Assembly: GCA_018819925.1 (NCBI GenBank)
Contig: JAHJPG010000134.1
Span: forward strand, 1-64,000
DNA from: Pseudomonadota bacterium
GTDB taxonomy: Bacteria; Desulfobacterota; Desulfarculia; Desulfarculales; Desulfarculaceae
Direction of reading: 5' to 3'
DNA length: 64,000 nucleotides
Made by a program: the position numbers and the translations under genes. Below the pieces are notes generated by a model. It was not told where the DNA came from. It searched no databases and saw nothing but the letters and a program-made list of their open reading frames with translations. Of this stretch, positions 1 through 64,000 are shown piece by piece; position 1 is the first letter of the stretch, and each line of letters starts with the position of its first letter.

Positions 1-622
<622 letters not shown>

Positions 623-632
<10 letters not shown>

Positions 633-703
633 GGCCCCTCCAGGCGTATCAATGCGTCAACATGTATACCCATTGATACACTTTTTAGGGGCCATGGACC
701 AGG
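623..703 (-). promoter_or_regulatory. Large inverted repeat burying the regulator's ribosome binding site
   Basis: CCTGGTCCATGGCCCCT (623-639) is the exact reverse complement of AGGGGCCATGGACCAGG (687-703). Nested inside is a second perfect repeat, GTATCAATG (646-654) and CATTGATAC (671-679). In the minus-strand transcript the 3' arm contains the Shine-Dalgarno AGGGG and the start ATG of the sigma-54 regulator, so a folded hairpin would hide both. The inner repeat could instead be a DNA operator. Function is inferred; the repeats are seen directly. Confidence 0.6.
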
Positions 704-728
704 TTTTTGCGCGGCGGAGAGGGCTTTT

Positions 729-2759
729 TCAGGAGACCGGGGCCACCTCCACTTGGTTGCAGTGGAAGGCGCTGCTGCCCCCCAGGTCGGCCAGGGCCTG
801 GCTGGTCAGATGGTTTATGCCCGCCCCGCCGGGGGTGTGGGCTCCCCAGTAGAGGCCCTCGGCCACGGTGACCCCGGGCAGCACCGCGTCGCTCACCTGG
901 GCCCGAAGCAGGCACTCTCCCCGGGCGTTAAACACCCGCACCCGGCCGCCGTCCTTGATGCCCCGGGCCGCCGCGTCAAGGGGGTGCAACAAAATGCTTG
1001 CCTCCCCAGCCCGCTGCCGCTGCAAGTCCACCTCGTTGAAGGTGGAATTTAGGAACTGCTCGCGGGGCGGGGTGATGAGCTGCAAGGGATAGGCTCCGCC
1101 GTGGTCGTCGTCCCGGCTGGGCTCTCCGCCGGGCAGGGGGTCCAGGCCCAGGGCGGCTAGGGATTCGGAGTAAAACTCCACCTTGCCCGAGGGGGTGAGG
1201 AAGCCCTCGGCATAGGGGTTGGCCGGGATGTCGGCCTTCAGCGGCCGGCAGGACGACAGGCTCTCCAGGGTGACGCCCTCCAAACAGGGCGAGCCGCCGG
1301 CCAAGAGCCAGGAGATGATTTCCTCCTCGCCGGCCCTGAACACCTCCTCGCTGAAGCCCAGGCGCGCGGCCATCTCCTGGAACACGGCCAGGATGGAGCG
1401 CGATAGGCCCACCGGAGCGATGACCGGCCTGGCCATCTGCACCCAGCGGTGGCCGTAGGCGGTGTAAAGGTCGGTTATCCCCAGGGAGCTGGCCCCGGGC
1501 AACACCAGATCGGCCCAGCGGGCGGTCTCGGTGAGGAACATCTCCTGGCACACCAGGAAAAGGTCTTCCCGGGCAAGGCCCTTGAGCACCGCCGAGGTGT
1601 CGGGAGCCACCACCGCCGGGTTGGACAGATACACCCACAGCAGGTTGATGGGCCGGGGCGCATCCGGGGCCAGGGCCCGGCCCAATTCCACCATGTTCAC
1701 CGTGGGGGTCCCCTCCGGGGCCAGTTCTCCGGCCAGCAGGGGGGCCAGGTCCAAATAGGCTCCCGCCCCGGTGCTGCGGGCTATGCCCCCGCCCCGGCGC
1801 CCGAAGGCCCCCACCAGGGCGGGCAGCAGGGCGATGGCCCGCATGGCCATGCCGCCCTTGAGCTGGCGGGCCGGCCCCCAGCCGGTGCGGATGAAGGGAG
1901 CCTTGGCTCGGCCGTAGGCCCGGCCCAGCTCCACGATCTGCCCGGCGGGAACCCCGGTGAGACGAGCCACGGTTTCCGGCGGGTGCTGGGCGGCCCGCTG
2001 GGCCAGCTCGGCAAAGCCCAGGGTGTGGGCCGCCACATACTCCCGGTCCACCAAATCTTCATCTATCAACACCTGCATAAGGCCCAGGGCCAGGGCGGCG
2101 TCGCTGCCCGGGCGCAGCATCAGATGCATATCCGCCTTGGCCGCTGTCTGGTTGCGGTAGGGATCGACGACCACCAGGCGGGCGCCCTGCTTGCGCGCCT
2201 CTTGGAACCAGGGCCAGGCGTGCAGGTTGGTGCTCAGGGTGTTGCTGCCCCAGATGACGATCAGGTCCGAGTATTGGCTCCAGCTAAGGTCGGTGCTGGG
2301 TCCGGAGCCCAGGCCGTGGGCAAAGCCCGCCGAGGCGGTGGCGCTGCAAATGGTGCGCCCCAGCTTGCTAGCCCCCAGCTTGTGGAAAAAAGCGTGCCCC
2401 CCGTTGCGGTGCACGTGCCCCATGTGCCCGGCGTAGGAGTAGGGCAAAACCGACGAGGCCCCGCTGGCCTCCGCCGTATCGCCCAGCTTCCCCGCGGCCA
2501 GGGAGAGCGCCTGATCCCAGGATATTTCCTTGAACTGGCCCGAGCCCTTGGGGCCGATGCGCAGCAGGGGTGCGCGGAGCCGCTGGGGATGGTGCACCCG
2601 GGCGGGGTACTGGGCCATCTTTTGGCACAGGAAGCCCCGGGTGAAGGGGTGCTGGGGATCGCCCTTCACCGCTGCGGCTCGGCCTCCTTCCACCCGCACC
2701 AAAAGACCGCAGGTGTCGGGGCAGTCAAAGGGGCAAACGCTGGGCCGCCAACCATCCAT
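729..2759 (-). CDS. Molybdopterin bis-MGD oxidoreductase (DMSO reductase family)
   Basis: Catalytic subunit of a Mo/W bis-MGD enzyme, 676 aa. Seen: an N-terminal [4Fe-4S] motif with Cys9, Cys13, Cys17 and Cys45, the cofactor-binding folds, and a C-terminal molydopterin dinucleotide-binding domain (roughly 560-670). Cys138 (in RTICSA) is a candidate metal ligand, by position only. No Tat signal is visible, so it is probably cytoplasmic. No electron-transfer subunit is adjacent, and the next gene in the operon is a sigma-54 activator. The substrate cannot be deduced; formate dehydrogenase-like, hydratase-like or reductase roles are all possible. Start ATG at 2759. Confidence 0.9.
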   Translation of the reverse strand: MDGWRPSVCPFDCPDTCGLLVRVEGGRAAAVKGDPQHPFTRGFLCQKMAQYPARVHHPQRLRAPLLRIGPKGSGQFKEISWDQALSLAAGKLGDTAEASGASSVLPYSYAGHMGHVHRNGGHAFFHKLGASKLGRTICSATASAGFAHGLGSGPSTDLSWSQYSDLIVIWGSNTLSTNLHAWPWFQEARKQGARLVVVDPYRNQTAAKADMHLMLRPGSDAALALGLMQVLIDEDLVDREYVAAHTLGFAELAQRAAQHPPETVARLTGVPAGQIVELGRAYGRAKAPFIRTGWGPARQLKGGMAMRAIALLPALVGAFGRRGGGIARSTGAGAYLDLAPLLAGELAPEGTPTVNMVELGRALAPDAPRPINLLWVYLSNPAVVAPDTSAVLKGLAREDLFLVCQEMFLTETARWADLVLPGASSLGITDLYTAYGHRWVQMARPVIAPVGLSRSILAVFQEMAARLGFSEEVFRAGEEEIISWLLAGGSPCLEGVTLESLSSCRPLKADIPANPYAEGFLTPSGKVEFYSESLAALGLDPLPGGEPSRDDDHGGAYPLQLITPPREQFLNSTFNEVDLQRQRAGEASILLHPLDAAARGIKDGGRVRVFNARGECLLRAQVSDAVLPGVTVAEGLYWGAHTPGGAGINHLTSQALADLGGSSAFHCNQVEVAPVS

Positions 2760-2861
2760 CCCCCAATCCCTTTCCTTTGATTGAACCCCGGCGGGCCCGC
2801 CCAGGCGGGCTGTTCGTTAACTATAGCCCAGGCCGCCCGGCCGCGACAAAGGCGCATCCAG

Positions 2862-2875
2862 GCATGCCTCGTGCC
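2862..2875 (-). promoter_or_regulatory. Candidate sigma-54 (-24/-12) promoter
   Basis: The minus strand reads GGCACGAGGCATGC, with GG and GC ten bases apart as in sigma-54 promoters. It has one mismatch from TTGC in the -12 box. It lies about 100 nt upstream of the molybdopterin oxidoreductase ATG, and the same operon encodes a sigma-54 activator, which makes the match more meaningful than chance alone. Confidence 0.45.
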
Positions 2876-2951
2876 GTCATGGAATTTTACTTCCCCGCCC
2901 GGTGGCTGCGAAGTTTCTTGACCTTTGAGCGGCCGGTGGCTTAAATTATAA

Positions 2952-2969
2952 AAACCTAATATTAGGTTT
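2952..2969. promoter_or_regulatory. Perfect 18-bp palindrome, candidate operator
   Basis: AAACCTAATATTAGGTTT is a perfect palindrome in the divergent region between the molybdopterin operon (minus) and the GntR gene (plus), 77 nt before the GntR start. It could be the GntR autoregulatory operator, or the upstream activator site of the sigma-54 promoter, whose -24 box is about 77 bp away. Confidence 0.6.
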
Positions 2970-3045
2970 ATCCCCGAAGCGGCCAGCCGGCGGCCGGGGT
3001 TTACAGCCAAACATAGGCGCAAACCATCTAGCATGGGATGAAACA

Positions 3046-3747
3046 TTGACCGCCAAAATTTCTCTGGAAAACGTCAAGAAGGGCCGGGTCTCCGACAACG
3101 TCAGGGAGCAGATAACCAACTTGATACTGGCCGGGGAATTAAAGGTGGGGGACCGCCTGCCCACGGAAAACGGGCTGGCCCGCCAGTTGGGGGTGAGCAA
3201 GGTTCCGGTTCGCGAGGCCATGATAAGCATGCAGCAGATGGGCCTTTTGGCCAGCCGGCGGGGAGCCGGAGGGGGCGTGTTCGTTTGCGAGCCCGGCCCC
3301 GAACCAGTGGGCGAGGCCCTCACCCTGATGCTGCGCCTGGGCCAAGCCAGCATCTCCGATCTCACCCAGGCCCGCCTGGCCATAGAGCCCCAGGTGGCCC
3401 GGTTGGCCGCCCAGTTGGCCACTCCCCAAGACCTGGCCCGCCTTGAAGACACCATCACCACATACCAGAGCGCTGTGGAGCGGGAGCAACCGCGCAGCAT
3501 CCGCGACCTGGACTTCCACCTGGCCCTGGCCGACGCCTGCGCCAACCCGGTGTTCAACCTGATCCTGCGGGCCCTGGTCCCCCTGCTCTACAACAACGTG
3601 CGCCTGCGCCGCTTTCAACCCAAGGACCGCAAGCTGGGCATAGCGGGCCACCGGGAAATCTTCGAGGCGGTGCGCCGGGGCGACGCGGAAGCCGCCCAGG
3701 AAGCCATGGCCCGCCATGTGGCCCAGATGGCCACTTTCTGGAAATAA
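3046..3747 (+). CDS. GntR-family (FadR/FCD) transcriptional regulator
   Basis: DNA-binding regulator of 233 aa. An N-terminal winged helix-turn-helix (about residues 10-80, with LPTENGLARQLGVSKVPVREA) is followed by an all-helical FCD ligand-binding domain (about 95-225) carrying the usual acidic and His metal-site residues. The best start is TTG at 3046: no in-frame ATG or GTG lies near, and the nearby ATG triplets are in other frames that stop at once. The stop is 15 nt before ubiD, so it heads the catabolic operon and probably senses its substrate or a product. The 18-bp palindrome upstream is the likely operator. Confidence 0.88.
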   Translation: MTAKISLENVKKGRVSDNVREQITNLILAGELKVGDRLPTENGLARQLGVSKVPVREAMISMQQMGLLASRRGAGGGVFVCEPGPEPVGEALTLMLRLGQASISDLTQARLAIEPQVARLAAQLATPQDLARLEDTITTYQSAVEREQPRSIRDLDFHLALADACANPVFNLILRALVPLLYNNVRLRRFQPKDRKLGIAGHREIFEAVRRGDAEAAQEAMARHVAQMATFWK

Positions 3748-3762
3748 GGAAAGCCAAAACCC

Positions 3763-5151
3763 ATGGGTATGAATCTGACATCCTGGCTGGAGCGGCTGGC
3801 GGCCGAAGCGCCGGAAGAATTGGTGACGGTGCGCCGCCCGGTGGAGCCCGCCGCCTTCGAGAGCGCCGCGGTGGTGGACGCCTTGGAGCGCCAGCGGCGT
3901 TATCCGGCGGTGCTTTTCGAGCAGGTGCGCGACCTTGAGGGACGCCCCACCGATTGCCGCATCCTCAACAACACCTTCGGCACCTTCAAGAAGATCGCCC
4001 TGGCCCTGGGCCTGGACAGCGACCAGCGCATGCCCCTTTTGGAGCGTATGCTGGAGCTTTCCGGGCGCAGCCTGGAGCCGGTGATGGGCGACCCGGCCCA
4101 GGCCCCGGTGCGCCATTGGGCCTGGCAGGACGACGATGTGGACCTGACCCGCCTGCCGATGATCCGCCACACCGAGTTGGACGGCGGGCCCTATTTCACC
4201 CCCATCGTGGTCAGCCGCGGCGCTCAGGGACGCTACAACGTTTCCTGGAACCGCATGCAGTACCTGGACCGCGACCACCTGGCCATCTACATGTCCCCGC
4301 GCCATTTGTGGTCCTACTTCGCCGAGGCCGAGGCCCAGGGACGCGACCTGCCCATCGCGGTGGTCCTGGGCCACCACCCGGCCTTCCACCTTACCGGGGC
4401 CCTCTTGACCCCCCTGGACGCCGATGAGTACGCCGTGGCCGGCGGGGTGATGGGCGCGCCCCTGGAGTTGATCCCCTCCCTCACCTTCGGCGGCGAGCTT
4501 TTGGTGCCCGCCGAGGCGGAACTGGTCTTGGAGGGGCGCATCCTGGCCGGCCAGCGTTGCGTGGAAGGCCCCTTCGGCGAGTTCACCGGCTACGCCGGGC
4601 CACAGCGCCTGTCCTGGGTGGTGGAGATAAGCGCGGTCTACGGCAAACAGCGCCCCACCATAATCGACATCTTCCCCTGCTACAGCGAGCACATGAACGC
4701 CCACCTGCCCATCGAGGCCAGCATCTACCAGCGGGCCAAGCAGGCGGTGCCCGGGGTGCTAAAGACTTGCTGGGTGGGCTCGGGCGGCCCTTTCAACCTG
4801 ATAATCAGCCTGGCCAAGAAAACCGAGGGCGAACCCATGCGCGCCGCCCTGGCGGCCATAAGCGCTTCCAACTTCATAAAGCACGTCATCGTGGTGGACG
4901 AGGACGTGGACCCCGAGGACCTCACCCAGGTGATGTGGGCCCTTTCCAGCCGGGTGCAGGCCGACCAGGACCTGAGCATCCTCAAGAACCTCCAGGGCCA
5001 GGTGCTGGACCCCAGTCTGCGCCACGAGATAAAGACCTCGGGCATGGTCATCGACGCCACCCGGCCCCTGGACCGCCCCTTCCCCCGCCGGGGGGAGGTG
5101 CCCGGGGAGCTGCGCCAGAGCCTTAACCTCGACGATTACCTAGAGGGCTGA
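3763..5151 (+). CDS. UbiD-family prenyl-FMN decarboxylase
   Basis: Reversible (de)carboxylase of 462 aa that needs prenylated FMN from a UbiX partner. The catalytic triad is complete by motif: Arg164 (SWNRMQ), Glu268 and Glu273 (VEGPFGEFTGY), matching the Arg-Glu-Glu set of fungal Fdc1. The length is normal for the family. It sits behind a GntR regulator and 3 nt ahead of a 75-aa zinc-ribbon gene; UbiX is encoded at the other end of the locus (12003-12569). This arrangement resembles non-oxidative hydroxyarylic acid decarboxylases (BsdC/VdcC), but the substrate is not shown by sequence. Start ATG at 3763; ATG at 3769 is also possible. Confidence 0.93.
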   Translation: MGMNLTSWLERLAAEAPEELVTVRRPVEPAAFESAAVVDALERQRRYPAVLFEQVRDLEGRPTDCRILNNTFGTFKKIALALGLDSDQRMPLLERMLELSGRSLEPVMGDPAQAPVRHWAWQDDDVDLTRLPMIRHTELDGGPYFTPIVVSRGAQGRYNVSWNRMQYLDRDHLAIYMSPRHLWSYFAEAEAQGRDLPIAVVLGHHPAFHLTGALLTPLDADEYAVAGGVMGAPLELIPSLTFGGELLVPAEAELVLEGRILAGQRCVEGPFGEFTGYAGPQRLSWVVEISAVYGKQRPTIIDIFPCYSEHMNAHLPIEASIYQRAKQAVPGVLKTCWVGSGGPFNLIISLAKKTEGEPMRAALAAISASNFIKHVIVVDEDVDPEDLTQVMWALSSRVQADQDLSILKNLQGQVLDPSLRHEIKTSGMVIDATRPLDRPFPRRGEVPGELRQSLNLDDYLEG

Positions 5152-5154
5152 ACA

Positions 5155-5382
5155 ATGGACATCTTCAACGTGACATGTCCCTCCTGCGGCCGCGAATATT
5201 ACGCCGACATGCTGCTCTACTCCCTACCGGTGGAGCTGCACTGTCCCTTTTGCGGCCTTTATTTCCACAAGAAGGACAGCCCGGCAATGGTCACCGGAAG
5301 CGCCAACGCCGCGGCGGTGGCCAAGGTGCCCGGCGGGCTGAACCCAAAGAGCATCTACCGCCCCCGCCGGGAGAAGGAATAA
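5155..5382 (+). CDS. 75-aa zinc-ribbon protein, possible decarboxylase small subunit
   Basis: Small protein with two CxxC knuckles (Cys8/Cys11 and Cys30/Cys33) that should bind one zinc, followed by a basic C-terminal tail. It begins 3 nt after ubiD, and its stop overlaps the next start (TAATG), so it is translationally coupled on both sides. Size, position and knuckle pattern recall BsdD/VdcD, the roughly 75-aa third subunit of hydroxyarylic acid decarboxylases. I see no clear residue-level match outside the cysteines, so the analogy is contextual. Confidence 0.75.
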   Translation: MDIFNVTCPSCGREYYADMLLYSLPVELHCPFCGLYFHKKDSPAMVTGSANAAAVAKVPGGLNPKSIYRPRREKE

Positions 5383-7640
5383 TGCCCCGGGACAGCATCG
5401 GCCGCTCGGTGCTCAAACCCGACGCCTGGGACAAGGTTACCGGCGCGGTGCGCTACGCCGGGGACCACCAGCCCGAGGGCGCTTTGCACCTGGCCGTGGC
5501 CCGCTCCAACGAGCCCCACGCCGAACTGAGGGGCATCGACACCGCCCAAGCCAAAGCCGCTCCGGGAGTGGTGGGGGTGTGGACCGCCGCCGACCTGCCC
5601 GGCGAGCTCTTGGTGGGCCCGCGCCTCAAGGACGAGCCGGTGCTGTGCTTGGACAAGGTGCGCCGGGTGGGCGACCCCCTGGCCCTGGTGGCCGCCGAAA
5701 CCCTGGAACAGGCCCAGGCCGCCGCCGAGCTTATCAAGCCGGACTTCGCCCAACTGCCTGGAATCTTCGGCCCGGAGGAATCCCTGGAGCCCGGCGCGCC
5801 GATTATCAACGGCGAAAAGAACCTAGTGTTCGAGCGCAGCCTGCTCAAGGGAGAGGGAGCCGCCGCCCTGGAGGACTGCCCCATCGTCATCGAGCGCACC
5901 TACCGCACCCAGATGATGGAGCACGCCTACCTGGAGCCCGAGGCCGGCCTGGCCTGGTGGGAGGGCGAGGTGCTGGTGGTCAAGCTGCCCACCAAGCACG
6001 CCCACTTCGAGCAGGCCGAGCTGGGCCGGGTGCTGGCCCTGCCCCCTGAGCGCCTACGCATCATCTGCGCCACCATGGGCGGCTATTTCGGTGACAAGCA
6101 GTGCCTCTCCCCGGGCTATTACAGCGCCCTGGCCACCTTCTTCACCGGCCGGCCGGCCCGCATGACCTACAGCCGCGAGGAGTCCTTTCAGGTAAGCACC
6201 AAGCGCCACCCCATGGTCATCACCATGACCACCGGGGCCACGGCCGACGGCCGCCTGGTGGCGGTGAAGGCCGAGCTGTTGGCCGACACCGGCTGCTACG
6301 CCTCCTACGGACCCTCCATCATGACCCGGGCGGTGGTGCACTGCGCCGGGCCTTACGACGTGCCCAACGTTCAGGTGCATGGCCGCCTGGCCTACACCAA
6401 CAACCCGGTGTGCGGGGCCATGCGCGGCTTCGGGGTGCCCCAGGTGGCCATCGCCCACGAGTGCCAGATGGACCTGGTGGCCGCCGCCTGCGGCATCAGC
6501 CCCGCCGAGATTCGGCGCATCAACTTTTTAACTCCCGGCGCGCACACCGCCGCCGGACAAAAACTCGTCGCCTCCGTGGGGATGGGGAAGTGCCTGGAAG
6601 AATCGCTGGAAGCCAGGCGCGGTCTGCCCCCCCATCCCCGCGAGAGCGACCCTGACTGGCTGACCGCCTGGGGTATGGGGGCCACCCACTACGGCATCGG
6701 CCTCACCGGCCTGCCCAACCCCGGGGTGGCCCGCATCATCCTGGGCCCTGACGGCTCGGTGAGCCTTCGGGTGGGCACCGGCGACGGCGGCCAGGGGGCC
6801 TCCACCACCATGGCCATGATCGCGGCCCAGGAATTGGGCCTGGAGCCGGAGCAGGTGGAGGTATTGGCCGGCGACACCGCCTCCTGCCCCAACAGCGGCA
6901 CATCCACCGCCAGCCGCCTCACCTACGTGGTGGGCCGGGCGGTGCAGGAGGCCGGCGGCAAGATGCGTGAGGCGCTGGTGGCGTTGGCCAAACAGGCCAT
7001 GGGCTCGGATGAAGTGAACTGGCAGGACGGCTGCCTTAACATCGGCGGCGAGAGCATGGAACTGGCCCAAGCGGCCGGGCGCTTCCTGTCCCAGCCTTTG
7101 GAGGTGGAGGGGGTCTTCGACCCGCCCACCCACGCGCTGGACCCGGCCACCGGCCAGGGCGCGCCCTATGCCACCTATGCCTTCGCGGTGCACTCGGTGC
7201 AAGTGGCGGTGGAAAAGGCCACCGGCCGGGTGGAGGTGCTGCGCCTGGTGGCCGCCCACGACGTGGGCAAGGTGATCCATCCGGTGAACCTGGCCGCCCA
7301 GATCCAGGGCGCGGCCATGATGGGCCTGGGCTACGCCCTGAGCGAGGAAGTGCTCCTGGAGAGGGGGCGCATCACCAATCCCCACTTCCTGGACTACAAG
7401 CTCCCCCATGCCTGGCCCGCCCCAGAGGTGGTGGTGCGCCTGGTGGAGGAGCCCGAGCCCACCGGGCCCTACGGGGCCAAGGGGGTGGCCGAGCCCGCCC
7501 TGTTGCCCACCGCCCCGGCGGTGCACAACGCGGTGGCCGCCGCCCTGGGCGAGTACACCTATCGCAACCCGGTGTCCACGGAAACTCTGTGGCAGATTCT
7601 AAACCGCCAGCGGCGGCAACAAGGGAACGGCAACACGTGA
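5382..7640 (+). CDS. Xanthine dehydrogenase-family molybdopterin-binding subunit
   Basis: Large Mo-cofactor subunit, 752 aa, of the xanthine dehydrogenase / CO dehydrogenase / 4-hydroxybenzoyl-CoA reductase family. Seen: an a/b hammerhead domain at about 15-120, then the cofactor-binding domain with GGYFGDKQ and GAMRGFGVPQ, and near the C-terminus GAKGVAE, whose Glu matches the family's catalytic base. The start at 5382 overlaps the preceding stop and has GAGAAGGA in front. The open frame extends further upstream only through the zinc-ribbon gene. The [2Fe-2S] and FAD subunits that normally accompany it are absent here. It probably hydroxylates or reduces the aromatic compound handled by UbiD. 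Confidence 0.9.
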   Translation: MPRDSIGRSVLKPDAWDKVTGAVRYAGDHQPEGALHLAVARSNEPHAELRGIDTAQAKAAPGVVGVWTAADLPGELLVGPRLKDEPVLCLDKVRRVGDPLALVAAETLEQAQAAAELIKPDFAQLPGIFGPEESLEPGAPIINGEKNLVFERSLLKGEGAAALEDCPIVIERTYRTQMMEHAYLEPEAGLAWWEGEVLVVKLPTKHAHFEQAELGRVLALPPERLRIICATMGGYFGDKQCLSPGYYSALATFFTGRPARMTYSREESFQVSTKRHPMVITMTTGATADGRLVAVKAELLADTGCYASYGPSIMTRAVVHCAGPYDVPNVQVHGRLAYTNNPVCGAMRGFGVPQVAIAHECQMDLVAAACGISPAEIRRINFLTPGAHTAAGQKLVASVGMGKCLEESLEARRGLPPHPRESDPDWLTAWGMGATHYGIGLTGLPNPGVARIILGPDGSVSLRVGTGDGGQGASTTMAMIAAQELGLEPEQVEVLAGDTASCPNSGTSTASRLTYVVGRAVQEAGGKMREALVALAKQAMGSDEVNWQDGCLNIGGESMELAQAAGRFLSQPLEVEGVFDPPTHALDPATGQGAPYATYAFAVHSVQVAVEKATGRVEVLRLVAAHDVGKVIHPVNLAAQIQGAAMMGLGYALSEEVLLERGRITNPHFLDYKLPHAWPAPEVVVRLVEEPEPTGPYGAKGVAEPALLPTAPAVHNAVAAALGEYTYRNPVSTETLWQILNRQRRQQGNGNT

Positions 7641-9547
7641 GCGTAGAGCGCAAAAGCTGGCGAGAGTATTGGGGAGCCAAAAGCTGGCAGGCCAAATGCG
7701 CCACCCTGGTGGCCGCGGTGCTGGCCCTGTTCCAGATATACACCGCCCTGTTCGGCTCCTTCGACGCCATCATCCAGCGGGCGATTCACCTGGGGTTGGG
7801 CCTTATCCTGCTGTTCTTGGTGAAACCCGGCCTCATCCTCAAAAAAGGCAAGTCCGGCCCCTCCTGGCTGGACTGGGTGTTTCTGGCCTTCTCCGGAGCG
7901 GCCACCGCCTACCTGGTCCTCAACTACGACTGGGTCACCGAAGAGCGCTTCCCCCTTATCACCAAGCTCTCGGCCTGGGAAATGATCCTGGGCATCGGCA
8001 TGGTGCTCATCGTGCTGGAGGCCACGCGGCGCATGTTCAACAAGGGCCTGCTCTTGGTGGTGCTGGCCTTTCTCATCTATCCCTTCGTGGGGCCCTATCT
8101 CTGGGGCGCCTTTCACACCTCGCCCATCACCTTCAGCGACATGGTGGACTTCAACTACCTCTCCCTGGGCGGCATCTTCGGCATCCCCCTGGGGGTGTCG
8201 GCCACGGAGATAGCCCTGTTCGTGATCTTCGGCGCGGTGCTGCTGCACAGCGGGGGTGCCATGCTCTTCAGCAACCTGGCCACCACCATCACCGGCAACA
8301 TGGTGGGCGGCCCGGCCAAGGTGGCGGTGGTGGCCAGCGCGCTCATGGGCACCATCACCGGCAGCGGAGCGGCCAACGTGGCCACCACCGGGGTGGTTAC
8401 CATCCCCATGATGAAACGGGCCGGCTACCGCCCCGAGTTCGCGGGAGCGGTGGAGGCGGTGGCCTCCTGCGGGGGGCAGCTCATGCCCCCGGTAATGGGC
8501 GCGGCCGCCTTTGTAATGAGCGCCTTTTCCGGCATCCCCTACTCCACCATCATCTACTACGCCCTGTTTCCGGCGGTGCTTTATTTCATCAGCGTGTTCA
8601 TCACCGTGGACCTGGAGGCCCGCAAGAACCGCCTGGCCAAACTAAAGGTGGACATCACCCCCGGCCAGACCATGCGCGACTACGGCCACATGCTCATTCC
8701 GTTGGGCCTGTTGATCTACATGCTGGTTAGCGGCTACACCCCCAGCCTGGCCGGCGGGGTGGGAGTGATCTCGGCCCTGGTGATCTGTCAGCTGCGCGAC
8801 ACCACCCGCTTGAATGCGGCGGGCATCCTTAACGCCCTGGAGGCCGGGTGCAAGGGCATGCTAATCGTCACCATATCCACCGCCGCGGCAGGCATAATCG
8901 TGGGCAGCGTGGATCTCACCGGCCTGGGCAACCGCTTGGGCACCGCTTTCGTGGACCTGGCCGGCGGCCACCTGCTCCTAGGCCTGTTCATGGCCATGAT
9001 CATCGCCCTCATCCTGGGTGCGGGCATGCCCACCACCCCGGCCTACATCGTGCAGGTGGCCACGGTGATCCCCGCCCTGGTGGCCCTGGGCCTGCCGGTC
9101 CATGTGGCCCATTTGTTCGCCTTCTACTTCTCTTGCCTGTCGCTGATATCCCCGCCCGTGGCCGCCGCCGCCTTCACCGCCGCGGCCATAGCCGGGGCCG
9201 ACGGCTGGAAGACCGGCTGGACCGCCACCCGCATAGGCATCGTGGCTTTCGTGGTGCCCTTCATGTTCGCCTATGAACAAAGCCTGCTCTTGGAAGGCCC
9301 CTTGGGCAAGATGGCCCTGGACATGAGCACGGCCATACTGGGCGCCGGCTGCTTCGCGTTCGCCGGGGTGGGTTATTTGCTGGGCAATCTCAACCTTTAT
9401 GAGCGAGGCCTGGCTTTTGTCATCGGTATTTTGTTGATAATGCCGGTGAAGGCCTACAGCTTGGCCGGGCTGGCCCTTTTGGCCCTGCTGGTGCTCTGGC
9501 AGCTTTACCGGAGAAAGAAATCGCCCCTAACCGTCATTCCCGAATAG
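7637..9547 (+). CDS. Fused TRAP transporter permease (DctQM type)
   Basis: Integral membrane protein, 636 aa, combining the small four-helix and large multi-helix TRAP subunits, as is usual in TAXI-type TRAP systems. About 16 hydrophobic segments are visible, including GTITGSGAANVATTG of the DctM domain. It imports an organic acid using a cation gradient, with the binding protein encoded next. The start is taken as GTG 7637, which overlaps the upstream stop (GTGA) and has AAGGGA in front. An upstream in-frame ATG at 7589 would overlap the previous gene by 52 nt and is less likely. Confidence 0.92.
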   Translation: MSVERKSWREYWGAKSWQAKCATLVAAVLALFQIYTALFGSFDAIIQRAIHLGLGLILLFLVKPGLILKKGKSGPSWLDWVFLAFSGAATAYLVLNYDWVTEERFPLITKLSAWEMILGIGMVLIVLEATRRMFNKGLLLVVLAFLIYPFVGPYLWGAFHTSPITFSDMVDFNYLSLGGIFGIPLGVSATEIALFVIFGAVLLHSGGAMLFSNLATTITGNMVGGPAKVAVVASALMGTITGSGAANVATTGVVTIPMMKRAGYRPEFAGAVEAVASCGGQLMPPVMGAAAFVMSAFSGIPYSTIIYYALFPAVLYFISVFITVDLEARKNRLAKLKVDITPGQTMRDYGHMLIPLGLLIYMLVSGYTPSLAGGVGVISALVICQLRDTTRLNAAGILNALEAGCKGMLIVTISTAAAGIIVGSVDLTGLGNRLGTAFVDLAGGHLLLGLFMAMIIALILGAGMPTTPAYIVQVATVIPALVALGLPVHVAHLFAFYFSCLSLISPPVAAAAFTAAAIAGADGWKTGWTATRIGIVAFVVPFMFAYEQSLLLEGPLGKMALDMSTAILGAGCFAFAGVGYLLGNLNLYERGLAFVIGILLIMPVKAYSLAGLALLALLVLWQLYRRKKSPLTVIPE

Positions 9548-9562
9548 TTAAGGAGGCCCATC

Positions 9563-10540
9563 ATGGCAGCGAAAAATAAATGTTTGGCAACTTGCTTGGC
9601 CCTGAGCCTGCTCCTGGCCCTGGGCATAATGAGCGCCGGCGTCCAAAGCGCGGCGGCCTATGATATCCGTTGGGGAACCGCCCCGGCCGGCGGGGTGTGG
9701 CAGGCCTTGGGCACGGCCATGGTGGGAGATGCGGTAAAGGCCAACCCCAAGCTCAAGGGCTCCACCATGCCCATCGGCGGGGCGGCCAACGTCATCGCCA
9801 CCAACGCCGGCAAAATCAACGCCGCCTTCAGCTTCTCCACCACGGCCGCCGAGGCCTGGCAGGGCATCGAATACTTCAAGAAGCAGGGCAAGCTCACCAA
9901 CATCCGCGAGCTGGCGGTCATCTTCCCCGAGCCCACCCAGATCGTGGTGCGGGCCGACTCTGGCATAGACCAGGTCGCCCAGCTCAAGGGCAAGAAGGTG
10001 ACCCCCGGCCCCAAGGGCAGCGCCATCTCGGTGGTTTCGCGCTACGTGCTGGAGGCCTACGGCCTTAGCTTCAAGGACATCGACACCCGCTTCCTCAGCT
10101 TCTCCGAGGCGGGCAAGCAGTTCATCGACGGCCACATCGACGCCATCTTCTACGGAGCCATGGCCTACCCCGCCCCGCCCATAGTCAACGCGGGCAGCCA
10201 GCGCAAGATAAAGATGCTGCCCCTGTCCCAGGAAGTGATCGCCAAGCTGGTCAAGGAGCACAAGGGCCTGGAGCCTTACACCCTGCCCAAGGGCTGCTAC
10301 CCCGGCATTGACCAGGACATGCCCGGCATCATCGCCAACGTGGTGGTCATCGCCAACAAGGACATGCCCGACGAGGTGGCCTACGCCATCGTCAAGAGCA
10401 TAGACCAGAACTTCGACCGCTACGGCAAGATGATCAAGGCCATGCGCCTGGGCAAGCGCGAGGACATGGCCAAGGATGTGGGCATCCCCATGCATCCCGG
10501 CGCGATCAAATACTACAAGGAAAAAGGCTGGATCAAGTAG
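9563..10540 (+). CDS. TAXI-family TRAP solute-binding protein
   Basis: Periplasmic receptor, 325 aa, delivering substrate to the adjacent permease. A signal peptide with an Ala-rich cleavage region spans about residues 1-33. The TAXI signature is visible as WGTAPAGGVWQALG at the mature start, followed by the two-lobed binding fold. A strong AGGAGG precedes the ATG, and the gene lies 15 nt after the permease. A GC-rich hairpin with a T-tract follows directly, so it probably marks the end of the most abundant transcript. Confidence 0.93.
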   Translation: MAAKNKCLATCLALSLLLALGIMSAGVQSAAAYDIRWGTAPAGGVWQALGTAMVGDAVKANPKLKGSTMPIGGAANVIATNAGKINAAFSFSTTAAEAWQGIEYFKKQGKLTNIRELAVIFPEPTQIVVRADSGIDQVAQLKGKKVTPGPKGSAISVVSRYVLEAYGLSFKDIDTRFLSFSEAGKQFIDGHIDAIFYGAMAYPAPPIVNAGSQRKIKMLPLSQEVIAKLVKEHKGLEPYTLPKGCYPGIDQDMPGIIANVVVIANKDMPDEVAYAIVKSIDQNFDRYGKMIKAMRLGKREDMAKDVGIPMHPGAIKYYKEKGWIK

Positions 10541-10561
10541 CCCTCTCCAGCCCAATCCAAC

Positions 10562-10602
10562 CCGGGGCGGACCTGGCCCGTCCAGATCCGCCCCGGTTTT
10601 TT
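10562..10602 (+). terminator. Rho-independent terminator (possibly partial)
   Basis: CCGGGGCGGA (10562-10571) pairs with TCCGCCCCGG (10587-10596) and is followed by six T. It lies between the TAXI gene and the MBL hydrolase on the same strand, so it may attenuate rather than end the operon. Confidence 0.85.
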
Positions 10603-10616
10603 CAGGGAGAAATGCC

Positions 10617-11540
10617 GTGCCCGCCGACCAAGCAGTCCGCCTGAGCTTCACCGTGGTGGTGGACAACATCGTGGATGTTTTTCTGACCAGCCAAGGCCCT
10701 CTGCACTATCCCCAGCCCGGCCCCAAGTCTCAATTGCTGGCCGCCCAGGGATTTTCCCTGTGGCTGGAAGTGGAAGGCGCTGGCGGCGAGATCACCCGCC
10801 TGCTCTACGACTTCGGCCGGGGCGGCCCCATCTTGCCGCACAACCTGGAGCTGCTTCAGATCGATCCGTCCCAGGCCGACTACCTGGTGTTGAGCCACGG
10901 CCACATCGACCACTACGGCGGACTGTCCTACCTGGCCGCCAAATACGACCTGCGCGGCCCCTTGGTCACCCACCCCCGCTCCTTTGGCGAGCGGGGGGTG
11001 CGCCAGGCTGGGGGCGGCGTGGCCGGGCCCTGGCTTCTGGCCCAGGACGAAACCACCGCCTGGCTGGGCCGTGCGCCCATCCTGGCCGAGCGGCCCAGCC
11101 CGTTGGGGCCGGGCCTGTGGGTGAGCGGAGGCATACCCCGCCAGAGTTCGCGCGACGTGCTTTGGCCCGGCGGGCTGCGCCGGGAAGACGGCCAGTGGCA
11201 ACCCGACGCCCTGGAGGACGATCAGGCCCTGGTGGTCAATCTGGCGGGCCGGGGGCTGGTGGTCATCACCGGCTGCTGCCACGCCGGAGTTTTCAACACC
11301 ATCGCCGCCGCCCGGGCCATCTGCCCCGGGGCGCCCCTGTACGCCCTGGCCGGCGGGCTGCATCTGAATTTCTTGGACGAACAGAAGCTGGAGGGAGTGG
11401 TGGCCGGCCTGGTTGAGGAGAACCCAGGCCTGGTGCTGCCCATGCACTGCACCGGTGCCCTGGCCCAGCAGGTGCTGCGCAACCGCCTGGGCGGCCGCTG
11501 CCCCTTCACCACCGTGGGCCTCACCCTGACCCTGGACTAA
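10617..11540 (+). CDS. MBL-fold hydrolase, dihydropterin-synthase-like subfamily
   Basis: Cytoplasmic metallo-beta-lactamase-fold protein, 307 aa, with no signal peptide. The metal motif HxHxDH is at His94, His96, Asp98 and His99. The later VITGCCHAGVFNT and a C-terminal MHCTG fit the subfamily annotated as 7,8-dihydropterin-6-methyl-4-aminobenzene-phosphate synthase-like. The start is GTG 10617 with AGGGAGA upstream; the frame is open further back, but only through the terminator and the TAXI gene. It is last in the UbiD/TRAP operon. A paralogue with a Tat signal is encoded at 19596. Its reaction is unknown; hydrolysis of an ester or lactone intermediate is one possibility. Confidence 0.85.
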   Translation: MPADQAVRLSFTVVVDNIVDVFLTSQGPLHYPQPGPKSQLLAAQGFSLWLEVEGAGGEITRLLYDFGRGGPILPHNLELLQIDPSQADYLVLSHGHIDHYGGLSYLAAKYDLRGPLVTHPRSFGERGVRQAGGGVAGPWLLAQDETTAWLGRAPILAERPSPLGPGLWVSGGIPRQSSRDVLWPGGLRREDGQWQPDALEDDQALVVNLAGRGLVVITGCCHAGVFNTIAAARAICPGAPLYALAGGLHLNFLDEQKLEGVVAGLVEENPGLVLPMHCTGALAQQVLRNRLGGRCPFTTVGLTLTLD

Positions 11541-11548
11541 AAAAGCAA

Positions 11549-11570
11549 GGCCCCGGGAAGGCCCGGGGCC
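11549..11570 (-). terminator. Terminator for the ridA-ubiX pair
   Basis: GGCCCCGGG (11549-11557) and CCCGGGGCC (11562-11570) form a 9-bp stem. On the minus strand it is followed by TTGCTTTTTT, so it best ends the RidA transcript. It lies between the convergent MBL and RidA genes. Confidence 0.75.
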
Positions 11571-11580
11571 GCCCGCCTAG

Positions 11581-11976
11581 CTAGCGCCCGGCGTTAGCCA
11601 CGCCCTCCACCTCCACCAAACCGCCCAAAGGCAGCTTGGCCACCTCTACGCAGGCCCGGGCCGGGTAGCCGTCTTCGGCCGAGAAGAAGCCGGCGTACAC
11701 CTGGTTCACCGCCGGGAAGTCGGCCATGTCTTGCAGGAAGATGGTGGTTTTGACCACCTGGTTCCAGTCCAGGCCGGCGGTTTTGAGAATCTGGGCGAAG
11801 TTTAGCATGGCCTGCTTGGCTTGGGCCTCGACGCCCCCCTCCACAAAGGCTCCGGTGGCCGGGTCCAGGCCCAGCTGGCCCGAAACGAACAACAGCTCGC
11901 CCGCCCAGCAGGCATGGCTGTAGGGCCCCACGGCGGCAGGAGCGTTTTGGGCTATCACGGCTTTGAGTTTGGTCAT
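11581..11976 (-). CDS. ridA: RidA family enamine/imine deaminase
   Basis: Trimeric cytoplasmic protein, 131 aa, of the Rid/YER057c/UK114 family, which hydrolyses reactive enamines or imines. The conserved Arg107 (PARACVEV), which binds the substrate carboxylate, and the C-terminal VEVEGVA stretch are present, as is the N-terminal VGPYSHA loop. The length is typical. It follows ubiX by 26 nt on the same strand, at the end of the decarboxylase locus. Here it may act on a pathway intermediate rather than in general detoxification. Confidence 0.93.
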   Translation of the reverse strand: MTKLKAVIAQNAPAAVGPYSHACWAGELLFVSGQLGLDPATGAFVEGGVEAQAKQAMLNFAQILKTAGLDWNQVVKTTIFLQDMADFPAVNQVYAGFFSAEDGYPARACVEVAKLPLGGLVEVEGVANAGR

Positions 11977-12002
11977 AGTGGTTTCCTCGTGCGGCGCGGC
12001 CC

Positions 12003-12569
12003 CTAGGACCAGCGCCTGAAAAGTTGGTGTTCGATCCCAAAGCAGTCCAAAACCTTGCCCACGCTCTGGTCGATGAGGTCGGCGATGCTTTGGGGGCTGT
12101 GGTAAAAGGCCGGGATGGGCGGCAAGATCACCGCCCCCAGGTTGACCGCCTGGGACATGAGATTCAGGTGGCCGGCATGCAGGGGGGTTTCGCGCACCAT
12201 CAGCACCACCCTACGCCGCTCCTTGAGGCATACGTCGGCGGCACGCACCATGAGGTTGTAGTTGAATGAGTTGGCCACCGCCGAGAGGGTCTTGATGGTG
12301 CAGGGGGCGATGACCATGCCCTCGGTGAGGAAAGAACCGCTGGACACCGCCGCGGCCATGTCCCCCGCCGGATACACCTTGGTGGCCAACGCCTCCACCT
12401 GACTGGGGATGTAGCTGGTTTCGATGGTCAGGTTCAGCCGGGCGGCGTCGCTCATTATCAGGTGGGTCTCCCGGCCCAACTCCTTGAGCACCTCCAACAA
12501 ACGCACCCCATAGATGACCCCGCTGGCTCCGGTGATGCCCACGATGATCGGTTTGGCCTTGCTTGCCAT
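12003..12569 (-). CDS. ubiX: UbiX-family flavin prenyltransferase
   Basis: Makes prenylated FMN from FMN and dimethylallyl phosphate, the cofactor for UbiD enzymes. The protein is 188 aa with the N-terminal flavin loop GITGASGVIYG, the central CTIKTLSAVAN segment and the C-terminal LPPIPAFYHSPQ segment of the family. The start at 12569 is supported by AGGAGGG; the frame is open for 23 codons further upstream without a ribosome site. It faces the ubiD operon from the far end of the locus and very likely supplies the UbiD at 3763. Confidence 0.95.
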   Translation of the reverse strand: MASKAKPIIVGITGASGVIYGVRLLEVLKELGRETHLIMSDAARLNLTIETSYIPSQVEALATKVYPAGDMAAAVSSGSFLTEGMVIAPCTIKTLSAVANSFNYNLMVRAADVCLKERRRVVLMVRETPLHAGHLNLMSQAVNLGAVILPPIPAFYHSPQSIADLIDQSVGKVLDCFGIEHQLFRRWS

Positions 12570-12797
12570 AATGCCCTCCTGGCCGCAGGTCGTCAGCTTG
12601 TCCTTGGCTCCGAGGCCCGGCCCGAGCCGGACAACCAAGATTTTACCCCCACCCGTAGAAGTATAGGCCGCCGGGGCGTAAAAAAATAAAAAAATCGCGC
12701 GCCCGCCGAAAAGCCCAAGGCCAAGGCCCCGGCTGCCGGCCCTTGCGGCAGGGGCCCGCTCATCGCTCTCTGGCGCTGGCTGAATCAGGTGAGCAGT

Positions 12798-13424
12798 CTA
12801 GATCGCGGCCAGGTTGCTGATTTTCAGGATGCGGCCACTAAAGGGGATTGGCTTGCGCACGGAAAGGGTGAAGGCGCTGGCGCCATATTTGGCCTCGCAA
12901 TACTCGGTCAACTTGGCGAAACTGCTGCGGCCGGGATCGGCTATGAGGATGAGAGGCACTCGGGATGCCAACGCCTGGTCGATCAGTGGGATCAGCTGCC
13001 CGGGCATCTCGTCCCAGAAGCAGATGTCCGCCCCTATGAGCAGTTTGATGCCATCAAGGTCCTGGGATGTGAGGTCTTCGTAACGCTTGGACAGGGTGGC
13101 GATCTGAACCTGGTTCAGCTCGGCATGAAGCTGTAAAAAAGGAAAAACCTCCGGGTCGGCATCCACGCAGGTTACCGAGGCCTGGAGGTTTTTCGCACAG
13201 AATATTCCCGCCAATCCCCAACCGCAGCCCACCTCCATCACCTTCAGACCGGGCGGAGCCCTCAAGGTCTTGAGGTAGTCCATGAGCAGCCAGCAGGAGG
13301 ACCAAACCCGGTGGCCGAACTCCAGGGGCGAATGCAGGCGCTTTAGTTGCCTGATCTGGGTATGCCGGCTTTGGTAAAACCTGACCCCATGGCAGGTTTT
13401 TTCCTCATGCGGTTTCTGCCCCAT
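12798..13424 (-). CDS. Class I SAM-dependent methyltransferase
   Basis: Protein of 208 aa with a Rossmann SAM-binding motif MEVGCGWGLAG at about residues 63-73 and an acidic residue ending the second strand (VDAD). The overall layout resembles METTL21/METTL20-type protein lysine methyltransferases, but the substrate is not readable. It starts at ATG 13424, 43 nt downstream of the helicase gene on the same strand, so they may be co-transcribed. Confidence 0.75.
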   Translation of the reverse strand: MGQKPHEEKTCHGVRFYQSRHTQIRQLKRLHSPLEFGHRVWSSCWLLMDYLKTLRAPPGLKVMEVGCGWGLAGIFCAKNLQASVTCVDADPEVFPFLQLHAELNQVQIATLSKRYEDLTSQDLDGIKLLIGADICFWDEMPGQLIPLIDQALASRVPLILIADPGRSSFAKLTEYCEAKYGASAFTLSVRKPIPFSGRILKISNLAAI

Positions 13425-13467
13425 ATTTTTTTGCTCCGCGCGCGCGAGTGCCGCGGGCCGGTCGTTG

Positions 13468-14694
13468 CTAGGCGGCTAGGGATGGCCTGCGATTGTGGCG
13501 CGGGGGCCTCCGGGCAGCCAGGTTTTGGGGCGGGCGGCTTCCCGCGACGCCATAGGATCTGGAGTCTTGCACCGGCACCGCCTGACGAATCAGGCGTTCG
13601 ATGTTGCGCAGGCAAATCTTTTCCTGGGGCGCGCAGAAAGAGATGGCCACGCCGTCGCTCCCGGCCCGGCCGGTGCGGCCTATGCGGTGCACATAGCTCT
13701 CGGGCTCATGGGGCAGATCGTAGTTTATCACGTGGGTGATGCCCTCCACGTCTATGCCCCGGGAGGCTATGTCGGTGGCCACCAGCACCCGGGTGCGCCC
13801 GTTGCGGAAGTTGGTCAGGGCGTTTTGCCTGGCGTTCTGGGACTTGTTGCCGTGGATAGCCTCGGCGTTAACCTGGCTGCGCACCAGCTGCTGGACCACC
13901 CGGTCGGCCGCGTGCTTGGTGCGGGTGAAGACCAGCACGCGCTCGGTCTGAGAATCCTTGAGCACTTCGCCCAGCAGGGCGCGCTTGTCGTTTTGGGTCA
14001 CGAAGAGCACCCGCTGGTCAATGAGATCCACCGGGGTGGCGGCGGGAGCGACCTGAACCCTCACCGGATCGGTAAGGATGCTGTCGGCCAGCTTGGCGAT
14101 GGCGGACGGCATGGTGGCCGAAAAGAAAAGACTCTGGCGCCGTTTGGGGATCAAGGACAATATGCGCTTGATATCCGGCAGGAATCCCATATCCAGCATG
14201 CGGTCGGCCTCGTCCAGGACAAAGGTGTCCAAGTTGCCCAGAAGCAGGTGCCCCCGGGCCATGAGGTCCATGAGCCGGCCAGGGGTGGCCACCACCACAT
14301 CCAGGCCCCGGGAGCAAGCCCTGATCTGCGGGCCTAGGCTCACCCCGCCGTAGACCACCGCCATCTTCAGGCCAAGATAGCGCCCGTAATCCTGGAAACT
14401 GCTGGCGACTTGCACGGCCAGCTCACGGGTGGGGGTGAGCACCAGGGTTCGGGTGTTGCGCGGGGCGGGCCGCTGTTTGCTCAGGGATAATTTTTGCAAT
14501 ATGGGCAGAGCGAAGGCGGCGGTTTTGCCGGTTCCGGTCTGGGAGCATCCCAGCAGGTCGCGTCCTTCCAATAGAGGGGGAATGGCGGCGGCCTGCACGG
14601 GGGTCGGCGTCTGGTAACCCAGGCTGCGCAGGGCGCGCTGCAAGGGCGCGCAGAGCGCCAACTGGTCGAACGAATTCAAGGGACTATCGGACAT
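13468..14694 (-). CDS. DEAD-box RNA helicase (RhlE-like)
   Basis: ATP-dependent RNA helicase, 408 aa. The motifs are in order: a Q-motif region near residues 9-34, Walker A SQTGTGKTA, PTRELA, TPGR, DEAD (VLDEADRMLD), SAT, and the C-terminal domain with DIASRGIDVEGI and HRIGRTGRAG. A short basic tail follows. The start at 14694 is chosen because the domain begins just after it and GGAAGA lies upstream; an in-frame ATG at 14733 adds 13 residues. Its neighbour is an RRM RNA-binding protein, suggesting RNA or ribosome remodelling, perhaps in the cold. Confidence 0.93.
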   Translation of the reverse strand: MSDSPLNSFDQLALCAPLQRALRSLGYQTPTPVQAAAIPPLLEGRDLLGCSQTGTGKTAAFALPILQKLSLSKQRPAPRNTRTLVLTPTRELAVQVASSFQDYGRYLGLKMAVVYGGVSLGPQIRACSRGLDVVVATPGRLMDLMARGHLLLGNLDTFVLDEADRMLDMGFLPDIKRILSLIPKRRQSLFFSATMPSAIAKLADSILTDPVRVQVAPAATPVDLIDQRVLFVTQNDKRALLGEVLKDSQTERVLVFTRTKHAADRVVQQLVRSQVNAEAIHGNKSQNARQNALTNFRNGRTRVLVATDIASRGIDVEGITHVINYDLPHEPESYVHRIGRTGRAGSDGVAISFCAPQEKICLRNIERLIRQAVPVQDSRSYGVAGSRPPQNLAARRPPRHNRRPSLAA

Positions 14695-14763
14695 CTTGTG
14701 ATTCTTCCATGGGAAGTTGGGGGAAGAACCCAAGGCTCCATCCCCTGATTATCAAAGCAAGAC

Positions 14764-14788
14764 CCCGCCCCGGCCAGGCCGAAGCGGG
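14764..14788 (-). terminator. Hairpin terminator after the RRM gene
   Basis: CCCGCCCCGGCC (14764-14775) and GGCCGAAGCGGG (14777-14788) form a 12-bp stem with two G-T wobbles. On the minus strand it is followed by the T-rich tract TCTTGCTTTG. It would end the RRM transcript before the helicase gene. Confidence 0.55.
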
Positions 14789-14823
14789 ATCGTCTGGTTT
14801 ATGCGTTAGGTTGCGGAATCGGT

Positions 14824-15093
14824 CTACCAACGTTGGGGCGGACGAGACTCCCGAGGCTTGGCCTCGTTGACCTTCAGGGACCTGCCGTCCAGATCCGTGC
14901 CGTTTAGCGCCTGGATGGCGGCGTTGGCCGCGCTGGAGTCCATTTCCACAAAGCCAAAGCCCCTCGGGCGTCCGGTTTCGCGATCCTCGATCATCTTGAC
15001 CGAAGTCACCTGGCCGTACTGCTCGAAAAGATCGCGTATGGACTGCTCGGTGGAGTCATAAGACAGATTGCCTACGTATATGCTTGTGCCCAT
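14824..15093 (-). CDS. RRM-domain RNA-binding protein
   Basis: Single RNA recognition motif protein of 89 aa. RNP2 is IYVGNL (residues 5-10) and RNP1 is RGFGFVEM (44-51), with the aromatic side chains that stack on RNA. A short basic Pro/Arg tail ends the protein. Such single-RRM proteins are often cold-induced in bacteria. The gene has a good promoter 150-180 nt upstream and a roughly 145-nt leader, consistent with regulation through the 5' UTR. Confidence 0.92.
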   Translation of the reverse strand: MGTSIYVGNLSYDSTEQSIRDLFEQYGQVTSVKMIEDRETGRPRGFGFVEMDSSAANAAIQALNGTDLDGRSLKVNEAKPRESRPPQRW

Positions 15094-15243
15094 TCTTTAA
15101 GGCCCCTTCAAAAAAAAAGTTTAACGCACCACCGTCAGGGTGGCTCACGGGACCAAAAAGCCAAATTGTCTTGCTATGATGGAGGCGTGACTTCGCCGGC
15201 ACGTCTAGCGCAGATTCGGGCTGTGTGGTCTTCTTCTCCAATT

Positions 15244-15271
15244 AGTGTACAGGCAAAATCCCTTTTGTCAA
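15244..15271 (-). promoter_or_regulatory. Sigma-70-type promoter for the RRM gene
   Basis: On the minus strand TTGACA (15271-15266) is separated by 16 bp from TACACT (15249-15244). The predicted transcript starts near 15237 and carries a roughly 145-nt leader with a small CCACC/GGTGG hairpin before the ribosome site. Confidence 0.6.
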
Positions 15272-15304
15272 TCAACCCTCCCGCCACGGCGCGGGCGAGG
15301 GCGG

Positions 15305-16402
15305 TTATTCAGGCCGAACCAGCCCGGGAGCCGGCTTGGCCTGCCGCCACTCCTCCAGCATGCTGTTGATCAAGTTTTTCACCGACACCAGCTTCTGGCC
15401 GCGGAAGGCGTTTTGGCCGGCAAAGGCAAAGCCCCCTCCCAGACGGCCGTGCGCGGCGTTGATCAGGGCGGCGGCGATGCAATAGGGGCTTTCCTTCTGC
15501 TTGCAGGTGACAAGGCAATGATAGGGGCACTTGAAAGGCCTCTTCTTGCCCTGGCTGACATCCTCCAAAAAGGAGTTGCGCAGGGAGCGCCCGGGCAGGC
15601 CCACCGGGCTGTCTATGATGACCAGGTCCTGCTCCCGGGCCTCCATGTAGGCCTGCTTGAACCTGATGTCGGCGTCGCATTCGTGGGTGGTCACGAAGCG
15701 GGTGCCCATCTGCACTCCCGCCGCGCCCTGGCCGATAATGTCGCTGATGTCCTGGCCGCTGTAGATGCCCCCGGCGGCGATGATGGGCAGTTTCACGCCC
15801 CGGTCCCGCTCAAAGGGGCGCACGGCCTCCAACGCCTGGTCCAAGAGCTTGGGCAGGCGGTAACCGGGGTCTTCAAGCTGGTCCCGGGAAAAGCCCAGGT
15901 GCCCGCCGGCCAAGGGGCCCTCCAGCACGAAAGCGTCGGGCAGGCGCTCGAAACGCGACAGCCAGCGCTTGCAGATCACCTTGAGCGCCCTAGCCGAGGA
16001 GACGATGGGCACCAATTTGGACTTGGCCTGGGCGGGCACCATGGCCGGCAGTTCCATAGGCAGGCCCGCCCCGCAGAAGATTATGTCTATGCCCTCTTCC
16101 ACCGAGGTCTTGACCATGTCCGCGAAGTTGGTCAGGGCCACCATGATGTTCACGCCCAGAATGCCCTTGGTAAGCTCCCGCGCCTTGCGGATTTCCCGGC
16201 GCAGGGCGCGTATGTTGGCTTCCCGGTAGTTGGTGTAGAGGTCGCTTTCGTTGAAGCCGATTATGGCCGCGGAGATAACGCCCACGCCGCCTTCGTTGGC
16301 CACCGCCGAGGCCAGCCCGGAAAGGGAGATGCCCACCCCCATGCCGCCTTGCACGAAGGGGAGTCTGGCCATGAGATCGCCTATCTTGAGTGGGTTCAGC
16401 AT
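15305..16402 (-). CDS. NAD(P)H-dependent flavin oxidoreductase / nitronate monooxygenase-like
   Basis: FMN-dependent TIM-barrel protein, 365 aa, of the nitronate monooxygenase / enoyl-ACP reductase II superfamily. Seen: the N-terminal PFVQGGMGVGIS flavin loop, PIIAAGGIYSGQD and the phosphate-binding GAAGVQMGTRF. The C-terminal third carries a Cys-rich stretch (CPYHCLVTC and a further Cys eight residues on), unusual for plain nitronate monooxygenases and possibly a metal site. The start is ATG 16402 with GGAAAG upstream. It is monocistronic as far as seen. Confidence 0.85.
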   Translation of the reverse strand: MLNPLKIGDLMARLPFVQGGMGVGISLSGLASAVANEGGVGVISAAIIGFNESDLYTNYREANIRALRREIRKARELTKGILGVNIMVALTNFADMVKTSVEEGIDIIFCGAGLPMELPAMVPAQAKSKLVPIVSSARALKVICKRWLSRFERLPDAFVLEGPLAGGHLGFSRDQLEDPGYRLPKLLDQALEAVRPFERDRGVKLPIIAAGGIYSGQDISDIIGQGAAGVQMGTRFVTTHECDADIRFKQAYMEAREQDLVIIDSPVGLPGRSLRNSFLEDVSQGKKRPFKCPYHCLVTCKQKESPYCIAAALINAAHGRLGGGFAFAGQNAFRGQKLVSVKNLINSMLEEWRQAKPAPGLVRPE

Positions 16403-16825
16403 ACTGGTTCTTTCCAGGACAAGCCTTGAATGCCCTAAAGTTCGTCGCGATTGTTTTTAATTGGCCCGAAGCCGCGGTCAATGGTAAGTAGCCTTACACC
16501 ATTGGCGCTCCAGGTGTGCGAACGCCCCCCAACCCAAGGCTTCCCCGCATAAATATTTCCTATAAATATTTATATTTTTAATTCTACCCGTAATTATGCG
16601 GCTGTCGCCAAATATCCTCCTGCTTTGACCTCAACATGCCGTTTAGTGCTCACAAGCCCCCGCATCGCCTCGGGGCGGCGCGCCAAGGCGAACGACGCCC
16701 CCCCCCATGCACCGGCCACCGATGGCCATGCTGGGGGAAACGCTGGCGGCGGCCGCCGGGTTGGATAAATTTTGGCATGGGGGAGTGCTTAATCCCATTG
16801 CCCGAGCCGAGGCGGCCAACAAATC
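16403..16825. other. Intergenic, with AT-rich block
   Basis: Between two minus-strand genes. It has a weak promoter for the flavin oxidoreductase (16454-16481) and an AT-rich block around 16549-16590 with three imperfect copies of ATAAATATTT. I see no convincing gene; an open frame at 16636-16917 has no family features and no ribosome site. Confidence 0.5.
16454..16481 (-). promoter_or_regulatory. Weak sigma-70-like promoter
   Basis: The minus strand reads TTGACC (16481-16476), a 16-bp spacer, then TAAAAA (16459-16454), about 50 nt upstream of the flavin oxidoreductase ATG. Confidence 0.35.
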
Positions 16826-18124
16826 CTATTTTTTGCGCTTGGCCTTGCGCCAGTTCAGCACGCCCTGTTCAAAAGGCTTGTAGAGCTTGGTGTATTGCAT
16901 TAACTGGGACGCGCTGAAAGAAGACGGCTTGGTGGAGCAAAGAATCATCACCGTGCGCATCCCCCCCCTGGTGTAAAAGGCCTTGGCAAAGTAGGACCGT
17001 ATCCCCTTGGGGATGAACAGGGCCCAGTCGATGGCCTTGATGCTGTCGGTGGTTTCGTCGACGATGAGATGGTCCAGCTTGAAACGCTCGATATTCTCGG
17101 CGATGGTTCCTTTGTAGGAAAACACCTCCCCCTGCTTCATGCTCTGGAAAACCTCGCCGGCGTGGTACACCACCACCTTGCCCTTTTTGGCGTAGATGTC
17201 GGAAAAAAGAATCCCCTCGCAGGGAACCCCATCCAGGGGGTTGTCCAGAAACACCTCCAGGATGTCGTGTATTTCAGTTAACCCGCGCAGCTTTTCCTTC
17301 AGCTCCTGGCCTATGCGGTCCCGGGCCGGCCGCTTGGCCTTGGCCTGGCCCGGGGCGCCGCCCTCCCAGCGCGCCTCCTCATTCTGGCGGATGCGCAACA
17401 AGGACAGGCGCAGCAGGCGGCGGCCTTTGTGGTTTATAAGGCGCACCGCCGCCTCGGCCAAAAATGGCTCCCGGTTTTTACGCAGCAGTTGCAAGCCGCC
17501 GGACCACTGCCGTTCAAAAAGCACCTGTTCGTTGATATTGTTGATCTCGCCCATGCTAAGGGGGTAGTACAGGTCGCCGAGACCCAGCGAGCGGAATTCG
17601 TTGAGGCTGTAACCAAACAAGGCCAAGGCCTCGGAATTGACCGCCACCACTTTCTTGTCCTCGAAGTCTAAAAGCAAAACCGGGTAGTCGGCCCGTTCTA
17701 TGGTGACCTGGGCCAATTGGGCCTTTTCCAGCATGGAGGAGACCGATTGGGCGGTGTCGGTCACCTCCAACAAAAACCCGCTGTAATACCTGGGGTCCCG
17801 CGAACTGGGGGTGCCGATGAGCTTCAGCCAGATCACCGCCCCCTCCGGCGAGTTGGCCCTAAACACCACCGAGGCCCGGCGTCCTTGCTTGACCTTGTCC
17901 ATGAATTCATCGAACAGGTGCAGGTCTTCTTCCAGGATTATTTCCTTGCGCAACTCGGGGTCTTTGAGCAGGCGCTTGGTGCGGTTGCCCAGGGATTTTA
18001 CGGTCCATTCGTTGAGGTAGTCAATGCGGGCCTTGGTCACCTCCACCCGCCACAACAAGGCTTGAAAGTCGTTTATGAAATCCTGCAGTTCCGTGGGCTT
18101 GTTGGGTTTTTCCGTCACGACCAT
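16826..18124 (-). CDS. Double-PAS sensory protein with GAF-like C-terminus
   Basis: Protein of 432 aa without membrane segments. Seen: an N-terminal helix, a PAS-like domain (about 40-130), a second PAS (about 140-260, with PVLLLDFEDKKVVAVNSEALALFGY), a basic linker, and a C-terminal domain (about 285-420) resembling GAF. It has no kinase, cyclase, HTH or receiver domain, so it has no visible output and may act through a partner. The start is taken at 18124 with GGAAAGAG six bases before the ATG; an in-frame ATG at 18148 lacks one. Confidence 0.7.
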   Translation of the reverse strand: MVVTEKPNKPTELQDFINDFQALLWRVEVTKARIDYLNEWTVKSLGNRTKRLLKDPELRKEIILEEDLHLFDEFMDKVKQGRRASVVFRANSPEGAVIWLKLIGTPSSRDPRYYSGFLLEVTDTAQSVSSMLEKAQLAQVTIERADYPVLLLDFEDKKVVAVNSEALALFGYSLNEFRSLGLGDLYYPLSMGEINNINEQVLFERQWSGGLQLLRKNREPFLAEAAVRLINHKGRRLLRLSLLRIRQNEEARWEGGAPGQAKAKRPARDRIGQELKEKLRGLTEIHDILEVFLDNPLDGVPCEGILFSDIYAKKGKVVVYHAGEVFQSMKQGEVFSYKGTIAENIERFKLDHLIVDETTDSIKAIDWALFIPKGIRSYFAKAFYTRGGMRTVMILCSTKPSSFSASQLMQYTKLYKPFEQGVLNWRKAKRKK

Positions 18125-18263
18125 CACCAACTCTTTCCAGGGCGGCATTCATTAAGATAACAAAATCAGATCATAAGCGGTAGCCGGCTGCAAAATTACT
18201 TATATGAATGGCCGTGAATGAGCGTCCCGCTGTCGGCCGGAATCAGTCCTGGAATGATAACTT

Positions 18264-18274
18264 TGGTCTTACCA
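18264..18274. promoter_or_regulatory. GntR/FadR-type operator box 1
   Basis: TGGTCTTACCA matches the FadR-class operator T-N-G-T-N3-A-C-N-A, with the perfect arms extending to TTGGT/ACCAA. It lies 160 nt upstream of the GntR gene at 18434. Confidence 0.65.
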
Positions 18275-18356
18275 ATTAGCGCGAAAACAAACCAATTTAT
18301 ATTTTTCAATAGTATGCGTTTTTGATCTTGACTGGCGCAATTAAATTATGGTCATT

Positions 18357-18367
18357 TGGTCATACCA
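18357..18367. promoter_or_regulatory. GntR/FadR-type operator box 2
   Basis: TGGTCATACCA, a second perfect TGGT-N3-ACCA box, centred 93 bp from box 1 and 66 nt before the GntR start. Two boxes about nine helical turns apart could support repression by looping. Confidence 0.65.
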
Positions 18368-18433
18368 CACCGGGCATTTACATCCATATTTTAAATCGAC
18401 CTCGGCAACAACGGCAAACCCTAGCGGAAACGT

Positions 18434-19198
18434 ATGGGAATAACAGCCTTAGCCCTTGGCAAGTTGGAACAGATGATAAGTTCCAACACTTGGCCGTCAG
18501 GCGGCCGGCTTCCTGCCGAAAGGGAGTTGGCCAAGGCCCTGGGGGTGGGCCGCACCACCCTGCGCGAAGCCCTGCGCATTCTGGAAACTAGAGGAGTGTT
18601 GGAGATCAAGAGCGGCAGCGGGGCCTACCTGACCAGGCCGGAGCTTCTGGAGCGTCCGCCTTCGGGGGAAGGACAAAAAGTCCTCCCGTTGCAGCAATTC
18701 GAAGCGGCTTATTGTCTGGTGCCCCACCTAGCCGCCTGGTGCGCCTTCTCTGCGGGCCAGGACACGATTGATCGCCTGGAACAGTGCATCAGCGGGCTGG
18801 GACGGGCTTTCTTGGATCACGACTCCACGGGCATCGCCCAGGGCTATGCCCTGTTCATCCGCCTGATCGCCGCGGAAACCGGCAACCCCTGCTTGCGCCT
18901 GATGGTGGAAAGCCTGTTTTTCTCGGGCAAATGCCCGGCCCATGACTTCGCCGCCCTGAAGGACGCCCAGCGCGACCAAATCTTCGCGGGCCTGGTGCAA
19001 CTGTGGGGGTTCATCCGCTCCCACGAACCGGATTCGGCCCAGAGGGCTGCCGGTAGGCAGCAAATCATGCAGGCCCTGTTTTTTTGTGGACGGCCTTCTA
19101 TTGAGAAGTCGGTGGTGCTTGGGCCCGGCCTGCGCGAAATGCAGCAGGAAAAGGATATTGCCTTGGCCGTGGCTTCGGCCTCGGCAGCTGCGCCCTAA
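18434..19198 (+). CDS. GntR-family (FadR-like) transcriptional regulator
   Basis: Regulator of 254 aa: an N-terminal winged HTH (about 5-75; RLPAERELAKALGVGRTTLREALRIL split by the recognition helix) and a C-terminal all-helical FCD-type effector domain. The HTH residues fit the FadR class, whose operator is TGGT-N3-ACCA, and two such boxes stand directly upstream, which argues for autoregulation. It precedes the Tat-MBL / membrane protein cluster on the same strand, separated by about 200 nt with a 10-bp hairpin. It shows no close similarity to the GntR at 3046 beyond the family fold. Confidence 0.88.
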   Translation: MGITALALGKLEQMISSNTWPSGGRLPAERELAKALGVGRTTLREALRILETRGVLEIKSGSGAYLTRPELLERPPSGEGQKVLPLQQFEAAYCLVPHLAAWCAFSAGQDTIDRLEQCISGLGRAFLDHDSTGIAQGYALFIRLIAAETGNPCLRLMVESLFFSGKCPAHDFAALKDAQRDQIFAGLVQLWGFIRSHEPDSAQRAAGRQQIMQALFFCGRPSIEKSVVLGPGLREMQQEKDIALAVASASAAAP

Positions 19199-19253
19199 GA
19201 CGGCGCCTGGTTGAAGATGATGCGGCCCCCTTGGGGCTGAGAACATAAAAGTT

Positions 19254-19292
19254 GGGGCTCCTTCCGACCCGCCAAGATCAAAAAGGAGCCCC
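19254..19292. repeat. 10-bp inverted repeat downstream of gntR
   Basis: GGGGCTCCTT (19254-19263) and AAGGAGCCCC (19283-19292) form a perfect stem with a 19-nt loop. No T-tract follows on the plus strand. It may be a weak terminator of the regulator or a leader structure for the next genes. Confidence 0.45.
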
Positions 19293-19405
19293 GGGGAGAC
19301 AGCAACCGGCATGGCCGGCCGCCGCCTTGTGTTTTATATGGCCTTGTCGCCGGGCTGTCAATCAACCAGGTCCCCAGGATCGCGGAAAAACAGACAAGGA
19401 GGTCA

Positions 19406-19951
19406 ATGGCGCATAAACCCGCGGTCAATCGCATGGGCAAGCACTGTGTGGAGCTAACCGGCGAGCAGACGGCCAAAATGATCGACGTCCTCTATGCCAT
19501 CCGCCGGGGTCTGAAAAGAGAAGATGGAGGACAACGGCCAAAACCGGCCGCGAGTCCTACCCGCCAACGGCTTACTAGCAAGGGAGGTAACGGCAATGAA
19601 AAGAAGGGACTTCTTAAAGGGCATGGCCGCCACTGGAGCGGCCGCGTCGGTGACCGGCGGCTTGGGCGTTATTTCCAAGTCGGCCCATGCCGGCGACAAG
19701 ATCGACTTCGGCCAGATCAAGGGGCTCGAGGTGGAGGTGCTCAGCGAGACCAGTTGGTTCGACAACGACATCTTCAAAAAGAACCTCATGGACTACGGCG
19801 GAGCCATGACCAACCAGTACACCATCCCCTGGGACTGGAACAACGCCGGCGGCTACATGACCAAGATCACCGTCTACCCCTTGCAGGGCGACCCCAAGAT
19901 CATCTTGATGGACACCGGTTGGAACAACGACTGGGTGGACTATATCTATGA
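19406..19951 (+). other. Uncertain small ORF with strong RBS, overlapping the MBL gene
   Basis: An ATG at 19406 follows a near-perfect ribosome site (AAGGAGGTCA). The first 40 or so codons look protein-like (VELTGEQTAKMIDVLYAIRR), with balanced composition. The frame then runs into the MBL gene in another frame, where the translation is clearly a shadow (Arg, Gly, His and Gln rich), and stops only at 19951. Either a short leader or partner protein exists whose true end was lost by a frameshift, or this is translational coupling without a stable product. It is not an established gene. Confidence 0.3.
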
Positions 19952-20693
19952 CGAAAAAAGCGACATGGGCAAGCTTTTGACATCGGGCAAAGTGGACACC
20001 ATGGTCCTCTCCCACTGGCATCTGGACCACTTTTGGGGGATCGAGTCCACCCTCAAGCGCAGCCCCAAGATCACCATGTACGCACCCAAGACTTACTTCC
20101 CCGAGGACATGAAGCTCCTCAAGGGCGGCAAGAACGTAGCCAAGACCAAGGACGGCAAGGAGGTGGTGGTCAACAAGAACACCGTGCCCCACCAGGGCAA
20201 GCTGGTGCTCACCGACCCCAAGGGCGACAAGGGCGACGGCATCTACCGCCTGATGCCCGGCGTGGCGCTGAAGATGTACGACGTCCCCATCCTGCTCAGG
20301 GTGCGGGGAGAAAACGTGATGTACTTCAACGTCAAGGACAAGGGCATCGTCACGGTCACCGGCTGCTGCCACCCGGGCATCCTCACCCTCAACGCCTGGG
20401 CCCGGCGCAATGTGAAGGACTACAAGCCCTACGGATGCTACGGCGGCTTGCACATCACTCTCTTCGAGACCTGGGACCCCAAGTTCGACGACATCATCAA
20501 GGGGGTCAAGGCCTTCCAGCTAAAGAAGGTGGGCTGCAACCACTGCACCGGCTGGATCTGGGGCGAGAAGGCCTCGGCCGCCGGAGTGCCCATCGTCAAG
20601 GGAACCGACAAGTACAAGTCCTACAAGCGGACCTCCACCGTGGCCAAGGCCAGTAATGTGTTCCTCACCAACGGAGACACGGTGGTCTTCTAG
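19596..20693 (+). CDS. Tat-exported MBL-fold hydrolase
   Basis: Metallo-beta-lactamase-fold enzyme of 365 aa. A twin-arginine signal KRRDFLKG begins at residue 2 and an AHA cleavage site is near residue 32, so a folded, metal-loaded protein is sent to the periplasm. The HxHxDH motif is His140, His142, Asp144 and His145; TVTGCCHPGI and a later GCNHCTG match its cytoplasmic paralogue at 10617. The start at 19596 has AGGGAGGTAA in front. It heads a probable operon with a membrane protein and two unknown proteins. The substrate is unknown. Confidence 0.88.
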   Translation: MKRRDFLKGMAATGAAASVTGGLGVISKSAHAGDKIDFGQIKGLEVEVLSETSWFDNDIFKKNLMDYGGAMTNQYTIPWDWNNAGGYMTKITVYPLQGDPKIILMDTGWNNDWVDYIYDEKSDMGKLLTSGKVDTMVLSHWHLDHFWGIESTLKRSPKITMYAPKTYFPEDMKLLKGGKNVAKTKDGKEVVVNKNTVPHQGKLVLTDPKGDKGDGIYRLMPGVALKMYDVPILLRVRGENVMYFNVKDKGIVTVTGCCHPGILTLNAWARRNVKDYKPYGCYGGLHITLFETWDPKFDDIIKGVKAFQLKKVGCNHCTGWIWGEKASAAGVPIVKGTDKYKSYKRTSTVAKASNVFLTNGDTVVF

Positions 20694-20703
20694 CCTTTTG
20701 CCT

Positions 20704-20735
20704 GCGGGGCGGGCCGGGCCAGCGGCCCGCCCCGC
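20704..20735 (+). repeat. 13-bp intercistronic hairpin
   Basis: GCGGGGCGGGCCG (20704-20716) pairs perfectly with CGGCCCGCCCCGC (20723-20735) over a 6-nt loop. No T-tract follows. It is placed directly after the exported MBL gene and probably protects or differentially processes that part of the mRNA. Confidence 0.6.
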
Positions 20736-20795
20736 GAGCCCTTAGGAGGACGCGACCGCTCGGCCTAGACGGCTACCCATGGGAGGGGGTGTTCC

Positions 20796-22034
20796 ATGTC
20801 CAAGAGCCCGGATAGCGTAGAACGTTTCAACTATCTATATGGTTTGATAAACTTGGCGGTGGTCTTTTGCATCGTCTGGGTGCTGTGGTTCCTTTTCATG
20901 CACGCCGACGGGGTGATGAAGCTCTACACCCCCATGTACGGCTTTTCTCTGGTGGCCATTCTCTTGGCCTCGGTGATCCTGCTGGGCAAGGTGCTGGGCT
21001 GGCCGGCCGATCCCGGGCAAGCCCTGCCCGCGGGCAAGGCCATCGGCCAGGGCATCCTGGGGGTGGTGTTGAGTCTGGCCATCATGTACGTGGTCTACTT
21101 CTTGGTGTTCTGGCTGTTCATCGGCAAGTTGGGCGTGGCCTATTTCAGCCCCCTGGCCCTGGTGGCCGGCGGCGGCACCGGGGCCGAGCCCTGGAACGCC
21201 CGGGAGTGGTCCTCCACGGCCATTCTTTATTTTGCCGCCGCGTTCTTATGGTGGGCCCTGGTGTGGGACCTGGCCTTTGGCCGCTGGCCCTGGCAAAAGG
21301 ACAGCTGTTGGGTGGTGGGCTGGTCCCGCCTGTTCGTGGTGAGCTTCTTCTCCATGGTCACCTTCGCGGTGTTGTTCCATCCTCACGTGTGCATGCTGTT
21401 CCCGGAAGCCCAGAAAATGGCCGGGGCCAATCCCTGGTGGGAGGTTTGGGCCAGCACCAAAAGCGCCTTTTTCAGCCTGGGGGTGGTGCTATGCACCCTG
21501 TTCTGGGTGGTCTTCTCGGACCTATTCTGGGAGGGGCGCCCCTGGAGTTGGCTGGAGCGTGGCGGAGAGGCCAACCTGGCCAAGGGGATCGTCACATTTC
21601 TGGGCACCCTGTTCCTGGGCCTGGTTCTGGTCTACGTCTTCACCAACATCTTCAACGCCATCTGGATGGAGCCCTACCAGGGAGGGCAATACACCGACGG
21701 CCCGGACTGGCGCTTCATTCACATGGGCGAAATTTCCGGCTTCTGCGTCCTGTTCGCCTTCATCTGGAAGTATTACTTCAACAATTGGCCCAACGGCCTG
21801 CCCCTGCTCCTTAGGGCAATCGTCCGCTCGGTCCTCGGCGTGGCCGGCGGCCTGTTGATCTACTGGTTCTATTATTCTCCCCTGGCGGTCTTGGTCTTGG
21901 GCAAGGTCCCAGGCAGAGCGCAGCCCGATGATCAGCCGCTGGTGTGGACCCTATTGTTCTTGGCCGTCTTGCTCATGCAAGTCCAGTTTTTCCACAATTG
22001 GCCCCTGCGGCGGGCCGAAAGCCAAGGCAAATAA
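20796..22034 (+). CDS. Polytopic membrane protein of unknown function
   Basis: Inner-membrane protein, 412 aa, with about ten predicted helices (near 14-36, 44-67, 88-114, 139-161, 175-197, 222-243, 262-288, 306-327, 334-364 and 378-400). It is rich in Trp and Phe. I do not recognise the family, and no transporter signature or cofactor motif stands out, although His and Cys residues occur at helix ends (for example HPHVCM). It lies downstream of the Tat-MBL gene and 24 nt before the next gene. It could be a transporter for, or a membrane partner of, the MBL product. Start ATG 20796 with GGAGGGGG upstream. Confidence 0.75.
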   Translation: MSKSPDSVERFNYLYGLINLAVVFCIVWVLWFLFMHADGVMKLYTPMYGFSLVAILLASVILLGKVLGWPADPGQALPAGKAIGQGILGVVLSLAIMYVVYFLVFWLFIGKLGVAYFSPLALVAGGGTGAEPWNAREWSSTAILYFAAAFLWWALVWDLAFGRWPWQKDSCWVVGWSRLFVVSFFSMVTFAVLFHPHVCMLFPEAQKMAGANPWWEVWASTKSAFFSLGVVLCTLFWVVFSDLFWEGRPWSWLERGGEANLAKGIVTFLGTLFLGLVLVYVFTNIFNAIWMEPYQGGQYTDGPDWRFIHMGEISGFCVLFAFIWKYYFNNWPNGLPLLLRAIVRSVLGVAGGLLIYWFYYSPLAVLVLGKVPGRAQPDDQPLVWTLLFLAVLLMQVQFFHNWPLRRAESQGK

Positions 22035-22058
22035 CCAGGCGGATTTGGAGAAGAGCCC

Positions 22059-22325
22059 TTGGCCAAGCAAAACCGGCGAGATTTCTTCCGCGACCTGCTG
22101 CGGCAGGGGGCCAAAACCGTGGCCGCCTTTGAGCAGGGCATGGAAGAAGCAAGGCAAAAGGCGGACCGCGACGCCTATTTCCGCTCCTACGAGTCCAGCT
22201 ACGCCATGACCCTGTGCGAGGACGAGTTGCTCTTGGAGTCGGCCCAATTGGCCGGCATCAAGACCGAGGGCCGGGACCGCCTGGAGATAGCCAAGGAGCT
22301 GTTCTCCAAGCAGGAAGCAGTGTAG
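22059..22325 (+). CDS. Small hypothetical protein, 88 aa
   Basis: Soluble, helical, highly charged protein that starts at TTG 22059 with GGAGAAGAG upstream. An N-terminal NRRDFFRDLLRQG looks like a twin-arginine motif, but no hydrophobic segment follows, so it is not an export signal. One Cys occurs (LCEDE). It sits between the membrane protein and a second unknown gene with only 24 and 16 nt gaps, so it belongs to the same operon. I do not recognise it. Confidence 0.65.
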   Translation: MAKQNRRDFFRDLLRQGAKTVAAFEQGMEEARQKADRDAYFRSYESSYAMTLCEDELLLESAQLAGIKTEGRDRLEIAKELFSKQEAV

Positions 22326-22341
22326 GCGTCACGTGGAGACC

Positions 22342-23253
22342 ATGGCGCGGGGGCGCATCGAAGGTCTGCTGCTGGGCGCTTCCTGGGTGGAGCGTTTGCG
22401 GTGCGAGTTGGGGCTCGACGGAATGCATCAGGTGTGGGGGGAGGTTCCGGCCTGGTACTTTTGGCTGGCCGGCTCCCCCGGCGCCCACGGCCTGGAGCTG
22501 GCCCAGGTGCGGCGCCTGGGCCCGGGACGGGAAAACCTGCTGCACGCCGAATTCCTGGTGCGCTTTTTTCCCAGCCCGGCGGGCGAGTTGTTTGAAACCT
22601 TCACTCCCCAGGAGCGAGAACTGGTGCGGGGCCCCCATTTCGACCACACCGGCGCTCCGGATTTTGACACCAGGGAGGATATCCCCGGCCATTGCTTTTT
22701 GGTGGGAGCCCTGGAGTTGATCTGGGACCCGGACCAGACCTGGGCCCTTTACACCATGACCGCCCTGGACCGCTGCCGTCAGGTGCTTTCACCGGCCCCG
22801 AATTCGGGAGAAACTCCGCGCCTGGAGAGACAGGCGCCGGGATGGCGGCTCACTTTCGCGCTATATCAGCGGCTGCTTTCCCTGCACGCCTTTCAATACA
22901 AGCACACCCCCCTGCGGGCCCAGTTCAGCTCCGAGGCTGGTTTTGAGCAGGTACGCCCGCCGGATCAGGAACAGGCGGCGGCCCGGGATTGCCCCCACAA
23001 CCAACTCCACACCTTGACGGTTCTGCTGGGGCCGGACCCGGCCTCCCCCCCGGAGGCGGCCCTGGCTTTGCTGAAACAGGATGGCCGTCCCGAGCCAGGC
23101 CGGGAAACGGCTGGTCGCGCCTTCTCCTGCCGCCACTTCCACCCCTGGGAGGCGGCGGTGGAAGCGGAGCCGGTGCTGCACCCGGACTGGTGGCGGCTGG
23201 CCGGGGTGGACTACAAATCCCACCTCGCCTCGGCCTGCGGTTGCGAGCATTAG
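22342..23253 (+). CDS. Hypothetical cytoplasmic protein, last gene of MBL operon
   Basis: Protein of about 303 aa with no signal peptide or membrane helix, rich in Trp, His, Pro and Arg. Noticeable segments are RGPHFDHTGAPDFD near residue 95 and a C-terminal SACGCEH, either of which could bind metal. The start is uncertain: ATG 22342 has GGAG close by, and an in-frame GTG at 22333 also exists. I do not recognise a family. Its place suggests a job tied to the MBL and membrane proteins. Confidence 0.65.
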   Translation: MARGRIEGLLLGASWVERLRCELGLDGMHQVWGEVPAWYFWLAGSPGAHGLELAQVRRLGPGRENLLHAEFLVRFFPSPAGELFETFTPQERELVRGPHFDHTGAPDFDTREDIPGHCFLVGALELIWDPDQTWALYTMTALDRCRQVLSPAPNSGETPRLERQAPGWRLTFALYQRLLSLHAFQYKHTPLRAQFSSEAGFEQVRPPDQEQAAARDCPHNQLHTLTVLLGPDPASPPEAALALLKQDGRPEPGRETAGRAFSCRHFHPWEAAVEAEPVLHPDWWRLAGVDYKSHLASACGCEH

Positions 23254-23302
23254 CCAAGCCAGGCCTCGCGTATACCTCGCGCCCAGGCCCCAGGCCTTAT
23301 CG

Positions 23303-23342
23303 CCGCCCTCCCCAAGCTGGGGCCCAGGGGCTCCGAGGGCGG
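23303..23342. repeat. Hairpin between convergent genes
   Basis: CCGCCCTC (23303-23310) and GAGGGCGG (23335-23342) flank a further GC-rich loop, between the convergent unknown gene and the solute-binding gene. It lacks a clear T-tract; possibly a weak two-way terminator. Confidence 0.35.
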
Positions 23343-23375
23343 TTGAGTGCATTAGGGCGGCCTATTCAAAATTAA

Positions 23376-24263
23376 TCAGCGCTGGCGCATCCCACCCGCG
23401 ATGGAGCCTTCTATCCAATGGGCCCGTTGCTCGGCCAGGAAACCATCCGCCTTGCGCATGGCCAGCCAGTGGTTGATGAATTGGTTCATTTGGTCGGAGT
23501 TTTTTGGCATCAGGTAGGCGAAGACCATGACCGCGCCCATGTCCTTGGGCCTTACGGCGGAGTAGCCGGGATGGCCCGAGGCCCAGGCGCCGGCCTGTTC
23601 CAGGGTCCAAAGAGCGGCGCTCCATCCCTTGCTGGCGGGCAACAGGCGGTACTCTGGAACTATGACCTGCTTGGCCTGGGGGAAAAGCCTTTTGGCCAGG
23701 GTGCGCAGGGTGGGGCTGTCCAATATGGCGATGGCAAACCCCGGATCACTGCGGATATCAGACATGCTCAAGAAAGAACCGATCCGGTCCGAGGGGACGA
23801 TGAGGGCCATGGGGCTCTGGTAATACGGATTGGAAAACGCTCCCCAAAGCATTCGAGATTCCGTTACATAAACCCCGCCGGCCCAGATGTCCATGATGCC
23901 TTGCCGAACGTCCTGCTCCACCTTGTCGTAGACCACCGGCACGAAAACCAGCCTCACATTGAGGGCCCGGGCCAAGTCGTAGGCGCAGGCCACATCGTAG
24001 CCGACCAACTCCCCCTTGTCGTTGCTGTAGGCAAAAGGCACCATGTCGCGGCCGTAACCCACCCGAAGGGTCTGCGTCCTTTGGATTCGGCCCAACACCG
24101 TCTCCCCCGGCTGGAGCCCCGCCCGGGGAAAGTCGCGTAGGTAATCGGCCCGGCTCCGGTAAAACTTGGCCTCGACCCCTTGGGTCAATTTGGCCGGGAG
24201 GGTGAACCCGAGATACGTTTCCTGCGGCTGGTTCAACACCTCGACCAACAAGGCGTGCCCCCC
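23376..24263 (-). CDS. Solute-binding (SBP_bac_3) domain, out of frame with symporter
   Basis: Periplasmic type-2 binding fold of the amino-acid family (LRVGYGRDMVPFAYSND, GELVGYDVACAYDLA), about 295 aa downstream of a G7 run. The frame stays open upstream into the symporter gene but encodes only shadow sequence there, and no signal peptide or clear start is visible at the junction. Adding one base in the G7 run would join it in frame to the last helix of the symporter, giving a symporter-receptor fusion of about 720 aa. It is therefore probably the C-terminal half of one protein, separated by a frameshift (real, programmed, or a sequencing error). Confidence 0.7.
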   Translation of the reverse strand, partial: GGHALLVEVLNQPQETYLGFTLPAKLTQGVEAKFYRSRADYLRDFPRAGLQPGETVLGRIQRTQTLRVGYGRDMVPFAYSNDKGELVGYDVACAYDLARALNVRLVFVPVVYDKVEQDVRQGIMDIWAGGVYVTESRMLWGAFSNPYYQSPMALIVPSDRIGSFLSMSDIRSDPGFAIAILDSPTLRTLAKRLFPQAKQVIVPEYRLLPASKGWSAALWTLEQAGAWASGHPGYSAVRPKDMGAVMVFAYLMPKNSDQMNQFINHWLAMRKADGFLAEQRAHWIEGSIAGGMRQR

Positions 24264-25528
24264 CAGCCCAAACCCGCCACGCAGGCGACCAGGACCCCGG
24301 CGTAGGCGGCCAGTTTGCCAAGGCGGATTTTGATCTTGCCGTAGTAATTGAAGGTCATCAAAAAGGTCAGGAAGGCGAAACCCATGACCGACAGGGCCAC
24401 CTGGCCGTAACGGGTGATCATCATGGTCTCGACATAGAGGTCTGTCGGCCGTCCGGGCAACTGAAGCCACGACCCCAGGAAGTCCACCGCGTTCACCGTG
24501 GAGGTCGGCGAGCCGAAACAGGAGAACAAAGTCATGAAAGGCAGGGCGACCTGCTCCCCCGCGCTTAAAGGGGTCCGGGTGTAGAAGGCCACGAACAGGA
24601 TGAAGAAGAAAACGAAGAAGTTGCCCAGTTGGCCCAAGGGATAGTTCACGGCCAGGCAGGTCTCGATGATCTCGCCATGCGCGTCGTCATCGATGCCATT
24701 GGCCTTGGCCAGCTTTTCCGCAGCCTGCTGGATGTAAGGCAGGGCCACCACCGACAGGGTGGTGACCAGGGCCAGGGTCAGGGCGTTGCGCAAATCCAAG
24801 ATTACGTCGCGGTAGCGAACCGGGATCAGGGCAGAGAGGACCGCGGGAATGGCGAAAAAGGCCAACAGCCCGCATACGATCAGGAAAAGGGCCACGTACA
24901 CCGCCAACCCGCCGGCCTTGGCCAGTTCGGTGGTGCCTGCTGTATAGGCGAACATGGCGAACACGGCCACCGGCGCCAACATCACCACCCAGTTCCAAAT
25001 TTTCACGCAGGCGGTGCGCACCAGGGCCAGTATGTCCAGCACCCGGTCCTTGCCCGCAATGCCCTGGATGGCCACTCCGAAGAGCACCGAGAGCATGACC
25101 ACGGCCGGGACATAGTTGTTGGCCAGGTCGCGAAAGATGTTTCCAGGGAGAATTAATCGCAGAAAGTCCGGGCCGCTACGGGCCATGGCGGATGCGTCCA
25201 CCACGATGGGAGGGGGCGCGGCCGGGAAGGCCTGGCTTAAAAGATAGATGATGCCCAGGGTGCCGGCCCAGGCCGCCAGATAAAAGGGCCAGCTTTTTTT
25301 CAGAAGCCGGAGAGCCATTTGGGGGCTTAGTCGCCCCAGACCGTGCAGAAGGGAGGAGATGAGGTAGGGATAGACCACCGACTCCAAAAGCATCACGTAG
25401 GCATTGCCCACCGGCTGCAGTATTTTGCAGGATTCCCCCGCCAGAATGCCGGTGGCCAACCCGCAGGCCGCGCCCACCCCGATCCAGCCCGCCAGGCTCA
25501 CGAAATCCCGCCCGGCATCGGGAGGCAT
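24233..25528 (-). CDS. Dicarboxylate/amino acid:cation symporter (DAACS/GltP family)
   Basis: Secondary transporter of 431 aa in the current frame. About eight helices plus the two re-entrant hairpins of the glutamate transporter fold are visible, with SPTSTVNAVDF-like and NYPLGQLGNF segments in the transport core. The substrate is probably an amino or dicarboxylic acid. The last helix (AAYAGVLVACVAGLGWGG) runs into G7, and then ten out-of-frame codons lead to a stop. The solute-binding domain continues in the -1 frame. Start ATG 25528. Confidence 0.82.
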   Translation of the reverse strand: MPPDAGRDFVSLAGWIGVGAACGLATGILAGESCKILQPVGNAYVMLLESVVYPYLISSLLHGLGRLSPQMALRLLKKSWPFYLAAWAGTLGIIYLLSQAFPAAPPPIVVDASAMARSGPDFLRLILPGNIFRDLANNYVPAVVMLSVLFGVAIQGIAGKDRVLDILALVRTACVKIWNWVVMLAPVAVFAMFAYTAGTTELAKAGGLAVYVALFLIVCGLLAFFAIPAVLSALIPVRYRDVILDLRNALTLALVTTLSVVALPYIQQAAEKLAKANGIDDDAHGEIIETCLAVNYPLGQLGNFFVFFFILFVAFYTRTPLSAGEQVALPFMTLFSCFGSPTSTVNAVDFLGSWLQLPGRPTDLYVETMMITRYGQVALSVMGFAFLTFLMTFNYYGKIKIRLGKLAAYAGVLVACVAGLGWGGTPCWSRC

Positions 25529-26073
25529 GTCCCCCGCGACTTCAAGACATCGATCCGGCAGCTTGAGGGCTTTCCCATTTCTCCGTTCCTGTCAATGCCG
25601 TTTCCATTGGGAACCGGGTTTTCCGCAAGCCGCATCAAAAAGCTTCTTCCGCCGCCCAACAAAGCGGCAACCGCCATATCACTATGTTTTTCAGAAGAAT
25701 ATCCCGCCTGTCCGGTCTTAGTCAAGCGGGCCGCCCTCGGGCCCGATGGCCCGGCGTTATAATTTTTTATTGTAATTTATATGTCTTAGACGGAAACAAG
25801 CTGCACGGCGCATCTCTTGTCGATCTCGGCGCGTAGCGCCGATTCCTCAGCCTTGACCTTCAGGCAGGCATCTTACTTGCGCCGGCGGCCTCCGGAACCC
25901 AGCCCCCTCTAACCGCGAGGGTCTAAAACCCCACCCCATGCCTTGGTACCGTTTTTTGGGGGAAGTCTCATGGCGGCCCGGGTCCTCCTGGCCCTGGTCC
26001 CGGCCGCCGGGGCCAGGGCCCCAACTAGCGGAAACCTACCCTTTTTTATGCCTTAGCTCCGCTGTGTGACCGC
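25529..26073. other. Intergenic region with hairpins
   Basis: 545 nt without a convincing gene. It holds an AT-rich stretch with a TATAAT-like box (about 25756-25790), a TCGGCGC/GCGCCGA hairpin (25826-25842) and a 14-bp GC hairpin (25990-26020). No mobile element ends are seen. Confidence 0.5.
25990..26020. repeat. 14-bp GC-rich hairpin
   Basis: The arm at 25990-26003 pairs with 26007-26020 over a 3-nt loop, with one G-T wobble. It lies 54 nt beyond the stop of the secreted protein gene on its transcribed strand, so it may stabilise or end that transcript, but there is no T-tract. Confidence 0.4.
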
Positions 26074-26610
26074 CTATGGCAGGGTGTAGGTCAACACCGC
26101 ATTGGCCTCGGTTGCGCCCTGGGGATGCTCCTTGGATTTGGGGAGCTTTCGGTTGGTGAATTTCGCGGTGCCCTTGATGCCCTGGTAGACCCCGGCGCCC
26201 TTGAGGATGGTGCCCGTGCCCTGGCCCAAGGTCCCGTTCTTGTCCCTGCCCACAACGCTGGCGTTCCATTTGAAAAACAGCCAGGAGTTGTCATCGAATG
26301 CCATCCTGGTGTAACCCTCGGACGTTAGACTTTTGCCGCGCACGAAGTCAAAGGTGAATACGTTTGAGTACTTGGCCTTTCTTCCGTCGCTGAATACCGC
26401 CTGCCCCTGACGCTGGCCCAGGCCCACGAAGTGATCCGGGCCGTCCCCGGCCGGAAGAACCGTGGGGGGCGGCCCGGTCATGACGACCTTCACCTTGACG
26501 GTTACCGGCTCGCCGGCCCAGGCCGGCGCCGCGCTCAGGGCCAGCAAGAGCATGACAGCCAACAACATCGGCAGCGCCCTTTTGTGTTTCTTCGTCCGAT
26601 CGCCGTTCAT
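26074..26610 (-). CDS. Small secreted beta-rich protein
   Basis: Exported protein, 178 aa, with a clear Sec signal peptide (basic start, Leu-rich core, cleavage near APAWAG at about residue 32). The mature part is Gly-rich and probably beta-sheet, with GTGTILKGAGVYQGIKGTA reminiscent of allene-oxide-cyclase/dirigent-like barrels; that resemblance is weak. The start at 26610 has GGAGGG upstream; an in-frame ATG at 26637 does not. It is divergent from the membrane LytTR regulator, which may control it. Confidence 0.75.
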   Translation of the reverse strand: MNGDRTKKHKRALPMLLAVMLLLALSAAPAWAGEPVTVKVKVVMTGPPPTVLPAGDGPDHFVGLGQRQGQAVFSDGRKAKYSNVFTFDFVRGKSLTSEGYTRMAFDDNSWLFFKWNASVVGRDKNGTLGQGTGTILKGAGVYQGIKGTAKFTNRKLPKSKEHPQGATEANAVLTYTLP

Positions 26611-26778
26611 GATTTCACCCTCCGTTGGTTGTGACAATCCGGGCCGGAGCGATACACGCCTCGGCCTTTAGGAGCCCAGTTTCAACAAAGACTCCAGGGG
26701 CCGGCAAGCTCCTTGTCGTCAACGGGGTCCTGATGTCGCGTACGGGACGGCGCACCACTGGCGCATTCATGGCAAGTC

Positions 26779-26796
26779 GTTGTAACAATGTTGCAA
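26779..26796 (+). promoter_or_regulatory. Direct repeat GTTGYAA, candidate LytTR site
   Basis: GTTGTAA (26779-26785) and GTTGCAA (26790-26796) are spaced 11 bp apart (one helical turn) in the region between the divergent secreted-protein gene and the LytTR gene. LytTR proteins bind direct repeats; this assignment is inference. Confidence 0.3.
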
Positions 26797-26896
26797 TCCT
26801 TGCCCGGTCCGGCCGCCAACGGGCCCCGGGCGGGCGCACGGCCTCCGCGTGTTTTGGGGCGGAATAAATCATTAACAAGGGTTGGGGATATAAGTT

Positions 26897-27907
26897 ATGC
26901 TAAGGGCCATCAACGCTGGCGGGGTTCCCATGAGCAACCTGGAAATTTTCTTCAAGCGCCTGGCGCGGCAGGTCAAAGGCTATTTTGGCGCGCCTCTGGG
27001 GGAGTTCTACGCCCATACCGCCAACCGCCTAATGCTATACCCATTTATCGCCGGCTTTTTTTTAACTGAATGCGTGGCGTTCTGGGCCTTGTTCCAGGGC
27101 CCAGCCTTTCTGTTGGACCATATGGCCTTTTGCATCGTGTACTCCCTGCACAAATCCGTCCTGTACACCTTCTGTTTGCTGGGCGCCGATGTGCTGGCCA
27201 ATTGGTTGTTTCCCGCCTGGGGCTCCTATGCCAAACGCCGCGTGGGCCGCCAGTGGATCATCTGGTCAATGGGGCTGGTTGCCGCATACCTGCTGCATAG
27301 AAGCATGATCACCAGCCTGGTGGTGTTCTATGCGCCCGATGTAGTGGGATTTTTCAGGGCCTATCCCGAGGCGATACCCCGCAGGACCACCGTGCTGATG
27401 ATCCTTTTGCCTTACTTTTGCACCGTGGTGTTCATAACTCTGCAAATAGCCCGAAACAAGCTGAAGATTCAGAGAGTGGCCGCAACCGTCACGGCCGAGC
27501 CGCCCGATGCCGGGACGGGCCAATTTTCGCGGCCCGCCGGCCAGGGCGGGCTGCCGGCGGGCCGCCTGAGGCTGGAGAACGGCGGCGGCAACGATACCAT
27601 CGCCCTGGCGGACATCACCCACGTCTCGGTGGAGGACCACTACTGCCGCATCAACTACGCCACGGCCCAGGGGCTCAAAAACGTGCTGATACGCCTGCCT
27701 CTGGCGGAACTGATGCGCAAGCTGCCTCGTGAGCACTTTTTGCAGACCCACCGCTCGCATGTGGTGAACCTGGGGCACGTGTCGCGCCTGCGCCGGGAGG
27801 GCCGCCAGAAAACCTTGGTGCTGGCGCGCCATGGGGTGGAGTTGCCCATCAGCCGGCAGCGCTTCAAACAGGTGGAGCCGAGGCTGAAAGTTAATGGGTG
27901 TGGTTGA
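26897..27907 (+). CDS. Membrane-anchored LytTR transcriptional regulator
   Basis: Protein of 336 aa with about four transmembrane helices in the first 195 residues (near 45-66, 72-100, 120-145 and 165-190) and a C-terminal LytTR DNA-binding domain (about 230-330, with VEDHYCRINY, LPREHFLQTHRSHVVNL and LPISRQR). There is no receiver domain or kinase, so signal and output are in one chain. The start is either ATG 26897 or ATG 26930. A hairpin terminator follows the gene. It probably acts on its own promoter or the divergent secreted-protein gene. Confidence 0.85.
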   Translation: MLRAINAGGVPMSNLEIFFKRLARQVKGYFGAPLGEFYAHTANRLMLYPFIAGFFLTECVAFWALFQGPAFLLDHMAFCIVYSLHKSVLYTFCLLGADVLANWLFPAWGSYAKRRVGRQWIIWSMGLVAAYLLHRSMITSLVVFYAPDVVGFFRAYPEAIPRRTTVLMILLPYFCTVVFITLQIARNKLKIQRVAATVTAEPPDAGTGQFSRPAGQGGLPAGRLRLENGGGNDTIALADITHVSVEDHYCRINYATAQGLKNVLIRLPLAELMRKLPREHFLQTHRSHVVNLGHVSRLRREGRQKTLVLARHGVELPISRQRFKQVEPRLKVNGCG

Positions 27908-28041
27908 ATTGTAGAATTGGTCGCCCTTGCATTCGAGACGTCCGGCGCGGCCAACCCAGCCGAATGATCTGCGGCGGCGGCTCCAGGGTTATCAGGGGGT
28001 AGCCCGGCGGCATGACGCTTTAAGCTGAAAACATGCCCCGC

Positions 28042-28074
28042 AAAATGCCCGGCGCGTGATGCCCCGGGCATTTT
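28042..28074 (+). terminator. Rho-independent terminator of the LytTR gene
   Basis: AAAATGCCCGG (28042-28052) pairs with CCGGGCATTTT (28064-28074), an 11-bp A-tract/T-tract stem over an 11-nt loop. Confidence 0.8.
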
Positions 28075-28095
28075 ATGATCGCCAAGTCCTGCGGA

Positions 28096-28107
28096 ATATG
28101 GCCATAT
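28096..28107. promoter_or_regulatory. Palindrome upstream of efflux operon
   Basis: ATATGGCCATAT is a perfect 12-bp palindrome, with flanking GG/CC also paired around one mismatch. It lies 108 nt before the dsbA-like start and could be an operator for the efflux operon. Confidence 0.35.
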
Positions 28108-28214
28108 CCCTAATTCTGGGCCAACCAAGGCTGAAGTAGCCCTACTTGTGCATCATGTTTTGGAAATGCATAATAGTGCTCTAATTAATTTATGCCAGCC
28201 GAGAGGATACGCAA

Positions 28215-28994
28215 GTGCATTTAAGATGGCTTGGTGTGGTCATTGTGGCTTGTCTAGGTCTGCTTCCCGCCCTGGCCGGGGCCCAGCCGCCCTCGGACGA
28301 TCAAATCAAGGCCTATCTGCAAAAACATCCCGAGGTGATTCTGGAGGTGCTCTCCCAGCACAAGGTGGAGTTGTACAATTTGGTCATGGCCGGGCGCGAG
28401 GTTCGGCAACGGCTCATCTGGCGCGAAAACATCAGACGCGGCCTTGCCAACCCCCTGGCGCCGCGGGTGGACCCCAAGAGAGTGGTTGTAGGCGATGCCC
28501 AGGCCAAGGTCCTGGTGGTGGAGTACACCGATTTTTTGTGCCCCTCCTGCCGACAGGCCGCGTCCAACCTGGAACGGCTCATGGCCAAGCATCCCAAGCG
28601 TTTCAAGCTGCTGGTGAAGCACCTGCCCGGCTCGGACCTGGCCCGCCAAGTGGCGCTTTACTATGAGGCGATAGGCCGCCAGAGCCCGGCCAAGGCCTGG
28701 CGCTTTTACCAGGAGGTTTTCCACAACCAGGATTTGATAGCCGAGCGGGGCCTGGCCGAGGTGCAGGCGCTGGTCAAGAGGCTGAAAATAGACCCGGCCC
28801 GTCTGACCCGGGACTTGGCCGACAAGGCCCTGGCCAAGCGCCTGGAGGACGACCAGGCCGAGAGCAAGGCCTTCAAGCTGGCGGGCACTCCGGCTTTTGT
28901 GACCGGGGGGGTGGTGATGCGCGGGCCGGCCCCGTTGGCCGCCTTCGAGGATGTGTGGGCCATAAGCCAGGGGGAAAAACTGGAGCCGCTATGA
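28215..28994 (+). CDS. DsbA/DsbG-like thioredoxin-fold protein
   Basis: Exported thiol oxidoreductase of 259 aa. A signal peptide (about 1-23, ending ALAGA) is followed by a helical dimerisation-like segment (25-85) and a thioredoxin fold with the redox motif Cys109-Pro-Ser-Cys112. The cis-Pro loop is GTPAF, and the architecture resembles the Com1/DsbG type. The start is GTG 28215 with GAGAGGA upstream. It lies 51 nt ahead of the TolC gene and so probably heads the efflux operon, where it may help fold a periplasmic component. Confidence 0.88.
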   Translation: MHLRWLGVVIVACLGLLPALAGAQPPSDDQIKAYLQKHPEVILEVLSQHKVELYNLVMAGREVRQRLIWRENIRRGLANPLAPRVDPKRVVVGDAQAKVLVVEYTDFLCPSCRQAASNLERLMAKHPKRFKLLVKHLPGSDLARQVALYYEAIGRQSPAKAWRFYQEVFHNQDLIAERGLAEVQALVKRLKIDPARLTRDLADKALAKRLEDDQAESKAFKLAGTPAFVTGGVVMRGPAPLAAFEDVWAISQGEKLEPL

Positions 28995-29045
28995 GGTCAA
29001 TCAATTCCTCGAGGCGGCTGAGTGGTTCCCGTTAAATTAACGCTT

Positions 29046-30623
29046 ATGAAAACGCTTGGTTGCAAAAGGCTGGGTATGGGCCTGGCCCGATGCCTCGGGT
29101 TGGCGCTGGCTGTGCTCCTGGGTATGGGCTCGGGCGCGGTCCGGGCCGAACTTCCCGCCTGGGCCAAAGACGGCGCCCCAAAAAAGCCCCTGGAAATGGC
29201 GCTGCCCGAAGCGGTTTTTTTGGCGGTGCGCAACAACACCGACATTAAAAACGCCTACCTTGACAGGGTGACTCAAAAATTCAATCTGGAGGTGGCGGAG
29301 CACAAGTTCAAGCCCGACATCAACCTTGACGCCAATTTGGTGCGTTCGGGCTCGGACACCAACGAGGATTTTTCCGGGCAGCCCTATGACACGGATATCA
29401 ATACCACCCAGGGGCAGGTGACAGCCACGGTGACCGAGAAAATCCCCACCGGCGCTGAATTCACCTTCACCTGGCAGTACACCAAGACCGAGGGCGACGC
29501 CACCGGCAGCTACTACAGCGACGAAAGCAGCACGGCCAACTCCTGGCAGCTGGCCATGACCCAGCCCTTGCTCAGGGGGGCGGGCATAGACGTGAACATG
29601 GCCTCGGTGCGTCAGGCCCGCATCAGCGAGTGGCAAAACATCCTGGGGCTCAAGGCCACCCTGATCGGCACCGTAACCACCGTTATCTATAACTACCGCG
29701 CCTTTCTCGAGTCCGGAAAGCAATTGGCGATCGCCCAACGCAGCCTGAAACGGGCCCGGGAGCTTCTGGAGGAAAACAAGGCCCTCATCGCCGCCGGGCG
29801 CATGGCCCAAAGCGATCTGGTGCAGTCCCAGTCCAACTTGGCCAACCAGCGCATCTACTACCAGCAGGCGATCAACCAGTTGGAGCAGAACCGCCTGGAG
29901 TTGCTCAGGACCCTGAACATGAACAAAAACACCAGGGTCCTCCCCACGGAGGAACTCCGCCTGCCCTCGGTGCTGCCCACCTTGGATCAGGCCCTGGCCT
30001 TGGCCTATGCCAACCAGCCGGCTTACCTCCAGGCCAAGCTGGTTTTGGACTACACCAAGCAGTCCTTGGTATTGGCCGAGAACGACCAGCTTTGGGACTT
30101 GAATCTGTTGGTAAACTACAATTACACCGACACCCGGGGCGCTAGCATCGGCAACACGACGGAAAACGACTGGTCCGCCGGATTGTACATGAGCATACCC
30201 ATTTACGGCACTACCCGTCTTGGCCGCAAGGCCGGGCTTTTGCAGGCCCGTTCCGATCTTTTCAAGGCCAAGAACAGCTTCAGGCAGGCGGAGGAAAACC
30301 TGAACATAGATGTGGACAACGCCCTCAGGGATCTGAGGATAAAGCAAGAACAAGTCAAACTGGCTGACCTGGCCCTTAAGCTGTCCCAGGAAAAACTGAC
30401 CAACGAGCAGATCAAACTCAAGTCCGGACGCTCCTCCAACTTCGTGGTGGTCAGCTACCAGTTGGATTTGGCCACCGCCGAGAACACCAAGTTGACCGCC
30501 GAGGTGGAGTTTCTAAATAGTTTGACCCGCCTGGATCAGGTTATCGGCACCGCCTTGAACACCTGGCGCATCGCCTTCAAGACTCAGCGAAAGTCGGCCC
30601 AAAAAAAGGTGTGGGGCCAATGA
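29046..30623 (+). CDS. TolC-family outer membrane efflux protein
   Basis: Outer-membrane channel of about 525 aa. A signal peptide (about 1-34) precedes two OEP repeats with long coiled-coil helices (about 50-280 and 300-500) and aromatic-rich outer-membrane strands. The start is chosen as ATG 29046 because it gives a standard signal peptide; an in-frame GTG at 29022 adds eight residues. It is followed 33 nt later by the adaptor and MacB genes, completing a tripartite pump. Confidence 0.9.
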   Translation: MKTLGCKRLGMGLARCLGLALAVLLGMGSGAVRAELPAWAKDGAPKKPLEMALPEAVFLAVRNNTDIKNAYLDRVTQKFNLEVAEHKFKPDINLDANLVRSGSDTNEDFSGQPYDTDINTTQGQVTATVTEKIPTGAEFTFTWQYTKTEGDATGSYYSDESSTANSWQLAMTQPLLRGAGIDVNMASVRQARISEWQNILGLKATLIGTVTTVIYNYRAFLESGKQLAIAQRSLKRARELLEENKALIAAGRMAQSDLVQSQSNLANQRIYYQQAINQLEQNRLELLRTLNMNKNTRVLPTEELRLPSVLPTLDQALALAYANQPAYLQAKLVLDYTKQSLVLAENDQLWDLNLLVNYNYTDTRGASIGNTTENDWSAGLYMSIPIYGTTRLGRKAGLLQARSDLFKAKNSFRQAEENLNIDVDNALRDLRIKQEQVKLADLALKLSQEKLTNEQIKLKSGRSSNFVVVSYQLDLATAENTKLTAEVEFLNSLTRLDQVIGTALNTWRIAFKTQRKSAQKKVWGQ

Positions 30624-30656
30624 AAAAAATAGGCGCCGTGAGCAAGGAGAAACCCC

Positions 30657-32408
30657 ATGGCGGATGCTGAGTTGACCTACCAGAAACTCCTGGACGGCCT
30701 GCCGGTGGGGGTGATGTCCCTGGGAGCCCAAGGCGAGATAAGCCGCATCAACCCGGCCGCCGCCAAGCTGCTGGGAGTGGTCCGGGAGGAGGTCAGGGGC
30801 AAAAGCTTTGAACAAGTCTTTGCCGACGGTCTGGCCAAGCACGACGAGCTGTTGGAAACCATCAGAAAGGCCTACCTCAAGAAATCGTCCATCAAGGACC
30901 TGAGGATTCCTTTTACGCGTCCGGGCGGGGAGCCTCTCATTGTGTCCCTGTTCACCATGCCCCTGGACGATGACAACTTCAGCCTGACTTTTTCCGATGT
31001 CACCCAGGAAGAAGCGGCCCGCCAGCAGCAGGAACGCCAAAGCACGGAGGCCACCGGCCTGGCCCTGCGCCTGCGCCAGGAAAAAGAGCGGCTGGAGGCG
31101 GAACTAAAAGGGGGCTCACTTCTGCGCCTGGGGGCGGCGCTGCTGATAATCCTTCTTTTTCTAGTCGCCGGCTACTTCGCCTGGACTCGCACGCCCCTTG
31201 TGGCCTACGTGGAAAGACAGTTGAGCGGGGCCAAGCAAACGGCCCAGAAAGCTCAAAACGTCTACACCGTGGCGCCGCGCCCCCTGAGTTCATCCATCAG
31301 TCTTTCGGGCACCGTGGCCCCCTATGAAACCATAAACGTACTCAGCCCCTTTGCCGGCCGGGTCCTGGAGCGCCACTTCGACTACGGCCAAAAGGTGGAA
31401 AAGGGCAAGTTTCTGCTGCGCCTGGACACCTCGGAACTGGATCAGAAGTTCAGGGACGCCGAGGTGGCCCTTATCAAGGCCCGGGAGAATTACCAGCGGC
31501 TGAAGGACTGGAAAAACAGCGATACGGTGCTGCATGCCAAGCGGGACATGGAAAAGGCCAAAAACGACGCGGCGATAACCCAACAAAAGCTCTCGGAGTC
31601 GGAGGTGCTCTATCAAAAGGGCATCATTCCCCTGGATGAGTACCGATCCTTGAAGGGGCAGGTGGAAAACCAGAAGATCAACATGCGCACCCTGAAGGAC
31701 CAACTGCGGGCGGCCATGGAAAAGGGCAACGCCAGAAACCTGCTGGTGGCCCGCCTCCAGTTGGAAAATGCCCAGGCCAAGCTGGACAAACTCAAGGGGC
31801 AGATAAAGGACAGTCAGGTCACTGCTCCGGTGATGGGGGTCATAATCAAACCCACCACCGGCCTGGACAGCAAGCAGGCCAAGGAGGTGCAGGTCGGCTC
31901 CGAGGTGGCTGAAGGGCAGCTATTGTTCGCCCTGGGCAACCTGGAGCGGCTTTCGGTGCTTACCAAGGTGGGCGAGTTGAACGTGACCAAGCTGGTCCCT
32001 GGACAAAAGGTGAAACTGACCAGCTTCGCTTTCCCGGGGCTGATGATGGAGGGCCGTATCGCCGCGGTCTCCTCCCAGGTGAGCCCTGGCAGCGATTCCG
32101 CTCCCCCCTCCTTCTCGGTAAAGGTGGCCACCGCGAAGCTCAACCACCACCAGCGGGGAAAGCTGCGCCTGGGTATGAGCGCCGAGCTACAGGTGGAGGT
32201 TTCCTCCCATCCCAAGGCCCTGGTGGTACCCATAACCGCGGTTCATCCCCACCCCGGCGGTGGTTTCGCGGTGACCTTGGCTGGAGTCCATGGTGGCAAG
32301 GAAACGCCGGTCACCACCGGGCTGACCACGGTGGATTCGGTGGAAATAACCTCCGGGCTCAAGGCAGGGGACAAGGTGCTCTTGCCCGCCGGTCCAACCG
32401 CTCCATGA
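30657..32408 (+). CDS. PAS-sensor/MacA-type membrane fusion protein
   Basis: Periplasmic adaptor of 583 aa with an unusual N-terminus. Domains in order: a PAS domain (about 6-117, with DGLPVGVMSLGAQGEISRI and a final SDVTQEEAARQQ), a coiled coil (118-150), one transmembrane helix (about 155-175), then the adaptor: lipoyl/barrel-sandwich half (about 218-255), alpha-hairpin (about 257-370), second lipoyl half and beta-barrels (370-560). The PAS would sit in the cytoplasm and the adaptor in the periplasm. MacA/HlyD proteins normally have only a short cytoplasmic tail. Its ATGA stop/start overlap with the ATPase gene indicates translational coupling. The PAS could sense ligand, redox state or drug and gate the pump. 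Confidence 0.92.
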   Translation: MADAELTYQKLLDGLPVGVMSLGAQGEISRINPAAAKLLGVVREEVRGKSFEQVFADGLAKHDELLETIRKAYLKKSSIKDLRIPFTRPGGEPLIVSLFTMPLDDDNFSLTFSDVTQEEAARQQQERQSTEATGLALRLRQEKERLEAELKGGSLLRLGAALLIILLFLVAGYFAWTRTPLVAYVERQLSGAKQTAQKAQNVYTVAPRPLSSSISLSGTVAPYETINVLSPFAGRVLERHFDYGQKVEKGKFLLRLDTSELDQKFRDAEVALIKARENYQRLKDWKNSDTVLHAKRDMEKAKNDAAITQQKLSESEVLYQKGIIPLDEYRSLKGQVENQKINMRTLKDQLRAAMEKGNARNLLVARLQLENAQAKLDKLKGQIKDSQVTAPVMGVIIKPTTGLDSKQAKEVQVGSEVAEGQLLFALGNLERLSVLTKVGELNVTKLVPGQKVKLTSFAFPGLMMEGRIAAVSSQVSPGSDSAPPSFSVKVATAKLNHHQRGKLRLGMSAELQVEVSSHPKALVVPITAVHPHPGGGFAVTLAGVHGGKETPVTTGLTTVDSVEITSGLKAGDKVLLPAGPTAP

Positions 32409-33091
32409 AAAACGCCATGGTAATGATCCAGATGAAAGGAATCACCAAGACCTACCATATCGGCGACATGGCCGTGGCGGTGCTCAAAGGTGTGGATCTG
32501 GAGGTTGCCCCGGGAGAGATGGTGGCCATTATCGGCGAAAGCGGCGGGGGCAAATCAACCTTGATGAACATTATCGGATTCTTGGACACCCCCAGCAGCG
32601 GCAGCTATTGGTTCGAAGACCAGGACGCCTCCCACCTGACCGACAACCAGTTGGCGGTGATCCGCAACCAAAAGATCGGCTTCGTGTTTCAGCAGTTCAA
32701 TCTGCTGCCCCGGCTGACCGCCTTGGACAACGTTTGCCTGCCCCTGGTCTACCGTGGGGTGCCCCACCCCCAAAGGCGGGAGATCGCCAAGCAACTTTTG
32801 GAGCAGGTGGGTATGGGCCAGCGCATGACCCACCATCCTCCCGAGCTGTCCGGGGGCCAGCAACAGCGTGTTGCCATCGCCCGGGCCCTGGCGGGCAAAC
32901 CGGCCCTGATCTTGGCTGATGAACCCACCGGAGCCTTGGACAGCCAGGTCAGCCAAGAGATCATGGACCTCTTCAAGGGCCTGAACAGCGAGCAGAAAAT
33001 AACCACGATCCTCGTCACTCACGACCCCAACGTGGGCCGGCAGTGTCAGCGCACGGTGCGCATGGCCGATGGCCGCTTGAGCGAGGTTTGA
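32405..33091 (+). CDS. MacB/LolD-type ABC transporter ATPase
   Basis: ATP-binding subunit of 228 aa. Walker [11 protein letters not shown]-loop, signature [15 protein letters not shown], Walker [14 protein letters not shown] and the His switch are all present. It starts inside the stop of the adaptor gene (ATGA) and is followed 4 nt later by the permease, so in this system MacB is split into two chains. It energises mechanotransmission rather than import. Confidence 0.95.
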
Positions 33092-33095
33092 GCCC

Positions 33096-34295
33096 ATGAT
33101 GCCTTTTGCGGAACTGGTGCGCGAGGCCCTGCGCAGCCAAGCCACGGCCAAACAACGCACTATTTTGGCCCTCATTGGCATCGTCATCGGCATAGGCTCG
33201 GTGATCGCCCTGGTCACCGTGGGCCAGATGGTGCAGCTAACCTCCCTGCAGCAGTTCGAGCAGATGGGCACCAACATAATCACCATACAAAAGGGCTGGA
33301 GCGACAAGGGGGGCCAAAAAAGCCAAGCCCGGCAAAACATAACCTACGGCGACGCCCTGGACCTGGCCCACCAGGTGCCCGAGTTGCAGCTGATCGCCCC
33401 CTACACCACCACTTGGGGCCAGCCCATTTTCCACGAAGAGCCCCTGGATATGCCGTTGCTGGGGGTGAGCCCCGCCTTTGCCGACATCAACAAACTGGAG
33501 TTGACCAGGGGACGCTTCATCAGCGCCTTGGACGGATATTCCTTTCTGGGGGTGCTGGGGGCCGGGGCGGCGGATCAATTGGCCAAGAAAGGGGTGAACG
33601 ACCCCATGGGCCAAACCATATTTTTTAAAAAGCAGGGCATTAAAATTATAGGTGTGCTCAAGCGGGTCGAGGATGGCGGCATGCGCCCCTATGAGATAAA
33701 CCCGGGCATAATAATCCCCATTCACACCTCGTTCCTCTTTGGGACCCAGCGCAACGTCAACGAGATAATGGCACGGCTGGCCCCGGGGGCAAAACGCCCC
33801 CAGGTTTTCGCCGCCATCCAGCGTTTTTTCAACCAGCGTCAGCCGGGCATGCTTATCCAAATACGCAGCGCCGAGCAGCTTATCGCCGAGATGGCCAAGC
33901 AGAGCCGGTTGTTCACCCTCCTGCTGGGGGCCATCGGCAGCATCTCCCTGCTGGTGGGAGGCATCGGGGTGATGAACGTAATGCTGGTGGCGGTCACCGA
34001 GCGGCGCAAGGAGATCGGCATCCGCCGGGCCCTGGGGGCCCAGAAGATGGACATAGAGGTACAATTCCTGGTGGAATCGGTGACCCTGTGCCTGGTGGGC
34101 GGATTAATCGGCATGTCCCTGGGAGTGGGGACGGCCTATGTCCTGGCTCAAATGAACCAGTGGGTCTTCTTCGTGTCCGGCGTGGCCTTGGCCCTGGGGA
34201 TCGGGGTCTCCAGCGCCATTGGGGTGTTTTTTGGCTACTTCCCGGCTCGCCAGGCCGCCCGCCTCAATCCGATCCTGGCCCTCAGGGACGAGTAG
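33096..34295 (+). CDS. MacB-like ABC permease (FtsX fold)
   Basis: Inner-membrane protein, 399 aa, with one N-terminal helix (about 22-42), a large periplasmic MacB_PCD domain (about 45-265) and three C-terminal helices (about 275-300, 325-350 and 360-385), the typical type VII ABC layout. GGIGVMNVMLVAVTERRKEIGIRRALGA is the family motif region between helices. It is the last gene of the efflux operon with the ATPase, PAS-adaptor, TolC and DsbA-like genes. Confidence 0.95.
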   Translation: MMPFAELVREALRSQATAKQRTILALIGIVIGIGSVIALVTVGQMVQLTSLQQFEQMGTNIITIQKGWSDKGGQKSQARQNITYGDALDLAHQVPELQLIAPYTTTWGQPIFHEEPLDMPLLGVSPAFADINKLELTRGRFISALDGYSFLGVLGAGAADQLAKKGVNDPMGQTIFFKKQGIKIIGVLKRVEDGGMRPYEINPGIIIPIHTSFLFGTQRNVNEIMARLAPGAKRPQVFAAIQRFFNQRQPGMLIQIRSAEQLIAEMAKQSRLFTLLLGAIGSISLLVGGIGVMNVMLVAVTERRKEIGIRRALGAQKMDIEVQFLVESVTLCLVGGLIGMSLGVGTAYVLAQMNQWVFFVSGVALALGIGVSSAIGVFFGYFPARQAARLNPILALRDE

Positions 34296-34297
34296 AT

Positions 34298-34365
34298 TCC
34301 CGGCCCGCCTCACCCGCTCCGGGGCTCCGAGGATCCTTTAGAGCCTAAAACCCCGAGGGCCGGGA
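34298..34365. repeat. Long hairpin between convergent genes
   Basis: TCCCGGCCC (34298-34306) pairs with GGGCCGGGA (34357-34365), with additional GGGG/CCCC pairing inside. It lies between the efflux permease and the convergent thiolase; possible two-way termination without a strong T-tract. Confidence 0.4.
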
Positions 34366-34391
34366 TGGGCCTCTGGGTTGACTAATTTTAT

Positions 34392-35594
34392 CTAACCTTC
34401 GCGCTCGATGATGGTGGCCACGCCCTGGCCGCCGCCCACGCAGGCGTTGGCGCACCCCCAACGGCCTCCCTTGGCCTCCAGAATGCGGGCCAAGGTGCCG
34501 ATGAGCCGGTTGCCGGTGGCTCCCAGGGGGTGACCGATGGCCAGGCCGCCGCCCATCACGTTGACCCGCTCTGGGTCCAGGCCCAACTCCTTGATGCAGT
34601 TGAGGGCCACGATGGCGAAAGCCTCGTTGATTTCCCAATAATCCATGTCGCCCGGGGCCAGCCCGACCTTTTCCAGGGCCTTGAGGCTGGCCGGCACCGG
34701 CCCCTGGCCCATGATGGTGGGGTCCACGCCGGCGAAACCGATGGAGCGGATGGTGGCCATGGGCTTAATGCCCTTGGCCCGGGCCTTTTTCTTGGACATT
34801 AGGATAAGTGCGGTCCCCGCCGCGTTCAGGGGCGAGCTGACCCCGGCGGTGATGACCCCGTCCTTTTTGAAGGCCGGCTTGAGGCTGGCCAGGCCCTCCA
34901 GGGTGGTGTCGCCGCGCACCGCCTGGTCCTGGGTCACGCTCATCACCGAGCCGTCGGCCTGGGGCGCTTCGATGGGCAGTATCTCGCCGTCGAAGAAGCC
35001 ATCAGCCTGGGCCTGGGCCGCCCGCTGGTGGGAGCGCAGGGCCCACTGGTCCATCTCTTGCTTGGTGCAGCCGGACTGGGCAAAGAGCTTCTCGGCGGTG
35101 AGTCCCATGTTCATGGCGCTCATCATGTCCCAGTGGCGATACTCGGGGTTTAGGAAAAGATTCAGGTTGGGGGCCACCAGGCCCCGGTCCTTGGTGGTGC
35201 CCCCCATGGGCACCCGGGTCATGTGCTCCATGCCCCCCACCATCACCACGTCGGCGAAGCCCTGGGCGATCTCCATGAAGCCGACATGCACCCCGGCCAT
35301 GGCCGAACCGCACTGCTGGTCCACGAACTTGGCGGCGATGGTCTCGGGCAGGTTGGCCAGGAAGATGGGAGTGCGGCCGCCATAGGTCCACTGTTCGCCC
35401 ACCCCGGCGGCCGCCCCCACGATAAAGTCGTCAACCTCCTTGGGCTCCAGGCCGGTGCGTTTAATCAGCTCGGGCAGCACCCGGGCCAACAACTCGTCGG
35501 CCCTGAGGGCGTGGAACCAGTCGCGGGCCGGGTCGTTGGGCCGGCAGCGGGATTGGGCCGTGCGCAGGTAACCGGCGATCACCACCTCTTGCAT
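34392..35594 (-). CDS. Thiolase (acetyl-CoA C-acyltransferase, FadA-like)
   Basis: Cleaves 3-ketoacyl-CoA with CoA in beta-oxidation; 400 aa. The nucleophilic Cys is in DQQCGSAMAG, the active-site His in GGGLAIGHPLGATG, and the second Cys in ANACVGGGQG. The start at 35594 has AGGAGGG upstream; the longer open frame is not needed. It is the second gene of a fadB-fadA operon, 11 nt after the multifunctional protein, probably under the MerR regulator at 38122. Confidence 0.94.
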   Translation of the reverse strand: MQEVVIAGYLRTAQSRCRPNDPARDWFHALRADELLARVLPELIKRTGLEPKEVDDFIVGAAAGVGEQWTYGGRTPIFLANLPETIAAKFVDQQCGSAMAGVHVGFMEIAQGFADVVMVGGMEHMTRVPMGGTTKDRGLVAPNLNLFLNPEYRHWDMMSAMNMGLTAEKLFAQSGCTKQEMDQWALRSHQRAAQAQADGFFDGEILPIEAPQADGSVMSVTQDQAVRGDTTLEGLASLKPAFKKDGVITAGVSSPLNAAGTALILMSKKKARAKGIKPMATIRSIGFAGVDPTIMGQGPVPASLKALEKVGLAPGDMDYWEINEAFAIVALNCIKELGLDPERVNVMGGGLAIGHPLGATGNRLIGTLARILEAKGGRWGCANACVGGGQGVATIIEREG

Positions 35595-35605
35595 TGCAAC
35601 CCTCC

Positions 35606-37735
35606 TTAGTCCTGGTAAAAGCGTTGGCCCTGGGCGGCCATTTGCTGGATGAGTTCGGCCGGGGCGAAGCGCCCACCGTAGCGTGCTTGCAGTTCGTTGA
35701 GTTTGGCCAGCACCTTGTCCAGGCCCCACTTGTCGGCGTAGCGCAGGATGCCCCCCCGATAGGGCGGGAAGCCGGTGCCGTAGATCATGGCCAGGTCCAT
35801 GTCCGCCGGCCGGTCGCAGATGCCTTGCTCCATCATCAGGGCCGCCTCGTTGATGCCGTTGGCCAGCATCACGTCGATGATCTCTTGCTTGCTCATCTCG
35901 CGGGGGGCCACCTGATGCTCTTTGAGATAGTCGGCCAATACCTGGGCCACGCGAGGGTTGGGCGCCGGCTTGGGGCCGCTGTAGTCGAAGTAGCCGCGCC
36001 CGGTCTTGCGGCCGTAATCGCCCAGGGCGTAGATGGCCTCGGTGAGGGGGTGGACCTTGTAGCGATCGCCCAGGCGGCGGGCGAAGGTCTGGTTCACGTG
36101 AAAGTTGATGTCGATGCCGGTGAGGTCTGACAGGGTGGCCGGCCCCATGGGCATGCCGAAGTCCATCATGGCCTCCTCGATGGCCACCGGGCTAACCCCG
36201 TCGGCCATGAGGAACACCGAGCCGCCCATTAGCCCGCCCAACTGGCGCGACACGTAGAAGCCGGGGCCATCGTTGACCACCACCGGCACCTTCTTGATGG
36301 TGCGGCCAAAGGCCACGCTGGTGGCCAGGGTCTGGTCGGAGGTCTTCTCGGCGCAGATGATCTCCAACAGGGGCATGCGCTCGGCTGGGTTGAAAAAGTG
36401 CAGCCCGATCATGCGGCCCGGATCGGCCAGCACCGTGGCCATGTCGGTGATGGGCAGGGCCGAGGTGTTGGTGGCGAAGATCACGTCCGGCCGGCAGATG
36501 CCCTCCAGCTTTTTCCAGATGTCCTGCTTCACCTCCATGTTTTCCAACACCGCCTCGATGACCAGATCCACCTCGGCCATCTCCTCCAGCCGGGTGGTGG
36601 TCTTTAGCTTGTTGGCCAGCAGGGCCTCCAACTGCTCGGGCTTGATCTTCTTGGTCTTTAGTTTGTAGCCAAAGGTTTTCTTGATGGCCTCAACCGCCTT
36701 GGCCAGGGCCTGGTCGTTCACCTCCCAGAGCACAGCGTCCAGGCCGCTGGAAAGCAGCAGATGCACGATGCTCGAACCCATGACTCCGCCGCCCAGCATG
36801 CCAACCTTTTGGGGCTTGGCCGGGCTCAAGCCCTTGATGCGGGGCAGACGTCCGGCGGAGCGCTCGTTCAAGAAAATGCCGATGAGGTTTTTGGCCACGT
36901 CGGAGACCAGGCAGTCGCCGAAAAGTTCGGCCTCCCGGGCGATGTCGGCTTCAAAGTCGGTGGACAGGCCCTTTTCCACCGCCTCGATGATCTTAAAGGG
37001 CGCTATGTAGCCCTTGGCCTTGGGCGCGGTCTGGGCCTTGATGAAGTTGATGAGGTGGGTTTTCTCGCTGGCGCTGGGCAGGCGGTCGAAGCGCCGGCTG
37101 GCCATGCGGCTCTTGTGGCTCAACTGGCCGGAATTGAATTTGGCCGCCGCCGCCAGCGCCGCCTCGCGCAACTGGTCCGGGGCCACCACCTCGTCCACCA
37201 GGCCCAGGGGCCAGGCCTTTTGGGCCCTGATGAACTTGCCGGTGAGCATGAGGTCCAGGGCGTCGGGCAGGCCGATGACCCGGGGCATGCGCTGGGTGCC
37301 GGCGCTGCCGGGCAGCAGGCCCAGTTTGACTTCGGGCAGGCCCAGGCTCACCCCCTGGGCGGCGATGCGGTAATGGCAGGCCAGGGCCATTTCCATGCCC
37401 CCGCCCAGGCAGTTGCCGTTGATGGCCGCGATGATGGGCTTGGGGGAGGCCTCCATGGCGTTGAACCATCGATGCACTTCCATGAGCTTGGCCACAAAGG
37501 GCGCCTTTCCCTTCACCGTTAGAAGCTGGGTGACGTCGGCTCCGGCCACGAAGTTCCTGCCCGTGCCGGTGAGGATTATCACCATCACTTCCGGGTCCTC
37601 CATGGCCTCCATGACGGCCCGCTTGAGCTCCAGGATGAAGTGCTCGGACATCTGATTGACCGGGGGGTTGTCCATGCGCAGGATGGCCACCCCGCCGATG
37701 ATCTCCACCTTGACCGTTTGGTTCTGTGTGTTCAT
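35606..37735 (-). CDS. FadB/FadJ-like enoyl-CoA hydratase/3-hydroxyacyl-CoA dehydrogenase
   Basis: Bifunctional beta-oxidation enzyme of 709 aa. The N-terminal crotonase domain has both catalytic glutamates (GGGMEMALA and LPEVKLG). The central NAD-binding domain begins VGMLGGGVMGSSI near residue 316, with the catalytic His in HFFNPAERMPLLE; two C-terminal helical domains follow. It hydrates and then oxidises enoyl-CoA. The start at 37735 has AGGGAGAGG upstream. It is first in the operon with the thiolase. Confidence 0.95.
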   Translation of the reverse strand: MNTQNQTVKVEIIGGVAILRMDNPPVNQMSEHFILELKRAVMEAMEDPEVMVIILTGTGRNFVAGADVTQLLTVKGKAPFVAKLMEVHRWFNAMEASPKPIIAAINGNCLGGGMEMALACHYRIAAQGVSLGLPEVKLGLLPGSAGTQRMPRVIGLPDALDLMLTGKFIRAQKAWPLGLVDEVVAPDQLREAALAAAAKFNSGQLSHKSRMASRRFDRLPSASEKTHLINFIKAQTAPKAKGYIAPFKIIEAVEKGLSTDFEADIAREAELFGDCLVSDVAKNLIGIFLNERSAGRLPRIKGLSPAKPQKVGMLGGGVMGSSIVHLLLSSGLDAVLWEVNDQALAKAVEAIKKTFGYKLKTKKIKPEQLEALLANKLKTTTRLEEMAEVDLVIEAVLENMEVKQDIWKKLEGICRPDVIFATNTSALPITDMATVLADPGRMIGLHFFNPAERMPLLEIICAEKTSDQTLATSVAFGRTIKKVPVVVNDGPGFYVSRQLGGLMGGSVFLMADGVSPVAIEEAMMDFGMPMGPATLSDLTGIDINFHVNQTFARRLGDRYKVHPLTEAIYALGDYGRKTGRGYFDYSGPKPAPNPRVAQVLADYLKEHQVAPREMSKQEIIDVMLANGINEAALMMEQGICDRPADMDLAMIYGTGFPPYRGGILRYADKWGLDKVLAKLNELQARYGGRFAPAELIQQMAAQGQRFYQD

Positions 37736-38121
37736 TTGCCTCTCCCTGGAGAAAAAGGGGTTGCACGCCATCCGGCGCACCGTCCGTTGCCGTGGCGGCC
37801 GCAGGATTTCCCGTCCCGAGCCTTGGCTCATGCCGCGCCAATCAAGCCCCGGGCCCGCGCGTTTAGCTCAGGCTTCGCCCGGCCAGAAAAGAATATCGCC
37901 GCCGAATAATAACGTATCGCGTTGCTCTGTACTCAACTTGCAACATATAGATCATACGAGTAAAGACATAATATAAAGCAAGTTAAAAATGCAGGGTTGC
38001 TGAGAGAAAAACCCCCAGGGCCCGGGCGTGCCTCCAGCCTTGAACGCTCAGGGCTTGGCAGCCATGAGAAAGACAATACGGCGGCGGTAGATGCGAGGTG
38101 TAAAAAGGGGAAGGCGGGGCG
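37736..38121. other. Intergenic: probable fadBA promoter region
   Basis: 386 nt between the MerR gene and fadB, both on the minus strand. An AT-rich island at about 37905-37995 holds a candidate MerR-type promoter (37951-37981) and a distant AACTTGC/GCAAGTT inverted pair (37935-37941 and 37978-37984). No gene seen. Confidence 0.5.
37951..37981 (-). promoter_or_regulatory. Candidate MerR-type promoter with 19-bp spacer
   Basis: The minus strand reads TTGCTT (37981-37976), a 19-bp spacer, then TATGAT (37956-37951). A 19-bp spacing is characteristic of MerR-activated promoters, and a MerR gene lies just upstream. The -35 box is imperfect and the spacer has no strong dyad. Confidence 0.35.
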
Positions 38122-38811
38122 CTAGCGTGGCGGTTGGTCTTGCAGGTATTCCCGCGCGTATTTACGGTACAGGTGATAGAAAAGCACACCCATCACCTCG
38201 TGGCCCCGGAGGGCCAGCTCTTCCCGCTCGCTGGGTTTCATGTCCACCGTTGCCCGCCGAAAGTCTTCGATGAGCTTTTTGGCCACTTCCCGGAAGGTGT
38301 CGGCCAGCACGGGCATGGTGACTTCGGGCTTGAAGTTGTTGCCCCGGTGAATGCCCAGCTTGGCCATGCTCACCATGACCTTGCCGACGATGATGTCGTC
38401 TTGGGAATAGACGTTTTGGCCATCTTGGGTGTTGGAGCTGATCAGGTCCCATTCCTTGAGGATGGGCAGCCAGCGCGCGGCCAGGCTGGTGGCCTTTAGA
38501 AAAGCCTCATCCCCCACCACCCCGGTGCCCAGGTAGTGCTCCACCGGGCGGAAGTATTCGGTGCGTAGCTTGAGCATGGCCTGCTTGCTGGCGCTACGGT
38601 TTTCCCACATGATTTTCTTGATGGTGGGCAGGGGCAGAAAGAAGTCGTTTTGCAGCTCCTTTATTAGGCGAATGCGATCCACGTAGCTTTCGTCGTAATC
38701 AGCGGAGTTGGACCCAAGCTTGCGGGGCTTGGGCAGAAGCCCGGCCCTTATATAATAATGGATGGTCTGTTTGGGTAATTCGGTGCGCTTGGCCAGTTCG
38801 CTGATCTTCAT
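38122..38811 (-). CDS. MerR-family transcriptional regulator
   Basis: Regulator of 229 aa with an N-terminal MerR winged HTH (about 1-70: ISELAKRTELPKQTIHYYIR, then wing residues) and a long C-terminal helical effector domain lacking the Cys set of metal sensors. It probably responds to an acyl-CoA or lipid. It is upstream of and co-directional with fadBA. Start ATG 38811, preceded by GGGGGAGG. Confidence 0.88.
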   Translation of the reverse strand: MKISELAKRTELPKQTIHYYIRAGLLPKPRKLGSNSADYDESYVDRIRLIKELQNDFFLPLPTIKKIMWENRSASKQAMLKLRTEYFRPVEHYLGTGVVGDEAFLKATSLAARWLPILKEWDLISSNTQDGQNVYSQDDIIVGKVMVSMAKLGIHRGNNFKPEVTMPVLADTFREVAKKLIEDFRRATVDMKPSEREELALRGHEVMGVLFYHLYRKYAREYLQDQPPR

Positions 38812-39094
38812 GAAAAATCTGCCTCCCCCGGCATCTCGTGGATTCTGATCTTATTCGGGAGCGGTTGAATCCACTTTACTTCGCATCCTTTTTACACTAC
38901 CCGGAGGGAAATCCCAAATCTTCCCGGATCGTCCAGGCTTTCGCCTCGGGCAGCACGTATCGCCCGCAGTCGCACAATTGCCCCGGACCCCTCCATCTTT
39001 ATGATCAACCAACTAGGCACATAATCGCATAGTCCTATTAATGTGGCAACATATCTTTCAGTTAATATTGCGGATATCATTACACACGAATAGC

Positions 39095-39122
39095 TTGACT
39101 AAACGTTGAGCGCGGATATACA
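39095..39122 (+). promoter_or_regulatory. Sigma-70-like promoter
   Basis: TTGACT (39095-39100), a 16-bp spacer, and TATACA (39117-39122), overlapping a small TATAC/GTATA repeat. It could drive a small RNA or a roughly 650-nt leader of the liv operon. Confidence 0.55.
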
Positions 39123-39128
39123 GTATAC

Positions 39129-39286
39129 GCCAAGGAGTAGCCTCGGCGACCTAGTATGCAACGCCTTGGCAGTGCGGAGCGCACCTGAATTTGAAGAAGG
39201 TGCTTGGCCGGGGGATCGGGCGCCACGGCCTGGGGAAACCGCAGCCAGGGGCAATCGCCGGACCCCATCCATGCCGGGGCGTTTTT
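39129..39286 (+). ncRNA. Possible structured small RNA or leader
   Basis: Downstream of the promoter at 39095 lie GCCAAGG/CCTTGGC (39129-39135 with 39164-39170) and two mutually exclusive stems sharing bases: GTGCG/CGCAC (39172-39184) versus GCACC/GGTGC (39181-39203). A short CCCC/GGGG stem followed by CG and five T ends near 39286. No known riboswitch motif is recognised; the terminator stem is weak. Confidence 0.25.
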
Positions 39287-39778
39287 CCGAGGGTGAAAGC
39301 GGGAGGGCTTTTGTGCCAAAATGGGTTGAATCCTATTCAGCGACAGCCCGCGTCATCACGTCGTTTGCATCAACACCGGCTCAATCAACGCCCCGCAAAG
39401 GGCAGGGGCTCAAACTTCGCCCTTACGCATCAAGGCATTGTTGGGCGGGGCCAGACCCGGTCACTCTCGCATCGATTTTTACCGCCTCGGGCGCGAAAGG
39501 TTTCGGGCCCATGGTTAAGCGGATATTGGCTCTCACTCGGTAACTATCGGCGCCTCATCTTGCCGCGCATCTTGAACCGCTGACAGCTTGATTTTCAGCT
39601 TCCTGGTAGACGATCCCGCTGGGGCCGACCGCGTCTTCTGGCGCGAGGCTCCGGTTGAGCAAGGGCGGTTGGCCCCTGGCTTCCGCCCAGCCAAGGATAC
39701 CCGGCCACGGCCCGCGACCGGCAGAACGCCTGCCCAAATACGCGGCCTGGCCAAACAGTCACAAGGGAGGGAAGTATC

Positions 39779-41059
39779 ATGCAATTTTTGGGGAGAGTTG
39801 GGGCGGTGCTGCTGGGGCTGTCCTTAATCCTGGCGATGTGCCTGCCGGCGGGAGCGGCGGACCCGATCACCATCGGGGTGCTGGGTCCCATGTCATTCAC
39901 CCAGGGCGAGGGGCATTGGAACGGAGCCACCATGGCGGCCGACGAGATCAACCAGGCCGGCGGGGTCAAGGTGGGCAACGTGATGCGGCCCATAAAACTT
40001 ATCAAGATCGACACCAACGAGTTTCTCAGCATCCCCGACGCCACCAACGCGGTGGAGATGGCGGTTAGCCGCTACAAGGTGGACTTCTTGATCGGCGGCT
40101 TCCGCACCGAGGCGGTGCAGGTGATGCAGGACATCGCCATGGACGCCAAAAAAATCTTCATCGGCTGCGGAGCGGCCCACCCGGCGCTCTGCACCCGGGT
40201 GACCAAGGACTACGACCGCTACAAGTATTGGTTCCGGCTGACCCCCATCAACTCCAGCTATTTGGGCAAGGTAGACTTCATCCTACTGGGCACGGTGGGA
40301 GCGATCATGAAGGCCCAGTTGGGCCTGGACAAGATCAAGGTGGCGGTGGTGGCCGAGAAGGCCGCCTGGGCCGATCCCATCGTACGGGCCGCCCAAAAGG
40401 TGCTGCCGGGCAAGATGGGCATGGAGGTGGTTGGCGTGTGGCGGCCTTCGCCGGTGGCCAAGGACTGCACTGCGGAGCTTGCCGCCATCCAGCGCTCCGG
40501 GGCTCACATCGCTTTCACCACCTTCTCGTCCTCGGTGGGCCTGACCTTCGCCAAGCAGTTGGGCGAGCTCAAGGTGCCCGCCGCGCCGGTGGGCATCAAC
40601 GTGGAGGCCCAGAAGACCGGTTTCTGGAGCGCCACCGGCGGCAAGGGCGAATACACCGTGACCATCAACACCTTCGCCCGGGTGAAAATCACCGACAAGA
40701 CCATTCCCTTCTACGACAAGTACCTCAAGACCTTCAAGGAGGCCCCCAACTACACCGCCGGCACCTATGACGCAGTGTACATCCTCAGGGACTCCATTGA
40801 AAAGGCCGGCACCATAGATTCCGCCAAACTGGTCCCCTTCGTGGAAAAGACCGACATGATCGGCACCTCCGGCCGCGTGGTATTCGACAAGAGCCACGAC
40901 GTCAAATGGGGTCCGGGATTCGTGACGGGCTTGGGAACCCAATGGCAGGGCGACCAAAACCTATGCATCTGGCCCTACAAGTGGCACGGCATCACCTACG
41001 AGGGCACTGTGCCCTACAAGCTGCCCCCCTGGGTGGTGGAGCACTGGAAGAAGAAGTAG
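39779..41059 (+). CDS. ABC transporter substrate-binding protein (HAAT/LivK family)
   Basis: Periplasmic receptor of 426 aa. The signal peptide ends near LPAGAADP (about residue 26), and the mature part has the Peripla_BP_6 fold (ITIGVLGPMSFTQGEGHWNGA). This family binds branched-chain amino acids but also aromatic and dicarboxylic acids. The CoA ligase in this operon points to a carboxylic acid rather than an amino acid. Start ATG with AAGGGAGGG upstream. An 11-bp hairpin follows the stop. Confidence 0.92.
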   Translation: MQFLGRVGAVLLGLSLILAMCLPAGAADPITIGVLGPMSFTQGEGHWNGATMAADEINQAGGVKVGNVMRPIKLIKIDTNEFLSIPDATNAVEMAVSRYKVDFLIGGFRTEAVQVMQDIAMDAKKIFIGCGAAHPALCTRVTKDYDRYKYWFRLTPINSSYLGKVDFILLGTVGAIMKAQLGLDKIKVAVVAEKAAWADPIVRAAQKVLPGKMGMEVVGVWRPSPVAKDCTAELAAIQRSGAHIAFTTFSSSVGLTFAKQLGELKVPAAPVGINVEAQKTGFWSATGGKGEYTVTINTFARVKITDKTIPFYDKYLKTFKEAPNYTAGTYDAVYILRDSIEKAGTIDSAKLVPFVEKTDMIGTSGRVVFDKSHDVKWGPGFVTGLGTQWQGDQNLCIWPYKWHGITYEGTVPYKLPPWVVEHWKKK

Positions 41060-41070
41060 TTCCTCCCTCG

Positions 41071-41104
41071 CCCCCTTCCCGTCCGCCCAAGGCCGGGAAG
41101 GGGG
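41071..41104 (+). repeat. 11-bp intercistronic hairpin after livK
   Basis: CCCCCTTCCCG (41071-41081) pairs perfectly with CGGGAAGGGGG (41094-41104). No T-tract follows. It probably stabilises or partially terminates the mRNA so that more binding protein than permease is made. Confidence 0.65.
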
Positions 41105-41194
41105 CCCAAGGGCGTGTCTTTGTAAGCCTGGGTTCGCGCCGCCGGGCGCGGGCCCCAACCAGGCGGGTCCGCCACGGGTCCGCGAGGTGGACGC

Positions 41195-42064
41195 ATGATA
41201 CTGGACATCATCATCGACGGCCTGATCAAGGGCAGCGTATACGCCCTGCTGGCCATTGGCTTCTCGCTGGTGCTGGGCGTGGCGCGCATCATAAACATCG
41301 CCCACACCGCCCTGTACATGACCGCCGCCTACCTGATCTACGTGGGCACCAAGTTGATGGGCCTGCCGGCCCCGTTGGCCATGGTGGCCTCCGTCGTCCT
41401 GACCGTGCTGTTGGGTTTGCTGGTCTATACCCTATTCATCAAGCCCATTCAGGAGCACGAGGCGGCGGTTCTCATCGCCACCATCGCCGTGGCCATGATG
41501 ATCCAAGAGGTCTTCCTGATGGTCTTCGGCGGCCACTACTTGGGGGTGAACCCCTTGATAGACGGCTACGCCACCATCCTGGGAGTAAAGGTCACCTACC
41601 AGCATCTTTTGGCCCTGGGGCTGGCCCTGGTGGTCTTGGTGGCCACCCGGTTGTTTCTGGTCAAGACCCGCCTGGGCCTGGCCATCCGCTCCACGGCCCA
41701 GGACAGGGAGGTGGCCAACCTCATGGGCATGAACGTGACCCGGGTGGCCATGAGCACCATGGCCGTATCCGTGGGCATGGCCGCGGTGACCGGGGCCATC
41801 GTGGTGCCCCTGGTCACCGTGGAACCCACCATGTGGATGCACCCCCTCATCATGATGCTGGCCATCGTGGTGTTGGGAGGCCTGGGCAGCATCGAGGGCA
41901 GCTTCGTGGGGGCCTACATCCTGGGTTTCGCCGAATCCCTGGTGGTGTTCATGGTGCCCATGGGCTCCTTCCTCAAGGACTCGGTGGCCCTGTCCATCAT
42001 GATTCTGGTGCTGTTGATGAGGCCGGAGGGGTTGTTCGGGGTGTCTTTCGAGGAGGAGCGTTAG
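41195..42064 (+). CDS. livH: HAAT-family ABC permease (LivH)
   Basis: Inner-membrane permease of 289 aa with about eight helices and the LivH cytoplasmic coupling region (STAQDREVANLMGMN). It pairs with LivM to form the channel. The gene is 1 nt from livM; GAGGTGG precedes the start. Confidence 0.93.
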   Translation: MILDIIIDGLIKGSVYALLAIGFSLVLGVARIINIAHTALYMTAAYLIYVGTKLMGLPAPLAMVASVVLTVLLGLLVYTLFIKPIQEHEAAVLIATIAVAMMIQEVFLMVFGGHYLGVNPLIDGYATILGVKVTYQHLLALGLALVVLVATRLFLVKTRLGLAIRSTAQDREVANLMGMNVTRVAMSTMAVSVGMAAVTGAIVVPLVTVEPTMWMHPLIMMLAIVVLGGLGSIEGSFVGAYILGFAESLVVFMVPMGSFLKDSVALSIMILVLLMRPEGLFGVSFEEER

Positions 42065-42065
42065 C

Positions 42066-43127
42066 ATGGGGCTGCTGGGCGTATACTTCCGCAGGACCGT
42101 CACCATCCTGCGCTCCGAGGTGCTGGTGCTTCCCAGCCGGATAGCGGTGCTGGTCTTCATCGTGGCCCTGATGGCCCTACCCTTGTTCACCCAGGACTAT
42201 TACTTCCTGCGGGTATTGATCCTCACCTCCATTTTCGCCATATTCGCGGCCAGCTGGGATTTGCTGTCAGGGTTCACCGGGCAGATGAACTTCGGCCACG
42301 CCCTGTTCTTCGGGGTGGCCGCTTATGTCACCGCCCTGCTGAACCTCAAGCTGGGCCTGCCGCCATATTTCTCCATCCCCCTGGGCGCGGTGGGCGGGGT
42401 GCTCACCGGTTTGGTCGTGGGCATCCCCTGCCTGCGGCTCAAGGGCTCCTACCTGGCCCTGACCACCCTGGCCTTTCCCATAATCCTCACCGGCTTGGTC
42501 TTTGCCATTCCCGACGTCACCGGCGGAGAGTTGGGCCTGGCCGGCCTGTCCCGCCTGACCGGCTCCCGGGTGATGGACTACTACCTGACCAGCGGACTTA
42601 TGGTGATTCTGGGCTTCGCCATGTGGAAGATCACCGACTCCAAGACCGGCATCATCTTGCACGCCATCCGCGAGGACGAGCTGGCGGTGCGCACCTCGGG
42701 GGTCAACACCACCCGTTACAAACTCTTGGCCTTTTGCATGAGTGGCTTTTTCGCCGGCGTGGCCGGCGGACTCTACGCCCACTTCATGCGCCTGGCCGGG
42801 CCTTCCGGCCTGGAGGTCGGGTTGTCCTTCCAGGTGATAATTTGGGCGGTGTTCGGCGGCATGGTCACCATCTACGGCCCCATAGCCGGGGTCTTCATCC
42901 TTTATCCACTCATGGAGGTGCTGCGCGTAGCTCTGGACAGCTTCCCCGGTCTGCCCGAAATGCGCATGTTCATCTTCGCGGCGCTGGTGCTGCTTACTCT
43001 TCTGTTCATGCCCGAGGGGCTCATCCCCTGGGTGCGCGACAAGGTGGAGATCGAATGCCCCCGCTGCAAGGTGCGCAACGCATTCAACAGAAAAAGGTGC
43101 CGCGTATGCGACGCCGTATTGGACTGA
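42066..43127 (+). CDS. livM: HAAT-family ABC permease (LivM) with C-terminal zinc ribbon
   Basis: Permease of 353 aa with the usual helices up to about residue 320 and the coupling motif AIREDELAVRTSGVNTTRYK. A short extra cytoplasmic tail follows with Cys331-x2-Cys334 and Cys345-x2-Cys348, a compact zinc-ribbon pattern not expected in LivM. The tail could bind a regulator or the next gene's product, an acyl-CoA ligase that starts 46 nt later. Confidence 0.92.
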   Translation: MGLLGVYFRRTVTILRSEVLVLPSRIAVLVFIVALMALPLFTQDYYFLRVLILTSIFAIFAASWDLLSGFTGQMNFGHALFFGVAAYVTALLNLKLGLPPYFSIPLGAVGGVLTGLVVGIPCLRLKGSYLALTTLAFPIILTGLVFAIPDVTGGELGLAGLSRLTGSRVMDYYLTSGLMVILGFAMWKITDSKTGIILHAIREDELAVRTSGVNTTRYKLLAFCMSGFFAGVAGGLYAHFMRLAGPSGLEVGLSFQVIIWAVFGGMVTIYGPIAGVFILYPLMEVLRVALDSFPGLPEMRMFIFAALVLLTLLFMPEGLIPWVRDKVEIECPRCKVRNAFNRKRCRVCDAVLD

Positions 43128-43173
43128 CCCCTGGCAGGTCCTTATCCCCATGCAACGTGTGAGGTGAAATAAC

Positions 43174-44886
43174 ATGGATGCCAAACAGGCCTACCTGTCC
43201 AAACCCTGGTTGCGGCATTACCCCGAAGGCGTGCCTCCTGAAATGGATATCCCCGTGGTCTCCATCCCGGAGGTGTTCGACCAGGTGGTGGAGAAGTACG
43301 GCAAAAAAACCTCGATGATCTATTACGGCAAGAAAATCAGCTATCGCGAGCTGAAGGACCATGCCGATCGTTTTGCCGCGGCCCTGAGCGACTTGGGTGT
43401 GAAAAAGGGCGACCGGGTGGCGCTGTTTTTGCTCAACTGTCCCCAGTACGTCATCGCCTACCTGGGGGCCCTGAGGGTGGGGGCGGTGATTACGCCGGTC
43501 AGCCCGGTGTACACCAGTCAGGAGGTGCGCCACCAACTGAGCGACAGCGGGGCGCGCACCGTGGTCTGCCAGGACATCCTCTATGACAAGGTGGCCGAGG
43601 CCGGGGTGGAGTTGGACCGGGTGATAATCACCGGGGTGGACGAGTTCCTGCCCAGCCTTAAAAAGGTCTTCGCCAAAAAGGTGATGGCCAAGGCCTACGG
43701 GGGCCTGCACGTGCCCGACGCCGCCTTGATCGAGCGCGATGGGCTGCTCAAGTTTCAGGACCTGCTCAAAAAGTACCCGCCCCAGCCGCCACAGGTGAGC
43801 CTGGACCCGAAAAAGGACCTGGCCGCCCTGCCCTACACCGGCGGCACCACCGGGCTGCCCAAGGCGGCCATGCTCACCCACTACAACATCATCGCCTGCC
43901 AGGCCCAAGCCCTGGCCTTCTGGTCCGAGAAGTTCCAGGAGGGCAACGAAACCGTCATCGCCTTCTTGCCCATGTTCCACATCTACGGGCAGGTGGTGAT
44001 AATGCTCACCAGCCTGGTCAACGGCTACACCATGGTGCTGTTCACCACTCCGGACATGGACGAGATACTGAAGGCGGTGGAGCGCTACGACGCCTCGGGC
44101 TTCTACGGGGTGCCCACCCTGTATGAGTATCTCAAGGAATACGACAAGACCGACCGAGTTAATTGGAAGCGCATCAAAATCATCGTCTGCGGAGCCGACA
44201 CCCTGCACGAGAGCACGGTGGAGGGGTGGGAGCGGCGCACCGGCAGCCGCATCATCGAGGGCTACGGAATGACCGAGACCTCGGCGGTTAGCCACACCAA
44301 CCCCCTGCACCGTCCCAAGCGGGGCTCCTTCGGCCTGCCCATCCCCAACATCACCGCGGCCATCATGGAGGTGGACAGCAACGAGTTCGTGCCGGTGGGC
44401 GAGGTGGGGGAGATGATTTTGAGCGGCCCCAACATCATGCAGGGCTACTGGCACCGGACCGAGGACAACCAGGAAACCATGATCGAGTTGGAGGGCAAGA
44501 CCTGGATGCGCACCGGCGACCTGGTGAGCATGGACGAAGAGGGTTATTTCCACTTCTTCGACCGCAAGCGGGACTTGATAAAGCACAAGGGCTATTCGGT
44601 GTTCGCCAAGCACGTGGAGGAGATGCTCTACAATCATCCCCAGGTCAAGGCCGCCGGGGTGGTGGGGGTGCCCGATCCCAAGGTTGGCCAGATCATCAAG
44701 GCCTATGTGGTGCTGCAGGCCGAGGCCCGGGGCAAGCTCTCCGAGGAGGATATAATCGCCTACTGCAAGGAGAATCTGGCCCATTACAAGGTGCCCCAGA
44801 TCATCGAGTTCCGAGGCGAGCTGCCCAAGACCGACGTGGGCAAGGTTTCCCGCCGCGAGTTGCGCGAAGAGGCCAAGGAGGGCTAG
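43174..44886 (+). CDS. AMP-forming acyl-CoA synthetase
   Basis: Activates a carboxylic acid to its CoA thioester with ATP; 570 aa. The phosphate loop YTGGTTGLPKAA, the GYGMTETSA motif, the hinge region MRTGDLVSMDEEGYFHFFDR and the catalytic Lys in PKTDVGKVSRREL are present. It lies inside the liv operon between livM and livG, so uptake and activation are coupled. The substrate is probably a medium- or long-chain or aryl acid. Confidence 0.93.
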   Translation: MDAKQAYLSKPWLRHYPEGVPPEMDIPVVSIPEVFDQVVEKYGKKTSMIYYGKKISYRELKDHADRFAAALSDLGVKKGDRVALFLLNCPQYVIAYLGALRVGAVITPVSPVYTSQEVRHQLSDSGARTVVCQDILYDKVAEAGVELDRVIITGVDEFLPSLKKVFAKKVMAKAYGGLHVPDAALIERDGLLKFQDLLKKYPPQPPQVSLDPKKDLAALPYTGGTTGLPKAAMLTHYNIIACQAQALAFWSEKFQEGNETVIAFLPMFHIYGQVVIMLTSLVNGYTMVLFTTPDMDEILKAVERYDASGFYGVPTLYEYLKEYDKTDRVNWKRIKIIVCGADTLHESTVEGWERRTGSRIIEGYGMTETSAVSHTNPLHRPKRGSFGLPIPNITAAIMEVDSNEFVPVGEVGEMILSGPNIMQGYWHRTEDNQETMIELEGKTWMRTGDLVSMDEEGYFHFFDRKRDLIKHKGYSVFAKHVEEMLYNHPQVKAAGVVGVPDPKVGQIIKAYVVLQAEARGKLSEEDIIAYCKENLAHYKVPQIIEFRGELPKTDVGKVSRRELREEAKEG

Positions 44887-44888
44887 AG

Positions 44889-45656
44889 ATGGCCCAGCCC
44901 TTTTTAGAAGTAAGCGGATTGCACAAGGACTTTGGCGGCCTCACCGCCACCAACAACGTCAGCTTCGCCATGGGGCGCGATGAGGTCCTGGGGCTCATCG
45001 GGCCCAACGGGGCGGGCAAGACCACCCTGGTGCGCCTGATCAGCGGCATCCTGCGCCCGGACCGGGGGAGCATCCGTTTCAAGGGCAAAAACATCACCCG
45101 CAAGAAGACCTGGGACATCGTGAACATGGGCATCGCCAGCACCTTCCAGAACATGCGCCCCTTCCGCCGCCTGCCCATCATCGCCAACGTGATGGTCTCC
45201 TGCCTCAGCCCCCGGGCCATGAAGCGCGGGGAATGGGTCAAGAAGGTGGAGGCCAAGGCCATGGACGCCCTGGAGTTCGCCGGCATCTCGGACATGGCCC
45301 TGGAAAAGGCTTCCACCCTGTCCCAGGGCGACCTCAAGCGCCTGGAGGTGGCCCGGGCCGTGGCCACCGAGCCGGAGTTGCTGCTACTGGACGAGCCCTT
45401 CGGCGGCCTGAGCCCTGCGGAAACCGACCTGATGGCCAAGTCCATCGCCCGGCTGCACAAGGGCGGCCGCTTCGGCAGGCTGCACAGCGAGGGCCCGGCC
45501 ATGATCATCATCGAGCACAAGCTGGCCCAACTCATGAAGATCGTGGACCGCATCATCGTCTTGGACTTCGGCAACATCATCGCCGACGGCACTCCTGAGC
45601 AGATCGTGGAGAACCCGGAGGTGATCGAGGCCTATCTGGGAGAAGGGGAGATCTAA
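44889..45656 (+). CDS. livG: HAAT-family ABC ATPase (LivG)
   Basis: ATPase subunit of 255 aa with Walker A GPNGAGKTT, signature LSQGDLKRLEVAR (Gln in place of the usual Gly), Walker B LLLLDEPFGGL and a short insertion before the His-switch strand (LHKGGRFGRLHSEG). It starts 2 nt after the CoA ligase, and livF follows directly. Confidence 0.94.
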   Translation: MAQPFLEVSGLHKDFGGLTATNNVSFAMGRDEVLGLIGPNGAGKTTLVRLISGILRPDRGSIRFKGKNITRKKTWDIVNMGIASTFQNMRPFRRLPIIANVMVSCLSPRAMKRGEWVKKVEAKAMDALEFAGISDMALEKASTLSQGDLKRLEVARAVATEPELLLLDEPFGGLSPAETDLMAKSIARLHKGGRFGRLHSEGPAMIIIEHKLAQLMKIVDRIIVLDFGNIIADGTPEQIVENPEVIEAYLGEGEI

Positions 45657-46406
45657 GTGCTGCTGGAGGTTTCCAACCTGACGGTCTGTTACGACAAGGC
45701 CATGATCATCAACGACCTGAGCATGCACGTGGCCGAAGGCGAGCTGGTGAGCCTGGTGGGCCCCAACGGCGCCGGCAAAACCACCCTGCTCAGGGCCATC
45801 ACCGGCCTGGTGGCCTGGGAAAAAGCCACCTTGCGCGGCACCGCCGGCGGAGATGTGACCCTGGAGGGCCGCATCTCCTTTGACGGGCGCTCCATAGAAA
45901 AGACCCCGGCCCACGAGATCGTGCGCATGGGCCTAGTGCACTGCCCGGAGCGGCGGCGGCCCTTCCGGGAGATAAGCGTTTTGGAAAACCTGATGGCGGG
46001 GGCCTACCTGAACCTGGACAAGGCGCAGGTCCAGGCCGACCTGGAGACGGTCTACACGCTGTTCCCGGTGCTGGCCAAGCGCTCCAAGCAGGTCTCGGGC
46101 ACCCTGTCCGGGGGGGAGCAGCAGATGCTGGCCGTGGGCCGTTCCCTGATGTCCCGGCCCAAGCTGTTGTGCATAGACGAGCCATCCACCGGCTTGGCTC
46201 CCCTCATGCGCCGGGAGGTGTTCAAAAAAATCCAGCAGATCCGTGAATTGGGCATAACCATCCTGCTGGTGGAGCAGGAGGTGGCCAGGGTGTTCAAGAT
46301 CGCCAACCGCAACTATGTGTTGTCCTCGGGCAAGATAATCGCCCAGGGCAAGGGCGAGGAACTGCTGGAGGACGAGGTGATCCGCAAGACCTACCTGGGG
46401 CTGTAA
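45657..46406 (+). CDS. livF: HAAT-family ABC ATPase (LivF)
   Basis: Second ATPase, 249 aa, with Walker A GPNGAGKTT, signature LSGGEQQMLAVGR and Walker B LLCIDEPSTGL. The start is GTG 45657, immediately after the livG stop. It completes a K-H-M-ligase-G-F operon. Confidence 0.94.
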   Translation: MLLEVSNLTVCYDKAMIINDLSMHVAEGELVSLVGPNGAGKTTLLRAITGLVAWEKATLRGTAGGDVTLEGRISFDGRSIEKTPAHEIVRMGLVHCPERRRPFREISVLENLMAGAYLNLDKAQVQADLETVYTLFPVLAKRSKQVSGTLSGGEQQMLAVGRSLMSRPKLLCIDEPSTGLAPLMRREVFKKIQQIRELGITILLVEQEVARVFKIANRNYVLSSGKIIAQGKGEELLEDEVIRKTYLGL

Positions 46407-46574
46407 GAATCAAGCGGGGCCTGGGGGGCGGGAGCGCCCGGGGTAGGCAACCCATTATAAACAAGGCCGGCTTTTCGCCATTTGGTATACTGCCGAACCA
46501 TGGCAAAACGTATGGCGTAGAGGAACGTTGAACATCAACAGCGGGCCCATGGGGCGGGCCTTGAGGAGAAAGAC

Positions 46575-48395
46575 ATGGGCGTCAACTATTTCCGCCGCGA
46601 CGGCCGGGACAGCAAGTTCGTGCTTCTGGAGCACCTGGACGTGGAGCGGCTCCTTAGCTATCCCCCGTACCAGGATTTCTCGGCCGACGACTTCGCCATG
46701 ATTATCGACGAGGCCCTCAAGGTGGGCCGGGAGGTCCTGGGGCCGGCCCTGCAGGACGGCGACCGCATGGGCTGCGCCTACGAAAACGGCACGGTGCGCA
46801 CCCCCGGCGCATTTAAGGAATGCTGGCGGGTGTTCAACGAAAACGGCTGGCCCGCGGCCACCTACAACCCCGAATTCGGGGGCCAGGGCCTGCCCGAGGT
46901 GGTGGGCGGTCTGGTGGGCGAGATATTCAACGGGGCCAACATGGCCATGATGACCTACTCCGGCCTCATGGTGGGCAACGGCCACCTCATCGAGAGCTTC
47001 GGCACCGACCAGGACCGGGACATGTTCCTGGAGAATATGTACACCGGGGTGTGGGGGGGCACCATGTGCCTCACCGAGCCCGACGCCGGCTCGGACGTGG
47101 GCGCCCTGCGCACAAAGGCGGTTCCGGACCCGGACTCGGGCGACCCGCGCATCTACAAAATCGAGGGCGTGAAGCGCTTCATAACCTGCGGCGAGCACGA
47201 CCTCACCGAAAACATCATCCACCTGGTCTTGGCCCGCATAGAGGGCGGCCCCGCCGGCACCAAGGGGGTGAGCCTGTTCATCGTGCCCAAAATCTGGGTG
47301 AATCCGGACGGCTCCCCGGGCCAGTCCAACGACGTCTTTTGCGCGGGCATCGAGCACAAGATGGGCATCCACGGCTCCAGCACCTGCACCCTGAACTTCG
47401 GGGAGCAGGGCAAGTGCCGGGGCATTCTCTTGGGGGAGCCCCACAGCGGCATGGCCAAGATGTTCCAAATGATGAACCACGCCCGCATCGGCTGCGGCAT
47501 CCAGGCCGCCGGGGCCACCGCCAGCGCCTATGACACCGCGCGCATCTATGCCAAGGAGCGGGTGCAGGGCGCCCCCCTCACCGACCGCCACGGCCAAGCG
47601 GTGCCCATCATCCAACACGAGGACGTGCGCCGCATGCTCATGGGCCTCAAGGCAGGTTCCGAGGCCATGCGGGTTTTCGTGGCCTACCTGATGTTCAACT
47701 CCGACGTAGCCAAGCACGACCCCGACGAGGTCACGCGGCAAAAGGCCCGGGACCGGGTGGACATCCTCACCCCCCTGGTCAAGGCATATCCGCCGGACCT
47801 TGGCTACATGCTCATCCGCGACGCCATCCAGGTGCTGGCCGGCGCCGGCTACTGCAGCGACTTCCCGGTGGAACAGTACGCCAGGGACATGAAAATCCTC
47901 TCTATCTGGGAGGGCACCAACTACATCCAGGCCCTGGACCTGGTGGGCCGCAAAATCGGCTACCAAGGGGGCAAGGTGTTTCAGGAATGGGTCGCCGAGC
48001 TGATGGCCTTTGCCAAGGAGAACGAGGCGGACCAGGATTTCCAGGCCGACTTCAAGCTGCTGGGCCAGACGGTGGGCATGGTGGGCGACTTCGCCCAGCG
48101 CTTTGCCGGCTACTTCAAGCAGGGCCGCATCTCCCTCGTGCCCATGTACGCCACCCGCTTCCTGGAGTGCTTCGCGGAAACGGTGCTGGCCAAGCTAATG
48201 CTGGAGCAAGGGCTGATCGCCCGCCAAAAGTTGGCCGGGGTGGAGCCGGGGTCGGGGGACTACGCCTTCTACCAGGGCAAGATGGCTTCTGCCAAGTTCT
48301 TCTGCCGCAACATCCTCACCAATGTTTTTGGCCGCTACGCCGCCCTAAAGACCGAGGACCTCTCCGCCGTGGAGATTCCCGAGGAAGCATTCTAG
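46575..48395 (+). CDS. Acyl-CoA dehydrogenase, long (about 600 aa) type
   Basis: FAD enzyme of 606 aa introducing the alpha-beta double bond of acyl-CoA. It has the N-terminal and middle domains (CLTEPDAGSDVGAL), the catalytic Glu446 in SIWEGTNYIQ, and the extra C-terminal domain of the FadE5-like subfamily. Start ATG with AGGAG upstream. It is 168 nt after livF and ends in a strong terminator, so it may be the last gene of the uptake and activation operon: import, CoA activation, first oxidation. Confidence 0.93.
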   Translation: MGVNYFRRDGRDSKFVLLEHLDVERLLSYPPYQDFSADDFAMIIDEALKVGREVLGPALQDGDRMGCAYENGTVRTPGAFKECWRVFNENGWPAATYNPEFGGQGLPEVVGGLVGEIFNGANMAMMTYSGLMVGNGHLIESFGTDQDRDMFLENMYTGVWGGTMCLTEPDAGSDVGALRTKAVPDPDSGDPRIYKIEGVKRFITCGEHDLTENIIHLVLARIEGGPAGTKGVSLFIVPKIWVNPDGSPGQSNDVFCAGIEHKMGIHGSSTCTLNFGEQGKCRGILLGEPHSGMAKMFQMMNHARIGCGIQAAGATASAYDTARIYAKERVQGAPLTDRHGQAVPIIQHEDVRRMLMGLKAGSEAMRVFVAYLMFNSDVAKHDPDEVTRQKARDRVDILTPLVKAYPPDLGYMLIRDAIQVLAGAGYCSDFPVEQYARDMKILSIWEGTNYIQALDLVGRKIGYQGGKVFQEWVAELMAFAKENEADQDFQADFKLLGQTVGMVGDFAQRFAGYFKQGRISLVPMYATRFLECFAETVLAKLMLEQGLIARQKLAGVEPGSGDYAFYQGKMASAKFFCRNILTNVFGRYAALKTEDLSAVEIPEEAF

Positions 48396-48745
48396 GCCAC
48401 CAAGGGGGCCAGCGAACGAGGCAGGGGCCGGCTCGGACCGGCCCCTGCCTTTTTGGGGGGTGCATTAGCCGGCCATCCACGGCCTTTTATGCAAAGAGCC
48501 TTGGCCAGAAAAATTTCCCCGGTATCGGCTTGGCCGCCTTCCTTGCCGTGCGCGGTTGTGGGATTATGAGGACCGTGTCATGGAACGGATGATGAATGAA
48601 TAGCAACATGGTCCGGCGGGTTCTGTCTTTGGAGCGGGTATGATTTCTTGTTCAGCGATAATGTCAATGATCGCATGGTCCCTTCCCATGATCTTGTTGG
48701 TGGACCTCACGCTTTTGAGCCGCTCGCGGTCTGAAGGAGCCTGCC
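48396..48745. other. Intergenic: terminator and glpK upstream region
   Basis: 350 nt with the terminator at 48420-48454 and then sequence leading to glpK, with a loose GCGAT/ATCGC pair around 48655-48675. No gene or recognised GlpR operator. Confidence 0.5.
48420..48454 (+). terminator. Rho-independent terminator
   Basis: GGCAGGGGCCGG (48420-48431) and CCGGCCCCTGCC (48438-48449) make a perfect 12-bp stem followed by five T. Confidence 0.93.
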
Positions 48746-50257
48746 GTGGGTGAGTATGTGGGCGCGATCGACCAGGGCACCACCAGCAGCCGGTTCATGG
48801 TTTTCGACCGAAAAGGGTTGATCGTAGCCTCGGATCAAAAGGAGCACGAGCAGATATTCCCCCGGCCGGGCTGGGTGGAGCATGATCCCCTTGAAATTTG
48901 GCGGTGCATCGGAGAAGTGATGCAGGGGGCCTTGGCCAAGGCCGGGTTGAGGGGAGCCGACTTGGCGGCCATCGGGGTGACCAACCAGCGCGAAACCATC
49001 GTGGTCTGGGACAAGTACACCGGCAAGCCTTTTCACAACGCCATAGTCTGGCAATGCACCCGCACCCATGAAATCTGCAAGGATTTGATAGCCGGGGGCG
49101 GCCAGGACCGTTTCCGCCCCGTTACCGGCTTGCCGGTGGCCACCTATTTCAGCGGGCCCAAGATCAAGTGGGTGCTGGACAACATTCCAGGGGCGCGCCG
49201 GGCGGTAGAACAGGGCCGGGCCATCATCGGCACCATGGAAACCTGGATAATCTGGCTGCTCACCGGAGGCGTCCGGGGCGGGGCCCACATCACCGATGTC
49301 ACCAATGCAAGCCGCACCATGCTCATGGACCTGAAGACGTTGCAATGGGACCAGGAAATCCTCCAGACCCTGGGCATACCCCGCCAAGGCCTGCCGCGCA
49401 TCGTGCCCTCCATGGATACCGAGCCCTGGGGCTTCACCGCCGTGGATGGGCCCATGGGGGCGAGGGTGCCGGTTTGCGGCTCCCTGGGGGACCAACAGGC
49501 GGCGTTGGTGGGGCAGGCCTGTTTTGCCACGGGAGAAGCCAAAAACACCTACGGCACCGGCTGCTTCCTGCTGCTCAACACGGGAACAACTCCGGTGGCT
49601 TCCCGGCACGGGCTCATCACCACCTTGGGATATCAGATGCGCGGCCAAGAGCCGGTCTATTGCCTGGAAGGCTCCATCGCCGTGGCCGGGGCCTTGGTGC
49701 AATGGGTAAGGGACAATCTGGGCCTTGTGTCATCGACCCCTGAGATCGAGGACCTAGCCGCCCAGGTGGAGGACAACGGCGGGGTGTATTGCGTCCCAGC
49801 CTTTCAGGGTCTGTTCGCCCCCTACTGGCGGCCCGACGCCAGGGGCGTGATCGTGGGCCTGACCCGCTACGCCAACAAGCATCACTTGGCCCGGGCGGTT
49901 TTGGAGGCCACCGCCTACCAGACCAAGGATATCGTCGAGGCCATGAACAAGGACTCCGGGGTGGATCTCACGCGTTTGAAGGTGGACGGGGGCATGGTCC
50001 ACAACGATTTGCTGATGCAGTTTCAGGCCGACGTGCTGGACGTGCCGGTGATACGGCCCAAGGTGCATGAAACCACCTGCCTGGGGGCGGCCTATGCCGC
50101 CGGGCTGGCGGTGGGTTTCTGGCCAGGATTTGACGAACTCCAGGCCAATTGGGCCGAAAGCAAGACCTGGCTGCCCACAATGCAAGAGGCAGAACGGGCG
50201 GCTGGCTACAAGGGATGGCTAAAGGCGGTGGATCGCAGCTTGAACTGGATCGATTAG
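48746..50257 (+). CDS. glpK: Glycerol kinase
   Basis: Phosphorylates glycerol to glycerol-3-phosphate; 503 aa, standard length. FGGY-family motifs are visible: [16 protein letters not shown] at the start, the glycerol site [21 protein letters not shown] and [19 protein letters not shown]. The start is GTG 48746 with GAAGGAG upstream. No glpF or glpD is adjacent; the location between acyl-CoA genes suggests use of glycerol released from lipids. Confidence 0.95.
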
Positions 50258-50291
50258 CCGTGCGTCTTGCCGCCCCCTTGCCGGCCGGGCC

Positions 50292-51800
50292 TCACTTGTC
50301 CAGGGGCCGGAACGCCGTGAGGTACTTAAGCATGGCTCCCAGGTCGCTCACCTTGATCTTGCCGCCCATGAAGGCGGCCTGGGGGTCGAGGGCGCCGGTT
50401 TCTATACCAATGTAGGTTGCGGCGTCCATCTCCACCAGGCAGCCGGCCTGGCCCTGGTGCCCCTGGCTCACCCGGCACCCGCCGCCGCCGATCTCCACGG
50501 TCCACTGCCCGGGGCGGCCGCCGGCCAGATCAAAGTGAAACACCCCTTGCCAATCACCCACCTTCTCGGTCCGCAAGCGGCCCGGCAGGCTATTGAACAG
50601 TTCGGCCAGACCCGGACCCTGCTCCCCGGCCATGGCTTTGCCCCGGTCCGGCGGGGCCTCGCCGGTCATGAGGCGGGCCAGTATCTCGCGCATTATCTCG
50701 CTGGTGCCGGCCACGATGGTGCCGGCCCGGGCGTCGCGGAAGAAGCGGGCCATGGGGTATTCCTCCATGAAGCCGTAGCCCCCCAGGCACTGCAAGCAGG
50801 CGTCGGCCACCCGCTGGTTCAGCTCGGTGGCCACCAGCTTGGCCATGGTGCATTCCCGCTCGTGGGGATGGCCGTTTTCCATGAGCCAGGCGGCGTGATA
50901 AATCAACTGCCGCGCCGCCTCCAATTGGCTGGCCAAATCGGCCAGGCGGTGGGTCAGGGCCTGGTACTTGGTTAGGGGGCGGCCGAAGGCGGTGCGTTGC
51001 CTCATGTAGGCCAGGGCCTCCTGCAGGCAGATGTCGGCCGAGCCCACGCTGATGGCCGCCCCGCACAGGCGCTCCAGGGGAAAGGCCTCCATGAGGTAAT
51101 AGAAGCCCATGTTCTCACGGCCCACCAGGCGGCCGGCGGGCGCCCGCACTCCCTCGAAGGCTACCTCGGCGGTGTCCGAGCAATACCAGCCCAGCTTTTT
51201 CAGGCGGCGGGCGCTCACTCCAGGCGCCTCCCGGTCCACCACGATGAGGCTCACCCCGGCCGCCCCGCCGGCGGGGTCGGTCTTCACCGCCAGGGTGTAG
51301 AAGTCTCCCAGGGCGCCGTTGGTGATGAAGGTCTTGGCCCCGTCGATCACCCAGTGCTCTCCGTCGCGCACCGCCTTGCCGCGGATGGCGGCCACGTCGC
51401 TGCCCGTATCGGGCTCGGTGATGGCCAGGGCCCCCACCTTGTCCCCGGCGATGGAGGGAGTCAGATAGTTTCGCTTCAGCTCCTCGCTGCCCCAGCGGTA
51501 GATGTGCTGGGTGGCCATGAACTGCTGCACGCTCACCGCCGCGCAAAACCCGCCCATGCGCGAGCGGGTCAGCTCCTCCAGGAATATGACCGCGAAGAGC
51601 ATGTCCGCCCCGCTGCCGCCGTACTCCTCGGGGAAGCTGATGCCCAAGAAGCCCAGGCGGCCCATTTGGCCAAAGGCCTCCCTGGGGATGACCCCGGCCT
51701 CTTCCCACTCATCAGCGTGGGGCGCTATCTCCTGGTCCATGAACCGGCGCACCTGGCGGCGGAACTCCTCATGATCCGGCGTGAAGTAAACCGAAGGCAC
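50292..51800 (-). CDS. Acyl-CoA dehydrogenase fused to SCP2 sterol-carrier domain
   Basis: Protein of 502 aa: acyl-CoA dehydrogenase (about 1-375) followed by an SCP2-like lipid-binding domain (about 397-500). In the position where many acyl-CoA dehydrogenases have the catalytic Glu (YEGTSEI) it has Ala364 (VAGTSEI), but Glu243 in PLERL matches the alternative catalytic Glu of isovaleryl- and long-chain-type enzymes. The start is GTG 51800 with AGGAGAG upstream, 9 nt after the FadB-like gene. The SCP2 domain could present long-chain or sterol-like acyl-CoA to the active site. Confidence 0.9.
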   Translation of the reverse strand: MPSVYFTPDHEEFRRQVRRFMDQEIAPHADEWEEAGVIPREAFGQMGRLGFLGISFPEEYGGSGADMLFAVIFLEELTRSRMGGFCAAVSVQQFMATQHIYRWGSEELKRNYLTPSIAGDKVGALAITEPDTGSDVAAIRGKAVRDGEHWVIDGAKTFITNGALGDFYTLAVKTDPAGGAAGVSLIVVDREAPGVSARRLKKLGWYCSDTAEVAFEGVRAPAGRLVGRENMGFYYLMEAFPLERLCGAAISVGSADICLQEALAYMRQRTAFGRPLTKYQALTHRLADLASQLEAARQLIYHAAWLMENGHPHERECTMAKLVATELNQRVADACLQCLGGYGFMEEYPMARFFRDARAGTIVAGTSEIMREILARLMTGEAPPDRGKAMAGEQGPGLAELFNSLPGRLRTEKVGDWQGVFHFDLAGGRPGQWTVEIGGGGCRVSQGHQGQAGCLVEMDAATYIGIETGALDPQAAFMGGKIKVSDLGAMLKYLTAFRPLDK

Positions 51801-51809
51801 GGCGCTCTC

Positions 51810-53936
51810 CTATGAAGCGGGGAAGAATTTTTTGCCGGCGGCGGCAATGTCCACCAGCGCCTGGGCCGGAGCGAAGCGGGGGCCCTGCTCTGCGGCCAGA
51901 TCTTGCAGCCAGCCCAGCACCTGGCCGGCGCCCTGGGCGTCCACGTAGTGGAAGGGGCCGCCGGTGAAAGGCGGGAAGCCCAGGCCCAGCACCGCCCCCA
52001 CGTCGCCGGTGATGGGGGAGTCGATGGTCCCTTCGTCCAGGCAGCGGGCCGCCTCGTTTACCATGGCCAGGCCCAGCCGCCGGCCCAGCTCGGCCCGGTC
52101 GAAGTCGCGGCGATCCCCGCCCCCGAAGAAGGCGTACACCGCGTCGTTGGGCCGCTTCTTGGCCTTGGACCCCTTGGGGGGGTAGAGGTAAAAGCCCTTG
52201 TTGTTCTTGCGGCCCTGATAGCCCTGCTCGGTCATCTTGAGCAGCCCCGGGTTGGCGCTCACGCCGTGTTCGGCGAAGGCCTTGGCCAAATCCCGGGAGA
52301 CGTGGGCCACCACCTCCAGCCCCACCTCGTCCAACAGGGCCATTGGCCCCACCGGGAAGCCGAAGTCCTTGCTGGCCCGGTCCAGGTCGGCGATGCGCGC
52401 CCCTTGGCCCACCAGCACCATGGCCTCGCTCAAGAGCGCCCCCAGGATGCGGCTGGTGTAAAAGCCGGGCCGGTCCTTGACCAGGATAACCGTTTTGCCC
52501 TGCTTCTGGCCAAACTTCAGGGCAGTGGCCACCGCCCACTGGGCGCAGCCGTCGGGCACCACGATCTCCAAAAGCGGCATCTTGGGCACCGGCGAGAAGT
52601 AGTGCATGCCCACCACCCGCTCGGGTATCTTGGCCCCGGCCGCTATGTCGCCGATGGGCAGGGCCGAGGTGTTGGAGGCGAACACCGCCTCGTCGGCCAT
52701 CAGCGTCTCGCATTCCGCCAGCACCTTGCGCTTGAGCTCCAGCTTTTCAAACACCGCCTCGATAACCAGCTCGGCCCCGGCCAAGTCCTCGGCCCGGGTG
52801 CTCAACTGCAGGTTGGAGCGGCGGCGGTCGCGCTCCAGGGAGCGGATGGCCCCGGACCTGAGCTGCTTGGCCAGGCCGGTGTCCACCTCCTTGGCGCAGG
52901 CGGCCAGGGCCTTGGGGTCCAGGTCGCGCACCGTCACCGGACAGAGCCCCACCGACACCGAGGCTATGCCCGCGCCCATGAAGCCGCCGCCCACAATACC
53001 CAGCCGCCCCACCTTCACCGGCGGCGAGGAGAGCTTTTGCTTCTTGAGCCCAGTGGTGGCGTGGAACAGCCACACCAGGGCCCGGCTCTGGGGGGTCATG
53101 GCCAGCTCGCCGAAATACTTCGACTCCAGGGCCAGGCCGGCGTCGATGCCCTGTTTGAGCCCGGTCTGCACGCAGTCCAGGATGGCCGGCGGCGCCGGGT
53201 AGTTGCCCCGGGTCTTGGCCATCACCTGCTCCCGGGCCTTTTTGAGCACCATGTCGCGTACCGGGGGCAGGGCGGTCAGTTTCTCCATGAACGGCTTTTT
53301 GCGCTTGCGCCTTTTCAGCGAGCCATCGGCCAGGGCCAGGGCCGCCCGCACCCCGGTCTCGGCGATGCCCCCCGGCGTGGTCAGCGCGTCCACCAGGCCC
53401 ATGCGGTAGGCCTTCCTGGCCCGGACGCGCTTACCGGTGAGCAACAGGGGCAGGCCGGCCAGCAGCCCGGTGCGCTTTATGAGGCGCTGGGTGCCGCCGC
53501 CGGCGGGCAGCAGCCCCAGCATCACCTCGGCCTGGCCCAGCACCGTGGCCGGGTCGTCGGAGGCCAGGATGTAGTGGCAGGCCAGGGCCACCTCCAGGCC
53601 GCCGCCCAGGGCCGCGCCGTGCACCGCCGCCACCACCGGCTTGGGGCTGGCCGCCAGGGCCGAGAGCAAGGCGTTGCCCTCCAGGGAGAGCTGGCTCACC
53701 TCCGCGGCGGTCCGGGCCTGTTGCAGGATGTCCAGGTCGGCCCCGGCTATGAAGGTGTCCTTCTTGGCCGAAACCAACACCACCGCCTTCACCGCCGGGT
53801 CCCCCAAAAGGCCGGTGATCTTGGCCTCCACCTCCTTGACCAGGGACAAGGACAAGGTGTTCACCGGCTTGGCCGGGTGATCCAGGATGACCAGGGCCAC
53901 GCCGTCGGGGCGCTTTTCAATGCGAATGGCTTCCAT
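51810..53936 (-). CDS. FadB/FadJ-like hydratase/3-hydroxyacyl-CoA dehydrogenase, second copy
   Basis: Bifunctional beta-oxidation enzyme of 708 aa. Crotonase glutamates are in GGGLEVALA and AEVMLG, the Rossmann motif is LGIVGGGFMGAGI, and the catalytic His is in HYFSPVPKMPLLE. The start is chosen at 53936 (AAGGAGGAT seven bases before); an alternative ATG at 53963 overlaps the thiolase stop and also has GGAGG. It is the middle gene of a thiolase-FadB-dehydrogenase operon. Confidence 0.94.
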   Translation of the reverse strand: MEAIRIEKRPDGVALVILDHPAKPVNTLSLSLVKEVEAKITGLLGDPAVKAVVLVSAKKDTFIAGADLDILQQARTAAEVSQLSLEGNALLSALAASPKPVVAAVHGAALGGGLEVALACHYILASDDPATVLGQAEVMLGLLPAGGGTQRLIKRTGLLAGLPLLLTGKRVRARKAYRMGLVDALTTPGGIAETGVRAALALADGSLKRRKRKKPFMEKLTALPPVRDMVLKKAREQVMAKTRGNYPAPPAILDCVQTGLKQGIDAGLALESKYFGELAMTPQSRALVWLFHATTGLKKQKLSSPPVKVGRLGIVGGGFMGAGIASVSVGLCPVTVRDLDPKALAACAKEVDTGLAKQLRSGAIRSLERDRRRSNLQLSTRAEDLAGAELVIEAVFEKLELKRKVLAECETLMADEAVFASNTSALPIGDIAAGAKIPERVVGMHYFSPVPKMPLLEIVVPDGCAQWAVATALKFGQKQGKTVILVKDRPGFYTSRILGALLSEAMVLVGQGARIADLDRASKDFGFPVGPMALLDEVGLEVVAHVSRDLAKAFAEHGVSANPGLLKMTEQGYQGRKNNKGFYLYPPKGSKAKKRPNDAVYAFFGGGDRRDFDRAELGRRLGLAMVNEAARCLDEGTIDSPITGDVGAVLGLGFPPFTGGPFHYVDAQGAGQVLGWLQDLAAEQGPRFAPAQALVDIAAAGKKFFPAS

Positions 53937-53959
53937 GGCCCGATCCTCCTTAGCCTGGC

Positions 53960-55261
53960 TCATCGCACCGCCTCCAATACCGCGCCGATTCCCAGGGCGC
54001 CGGCGGCGCAGGCCGCCACCAGGCCGTAACGCGCCTTTTCATGGGCCATGCGGTGGCAGCAGGTGGTTATCAGCCGCGCGCCGGTGGCCCCGAAGGGATG
54101 GCCCACCGACAGCGAGCCGCCCCAGGCGTTGAGGCGCTCCAAGTCCACCGCGCCCACCGGCCTGTCCCGGCCCAGCCGCTCCCGGCACCACTGCTCGTCG
54201 TCCAGCAGCTTGAGCACGCCCAGCACCTGGCCGGCGAAGGCCTCGTGCAGCTCGACCACCTCCACCTCGGCCAACTCCAGGCCAGCATCGGCCAGGGCCC
54301 GGGGCATGGTGACGGCCGGCCCCAGCAGCAGTTCCTCCTGCGGGTCCAGGGCGGCCACCGACACGCTGTTCACGTAGGCCAGGGGCTCCAGGCCCAGACG
54401 CCCGGCCGCCTCCTCGCTGGCCAGGAGCACCGCCCCGGCTCCATCGGTGAGGAACGAGGAGTTGCCGGCGGTGACCGTGCCCAAGCGCTTGTCGAACGCC
54501 GGCCTTAGGCGGGCCAGCTTGTCCAGGCTGGTGTCGGCGTGGAAGCCGTTGTCCACGGCCACCGGCTCCTTGTAAGGCTTCACGTAGGCCGGGTCGATCT
54601 GACGGGCCAGAAGCCCCTGCTCCGTGGCCCGGGACGCGCGCTGGTGGCTCATGAGGGCGTACTGGTCCTGGGCCTGACGGGTGATGCCCAGGCGTTTGGT
54701 CAGGCGTTCGCAGTTCTGGCCCATGACCTCGCCGGTGGAAAACTCGGCTATGGCCGGCCGCTCCGGGGCCAGGTCGCCCAGGCCCAGGCCGCCCAGCAGG
54801 CTGAAATAGCCCAGGGGGCTCTTGACCTTCTGGGCGGCGATGAGGCGTTTGCGCAGGGGGCGGCTGACGCGGATGGGCACGTCGGAGAGCAGCTCGGCCC
54901 CGGCGGCGATGGCCACCGAAGCCTGGCCGGTCTGGATGGCCTGCACGCAAGACAAAAAGCTCTGCAAGGACGAGACGCAGGCCATGGTGACCGTATAGGC
55001 GGGCACCGCAAGCTCCAGCCCCGCCCCAAGAGCCACATCCCGTCCAAGGTTGCTGGTCTTGACCTCCTGGATGACGCTTCCCATGACCAGAAGATCCACC
55101 GCCCCGGGGTCCAGCCGGGTCTTGTGCATCAGACCGGCCACGGCCATTCGGCCCAGGTCATAGGCCATCAGGTCCACGAACTGGGTTCCGGAGCGCAAAA
55201 ATGGCGTGCGTCCGCCGTCTATGACCACCACCCTGGGTTGCCGCGGGTTGCTGGGGGGCAT
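53960..55261 (-). CDS. Thiolase (FadI-like acetyl-CoA acyltransferase)
   Basis: 433 aa. The nucleophilic Cys is in VTMACVSSLQ, the His in GGSLSVGHPFGATG and the second Cys in AACAAGALG. This is the longer FadI/trifunctional-beta type, different from the FadA-like copy at 34392. The start at 55261 has GAGGAG upstream. It leads a three-gene minus-strand operon and overlaps or abuts the FadB-like gene. Confidence 0.94.
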   Translation of the reverse strand: MPPSNPRQPRVVVIDGGRTPFLRSGTQFVDLMAYDLGRMAVAGLMHKTRLDPGAVDLLVMGSVIQEVKTSNLGRDVALGAGLELAVPAYTVTMACVSSLQSFLSCVQAIQTGQASVAIAAGAELLSDVPIRVSRPLRKRLIAAQKVKSPLGYFSLLGGLGLGDLAPERPAIAEFSTGEVMGQNCERLTKRLGITRQAQDQYALMSHQRASRATEQGLLARQIDPAYVKPYKEPVAVDNGFHADTSLDKLARLRPAFDKRLGTVTAGNSSFLTDGAGAVLLASEEAAGRLGLEPLAYVNSVSVAALDPQEELLLGPAVTMPRALADAGLELAEVEVVELHEAFAGQVLGVLKLLDDEQWCRERLGRDRPVGAVDLERLNAWGGSLSVGHPFGATGARLITTCCHRMAHEKARYGLVAACAAGALGIGAVLEAVR

Positions 55262-55717
55262 GGGCTCCTCGCTTGCTTTGCAGTGCGCCGGTGACTGCCG
55301 GAAGCCGCCGTCGGCGACCGGTACTCAAATTTTTCAGGAGATTTTGCAGGCTGTTTGAACCACGACTAAATTGTCTTATAGCTGCCTTGCCCAGCGCAAG
55401 GCCCTTTCCGCCAATCGCATCAACGGCGTTTGGAGGGTCAAGGCGAACCGCCTTGAGAAAGAGGGGTGCGGCGAAAATTCAGCCCGGCCGGCATTACCCG
55501 CATACGCCATCGCCAGAAGGCGTATAGGCCCAACAAGCCCGGCCCAAGCTGACAGGACAATTCAGGGCCGCGTGGCGCGCTGAGAAAAGAAGGGATTGCG
55601 AAAACAGGCTGAAAATGGGCAAGCTGAGAAGTAGGAGGGGTTGACTTGAGCCTTGAGAAGATGAGCGGAATGCAGGTTTCTTGAGGCTTTGGATCAAGAC
55701 GCGGAGGAGGGCAAGAC
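55262..55717. other. Divergent intergenic region
   Basis: 456 nt between the fadI operon (minus) and the transporter-kinase pair (plus). It holds two small hairpins (TCAAGGCG/CGCCTTGA at 55438-55456 and ATACGCC/GGCGTAT at 55502-55525), which may be operators. No gene seen. Confidence 0.5.
55438..55456. repeat. 8-bp inverted repeat
   Basis: TCAAGGCG and CGCCTTGA around a 3-nt centre, in the divergent promoter region of the second fad operon. Candidate regulator site. Confidence 0.35.
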
Positions 55718-55945
55718 TTGCCACGACCGACGCGCAAATGGAATGGGCCGGCCCTAGGCGTGCTGGTGTTCCTGGTGGGGCTGTTGCTGTTCAGCTGGCC
55801 CTTTTGGAGCGCACCGGCCTACCGCGCCCCCGGCTTTCTGTTCGTCTTTCTCTTTGTGGTCTGGATCGGCCTGATCCTGGTCCTGTGGCTGATGGCCAGG
55901 GCCGAACTCCGCTCTTCGCCGCCGCCCGGCCAGGAGGAGGACTAA
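55718..55945 (+). CDS. Small two-helix membrane protein (CbrX-like position)
   Basis: 75 aa with two hydrophobic helices (about 12-30 and 38-60) and a polar C-terminus. The start is TTG 55718 with a very strong GGAGGAGGG upstream. Its stop is 1 nt before the transporter-kinase start, so the two are translationally coupled. In pseudomonads a small protein gene (cbrX) precedes the related kinase gene cbrA; this gene occupies the same place, although I cannot claim sequence homology. Confidence 0.75.
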   Translation: MPRPTRKWNGPALGVLVFLVGLLLFSWPFWSAPAYRAPGFLFVFLFVVWIGLILVLWLMARAELRSSPPPGQEED

Positions 55946-55946
55946 T

Positions 55947-58766
55947 ATGTCCTTCAGCCCCTGGGAGGTCTTGGCCGCCATTCTGGCGTACATGGGATTT
56001 TTGTTCCTGGTGGCCCTTTGGGCGGAGCGCCGGGCCAAGGCCGGGGTCAATCCCAGCAACAACCCTTTGATCTACACCCTGTCCCTGGCCGTGTACTGCA
56101 CCGCCTGGACCTACTACGGCAGCGTGGGCAAGGCGGCCACCTCGGGCATGATCTTCCTGGCCATCTACCTGGGCCCCACCCTGGGCATGCTGTTCTGGTG
56201 GGTGGTGCTGCGCCGCCTGGTGAGGGTGAAGAGCGTGCATCACCTGACCAGCATCGCCGACCTGATCTCCCTGCGTTACGGCAAGTCCCAAGCGGTGGGG
56301 GCCCTGGTCACCCTTATGATCCTGGTGGGCATCACGCCCTATCTGGCCCTGCAACTCAAGGCCATGGTGCTCACCCTGAAAATTCTGACCCTCTATCAGG
56401 TCGACTCCGTTCTCTACCGCTACTACGGACAGGAGGGCTCCTGGCTGTACATGCACATGGGCGGCCTCATCGCGGTGATGATGATCATCTTCACCATAGT
56501 CTTCGGAGTCAGGCGGCTGGACCCCACTGAGCGGCACCAGGGCATGGTAATGGCCGTGGCCGTGGAATCGGTGGTAAAGCTGCTGGCGTTCCTTACCGTG
56601 GGCGTATTCGTGACCTACTATCTCTATGACGGGTTCGGACAAATCTTCAAATTATTTGAGCGCCTCACTCATTCGCCCCACGTGCCGTCCCAGATGGTCA
56701 CGGGCCAGCCCTCATCCTCTTACCTGGTCTGGATGAGCTATCTGGTGCTGTCCATGAGCGCGGTGGCGTTCCTGCCCCGCCAGTTTCACGTGGCCGTGGT
56801 GGAGAACTTCGACGAGCGGCACATCGCCACGGCCAGTTGGCTGTTCCCCGTGTACATGCTGCTGATAAACATCTTCGTGGTGCCCGTGGCCATGGCCGGC
56901 CTGTTGTGGGGCTATCCCCTCAAGGAGGCAGACACTTTCGTGTTGCGCCTTCCCCTGGACCAGAACTTTCCCTGGCTGGCCCTCTTGGCATTTTTGGGGG
57001 GCTTCTCCGCAGCCACGGCCATGGTGATGGTAAGCACCATGACCATGGCAACCATGGTCACCAATCACCTTCTCATACCCCTGCTCCAGTTGGTCAGGCG
57101 TCTGAACTTTTTGCGCCGGCGCCTGCTGCAATGCCGCTGGGTGGCCGTGGCCCTGATAATTCTGCTGGCCTATTGGTTTCAGTGGGAAGTGGGCTGGGCC
57201 GAGTTTCTGGTGGACATGGGCATCATCTCCTTTGCCGCCATCCTGCAATTGGCTCCGTCCATCCTGGGAGGCCTGTTCTGGCGGCGGGGCAACCGCGCCG
57301 GCGCCCTCATGGGCCTGGCCGCGGGTTTCCTGGTTTGGGCCTACACCATGCTGTTTCCCATCGCGGTCAAGGTAAAGTGGCTGCCAGACTCCCTGCTGGA
57401 GCAGGGGCCCTGGGGCCTGGCCTTTTTGGCCCCGGATCACCTGTTCGGGGTGACCGCCCTGGACCCCTTGAGCAACGCCGTGTTCTGGTCGCTCTTTTTC
57501 AACCTGGGCTTCTACCTCCTGGGCTCGTTGGCCTGCCAACAGGGCGAACAGGAGCAGCGGCTGGCCCAGGAATTCACGGGCGCGGCCGGGCTGGGATTGA
57601 GCCTGGCCCAGGTCGAGCAGGGCGAGCCCTTCATCGACCTGAACCAAAAGCTGGCGGGGTTCGAGCGCGTGCTTTTGGACTACCTGGAGCCGGCCAGCGC
57701 CCGCAAGATGATCGACCTGTGCCTGGGCCAGCTAAAGCTGCAAGGCCTTGACCGCATCACGGTCATTCAACTGGCGGAGTTGAACCAAATGTTGGAGAAC
57801 CAGTTGGCCGGCTCCATCGGAGCGGCCTCCGCGGCCACGGCCCTCAGGCGTTTTCCCCTGTTCACCCCCGAGGAGGCCAGGGCCCTGGCCTCGGTCTACG
57901 CCCAGGTTCTCACCTCGCTAAGGGTGTCCCCCCAGGAACTCAAGCGGAAGATAGACTACTACCAGGAGAAAGAGGAACTGCTGCGCCGTGAGAGCGATTT
58001 GTTGCTCCACAGCAAGCGGCTGCTGGAGGAGAAGCTGGAGAGCATGGACCGCCTGGCCCGATCCCTGGCTCACGAGATACGCAACCCCGTAACCGCCATC
58101 GGCGGCCTAACCCATCGCCTGCTGCGCCGCGGCGACGCCTCCGGCGGCGACCCCGAGTACCTCAACAAGATTCTCTCCGGGGTGCGCAGCCTGGAAAGGA
58201 TCGTCAGCGAGGTGCGGGCCTACGCCGACCTGCCCATGCCCGTGCTGGCCCCGCAAGACCTGGGGATGCTATTGGGGCGCCTTGGCGAAAAATATAGTCG
58301 CCGGGCCCAAGCCGCCGGCGTGGAATTGACCCTGGAGGGCCAGGCCGGCCAGAAAGATCAAGTGCAGGCATGGATTGATCGCGGGCAGGTCGAAAAGATC
58401 TTGCGGGTGCTCATGGACAACGCCCTGGAGGCCATGCCCCAGGGGGGGCGGCTCACCCTGGGCCTGGTCAGCGACGGCCGCGAGGCCAGCATAAGCGTTA
58501 CCGACACGGGAGTGGGCATTCCGGCCGAGGACTTGCCCTTCCTGTTCGACCCCCTGTTCAGCACCAAGGCCGACGCCGTGGGCATGAACCTGGCCATCGC
58601 CAAGCGCATCGCCAACGAGCATCGGGGAGAGTTGAGCGTGGAAAGCACCCCGGACCAGGGCTCCACCTTCCGGCTGGTCCTGCCCCTGAGTCCCGAGGGC
58701 CCGGGCTTGGCCAGCCATGCCGCGCCGGCCCCCTCCCGTGAGCACGAGCCTCTGTCCATAACCTGA
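55947..58766 (+). CDS. Sodium/solute symporter-histidine kinase fusion (CbrA-like)
   Basis: Membrane sensor kinase of 939 aa. The N-terminal half (about 1-540) is an SSS/PutP-type transporter of roughly 13 helices. Then come a cytoplasmic linker with helical segments (about 550-690), a HisKA domain with phospho-acceptor His709 (LAHEIRNP), and a HATPase domain with the N box (DNALEAM), DTGVGIP and a shortened ATP lid (about 790-920). It probably senses or transports a nutrient and signals to a response regulator not in this window. Confidence 0.93.
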   Translation: MSFSPWEVLAAILAYMGFLFLVALWAERRAKAGVNPSNNPLIYTLSLAVYCTAWTYYGSVGKAATSGMIFLAIYLGPTLGMLFWWVVLRRLVRVKSVHHLTSIADLISLRYGKSQAVGALVTLMILVGITPYLALQLKAMVLTLKILTLYQVDSVLYRYYGQEGSWLYMHMGGLIAVMMIIFTIVFGVRRLDPTERHQGMVMAVAVESVVKLLAFLTVGVFVTYYLYDGFGQIFKLFERLTHSPHVPSQMVTGQPSSSYLVWMSYLVLSMSAVAFLPRQFHVAVVENFDERHIATASWLFPVYMLLINIFVVPVAMAGLLWGYPLKEADTFVLRLPLDQNFPWLALLAFLGGFSAATAMVMVSTMTMATMVTNHLLIPLLQLVRRLNFLRRRLLQCRWVAVALIILLAYWFQWEVGWAEFLVDMGIISFAAILQLAPSILGGLFWRRGNRAGALMGLAAGFLVWAYTMLFPIAVKVKWLPDSLLEQGPWGLAFLAPDHLFGVTALDPLSNAVFWSLFFNLGFYLLGSLACQQGEQEQRLAQEFTGAAGLGLSLAQVEQGEPFIDLNQKLAGFERVLLDYLEPASARKMIDLCLGQLKLQGLDRITVIQLAELNQMLENQLAGSIGAASAATALRRFPLFTPEEARALASVYAQVLTSLRVSPQELKRKIDYYQEKEELLRRESDLLLHSKRLLEEKLESMDRLARSLAHEIRNPVTAIGGLTHRLLRRGDASGGDPEYLNKILSGVRSLERIVSEVRAYADLPMPVLAPQDLGMLLGRLGEKYSRRAQAAGVELTLEGQAGQKDQVQAWIDRGQVEKILRVLMDNALEAMPQGGRLTLGLVSDGREASISVTDTGVGIPAEDLPFLFDPLFSTKADAVGMNLAIAKRIANEHRGELSVESTPDQGSTFRLVLPLSPEGPGLASHAAPAPSREHEPLSIT

Positions 58767-58799
58767 AGCTCGCCCCCACATGCCACGCGGGGCGGCGGC

Positions 58800-58883
58800 A
58801 TGAAAACACCAAGCGCCATCCACCAGCAAAATGCGCTCGCCGCCCCTGAAGGCATCCACCAGGAGCGTGTCGCTCAGGATGGT
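58800..58883 (-). pseudogene. Receiver-domain remnant after the kinase stop
   Basis: Continuing past the kinase stop in the same frame, the minus strand encodes GGERILLVD within about 25 codons, the typical start of a C-terminal receiver domain in hybrid kinases. The homology ends there, without the acidic pair and Asp phospho-site. It suggests that the kinase was once a hybrid and has lost its receiver. Confidence 0.4.
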
Positions 58884-61800
58884 TTACCGTGGGGCTGCCG
58901 GCGCTTCATCTTCGGGCAAAGCGGGCAGGTATGTTTCGAATGTCGTCCCCTGCCCCGGCCGGCTGCGGCAGAAAACATGCCCGCCATGGAGCTGCACGAT
59001 GCCAAGGACCGAGGAGAGCCCCAGGCCGGTGCCCTTGCCCACCTCCTTGGTGGTGAAGAAGGGGTCAAAAATCTGATCGAGGGTGTGCTGATCCATGCCC
59101 TGCCCGGTATCGGACACCTCCATAAGCACGTAGGGCCCCGGTTGAAGCGATGGGTGCAGTTGGCAAAAGCCGTCATCCAACCGGGCATTACAGGTCTTGA
59201 ACAGGAGCTTGCCGCCTTCGGGCATGGCATCTTGTGCGTTTGTGGCCAGGTTGATCAGGACTTGCTCGATTTGATCTTCGTTGCCCTTGACCATTTTGAG
59301 GCCCGGAGCCAACTCTGCCTCAATGCTTATCATTTTGGGCATGATCTCTTTCAGCAGTTCAATTGCCCCAGAGATTTCTTGGTTTAATCTTAGCGGCTTC
59401 ATTTCAACGAACACCTGGCGGCTGAAAGTCAATATCTGCTTGACCAAGTCACTGGCCTTGGACGCCGCCTTGATGATTTGCTCCAATTGATAAGCGTTGG
59501 CCCCGCTCGCTTTGCTGTCGGACAGGACCAGTTCCGCATAGCCCATGATTACGGCCAGAATGTTATTGAACTCATGGGCAATGCCCGCGGACAGGGAGAC
59601 CACGGCCCGCATCTTCTGGGATTCACGCAGTCGAGCCTCCAGCTTTCTGCGCTGGCGGATGTCCCTGGTCACCCCCTGCAAATGGCTGAAGTTGCCATCG
59701 TCATCGAAGACTATGTTCACCACCGCTTCGGTCCACACCGTGGAGCCGTCCTTGCGGGGTTGCTCCACCTCCATGGTTGCTGGCGGGATGTCGCGCTCGC
59801 CATCGGCGATCCGTGCGAGGGTTTCCTTGATGATCGCGCTAACCGATCGCAGGGATTCCGGGCTCAAAACCTTTTCTATGCCCTGCCCCACCACCTCGCC
59901 GGGGGTGAAGCCGCGAAGCTTTTCCACGGATGGGCTGGCGTAGGTGATCTTGAAATCCTTGTCAACCGTCCAGATGACGTCGGTGATGTTCTCGGCCAGC
60001 AGACGGTATTTTTTCTCGCTGAGGGCCAAGTTCTCCTCGGCCCGCTTGCGCTCGGTGATGTCCGTTATGGCAAGGAGCACCTTTTTAGCCCCACCCATAT
60101 CCAACATAACGGTTGATATGAGAAGGTCCAGGGTCGTTTCCTCACCGCCAAGGAGGAAAGTCATCCTGCCTTCTTCATCCCTGTGGGGCTCTTGCGTCTG
60201 AAAGGTGGATTCCACTCTGGTTCTCACCGGGCATTGGGAGCAGATCCGGTTCTGGCCGCAACCTTTTCCATCGAACGAGTTCATGCAGTTGAAAACCTGA
60301 CCACCCAAAAGCCCGAGGATTTCTTCTTCCTTCCTTCCCGAAAAAGCAACGCCCTTATGGTTGATCTTTTCAACGCGGCCTTCATCGTTTACCAAAACCA
60401 AGATATTAGAAACACTGTTGAATATCAGATTAAAATTTGCGGCTTGAGTTTTTAGCTCCTCCTCGGCCCGCTTGCGCTCGGAGATGTCCCGCGACACCCC
60501 GTGGATCCCAACGATCTCTCCGCCGGCGTCCCTGACCGCGTTTATCACGTTTTCCACCCACAGGGTGGAGCCGTCCTTGCGGTAGTATTCCACCTCCATC
60601 TTAATCGAGCGCTCCGGGTCGGCCCCCTCGGCCTCCAGCGCAAGCTCCCGGACAAGCGCCTCTTGTATCTTCTGGATGGATTCCGGGGTGACCATCTCCT
60701 CCAGGGACTGCCGCTTGCGTTCTTCCGGGGTGAAACCAAGCATCCGCTCAACCGAGGGGCTCACGTAGATGGTCTGGAAATACAGGTCCGTGGTCCAGAT
60801 GATGTCGGTCATGCCCTCGGCCAAGAGCCTGAACTGCTCCTCGCTTTGCCTTCGCGCCTCCGCGGCTTTTCTCTCTTCAGTGATGTTACGAGCCACGGCG
60901 AAGGTGACTCCCTTTTCGATCTTGGGATGGGAGGCCCAGTCCAGCCAGATGTATTGGCCGTCCTTGCGCCGGTAGCGGTTCACGAAATTGATGACCTTAA
61001 CCCCCTTCAGCAACTTCTCTTCTATGACTTTGGCGGTGGGCTCAACGTCATCGGGATGCACGAATTCCAGGAAAGAGGTCCCCAGCAATTCCTCTTCGGA
61101 ATAGCCCAAAGTTTCGCTGAAGGCCGGGTTGACCTTAAGGAATGTGGCGGTGTTGATGTCGGCTATGCATATGAGGTCCAGGGACATGGCGAAAATCTCG
61201 CGGAGTTCATCCTCTGCCCGCTTGCGTTCGCTGATGTCCTCGGCGATCACGATCATGGTGATGTCGTCGCCGTGGCGCTCCAAAAGGGCGCAGTGGGCCA
61301 GGCAGTCGAAGACCGCGCCGTCCTTGCGCACCAGCTTGGTTTCAACCCTGGCTTCGCCCTTTTCGCGCAGGGATTGGCCTGTGGCGTCACGGGTGCGGCG
61401 GTATTGTTCATCGCTCTGGAATAAAATGCCGGGGTCCTTGCCCTCCAGTCCGCCGGGTTCATAGCCCAGCATGGTTAGCATGGCCTGGTTGTGCCAGCCC
61501 AGGACCTGGTTTTTCACCAAACCGATGCCCAAGGGGGAGTTGGCCAGGATGGCCTTGAGGGTCGCTTCCGAGCGGGTCAGGGCCAGGGTGCGCCGAGCCA
61601 CCAGGCCGCGCAGGCGGATGTTCCATATCCAGACCAGCAGAGCCAACAGGACCAGGATTCCGGCCCCCACCAGGCAGTGGTTCAAGTACCTGAGGATCAA
61701 GGGCTCGCCCGCTTTGAAATGAACCCCCAGCCAGGTGGCGTTGATCCGGTCCAGGGTGCCGGTCTCCTTGGCCAGGGATATGCCCTTGTCGAGGATGCTC

Positions 61801-62522
61801 TGCAAGAGATGGTGGCCCTGCTTGACGCCCATGCAGTTTTGGCCAATGTAAAGGGGCGGGCCCACCTTCTTGATGAACTTGGTCAGGTGATTGGAATAGA
61901 TGTGGTAGAGGACGATCTGCTCGTCGCCGATGATTGCGTCGGCCTTGCCGGCGATGACCAGGTCGGTGGCCTCGGCGAAGTTCTTGGCCCAGGCCACCTT
62001 GAACTTGATGTGCTTGGACTCCAGGAACTCCTGGGCGTAGTCGCCGGCCTCCATGGCGATGGTCTTGCCGTTGAGGTCGTTGATATCTTTTATGTCGGGA
62101 CGGTCAGCCGCCACGAAGACCGAGGCGGGCACCTGGAACATCACCTGGGTGAAGTCGAATATCTTGTCGCGCTTTTCGCTGTAGAAGATGCTGGTGAGCA
62201 CGTCGGCCCTGCCGCCCAGCACCGCCTCTTTGGCCTGCTTGAAGCTTGTGTCAATGAAGCGGGTCTTGAAGCCGAACCTGGTGGCGATCCAGCGGGCCAG
62301 CTCGATGCTCATGCCGGTGTGGTCGCCGTCCTCCCCCAGGAACTCAAAAGGCGGGTAGTGGGTCTCGCTGACAAAGACGACGACGCCCTTTTGGGCCAGG
62401 TATTCTTGCTCCTGTGGGGTAAGCTCCTCGGCCTGGGCCAGGCCGGCTAAAAATATGAACGCGCCAAAACCCGCCGCCAGCAGGCTCGCCACGATACTTT
62501 TGGTTCTAGGGGCAGGCGTCAT
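58884..62522 (-). CDS. Periplasmic-binding, five-PAS sensor histidine kinase
   Basis: Sensor kinase of 1212 aa. Order: signal peptide (about 1-32), an SBP_bac_3 periplasmic domain (about 35-275), one transmembrane helix (about 285-305), five PAS repeats (about 325-440, 445-570, 575-710, 715-845 and 855-960), and HisKA with His983 (GIAHEFNN), then HATPase (about 1085-1195). The fourth PAS carries a Cys cluster (Cys residues in FNCMN, KGCGQ, RICSQCP), a possible metal or redox site. The start at 62522 has GGAGA upstream. Downstream of the stop a remnant of a receiver domain is visible. Confidence 0.92.
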   Translation of the reverse strand: MTPAPRTKSIVASLLAAGFGAFIFLAGLAQAEELTPQEQEYLAQKGVVVFVSETHYPPFEFLGEDGDHTGMSIELARWIATRFGFKTRFIDTSFKQAKEAVLGGRADVLTSIFYSEKRDKIFDFTQVMFQVPASVFVAADRPDIKDINDLNGKTIAMEAGDYAQEFLESKHIKFKVAWAKNFAEATDLVIAGKADAIIGDEQIVLYHIYSNHLTKFIKKVGPPLYIGQNCMGVKQGHHLLQSILDKGISLAKETGTLDRINATWLGVHFKAGEPLILRYLNHCLVGAGILVLLALLVWIWNIRLRGLVARRTLALTRSEATLKAILANSPLGIGLVKNQVLGWHNQAMLTMLGYEPGGLEGKDPGILFQSDEQYRRTRDATGQSLREKGEARVETKLVRKDGAVFDCLAHCALLERHGDDITMIVIAEDISERKRAEDELREIFAMSLDLICIADINTATFLKVNPAFSETLGYSEEELLGTSFLEFVHPDDVEPTAKVIEEKLLKGVKVINFVNRYRRKDGQYIWLDWASHPKIEKGVTFAVARNITEERKAAEARRQSEEQFRLLAEGMTDIIWTTDLYFQTIYVSPSVERMLGFTPEERKRQSLEEMVTPESIQKIQEALVRELALEAEGADPERSIKMEVEYYRKDGSTLWVENVINAVRDAGGEIVGIHGVSRDISERKRAEEELKTQAANFNLIFNSVSNILVLVNDEGRVEKINHKGVAFSGRKEEEILGLLGGQVFNCMNSFDGKGCGQNRICSQCPVRTRVESTFQTQEPHRDEEGRMTFLLGGEETTLDLLISTVMLDMGGAKKVLLAITDITERKRAEENLALSEKKYRLLAENITDVIWTVDKDFKITYASPSVEKLRGFTPGEVVGQGIEKVLSPESLRSVSAIIKETLARIADGERDIPPATMEVEQPRKDGSTVWTEAVVNIVFDDDGNFSHLQGVTRDIRQRRKLEARLRESQKMRAVVSLSAGIAHEFNNILAVIMGYAELVLSDSKASGANAYQLEQIIKAASKASDLVKQILTFSRQVFVEMKPLRLNQEISGAIELLKEIMPKMISIEAELAPGLKMVKGNEDQIEQVLINLATNAQDAMPEGGKLLFKTCNARLDDGFCQLHPSLQPGPYVLMEVSDTGQGMDQHTLDQIFDPFFTTKEVGKGTGLGLSSVLGIVQLHGGHVFCRSRPGQGTTFETYLPALPEDEAPAAPR

Positions 62523-62660
62523 GGATGTCTCCGGGTTAAAGTGGCGACCCGGGTTTCCTCTATTTATTATTATGACACGATAGCCATGGGAGTAGCGCTG
62601 ATTTTCGCCCCGGGCCAAGCGCCCCCGTCATGCCCAGGCAGGTGGAGGCAGGGCGGCCGC

Positions 62661-63779
62661 TCACTCCTTGGCGATGACCATCAGGTTGAGCCACCAGCGG
62701 GCCGAGTACCCGGGCGGGTCCTGGGCCAGGGCTTCCCGCAGTCTTGACGAAAACTCCTCGATGAGCTGTTGCCGTTGCGCTTGGCCGCGTTCCCCGTCAA
62801 GGGCATGGAAGAGCGAAGGCTCGAAGGCTGCCCGGAAAAAGGCTGTGTATTCGCGGGCAAAGGCCTGGGCGTCGCCGCTGCGCTCATACTCGGCCAGATA
62901 CACATCGTCCTCGGCGAACTCCTGGTAGTGCAGAAGGCGCAGGGGACTGGCGGCCAGAAAGCCCTCGTCCTCGAATGGCTCCCGCCACTCCGTTTCGGTG
63001 CGATAATAGGTGGGTATGGCCATTTCCCCGTATTCATCGGCTAGCAGGCTGCCTTCCCGCACCATGGCCTCGAGCACCCGGTTCACCAGGTCGATGAGCG
63101 GCTCCGCTCCGCTGAGGCCTCGGGGATCGGCGCCGCTGCCCACCACCACCAGCCGGCCCGTGGGGATCAATTCAGCCGCCCGGTGGCTCAGGAAGCCTCG
63201 CCAGTCCGCCCTGGCCTGGGCCGCCCAGGCGGCGCGCGTGCGGCCGCTGGTGCGGGTGGACCATATGTGGTCCGCAATGGCCGGCGGCCGGCGGCTCAAC
63301 CAATGCTCCACGATGGCCGAATACCCCAGGGCGATGTGGTTGGCCGGGAAGATCCTGCTGTAGACCGAGGCGCCGCTGGCCAGGCTGAACACCCCGGCCT
63401 CGCCTTGCAGATAGCTGTCCGGCGAGGTGAGAACCGTCTGGAACAGGGTGGTCCAGTCATTGCCCGGCAAATCGGTGTGGATGACCGTGATGTCGGGGGC
63501 GGGCTGCCAGCGTTTCTTTATGGCCTTGATGGCGGTTTTTACGGGCAGCAGGGAGTTCCGCCCCTGGGCCGAGCCATAGTCCGCGATGCGGAAGTCGGCA
63601 GCCGCAATGGCCGGGGCCACGGCGTTGACCGCCTCGGCCAGAAGGGGCAGGGCGTGCTGGTTGGCCAGGCCCTGTTCCCGCGAGTGCTTGTTGTAAAAGC
63701 CATGCCCCAGCATGTGCTCATGATGATTTTGCAGGCCGGAGGCCCCCTTTGGTTCGCCGTCTCCCTTTGTTTCAATCAT
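62661..63779 (-). CDS. SABATH-like SAM-dependent carboxyl methyltransferase
   Basis: Protein of 372 aa resembling the salicylate/jasmonate/indole-acetate carboxyl methyltransferase family (Methyltransf_7). Seen: an N-terminal FYNKHSREQGLANQHALPLL, the SAM motif IADYGSAQGRNSLLPV near residues 64-80, and the central segment with PGNDWTTLF and FPANHIALGYSAIVEHWLS. It would methylate the carboxyl group of a small acid. The family is best known in plants; bacterial members are few and little studied. Start ATG 63779. It is not obviously linked to its neighbours. Confidence 0.8.
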   Translation of the reverse strand: MIETKGDGEPKGASGLQNHHEHMLGHGFYNKHSREQGLANQHALPLLAEAVNAVAPAIAAADFRIADYGSAQGRNSLLPVKTAIKAIKKRWQPAPDITVIHTDLPGNDWTTLFQTVLTSPDSYLQGEAGVFSLASGASVYSRIFPANHIALGYSAIVEHWLSRRPPAIADHIWSTRTSGRTRAAWAAQARADWRGFLSHRAAELIPTGRLVVVGSGADPRGLSGAEPLIDLVNRVLEAMVREGSLLADEYGEMAIPTYYRTETEWREPFEDEGFLAASPLRLLHYQEFAEDDVYLAEYERSGDAQAFAREYTAFFRAAFEPSLFHALDGERGQAQRQQLIEEFSSRLREALAQDPPGYSARWWLNLMVIAKE

Positions 63780-63895
63780 TTCAACCTGCTTTGTGCGTCT
63801 ACCGCCTCATCTCATTATGGGCCATCCCGTGCTTCCGGTGCACCTCATCACTCGCTTGGGCGATTACAAGCCTTGACCACTCTCCGAGGCAACAG

Positions 63896-64000
63896 CTAAA
63901 CGACAAAACAGTTTTTTAGGCCAATGAAGATGAACTGGATGCCCATGGCGGTCAAAAAAAGGCCCATCACCTTGGTGAGCACCACCATGCCGTCGCCGCC
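63896..64000 (-). CDS. MarC-family membrane protein (C-terminal end only)
   Basis: The last 34 codons of a gene entering from the right edge. GGDGMVVLTKVMGLFLTAMG followed by a hydrophobic helix matches the final helix of MarC/UPF0056 integral membrane proteins. The function of the family is not settled. The rest lies outside the window. Confidence 0.6.
   Translation of the reverse strand, partial: GGDGMVVLTKVMGLFLTAMGIQFIFIGLKNCFVV

Follow-up and report, generated by a model that had tools for sequence, protein, structure and literature searches.

The 64,000-nucleotide stretch of DNA analysed here (the window) encodes what is, by sequence, a MacAB-TolC-type (type VII ABC) tripartite exporter with a predicted cytoplasmic domain on its adaptor. 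This domain has a PAS fold and is linked through a coiled coil to a transmembrane helix, an arrangement in which relatives carry a GAF domain or no sensory domain at all in place of the PAS. The explanation that we favour, with a probability of roughly 0.55, is that an exchangeable cytoplasmic input domain on the adaptor gates the exporter post-translationally.

The PAS-adaptor gene

The adaptor is encoded at positions 30657..32408 of the forward strand in one frame of 583 amino acids, and the proposal of the sequence-only reading that a PAS domain, a coiled coil, a transmembrane helix and a MacA-type adaptor share a single frame is upheld by the agreement of Pfam, AlphaFold2 and PDB matches (by sequence and by fold). 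The PAS domain occupies residues 8-119 (30678..31013, +), as delimited by Pfam and the AlphaFold2 model. Three Pfam families, PAS_9 (residues 16-117, 39.8 bits against a cut-off of 27), PAS_4 (residues 12-119) and PAS, exceed their cut-offs, and the model displays canonical secondary structure with a pLDDT of about 87-94. The modelled coiled-coil linker, residues 116-155 (31002..31121, +), is kept in relatives in which the PAS is swapped or lost and runs into a transmembrane helix placed by alignment at about residues 156-177 (31122..31187, +), in which G172 and W176 are invariant across the 42 PAS rows of the alignment. In the AlphaFold2 models, the helix that contains both the coiled coil and the hydrophobic transmembrane segment is unbroken from residue 116 to 177. 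From the known topology of such adaptors, the PAS would lie in the cytoplasm. The full-length AlphaFold model (mean pLDDT 62.8, pTM 0.30) is weak outside the PAS and the helix, and domain contacts are therefore not drawn from it.

The periplasmic part, residues 204-575 (31266..32381, +), comprises the hairpin, barrel-sandwich, beta-barrel and membrane-proximal domains and matches HlyD_D23 (residues 210-479, 46.8 against a cut-off of 30) and HlyD_3 (residues 388-504, above its cut-off). Its closest solved relative is MacA, both by sequence (9qgy_G, 3fpp, 5nik) and by fold (9qgy_G, 5nik_D). Among NCBIfam-type profiles, the adaptor scores 126.3 against TIGR01730 (cut-off 94.9), 52.4 against the MacA equivalog for the macrolide transporter subunit, NF008606 (cut-off 342), and 38.3 against the type I HlyD profile TIGR01843, far below the cut-off of 208.65, its partner being of the MacB type. 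Judged by these scores, the adaptor has a MacA-like build and is not an orthologous MacA.

That the real start of the adaptor lies after the PAS, or that two genes have been wrongly fused, is hardly credible. A Shine-Dalgarno motif, AAGGAG (30644..30649, +), stands 7 nt before the ATG of the PAS-bearing start, an in-frame TGA lies 18 nt upstream of this ATG, and the stretch of the adaptor frame that separates residue 101, still within the PAS, from residue 182, past the transmembrane helix, is free of ATG, GTG and TTG codons, so that no start could drop the PAS while keeping the helix. An assembly chimera is ruled out because the join recurs in 7/8 genomes of the window's genus and in other families, adding up to over 40 independently assembled genomes, among them G004, where it lies in a single contig. 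No support for an artefact was found, although in some relatives a PAS-less adaptor begins at a start of its own. On the evidence of the start codons and of the conserved join, both versions were rejected. A TGA flagged within the match in L030 and L031 is merely the terminal stop.

The pump operon

The tight operon begins with a gene for a DsbA/ScsC-like secreted thioredoxin with a CPSC motif (28215..28994, +; Pfam Thioredoxin_4 1.8e-14, weak ScsC_N), a candidate for folding a substrate rich in disulfides. The gene ends 27 nt upstream of the TolC gene, is found at the same position in three relatives (L015, L016, L020) and is present in 4/7 loci of the window's genus. Upstream of it, across a gap of 307 nt, lies the gene for a membrane-anchored LytTR DNA-binding regulator (26897..27907, +; Pfam LytTR 5.4e-16), whose membership of the system is uncertain and whose position is taken by a GGDEF gene in the same three relatives. 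The TolC-type outer-membrane channel (29022..30623, +; Pfam OEP 7.1e-38) is separated by 33 nt from the adaptor, the stop codon of which overlaps, as ATGA, the start of a MacB-type ATPase encoded as a separate nucleotide-binding protein (32405..33091, +; ABC_tran 9e-34, best NCBIfam profile MacB). Four nucleotides further on, the MacB-type permease follows (33096..34295, +; MacB_PCD 2.9e-32, FtsX 2.8e-17).

The ORF coordinates and Pfam matches bear out the earlier description of an ATGA coupling to a split MacB with TolC upstream. By Pfam, the MacB_PCD periplasmic domain, the FtsX-like permease and the ABC ATPase together present the trait of MacB and type VII ABC transporters, and the linkage of a MacA-type adaptor to such a transporter and to TolC is found in a gene order common to almost all relatives. 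Whereas E. coli MacB combines ATPase and permease in one chain, the window has two ORFs (32405-33091 and 33096-34295) and hence two proteins; split forms are known in the MacB superfamily (PMC5985334).

A search for DNA repeats in the pump region gave nothing, and the other adaptors in the window's genome, with open frames of 357-427 aa, are too short to accommodate a sensor at the N-terminus. A secreted-looking protein of 187 aa without a Pfam match is encoded upstream of LytTR, at 26074-26637 (-). Convergent with the pump operon, ordinary neighbours at 34392-37831 (-) have the sequence look of a thiolase-like gene and an enoyl-CoA hydratase/3-hydroxyacyl-CoA dehydrogenase-like gene.

Distribution and exchange of the input domain

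Full-length PAS-adaptors are present in 7/8 genomes of the window's genus (G000 and seven others), whose named neighbours are Desulfarculaceae MAGs; the six besides the window's protein are 50-57% identical to it. Sampling covered one phylum, Desulfobacterota, together with plasmids, and yielded PAS-adaptors in 35 more Desulfobacterota genomes beyond the genus, including other families, at frequencies of 12/277, 7/46 and 16/155 genomes (phylum sample and three more classes). A contig scan gave no match with the single adaptor protein as query and, with the alignment as query, four named Desulfarculaceae/Deltaproteobacteria loci. None of 670 matching plasmid records exceeded 80% of the query and, among the matches listed, the adaptor part alone was covered; no PAS-adaptor was found there. 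The suspected rarity of a PAS on an adaptor is in keeping with these counts within Desulfobacterota and with the adaptor reviews PMC13328181, PMC4446572 and PMC8277102 (the last covered in part), which make no mention of PAS; no description of PAS with HlyD or MacA was found among open-licence papers.

Purifying selection acts on the PAS in every clade tested (dN 0.14/dS 0.76 for L017-L018, dN 0.03/dS 0.25 for L038-L065). When the window is compared with other members of its genus, the PAS changes at roughly double the rate of the adaptor (dN 0.55-0.82 vs 0.28-0.32), a rapid drift that weakens the case for a fixed ligand in this lineage.

On a tree built from the adaptor part alone with 42 PAS rows, 41 of these fall, together with one GAF row and three PAS-less rows, into a group supported at 99/98, within which the PAS has been swapped for GAF once and lost in a single clade. 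The GAF form (L129:6145-8172, +; Pfam GAF 2.5e-13) keeps the coiled coil and the transmembrane helix, and both are still recognisable in the alignment of the PAS-less forms (L042, L043, L081). A distant relative bears an FHA domain (L095:4431-6785, -; FHA 1.1e-13) and has its own full pump operon of TolC, ATPase and permease. It branches basally, as does the PAS paralog of L021, and the placement of both is unsure because of their long branches. An FHA-LuxR-type gene lies near the FHA adaptor, at L095:428-1063. Exchanging input domains while the transducing helix is retained follows the pattern known from sensory proteins and, as such, strengthens a sensory reading. It suggests that, in these environmental Desulfobacterota, the cytoplasmic sensor on the adaptor is interchangeable and that an internal signal switches the pump itself and not just its gene.

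A proposed route from the input domain to the pump

In the mechanism that we propose, the adaptors form an oligomer whose PAS domains would sit beside the nucleotide-binding proteins and bind a small molecule or a partner protein. Binding would alter how the helices of the coiled coil pair or are registered, and through the membrane helix into which they continue, this change would allow or prevent assembly of the pump or stimulation of its MacB ATPase, acting as a post-translational on/off control. MacB operates by mechanotransmission, and loss of the cytoplasmic region or transmembrane segment of MacA is reported to impair stimulation of its ATPase (PMC5985334, citing Tikhonova 2007). HlyD needs its N-terminal cytoplasmic helix to recruit TolC and activate the ATPase (PMC4446572). 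By analogy, a PAS on the segment before the transmembrane helix would be well placed for setting pump activity. The earlier proposal that the PAS gates assembly or ATPase activity thus stands in part: the swaps and losses on a kept helix, together with the role ascribed to the MacA cytoplasmic region in that source, argue for a sensor that acts on the pump, while gating itself is a hypothesis. Against a need for such a sensor, three relatives do without any sensor domain.

PAS domains often dimerise via their flanking helices, and the AlphaFold2 models place a short helix N-terminal and a long helix C-terminal to the domain. The PAS might thus be a passive dimerisation or scaffold module that nucleates adaptor oligomers or holds the separate ATPase at the membrane and conveys no signal. 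Such a role would suit a split MacB, whose ATPase could benefit from tethering, as well as a PAS without a ligand signature and with a rapidly drifting sequence. However, MacB is likewise split in the PAS-less relatives, exchange for GAF or FHA and loss on a kept coiled coil are typical of sensory modules, and the STAS, kinase and SpoIIE neighbours described below also speak for signalling, which makes a purely structural role unlikely.

As to what a gating PAS would perceive, the window's domain contains neither Cys nor Trp, and its only His is not shared by its relatives; a His at alignment column 80, present in 29/42 PAS rows, is missing from the window and its genus. The signatures sought for cofactors (LOV Cys, haem His, Aer/NifL-type flavin Trp) were not found, nor is any Cys or Trp conserved in the 42-row PAS alignment. 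The nearest folds of the PAS model include LOV, DosP and FixL PAS domains (Foldseek). Because Cys and Trp are lacking and the His is unshared, the domain bears no LOV, classical haem or Aer/NifL-type signature. As to the cofactor pockets that the sequence-only reading had proposed to check, the residues that hold LOV or haem cofactors are missing, and its suggestion that the PAS senses redox state finds no haem, flavin or LOV signature in its favour.

Signalling genes beside the pump

A STAS gene lies near the operon in 15/43 PAS loci, and 13 of the 43, all of them among those with STAS, also have an RsbW-like (HATPase_c_2) kinase. The pairs are mostly found directly before TolC, some with stop/start overlap, and in L122 after the permease. 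At L038:2529-5427, L040:94-850 and similar loci, STAS and RsbW-like kinase genes are packed closely in tandem with those of the pump. HD-domain and Tll0287-HAMP-PAS genes stand alongside the pair in L038, as in loci of family f30, and a Cache-HAMP-SpoIIE phosphatase gene precedes TolC in L128, the sole SpoIIE case among PAS loci. The STAS/kinase pair is absent at PAS-less L042 and L081 (L043 is cut by a contig end and uninformative) and from beside the pump in most of the class of G283, the linked loci representing few clades. In loci of the window's genus, no STAS, kinase, SpoIIE, Tll0287-HAMP-PAS or HD-domain gene adjoins the pump, and LytTR or GGDEF genes are found there instead. The earlier suggestion that sensing bypasses transcription is to be set beside the LytTR, GGDEF and response-regulator genes that adjoin several PAS-adaptor copies, and L074 has a sigma54 response regulator upstream of the pump.

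These neighbourhoods suggest that a partner-switch circuit (STAS, RsbW-like kinase, SpoIIE) may be linked to the pump in relatives, in several of which the input would probably come from, or be shared with, this circuit. MlaB of MlaFEDB (PMC7367683) offers a precedent, being a STAS protein that binds an ABC ATPase and has been proposed to regulate it; MlaFEDB transports lipids and, unlike the present system, is without PAS, TolC or MacA.

The signal could also run in reverse, with the adaptor reporting pump occupancy or periplasmic cargo through the transmembrane helix and coiled coil to the PAS and from there to STAS/kinase, LytTR or GGDEF proteins. Flux sensing by BceAB, a MacB-like transporter acting as a sensor (PMC5985334), provides a precedent, and the range of regulatory neighbours, including the sigma54 response regulator, and the lack of an obvious cofactor would agree with it. 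Yet the PAS has no output domain, the neighbours vary between genera and N-terminal input domains normally feed forward, so that we hold this direction of signalling to be quite improbable.

Cys-rich secreted proteins as candidate cargo

Tandem genes for Cys-rich proteins lie beside the pump, six in L124 (L124:569-3389), six in L127 (L127:822-4537), two in L125 (L125:43-1029) and more in L081 (L081:2117-4520) and L126; the family is also represented in L185, L186 and L187. The proteins have a signal peptide and about 115 aa, most with 10-14 Cys, and searches of Pfam and NCBIfam returned no convincing family. Since the Cys-rich filter produced wrong-frame noise (L019, part of L021), the counts are of profile-confirmed members only. 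Comparing genomes with and without the adaptor, the family occurs in 9/17 vs 1/138 in the class of G283 and in 7/10 vs 0/36 in the class of G356; after removal of the profile-seed genomes, these become 6/14 vs 1/138 (p 1.3e-6) and 6/9 vs 0/36 (p 1.0e-5), Fisher values that ignore kinship and overstate independence because the genomes are related. The class of G257 shows no significant difference (1/12 vs 3/265). The window's genome has one member (G000:C5:21277-21534), on another contig than the pump. In G007, two secreted Cys-containing paralogs of 175 and 176 aa, with no match to the Cys-rich profile, directly precede the PAS-adaptor paralog (L021:5442-6541).

This link and the DsbA-like gene in the window's operon make the Cys-rich proteins candidate substrates. 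The E. coli enterotoxin STII travels through Sec, DsbA and then MacAB-TolC (PMC5985334), and export of a DsbA-oxidised peptide by that pump renders a Cys-rich cargo with a DsbA-like partner plausible by analogy. We put the odds that the cargo is a periplasmic, disulfide-rich small secreted protein at a little under even; in the window's genus, it would be folded by the DsbA/ScsC-like operon partner. The earlier idea that the PAS senses the pump's own substrate is not supported: if the cargo is Sec-exported and periplasmic, as the link to the Cys-rich family suggests, a PAS in the cytoplasm would have no direct access to it.

Relation to known systems and significance

The window's exporter resembles MacAB-TolC, the E. 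coli macrolide and heat-stable enterotoxin II exporter, in its MacA-like adaptor, MacB_PCD/FtsX permease and TolC, and the periplasmic peptide export just described is the precedent for the proposed cargo. It differs in that MacA is described as having no cytoplasmic domain before its membrane anchor (PMC13328181), whereas the window's adaptor has a PAS at residues 8-119 and a coiled coil before the transmembrane helix. The N-terminal part of the HlyD of type I secretion likewise lies in the cytoplasm and is functional (PMC4446572, PMC13328181), but it is short, contacts the cargo and lacks a sensor fold. The GAF-HlyD proteins of SecA_DEAD loci in Planctomycetes and Proteobacteria carry a cytosolic-type sensory domain, suggested to be regulatory, on an HlyD-type protein (PMC4452313), but belong to another locus type (SecA_DEAD, Peptidase_M50-like), with GAF rather than PAS and without the MacB pair. 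The darobactin exporter DarCD is, according to NCBIfam models, a split MacAB-type peptide exporter, of which DarC matches the adaptor part and DarD the ATPase; the window, however, scores well below the equivalog cut-offs, and the DarC match starts after the PAS.

As far as our searches of open-licence literature reach, neither the module swapping nor the link to the Cys-rich proteins has been described before. A broader generalisation, that adaptors with plug-in sensors (PAS, GAF, FHA) define a hitherto undescribed class of self-regulating tripartite exporters, often wired to STAS, kinase and SpoIIE proteins and exporting a new Cys-rich family through a gated MacB-type pump, is tentative and, taken whole, rather doubtful. 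Accounts of how tripartite pumps are controlled deal mostly with transcription. A naturally occurring adaptor whose cytoplasmic input can be swapped, placed on a segment implicated in ATPase stimulation, offers a direct route to test post-translational gating and the path of its signal; the Cys-rich family, if it is the cargo, would constitute a native substrate class for MacB-type exporters.
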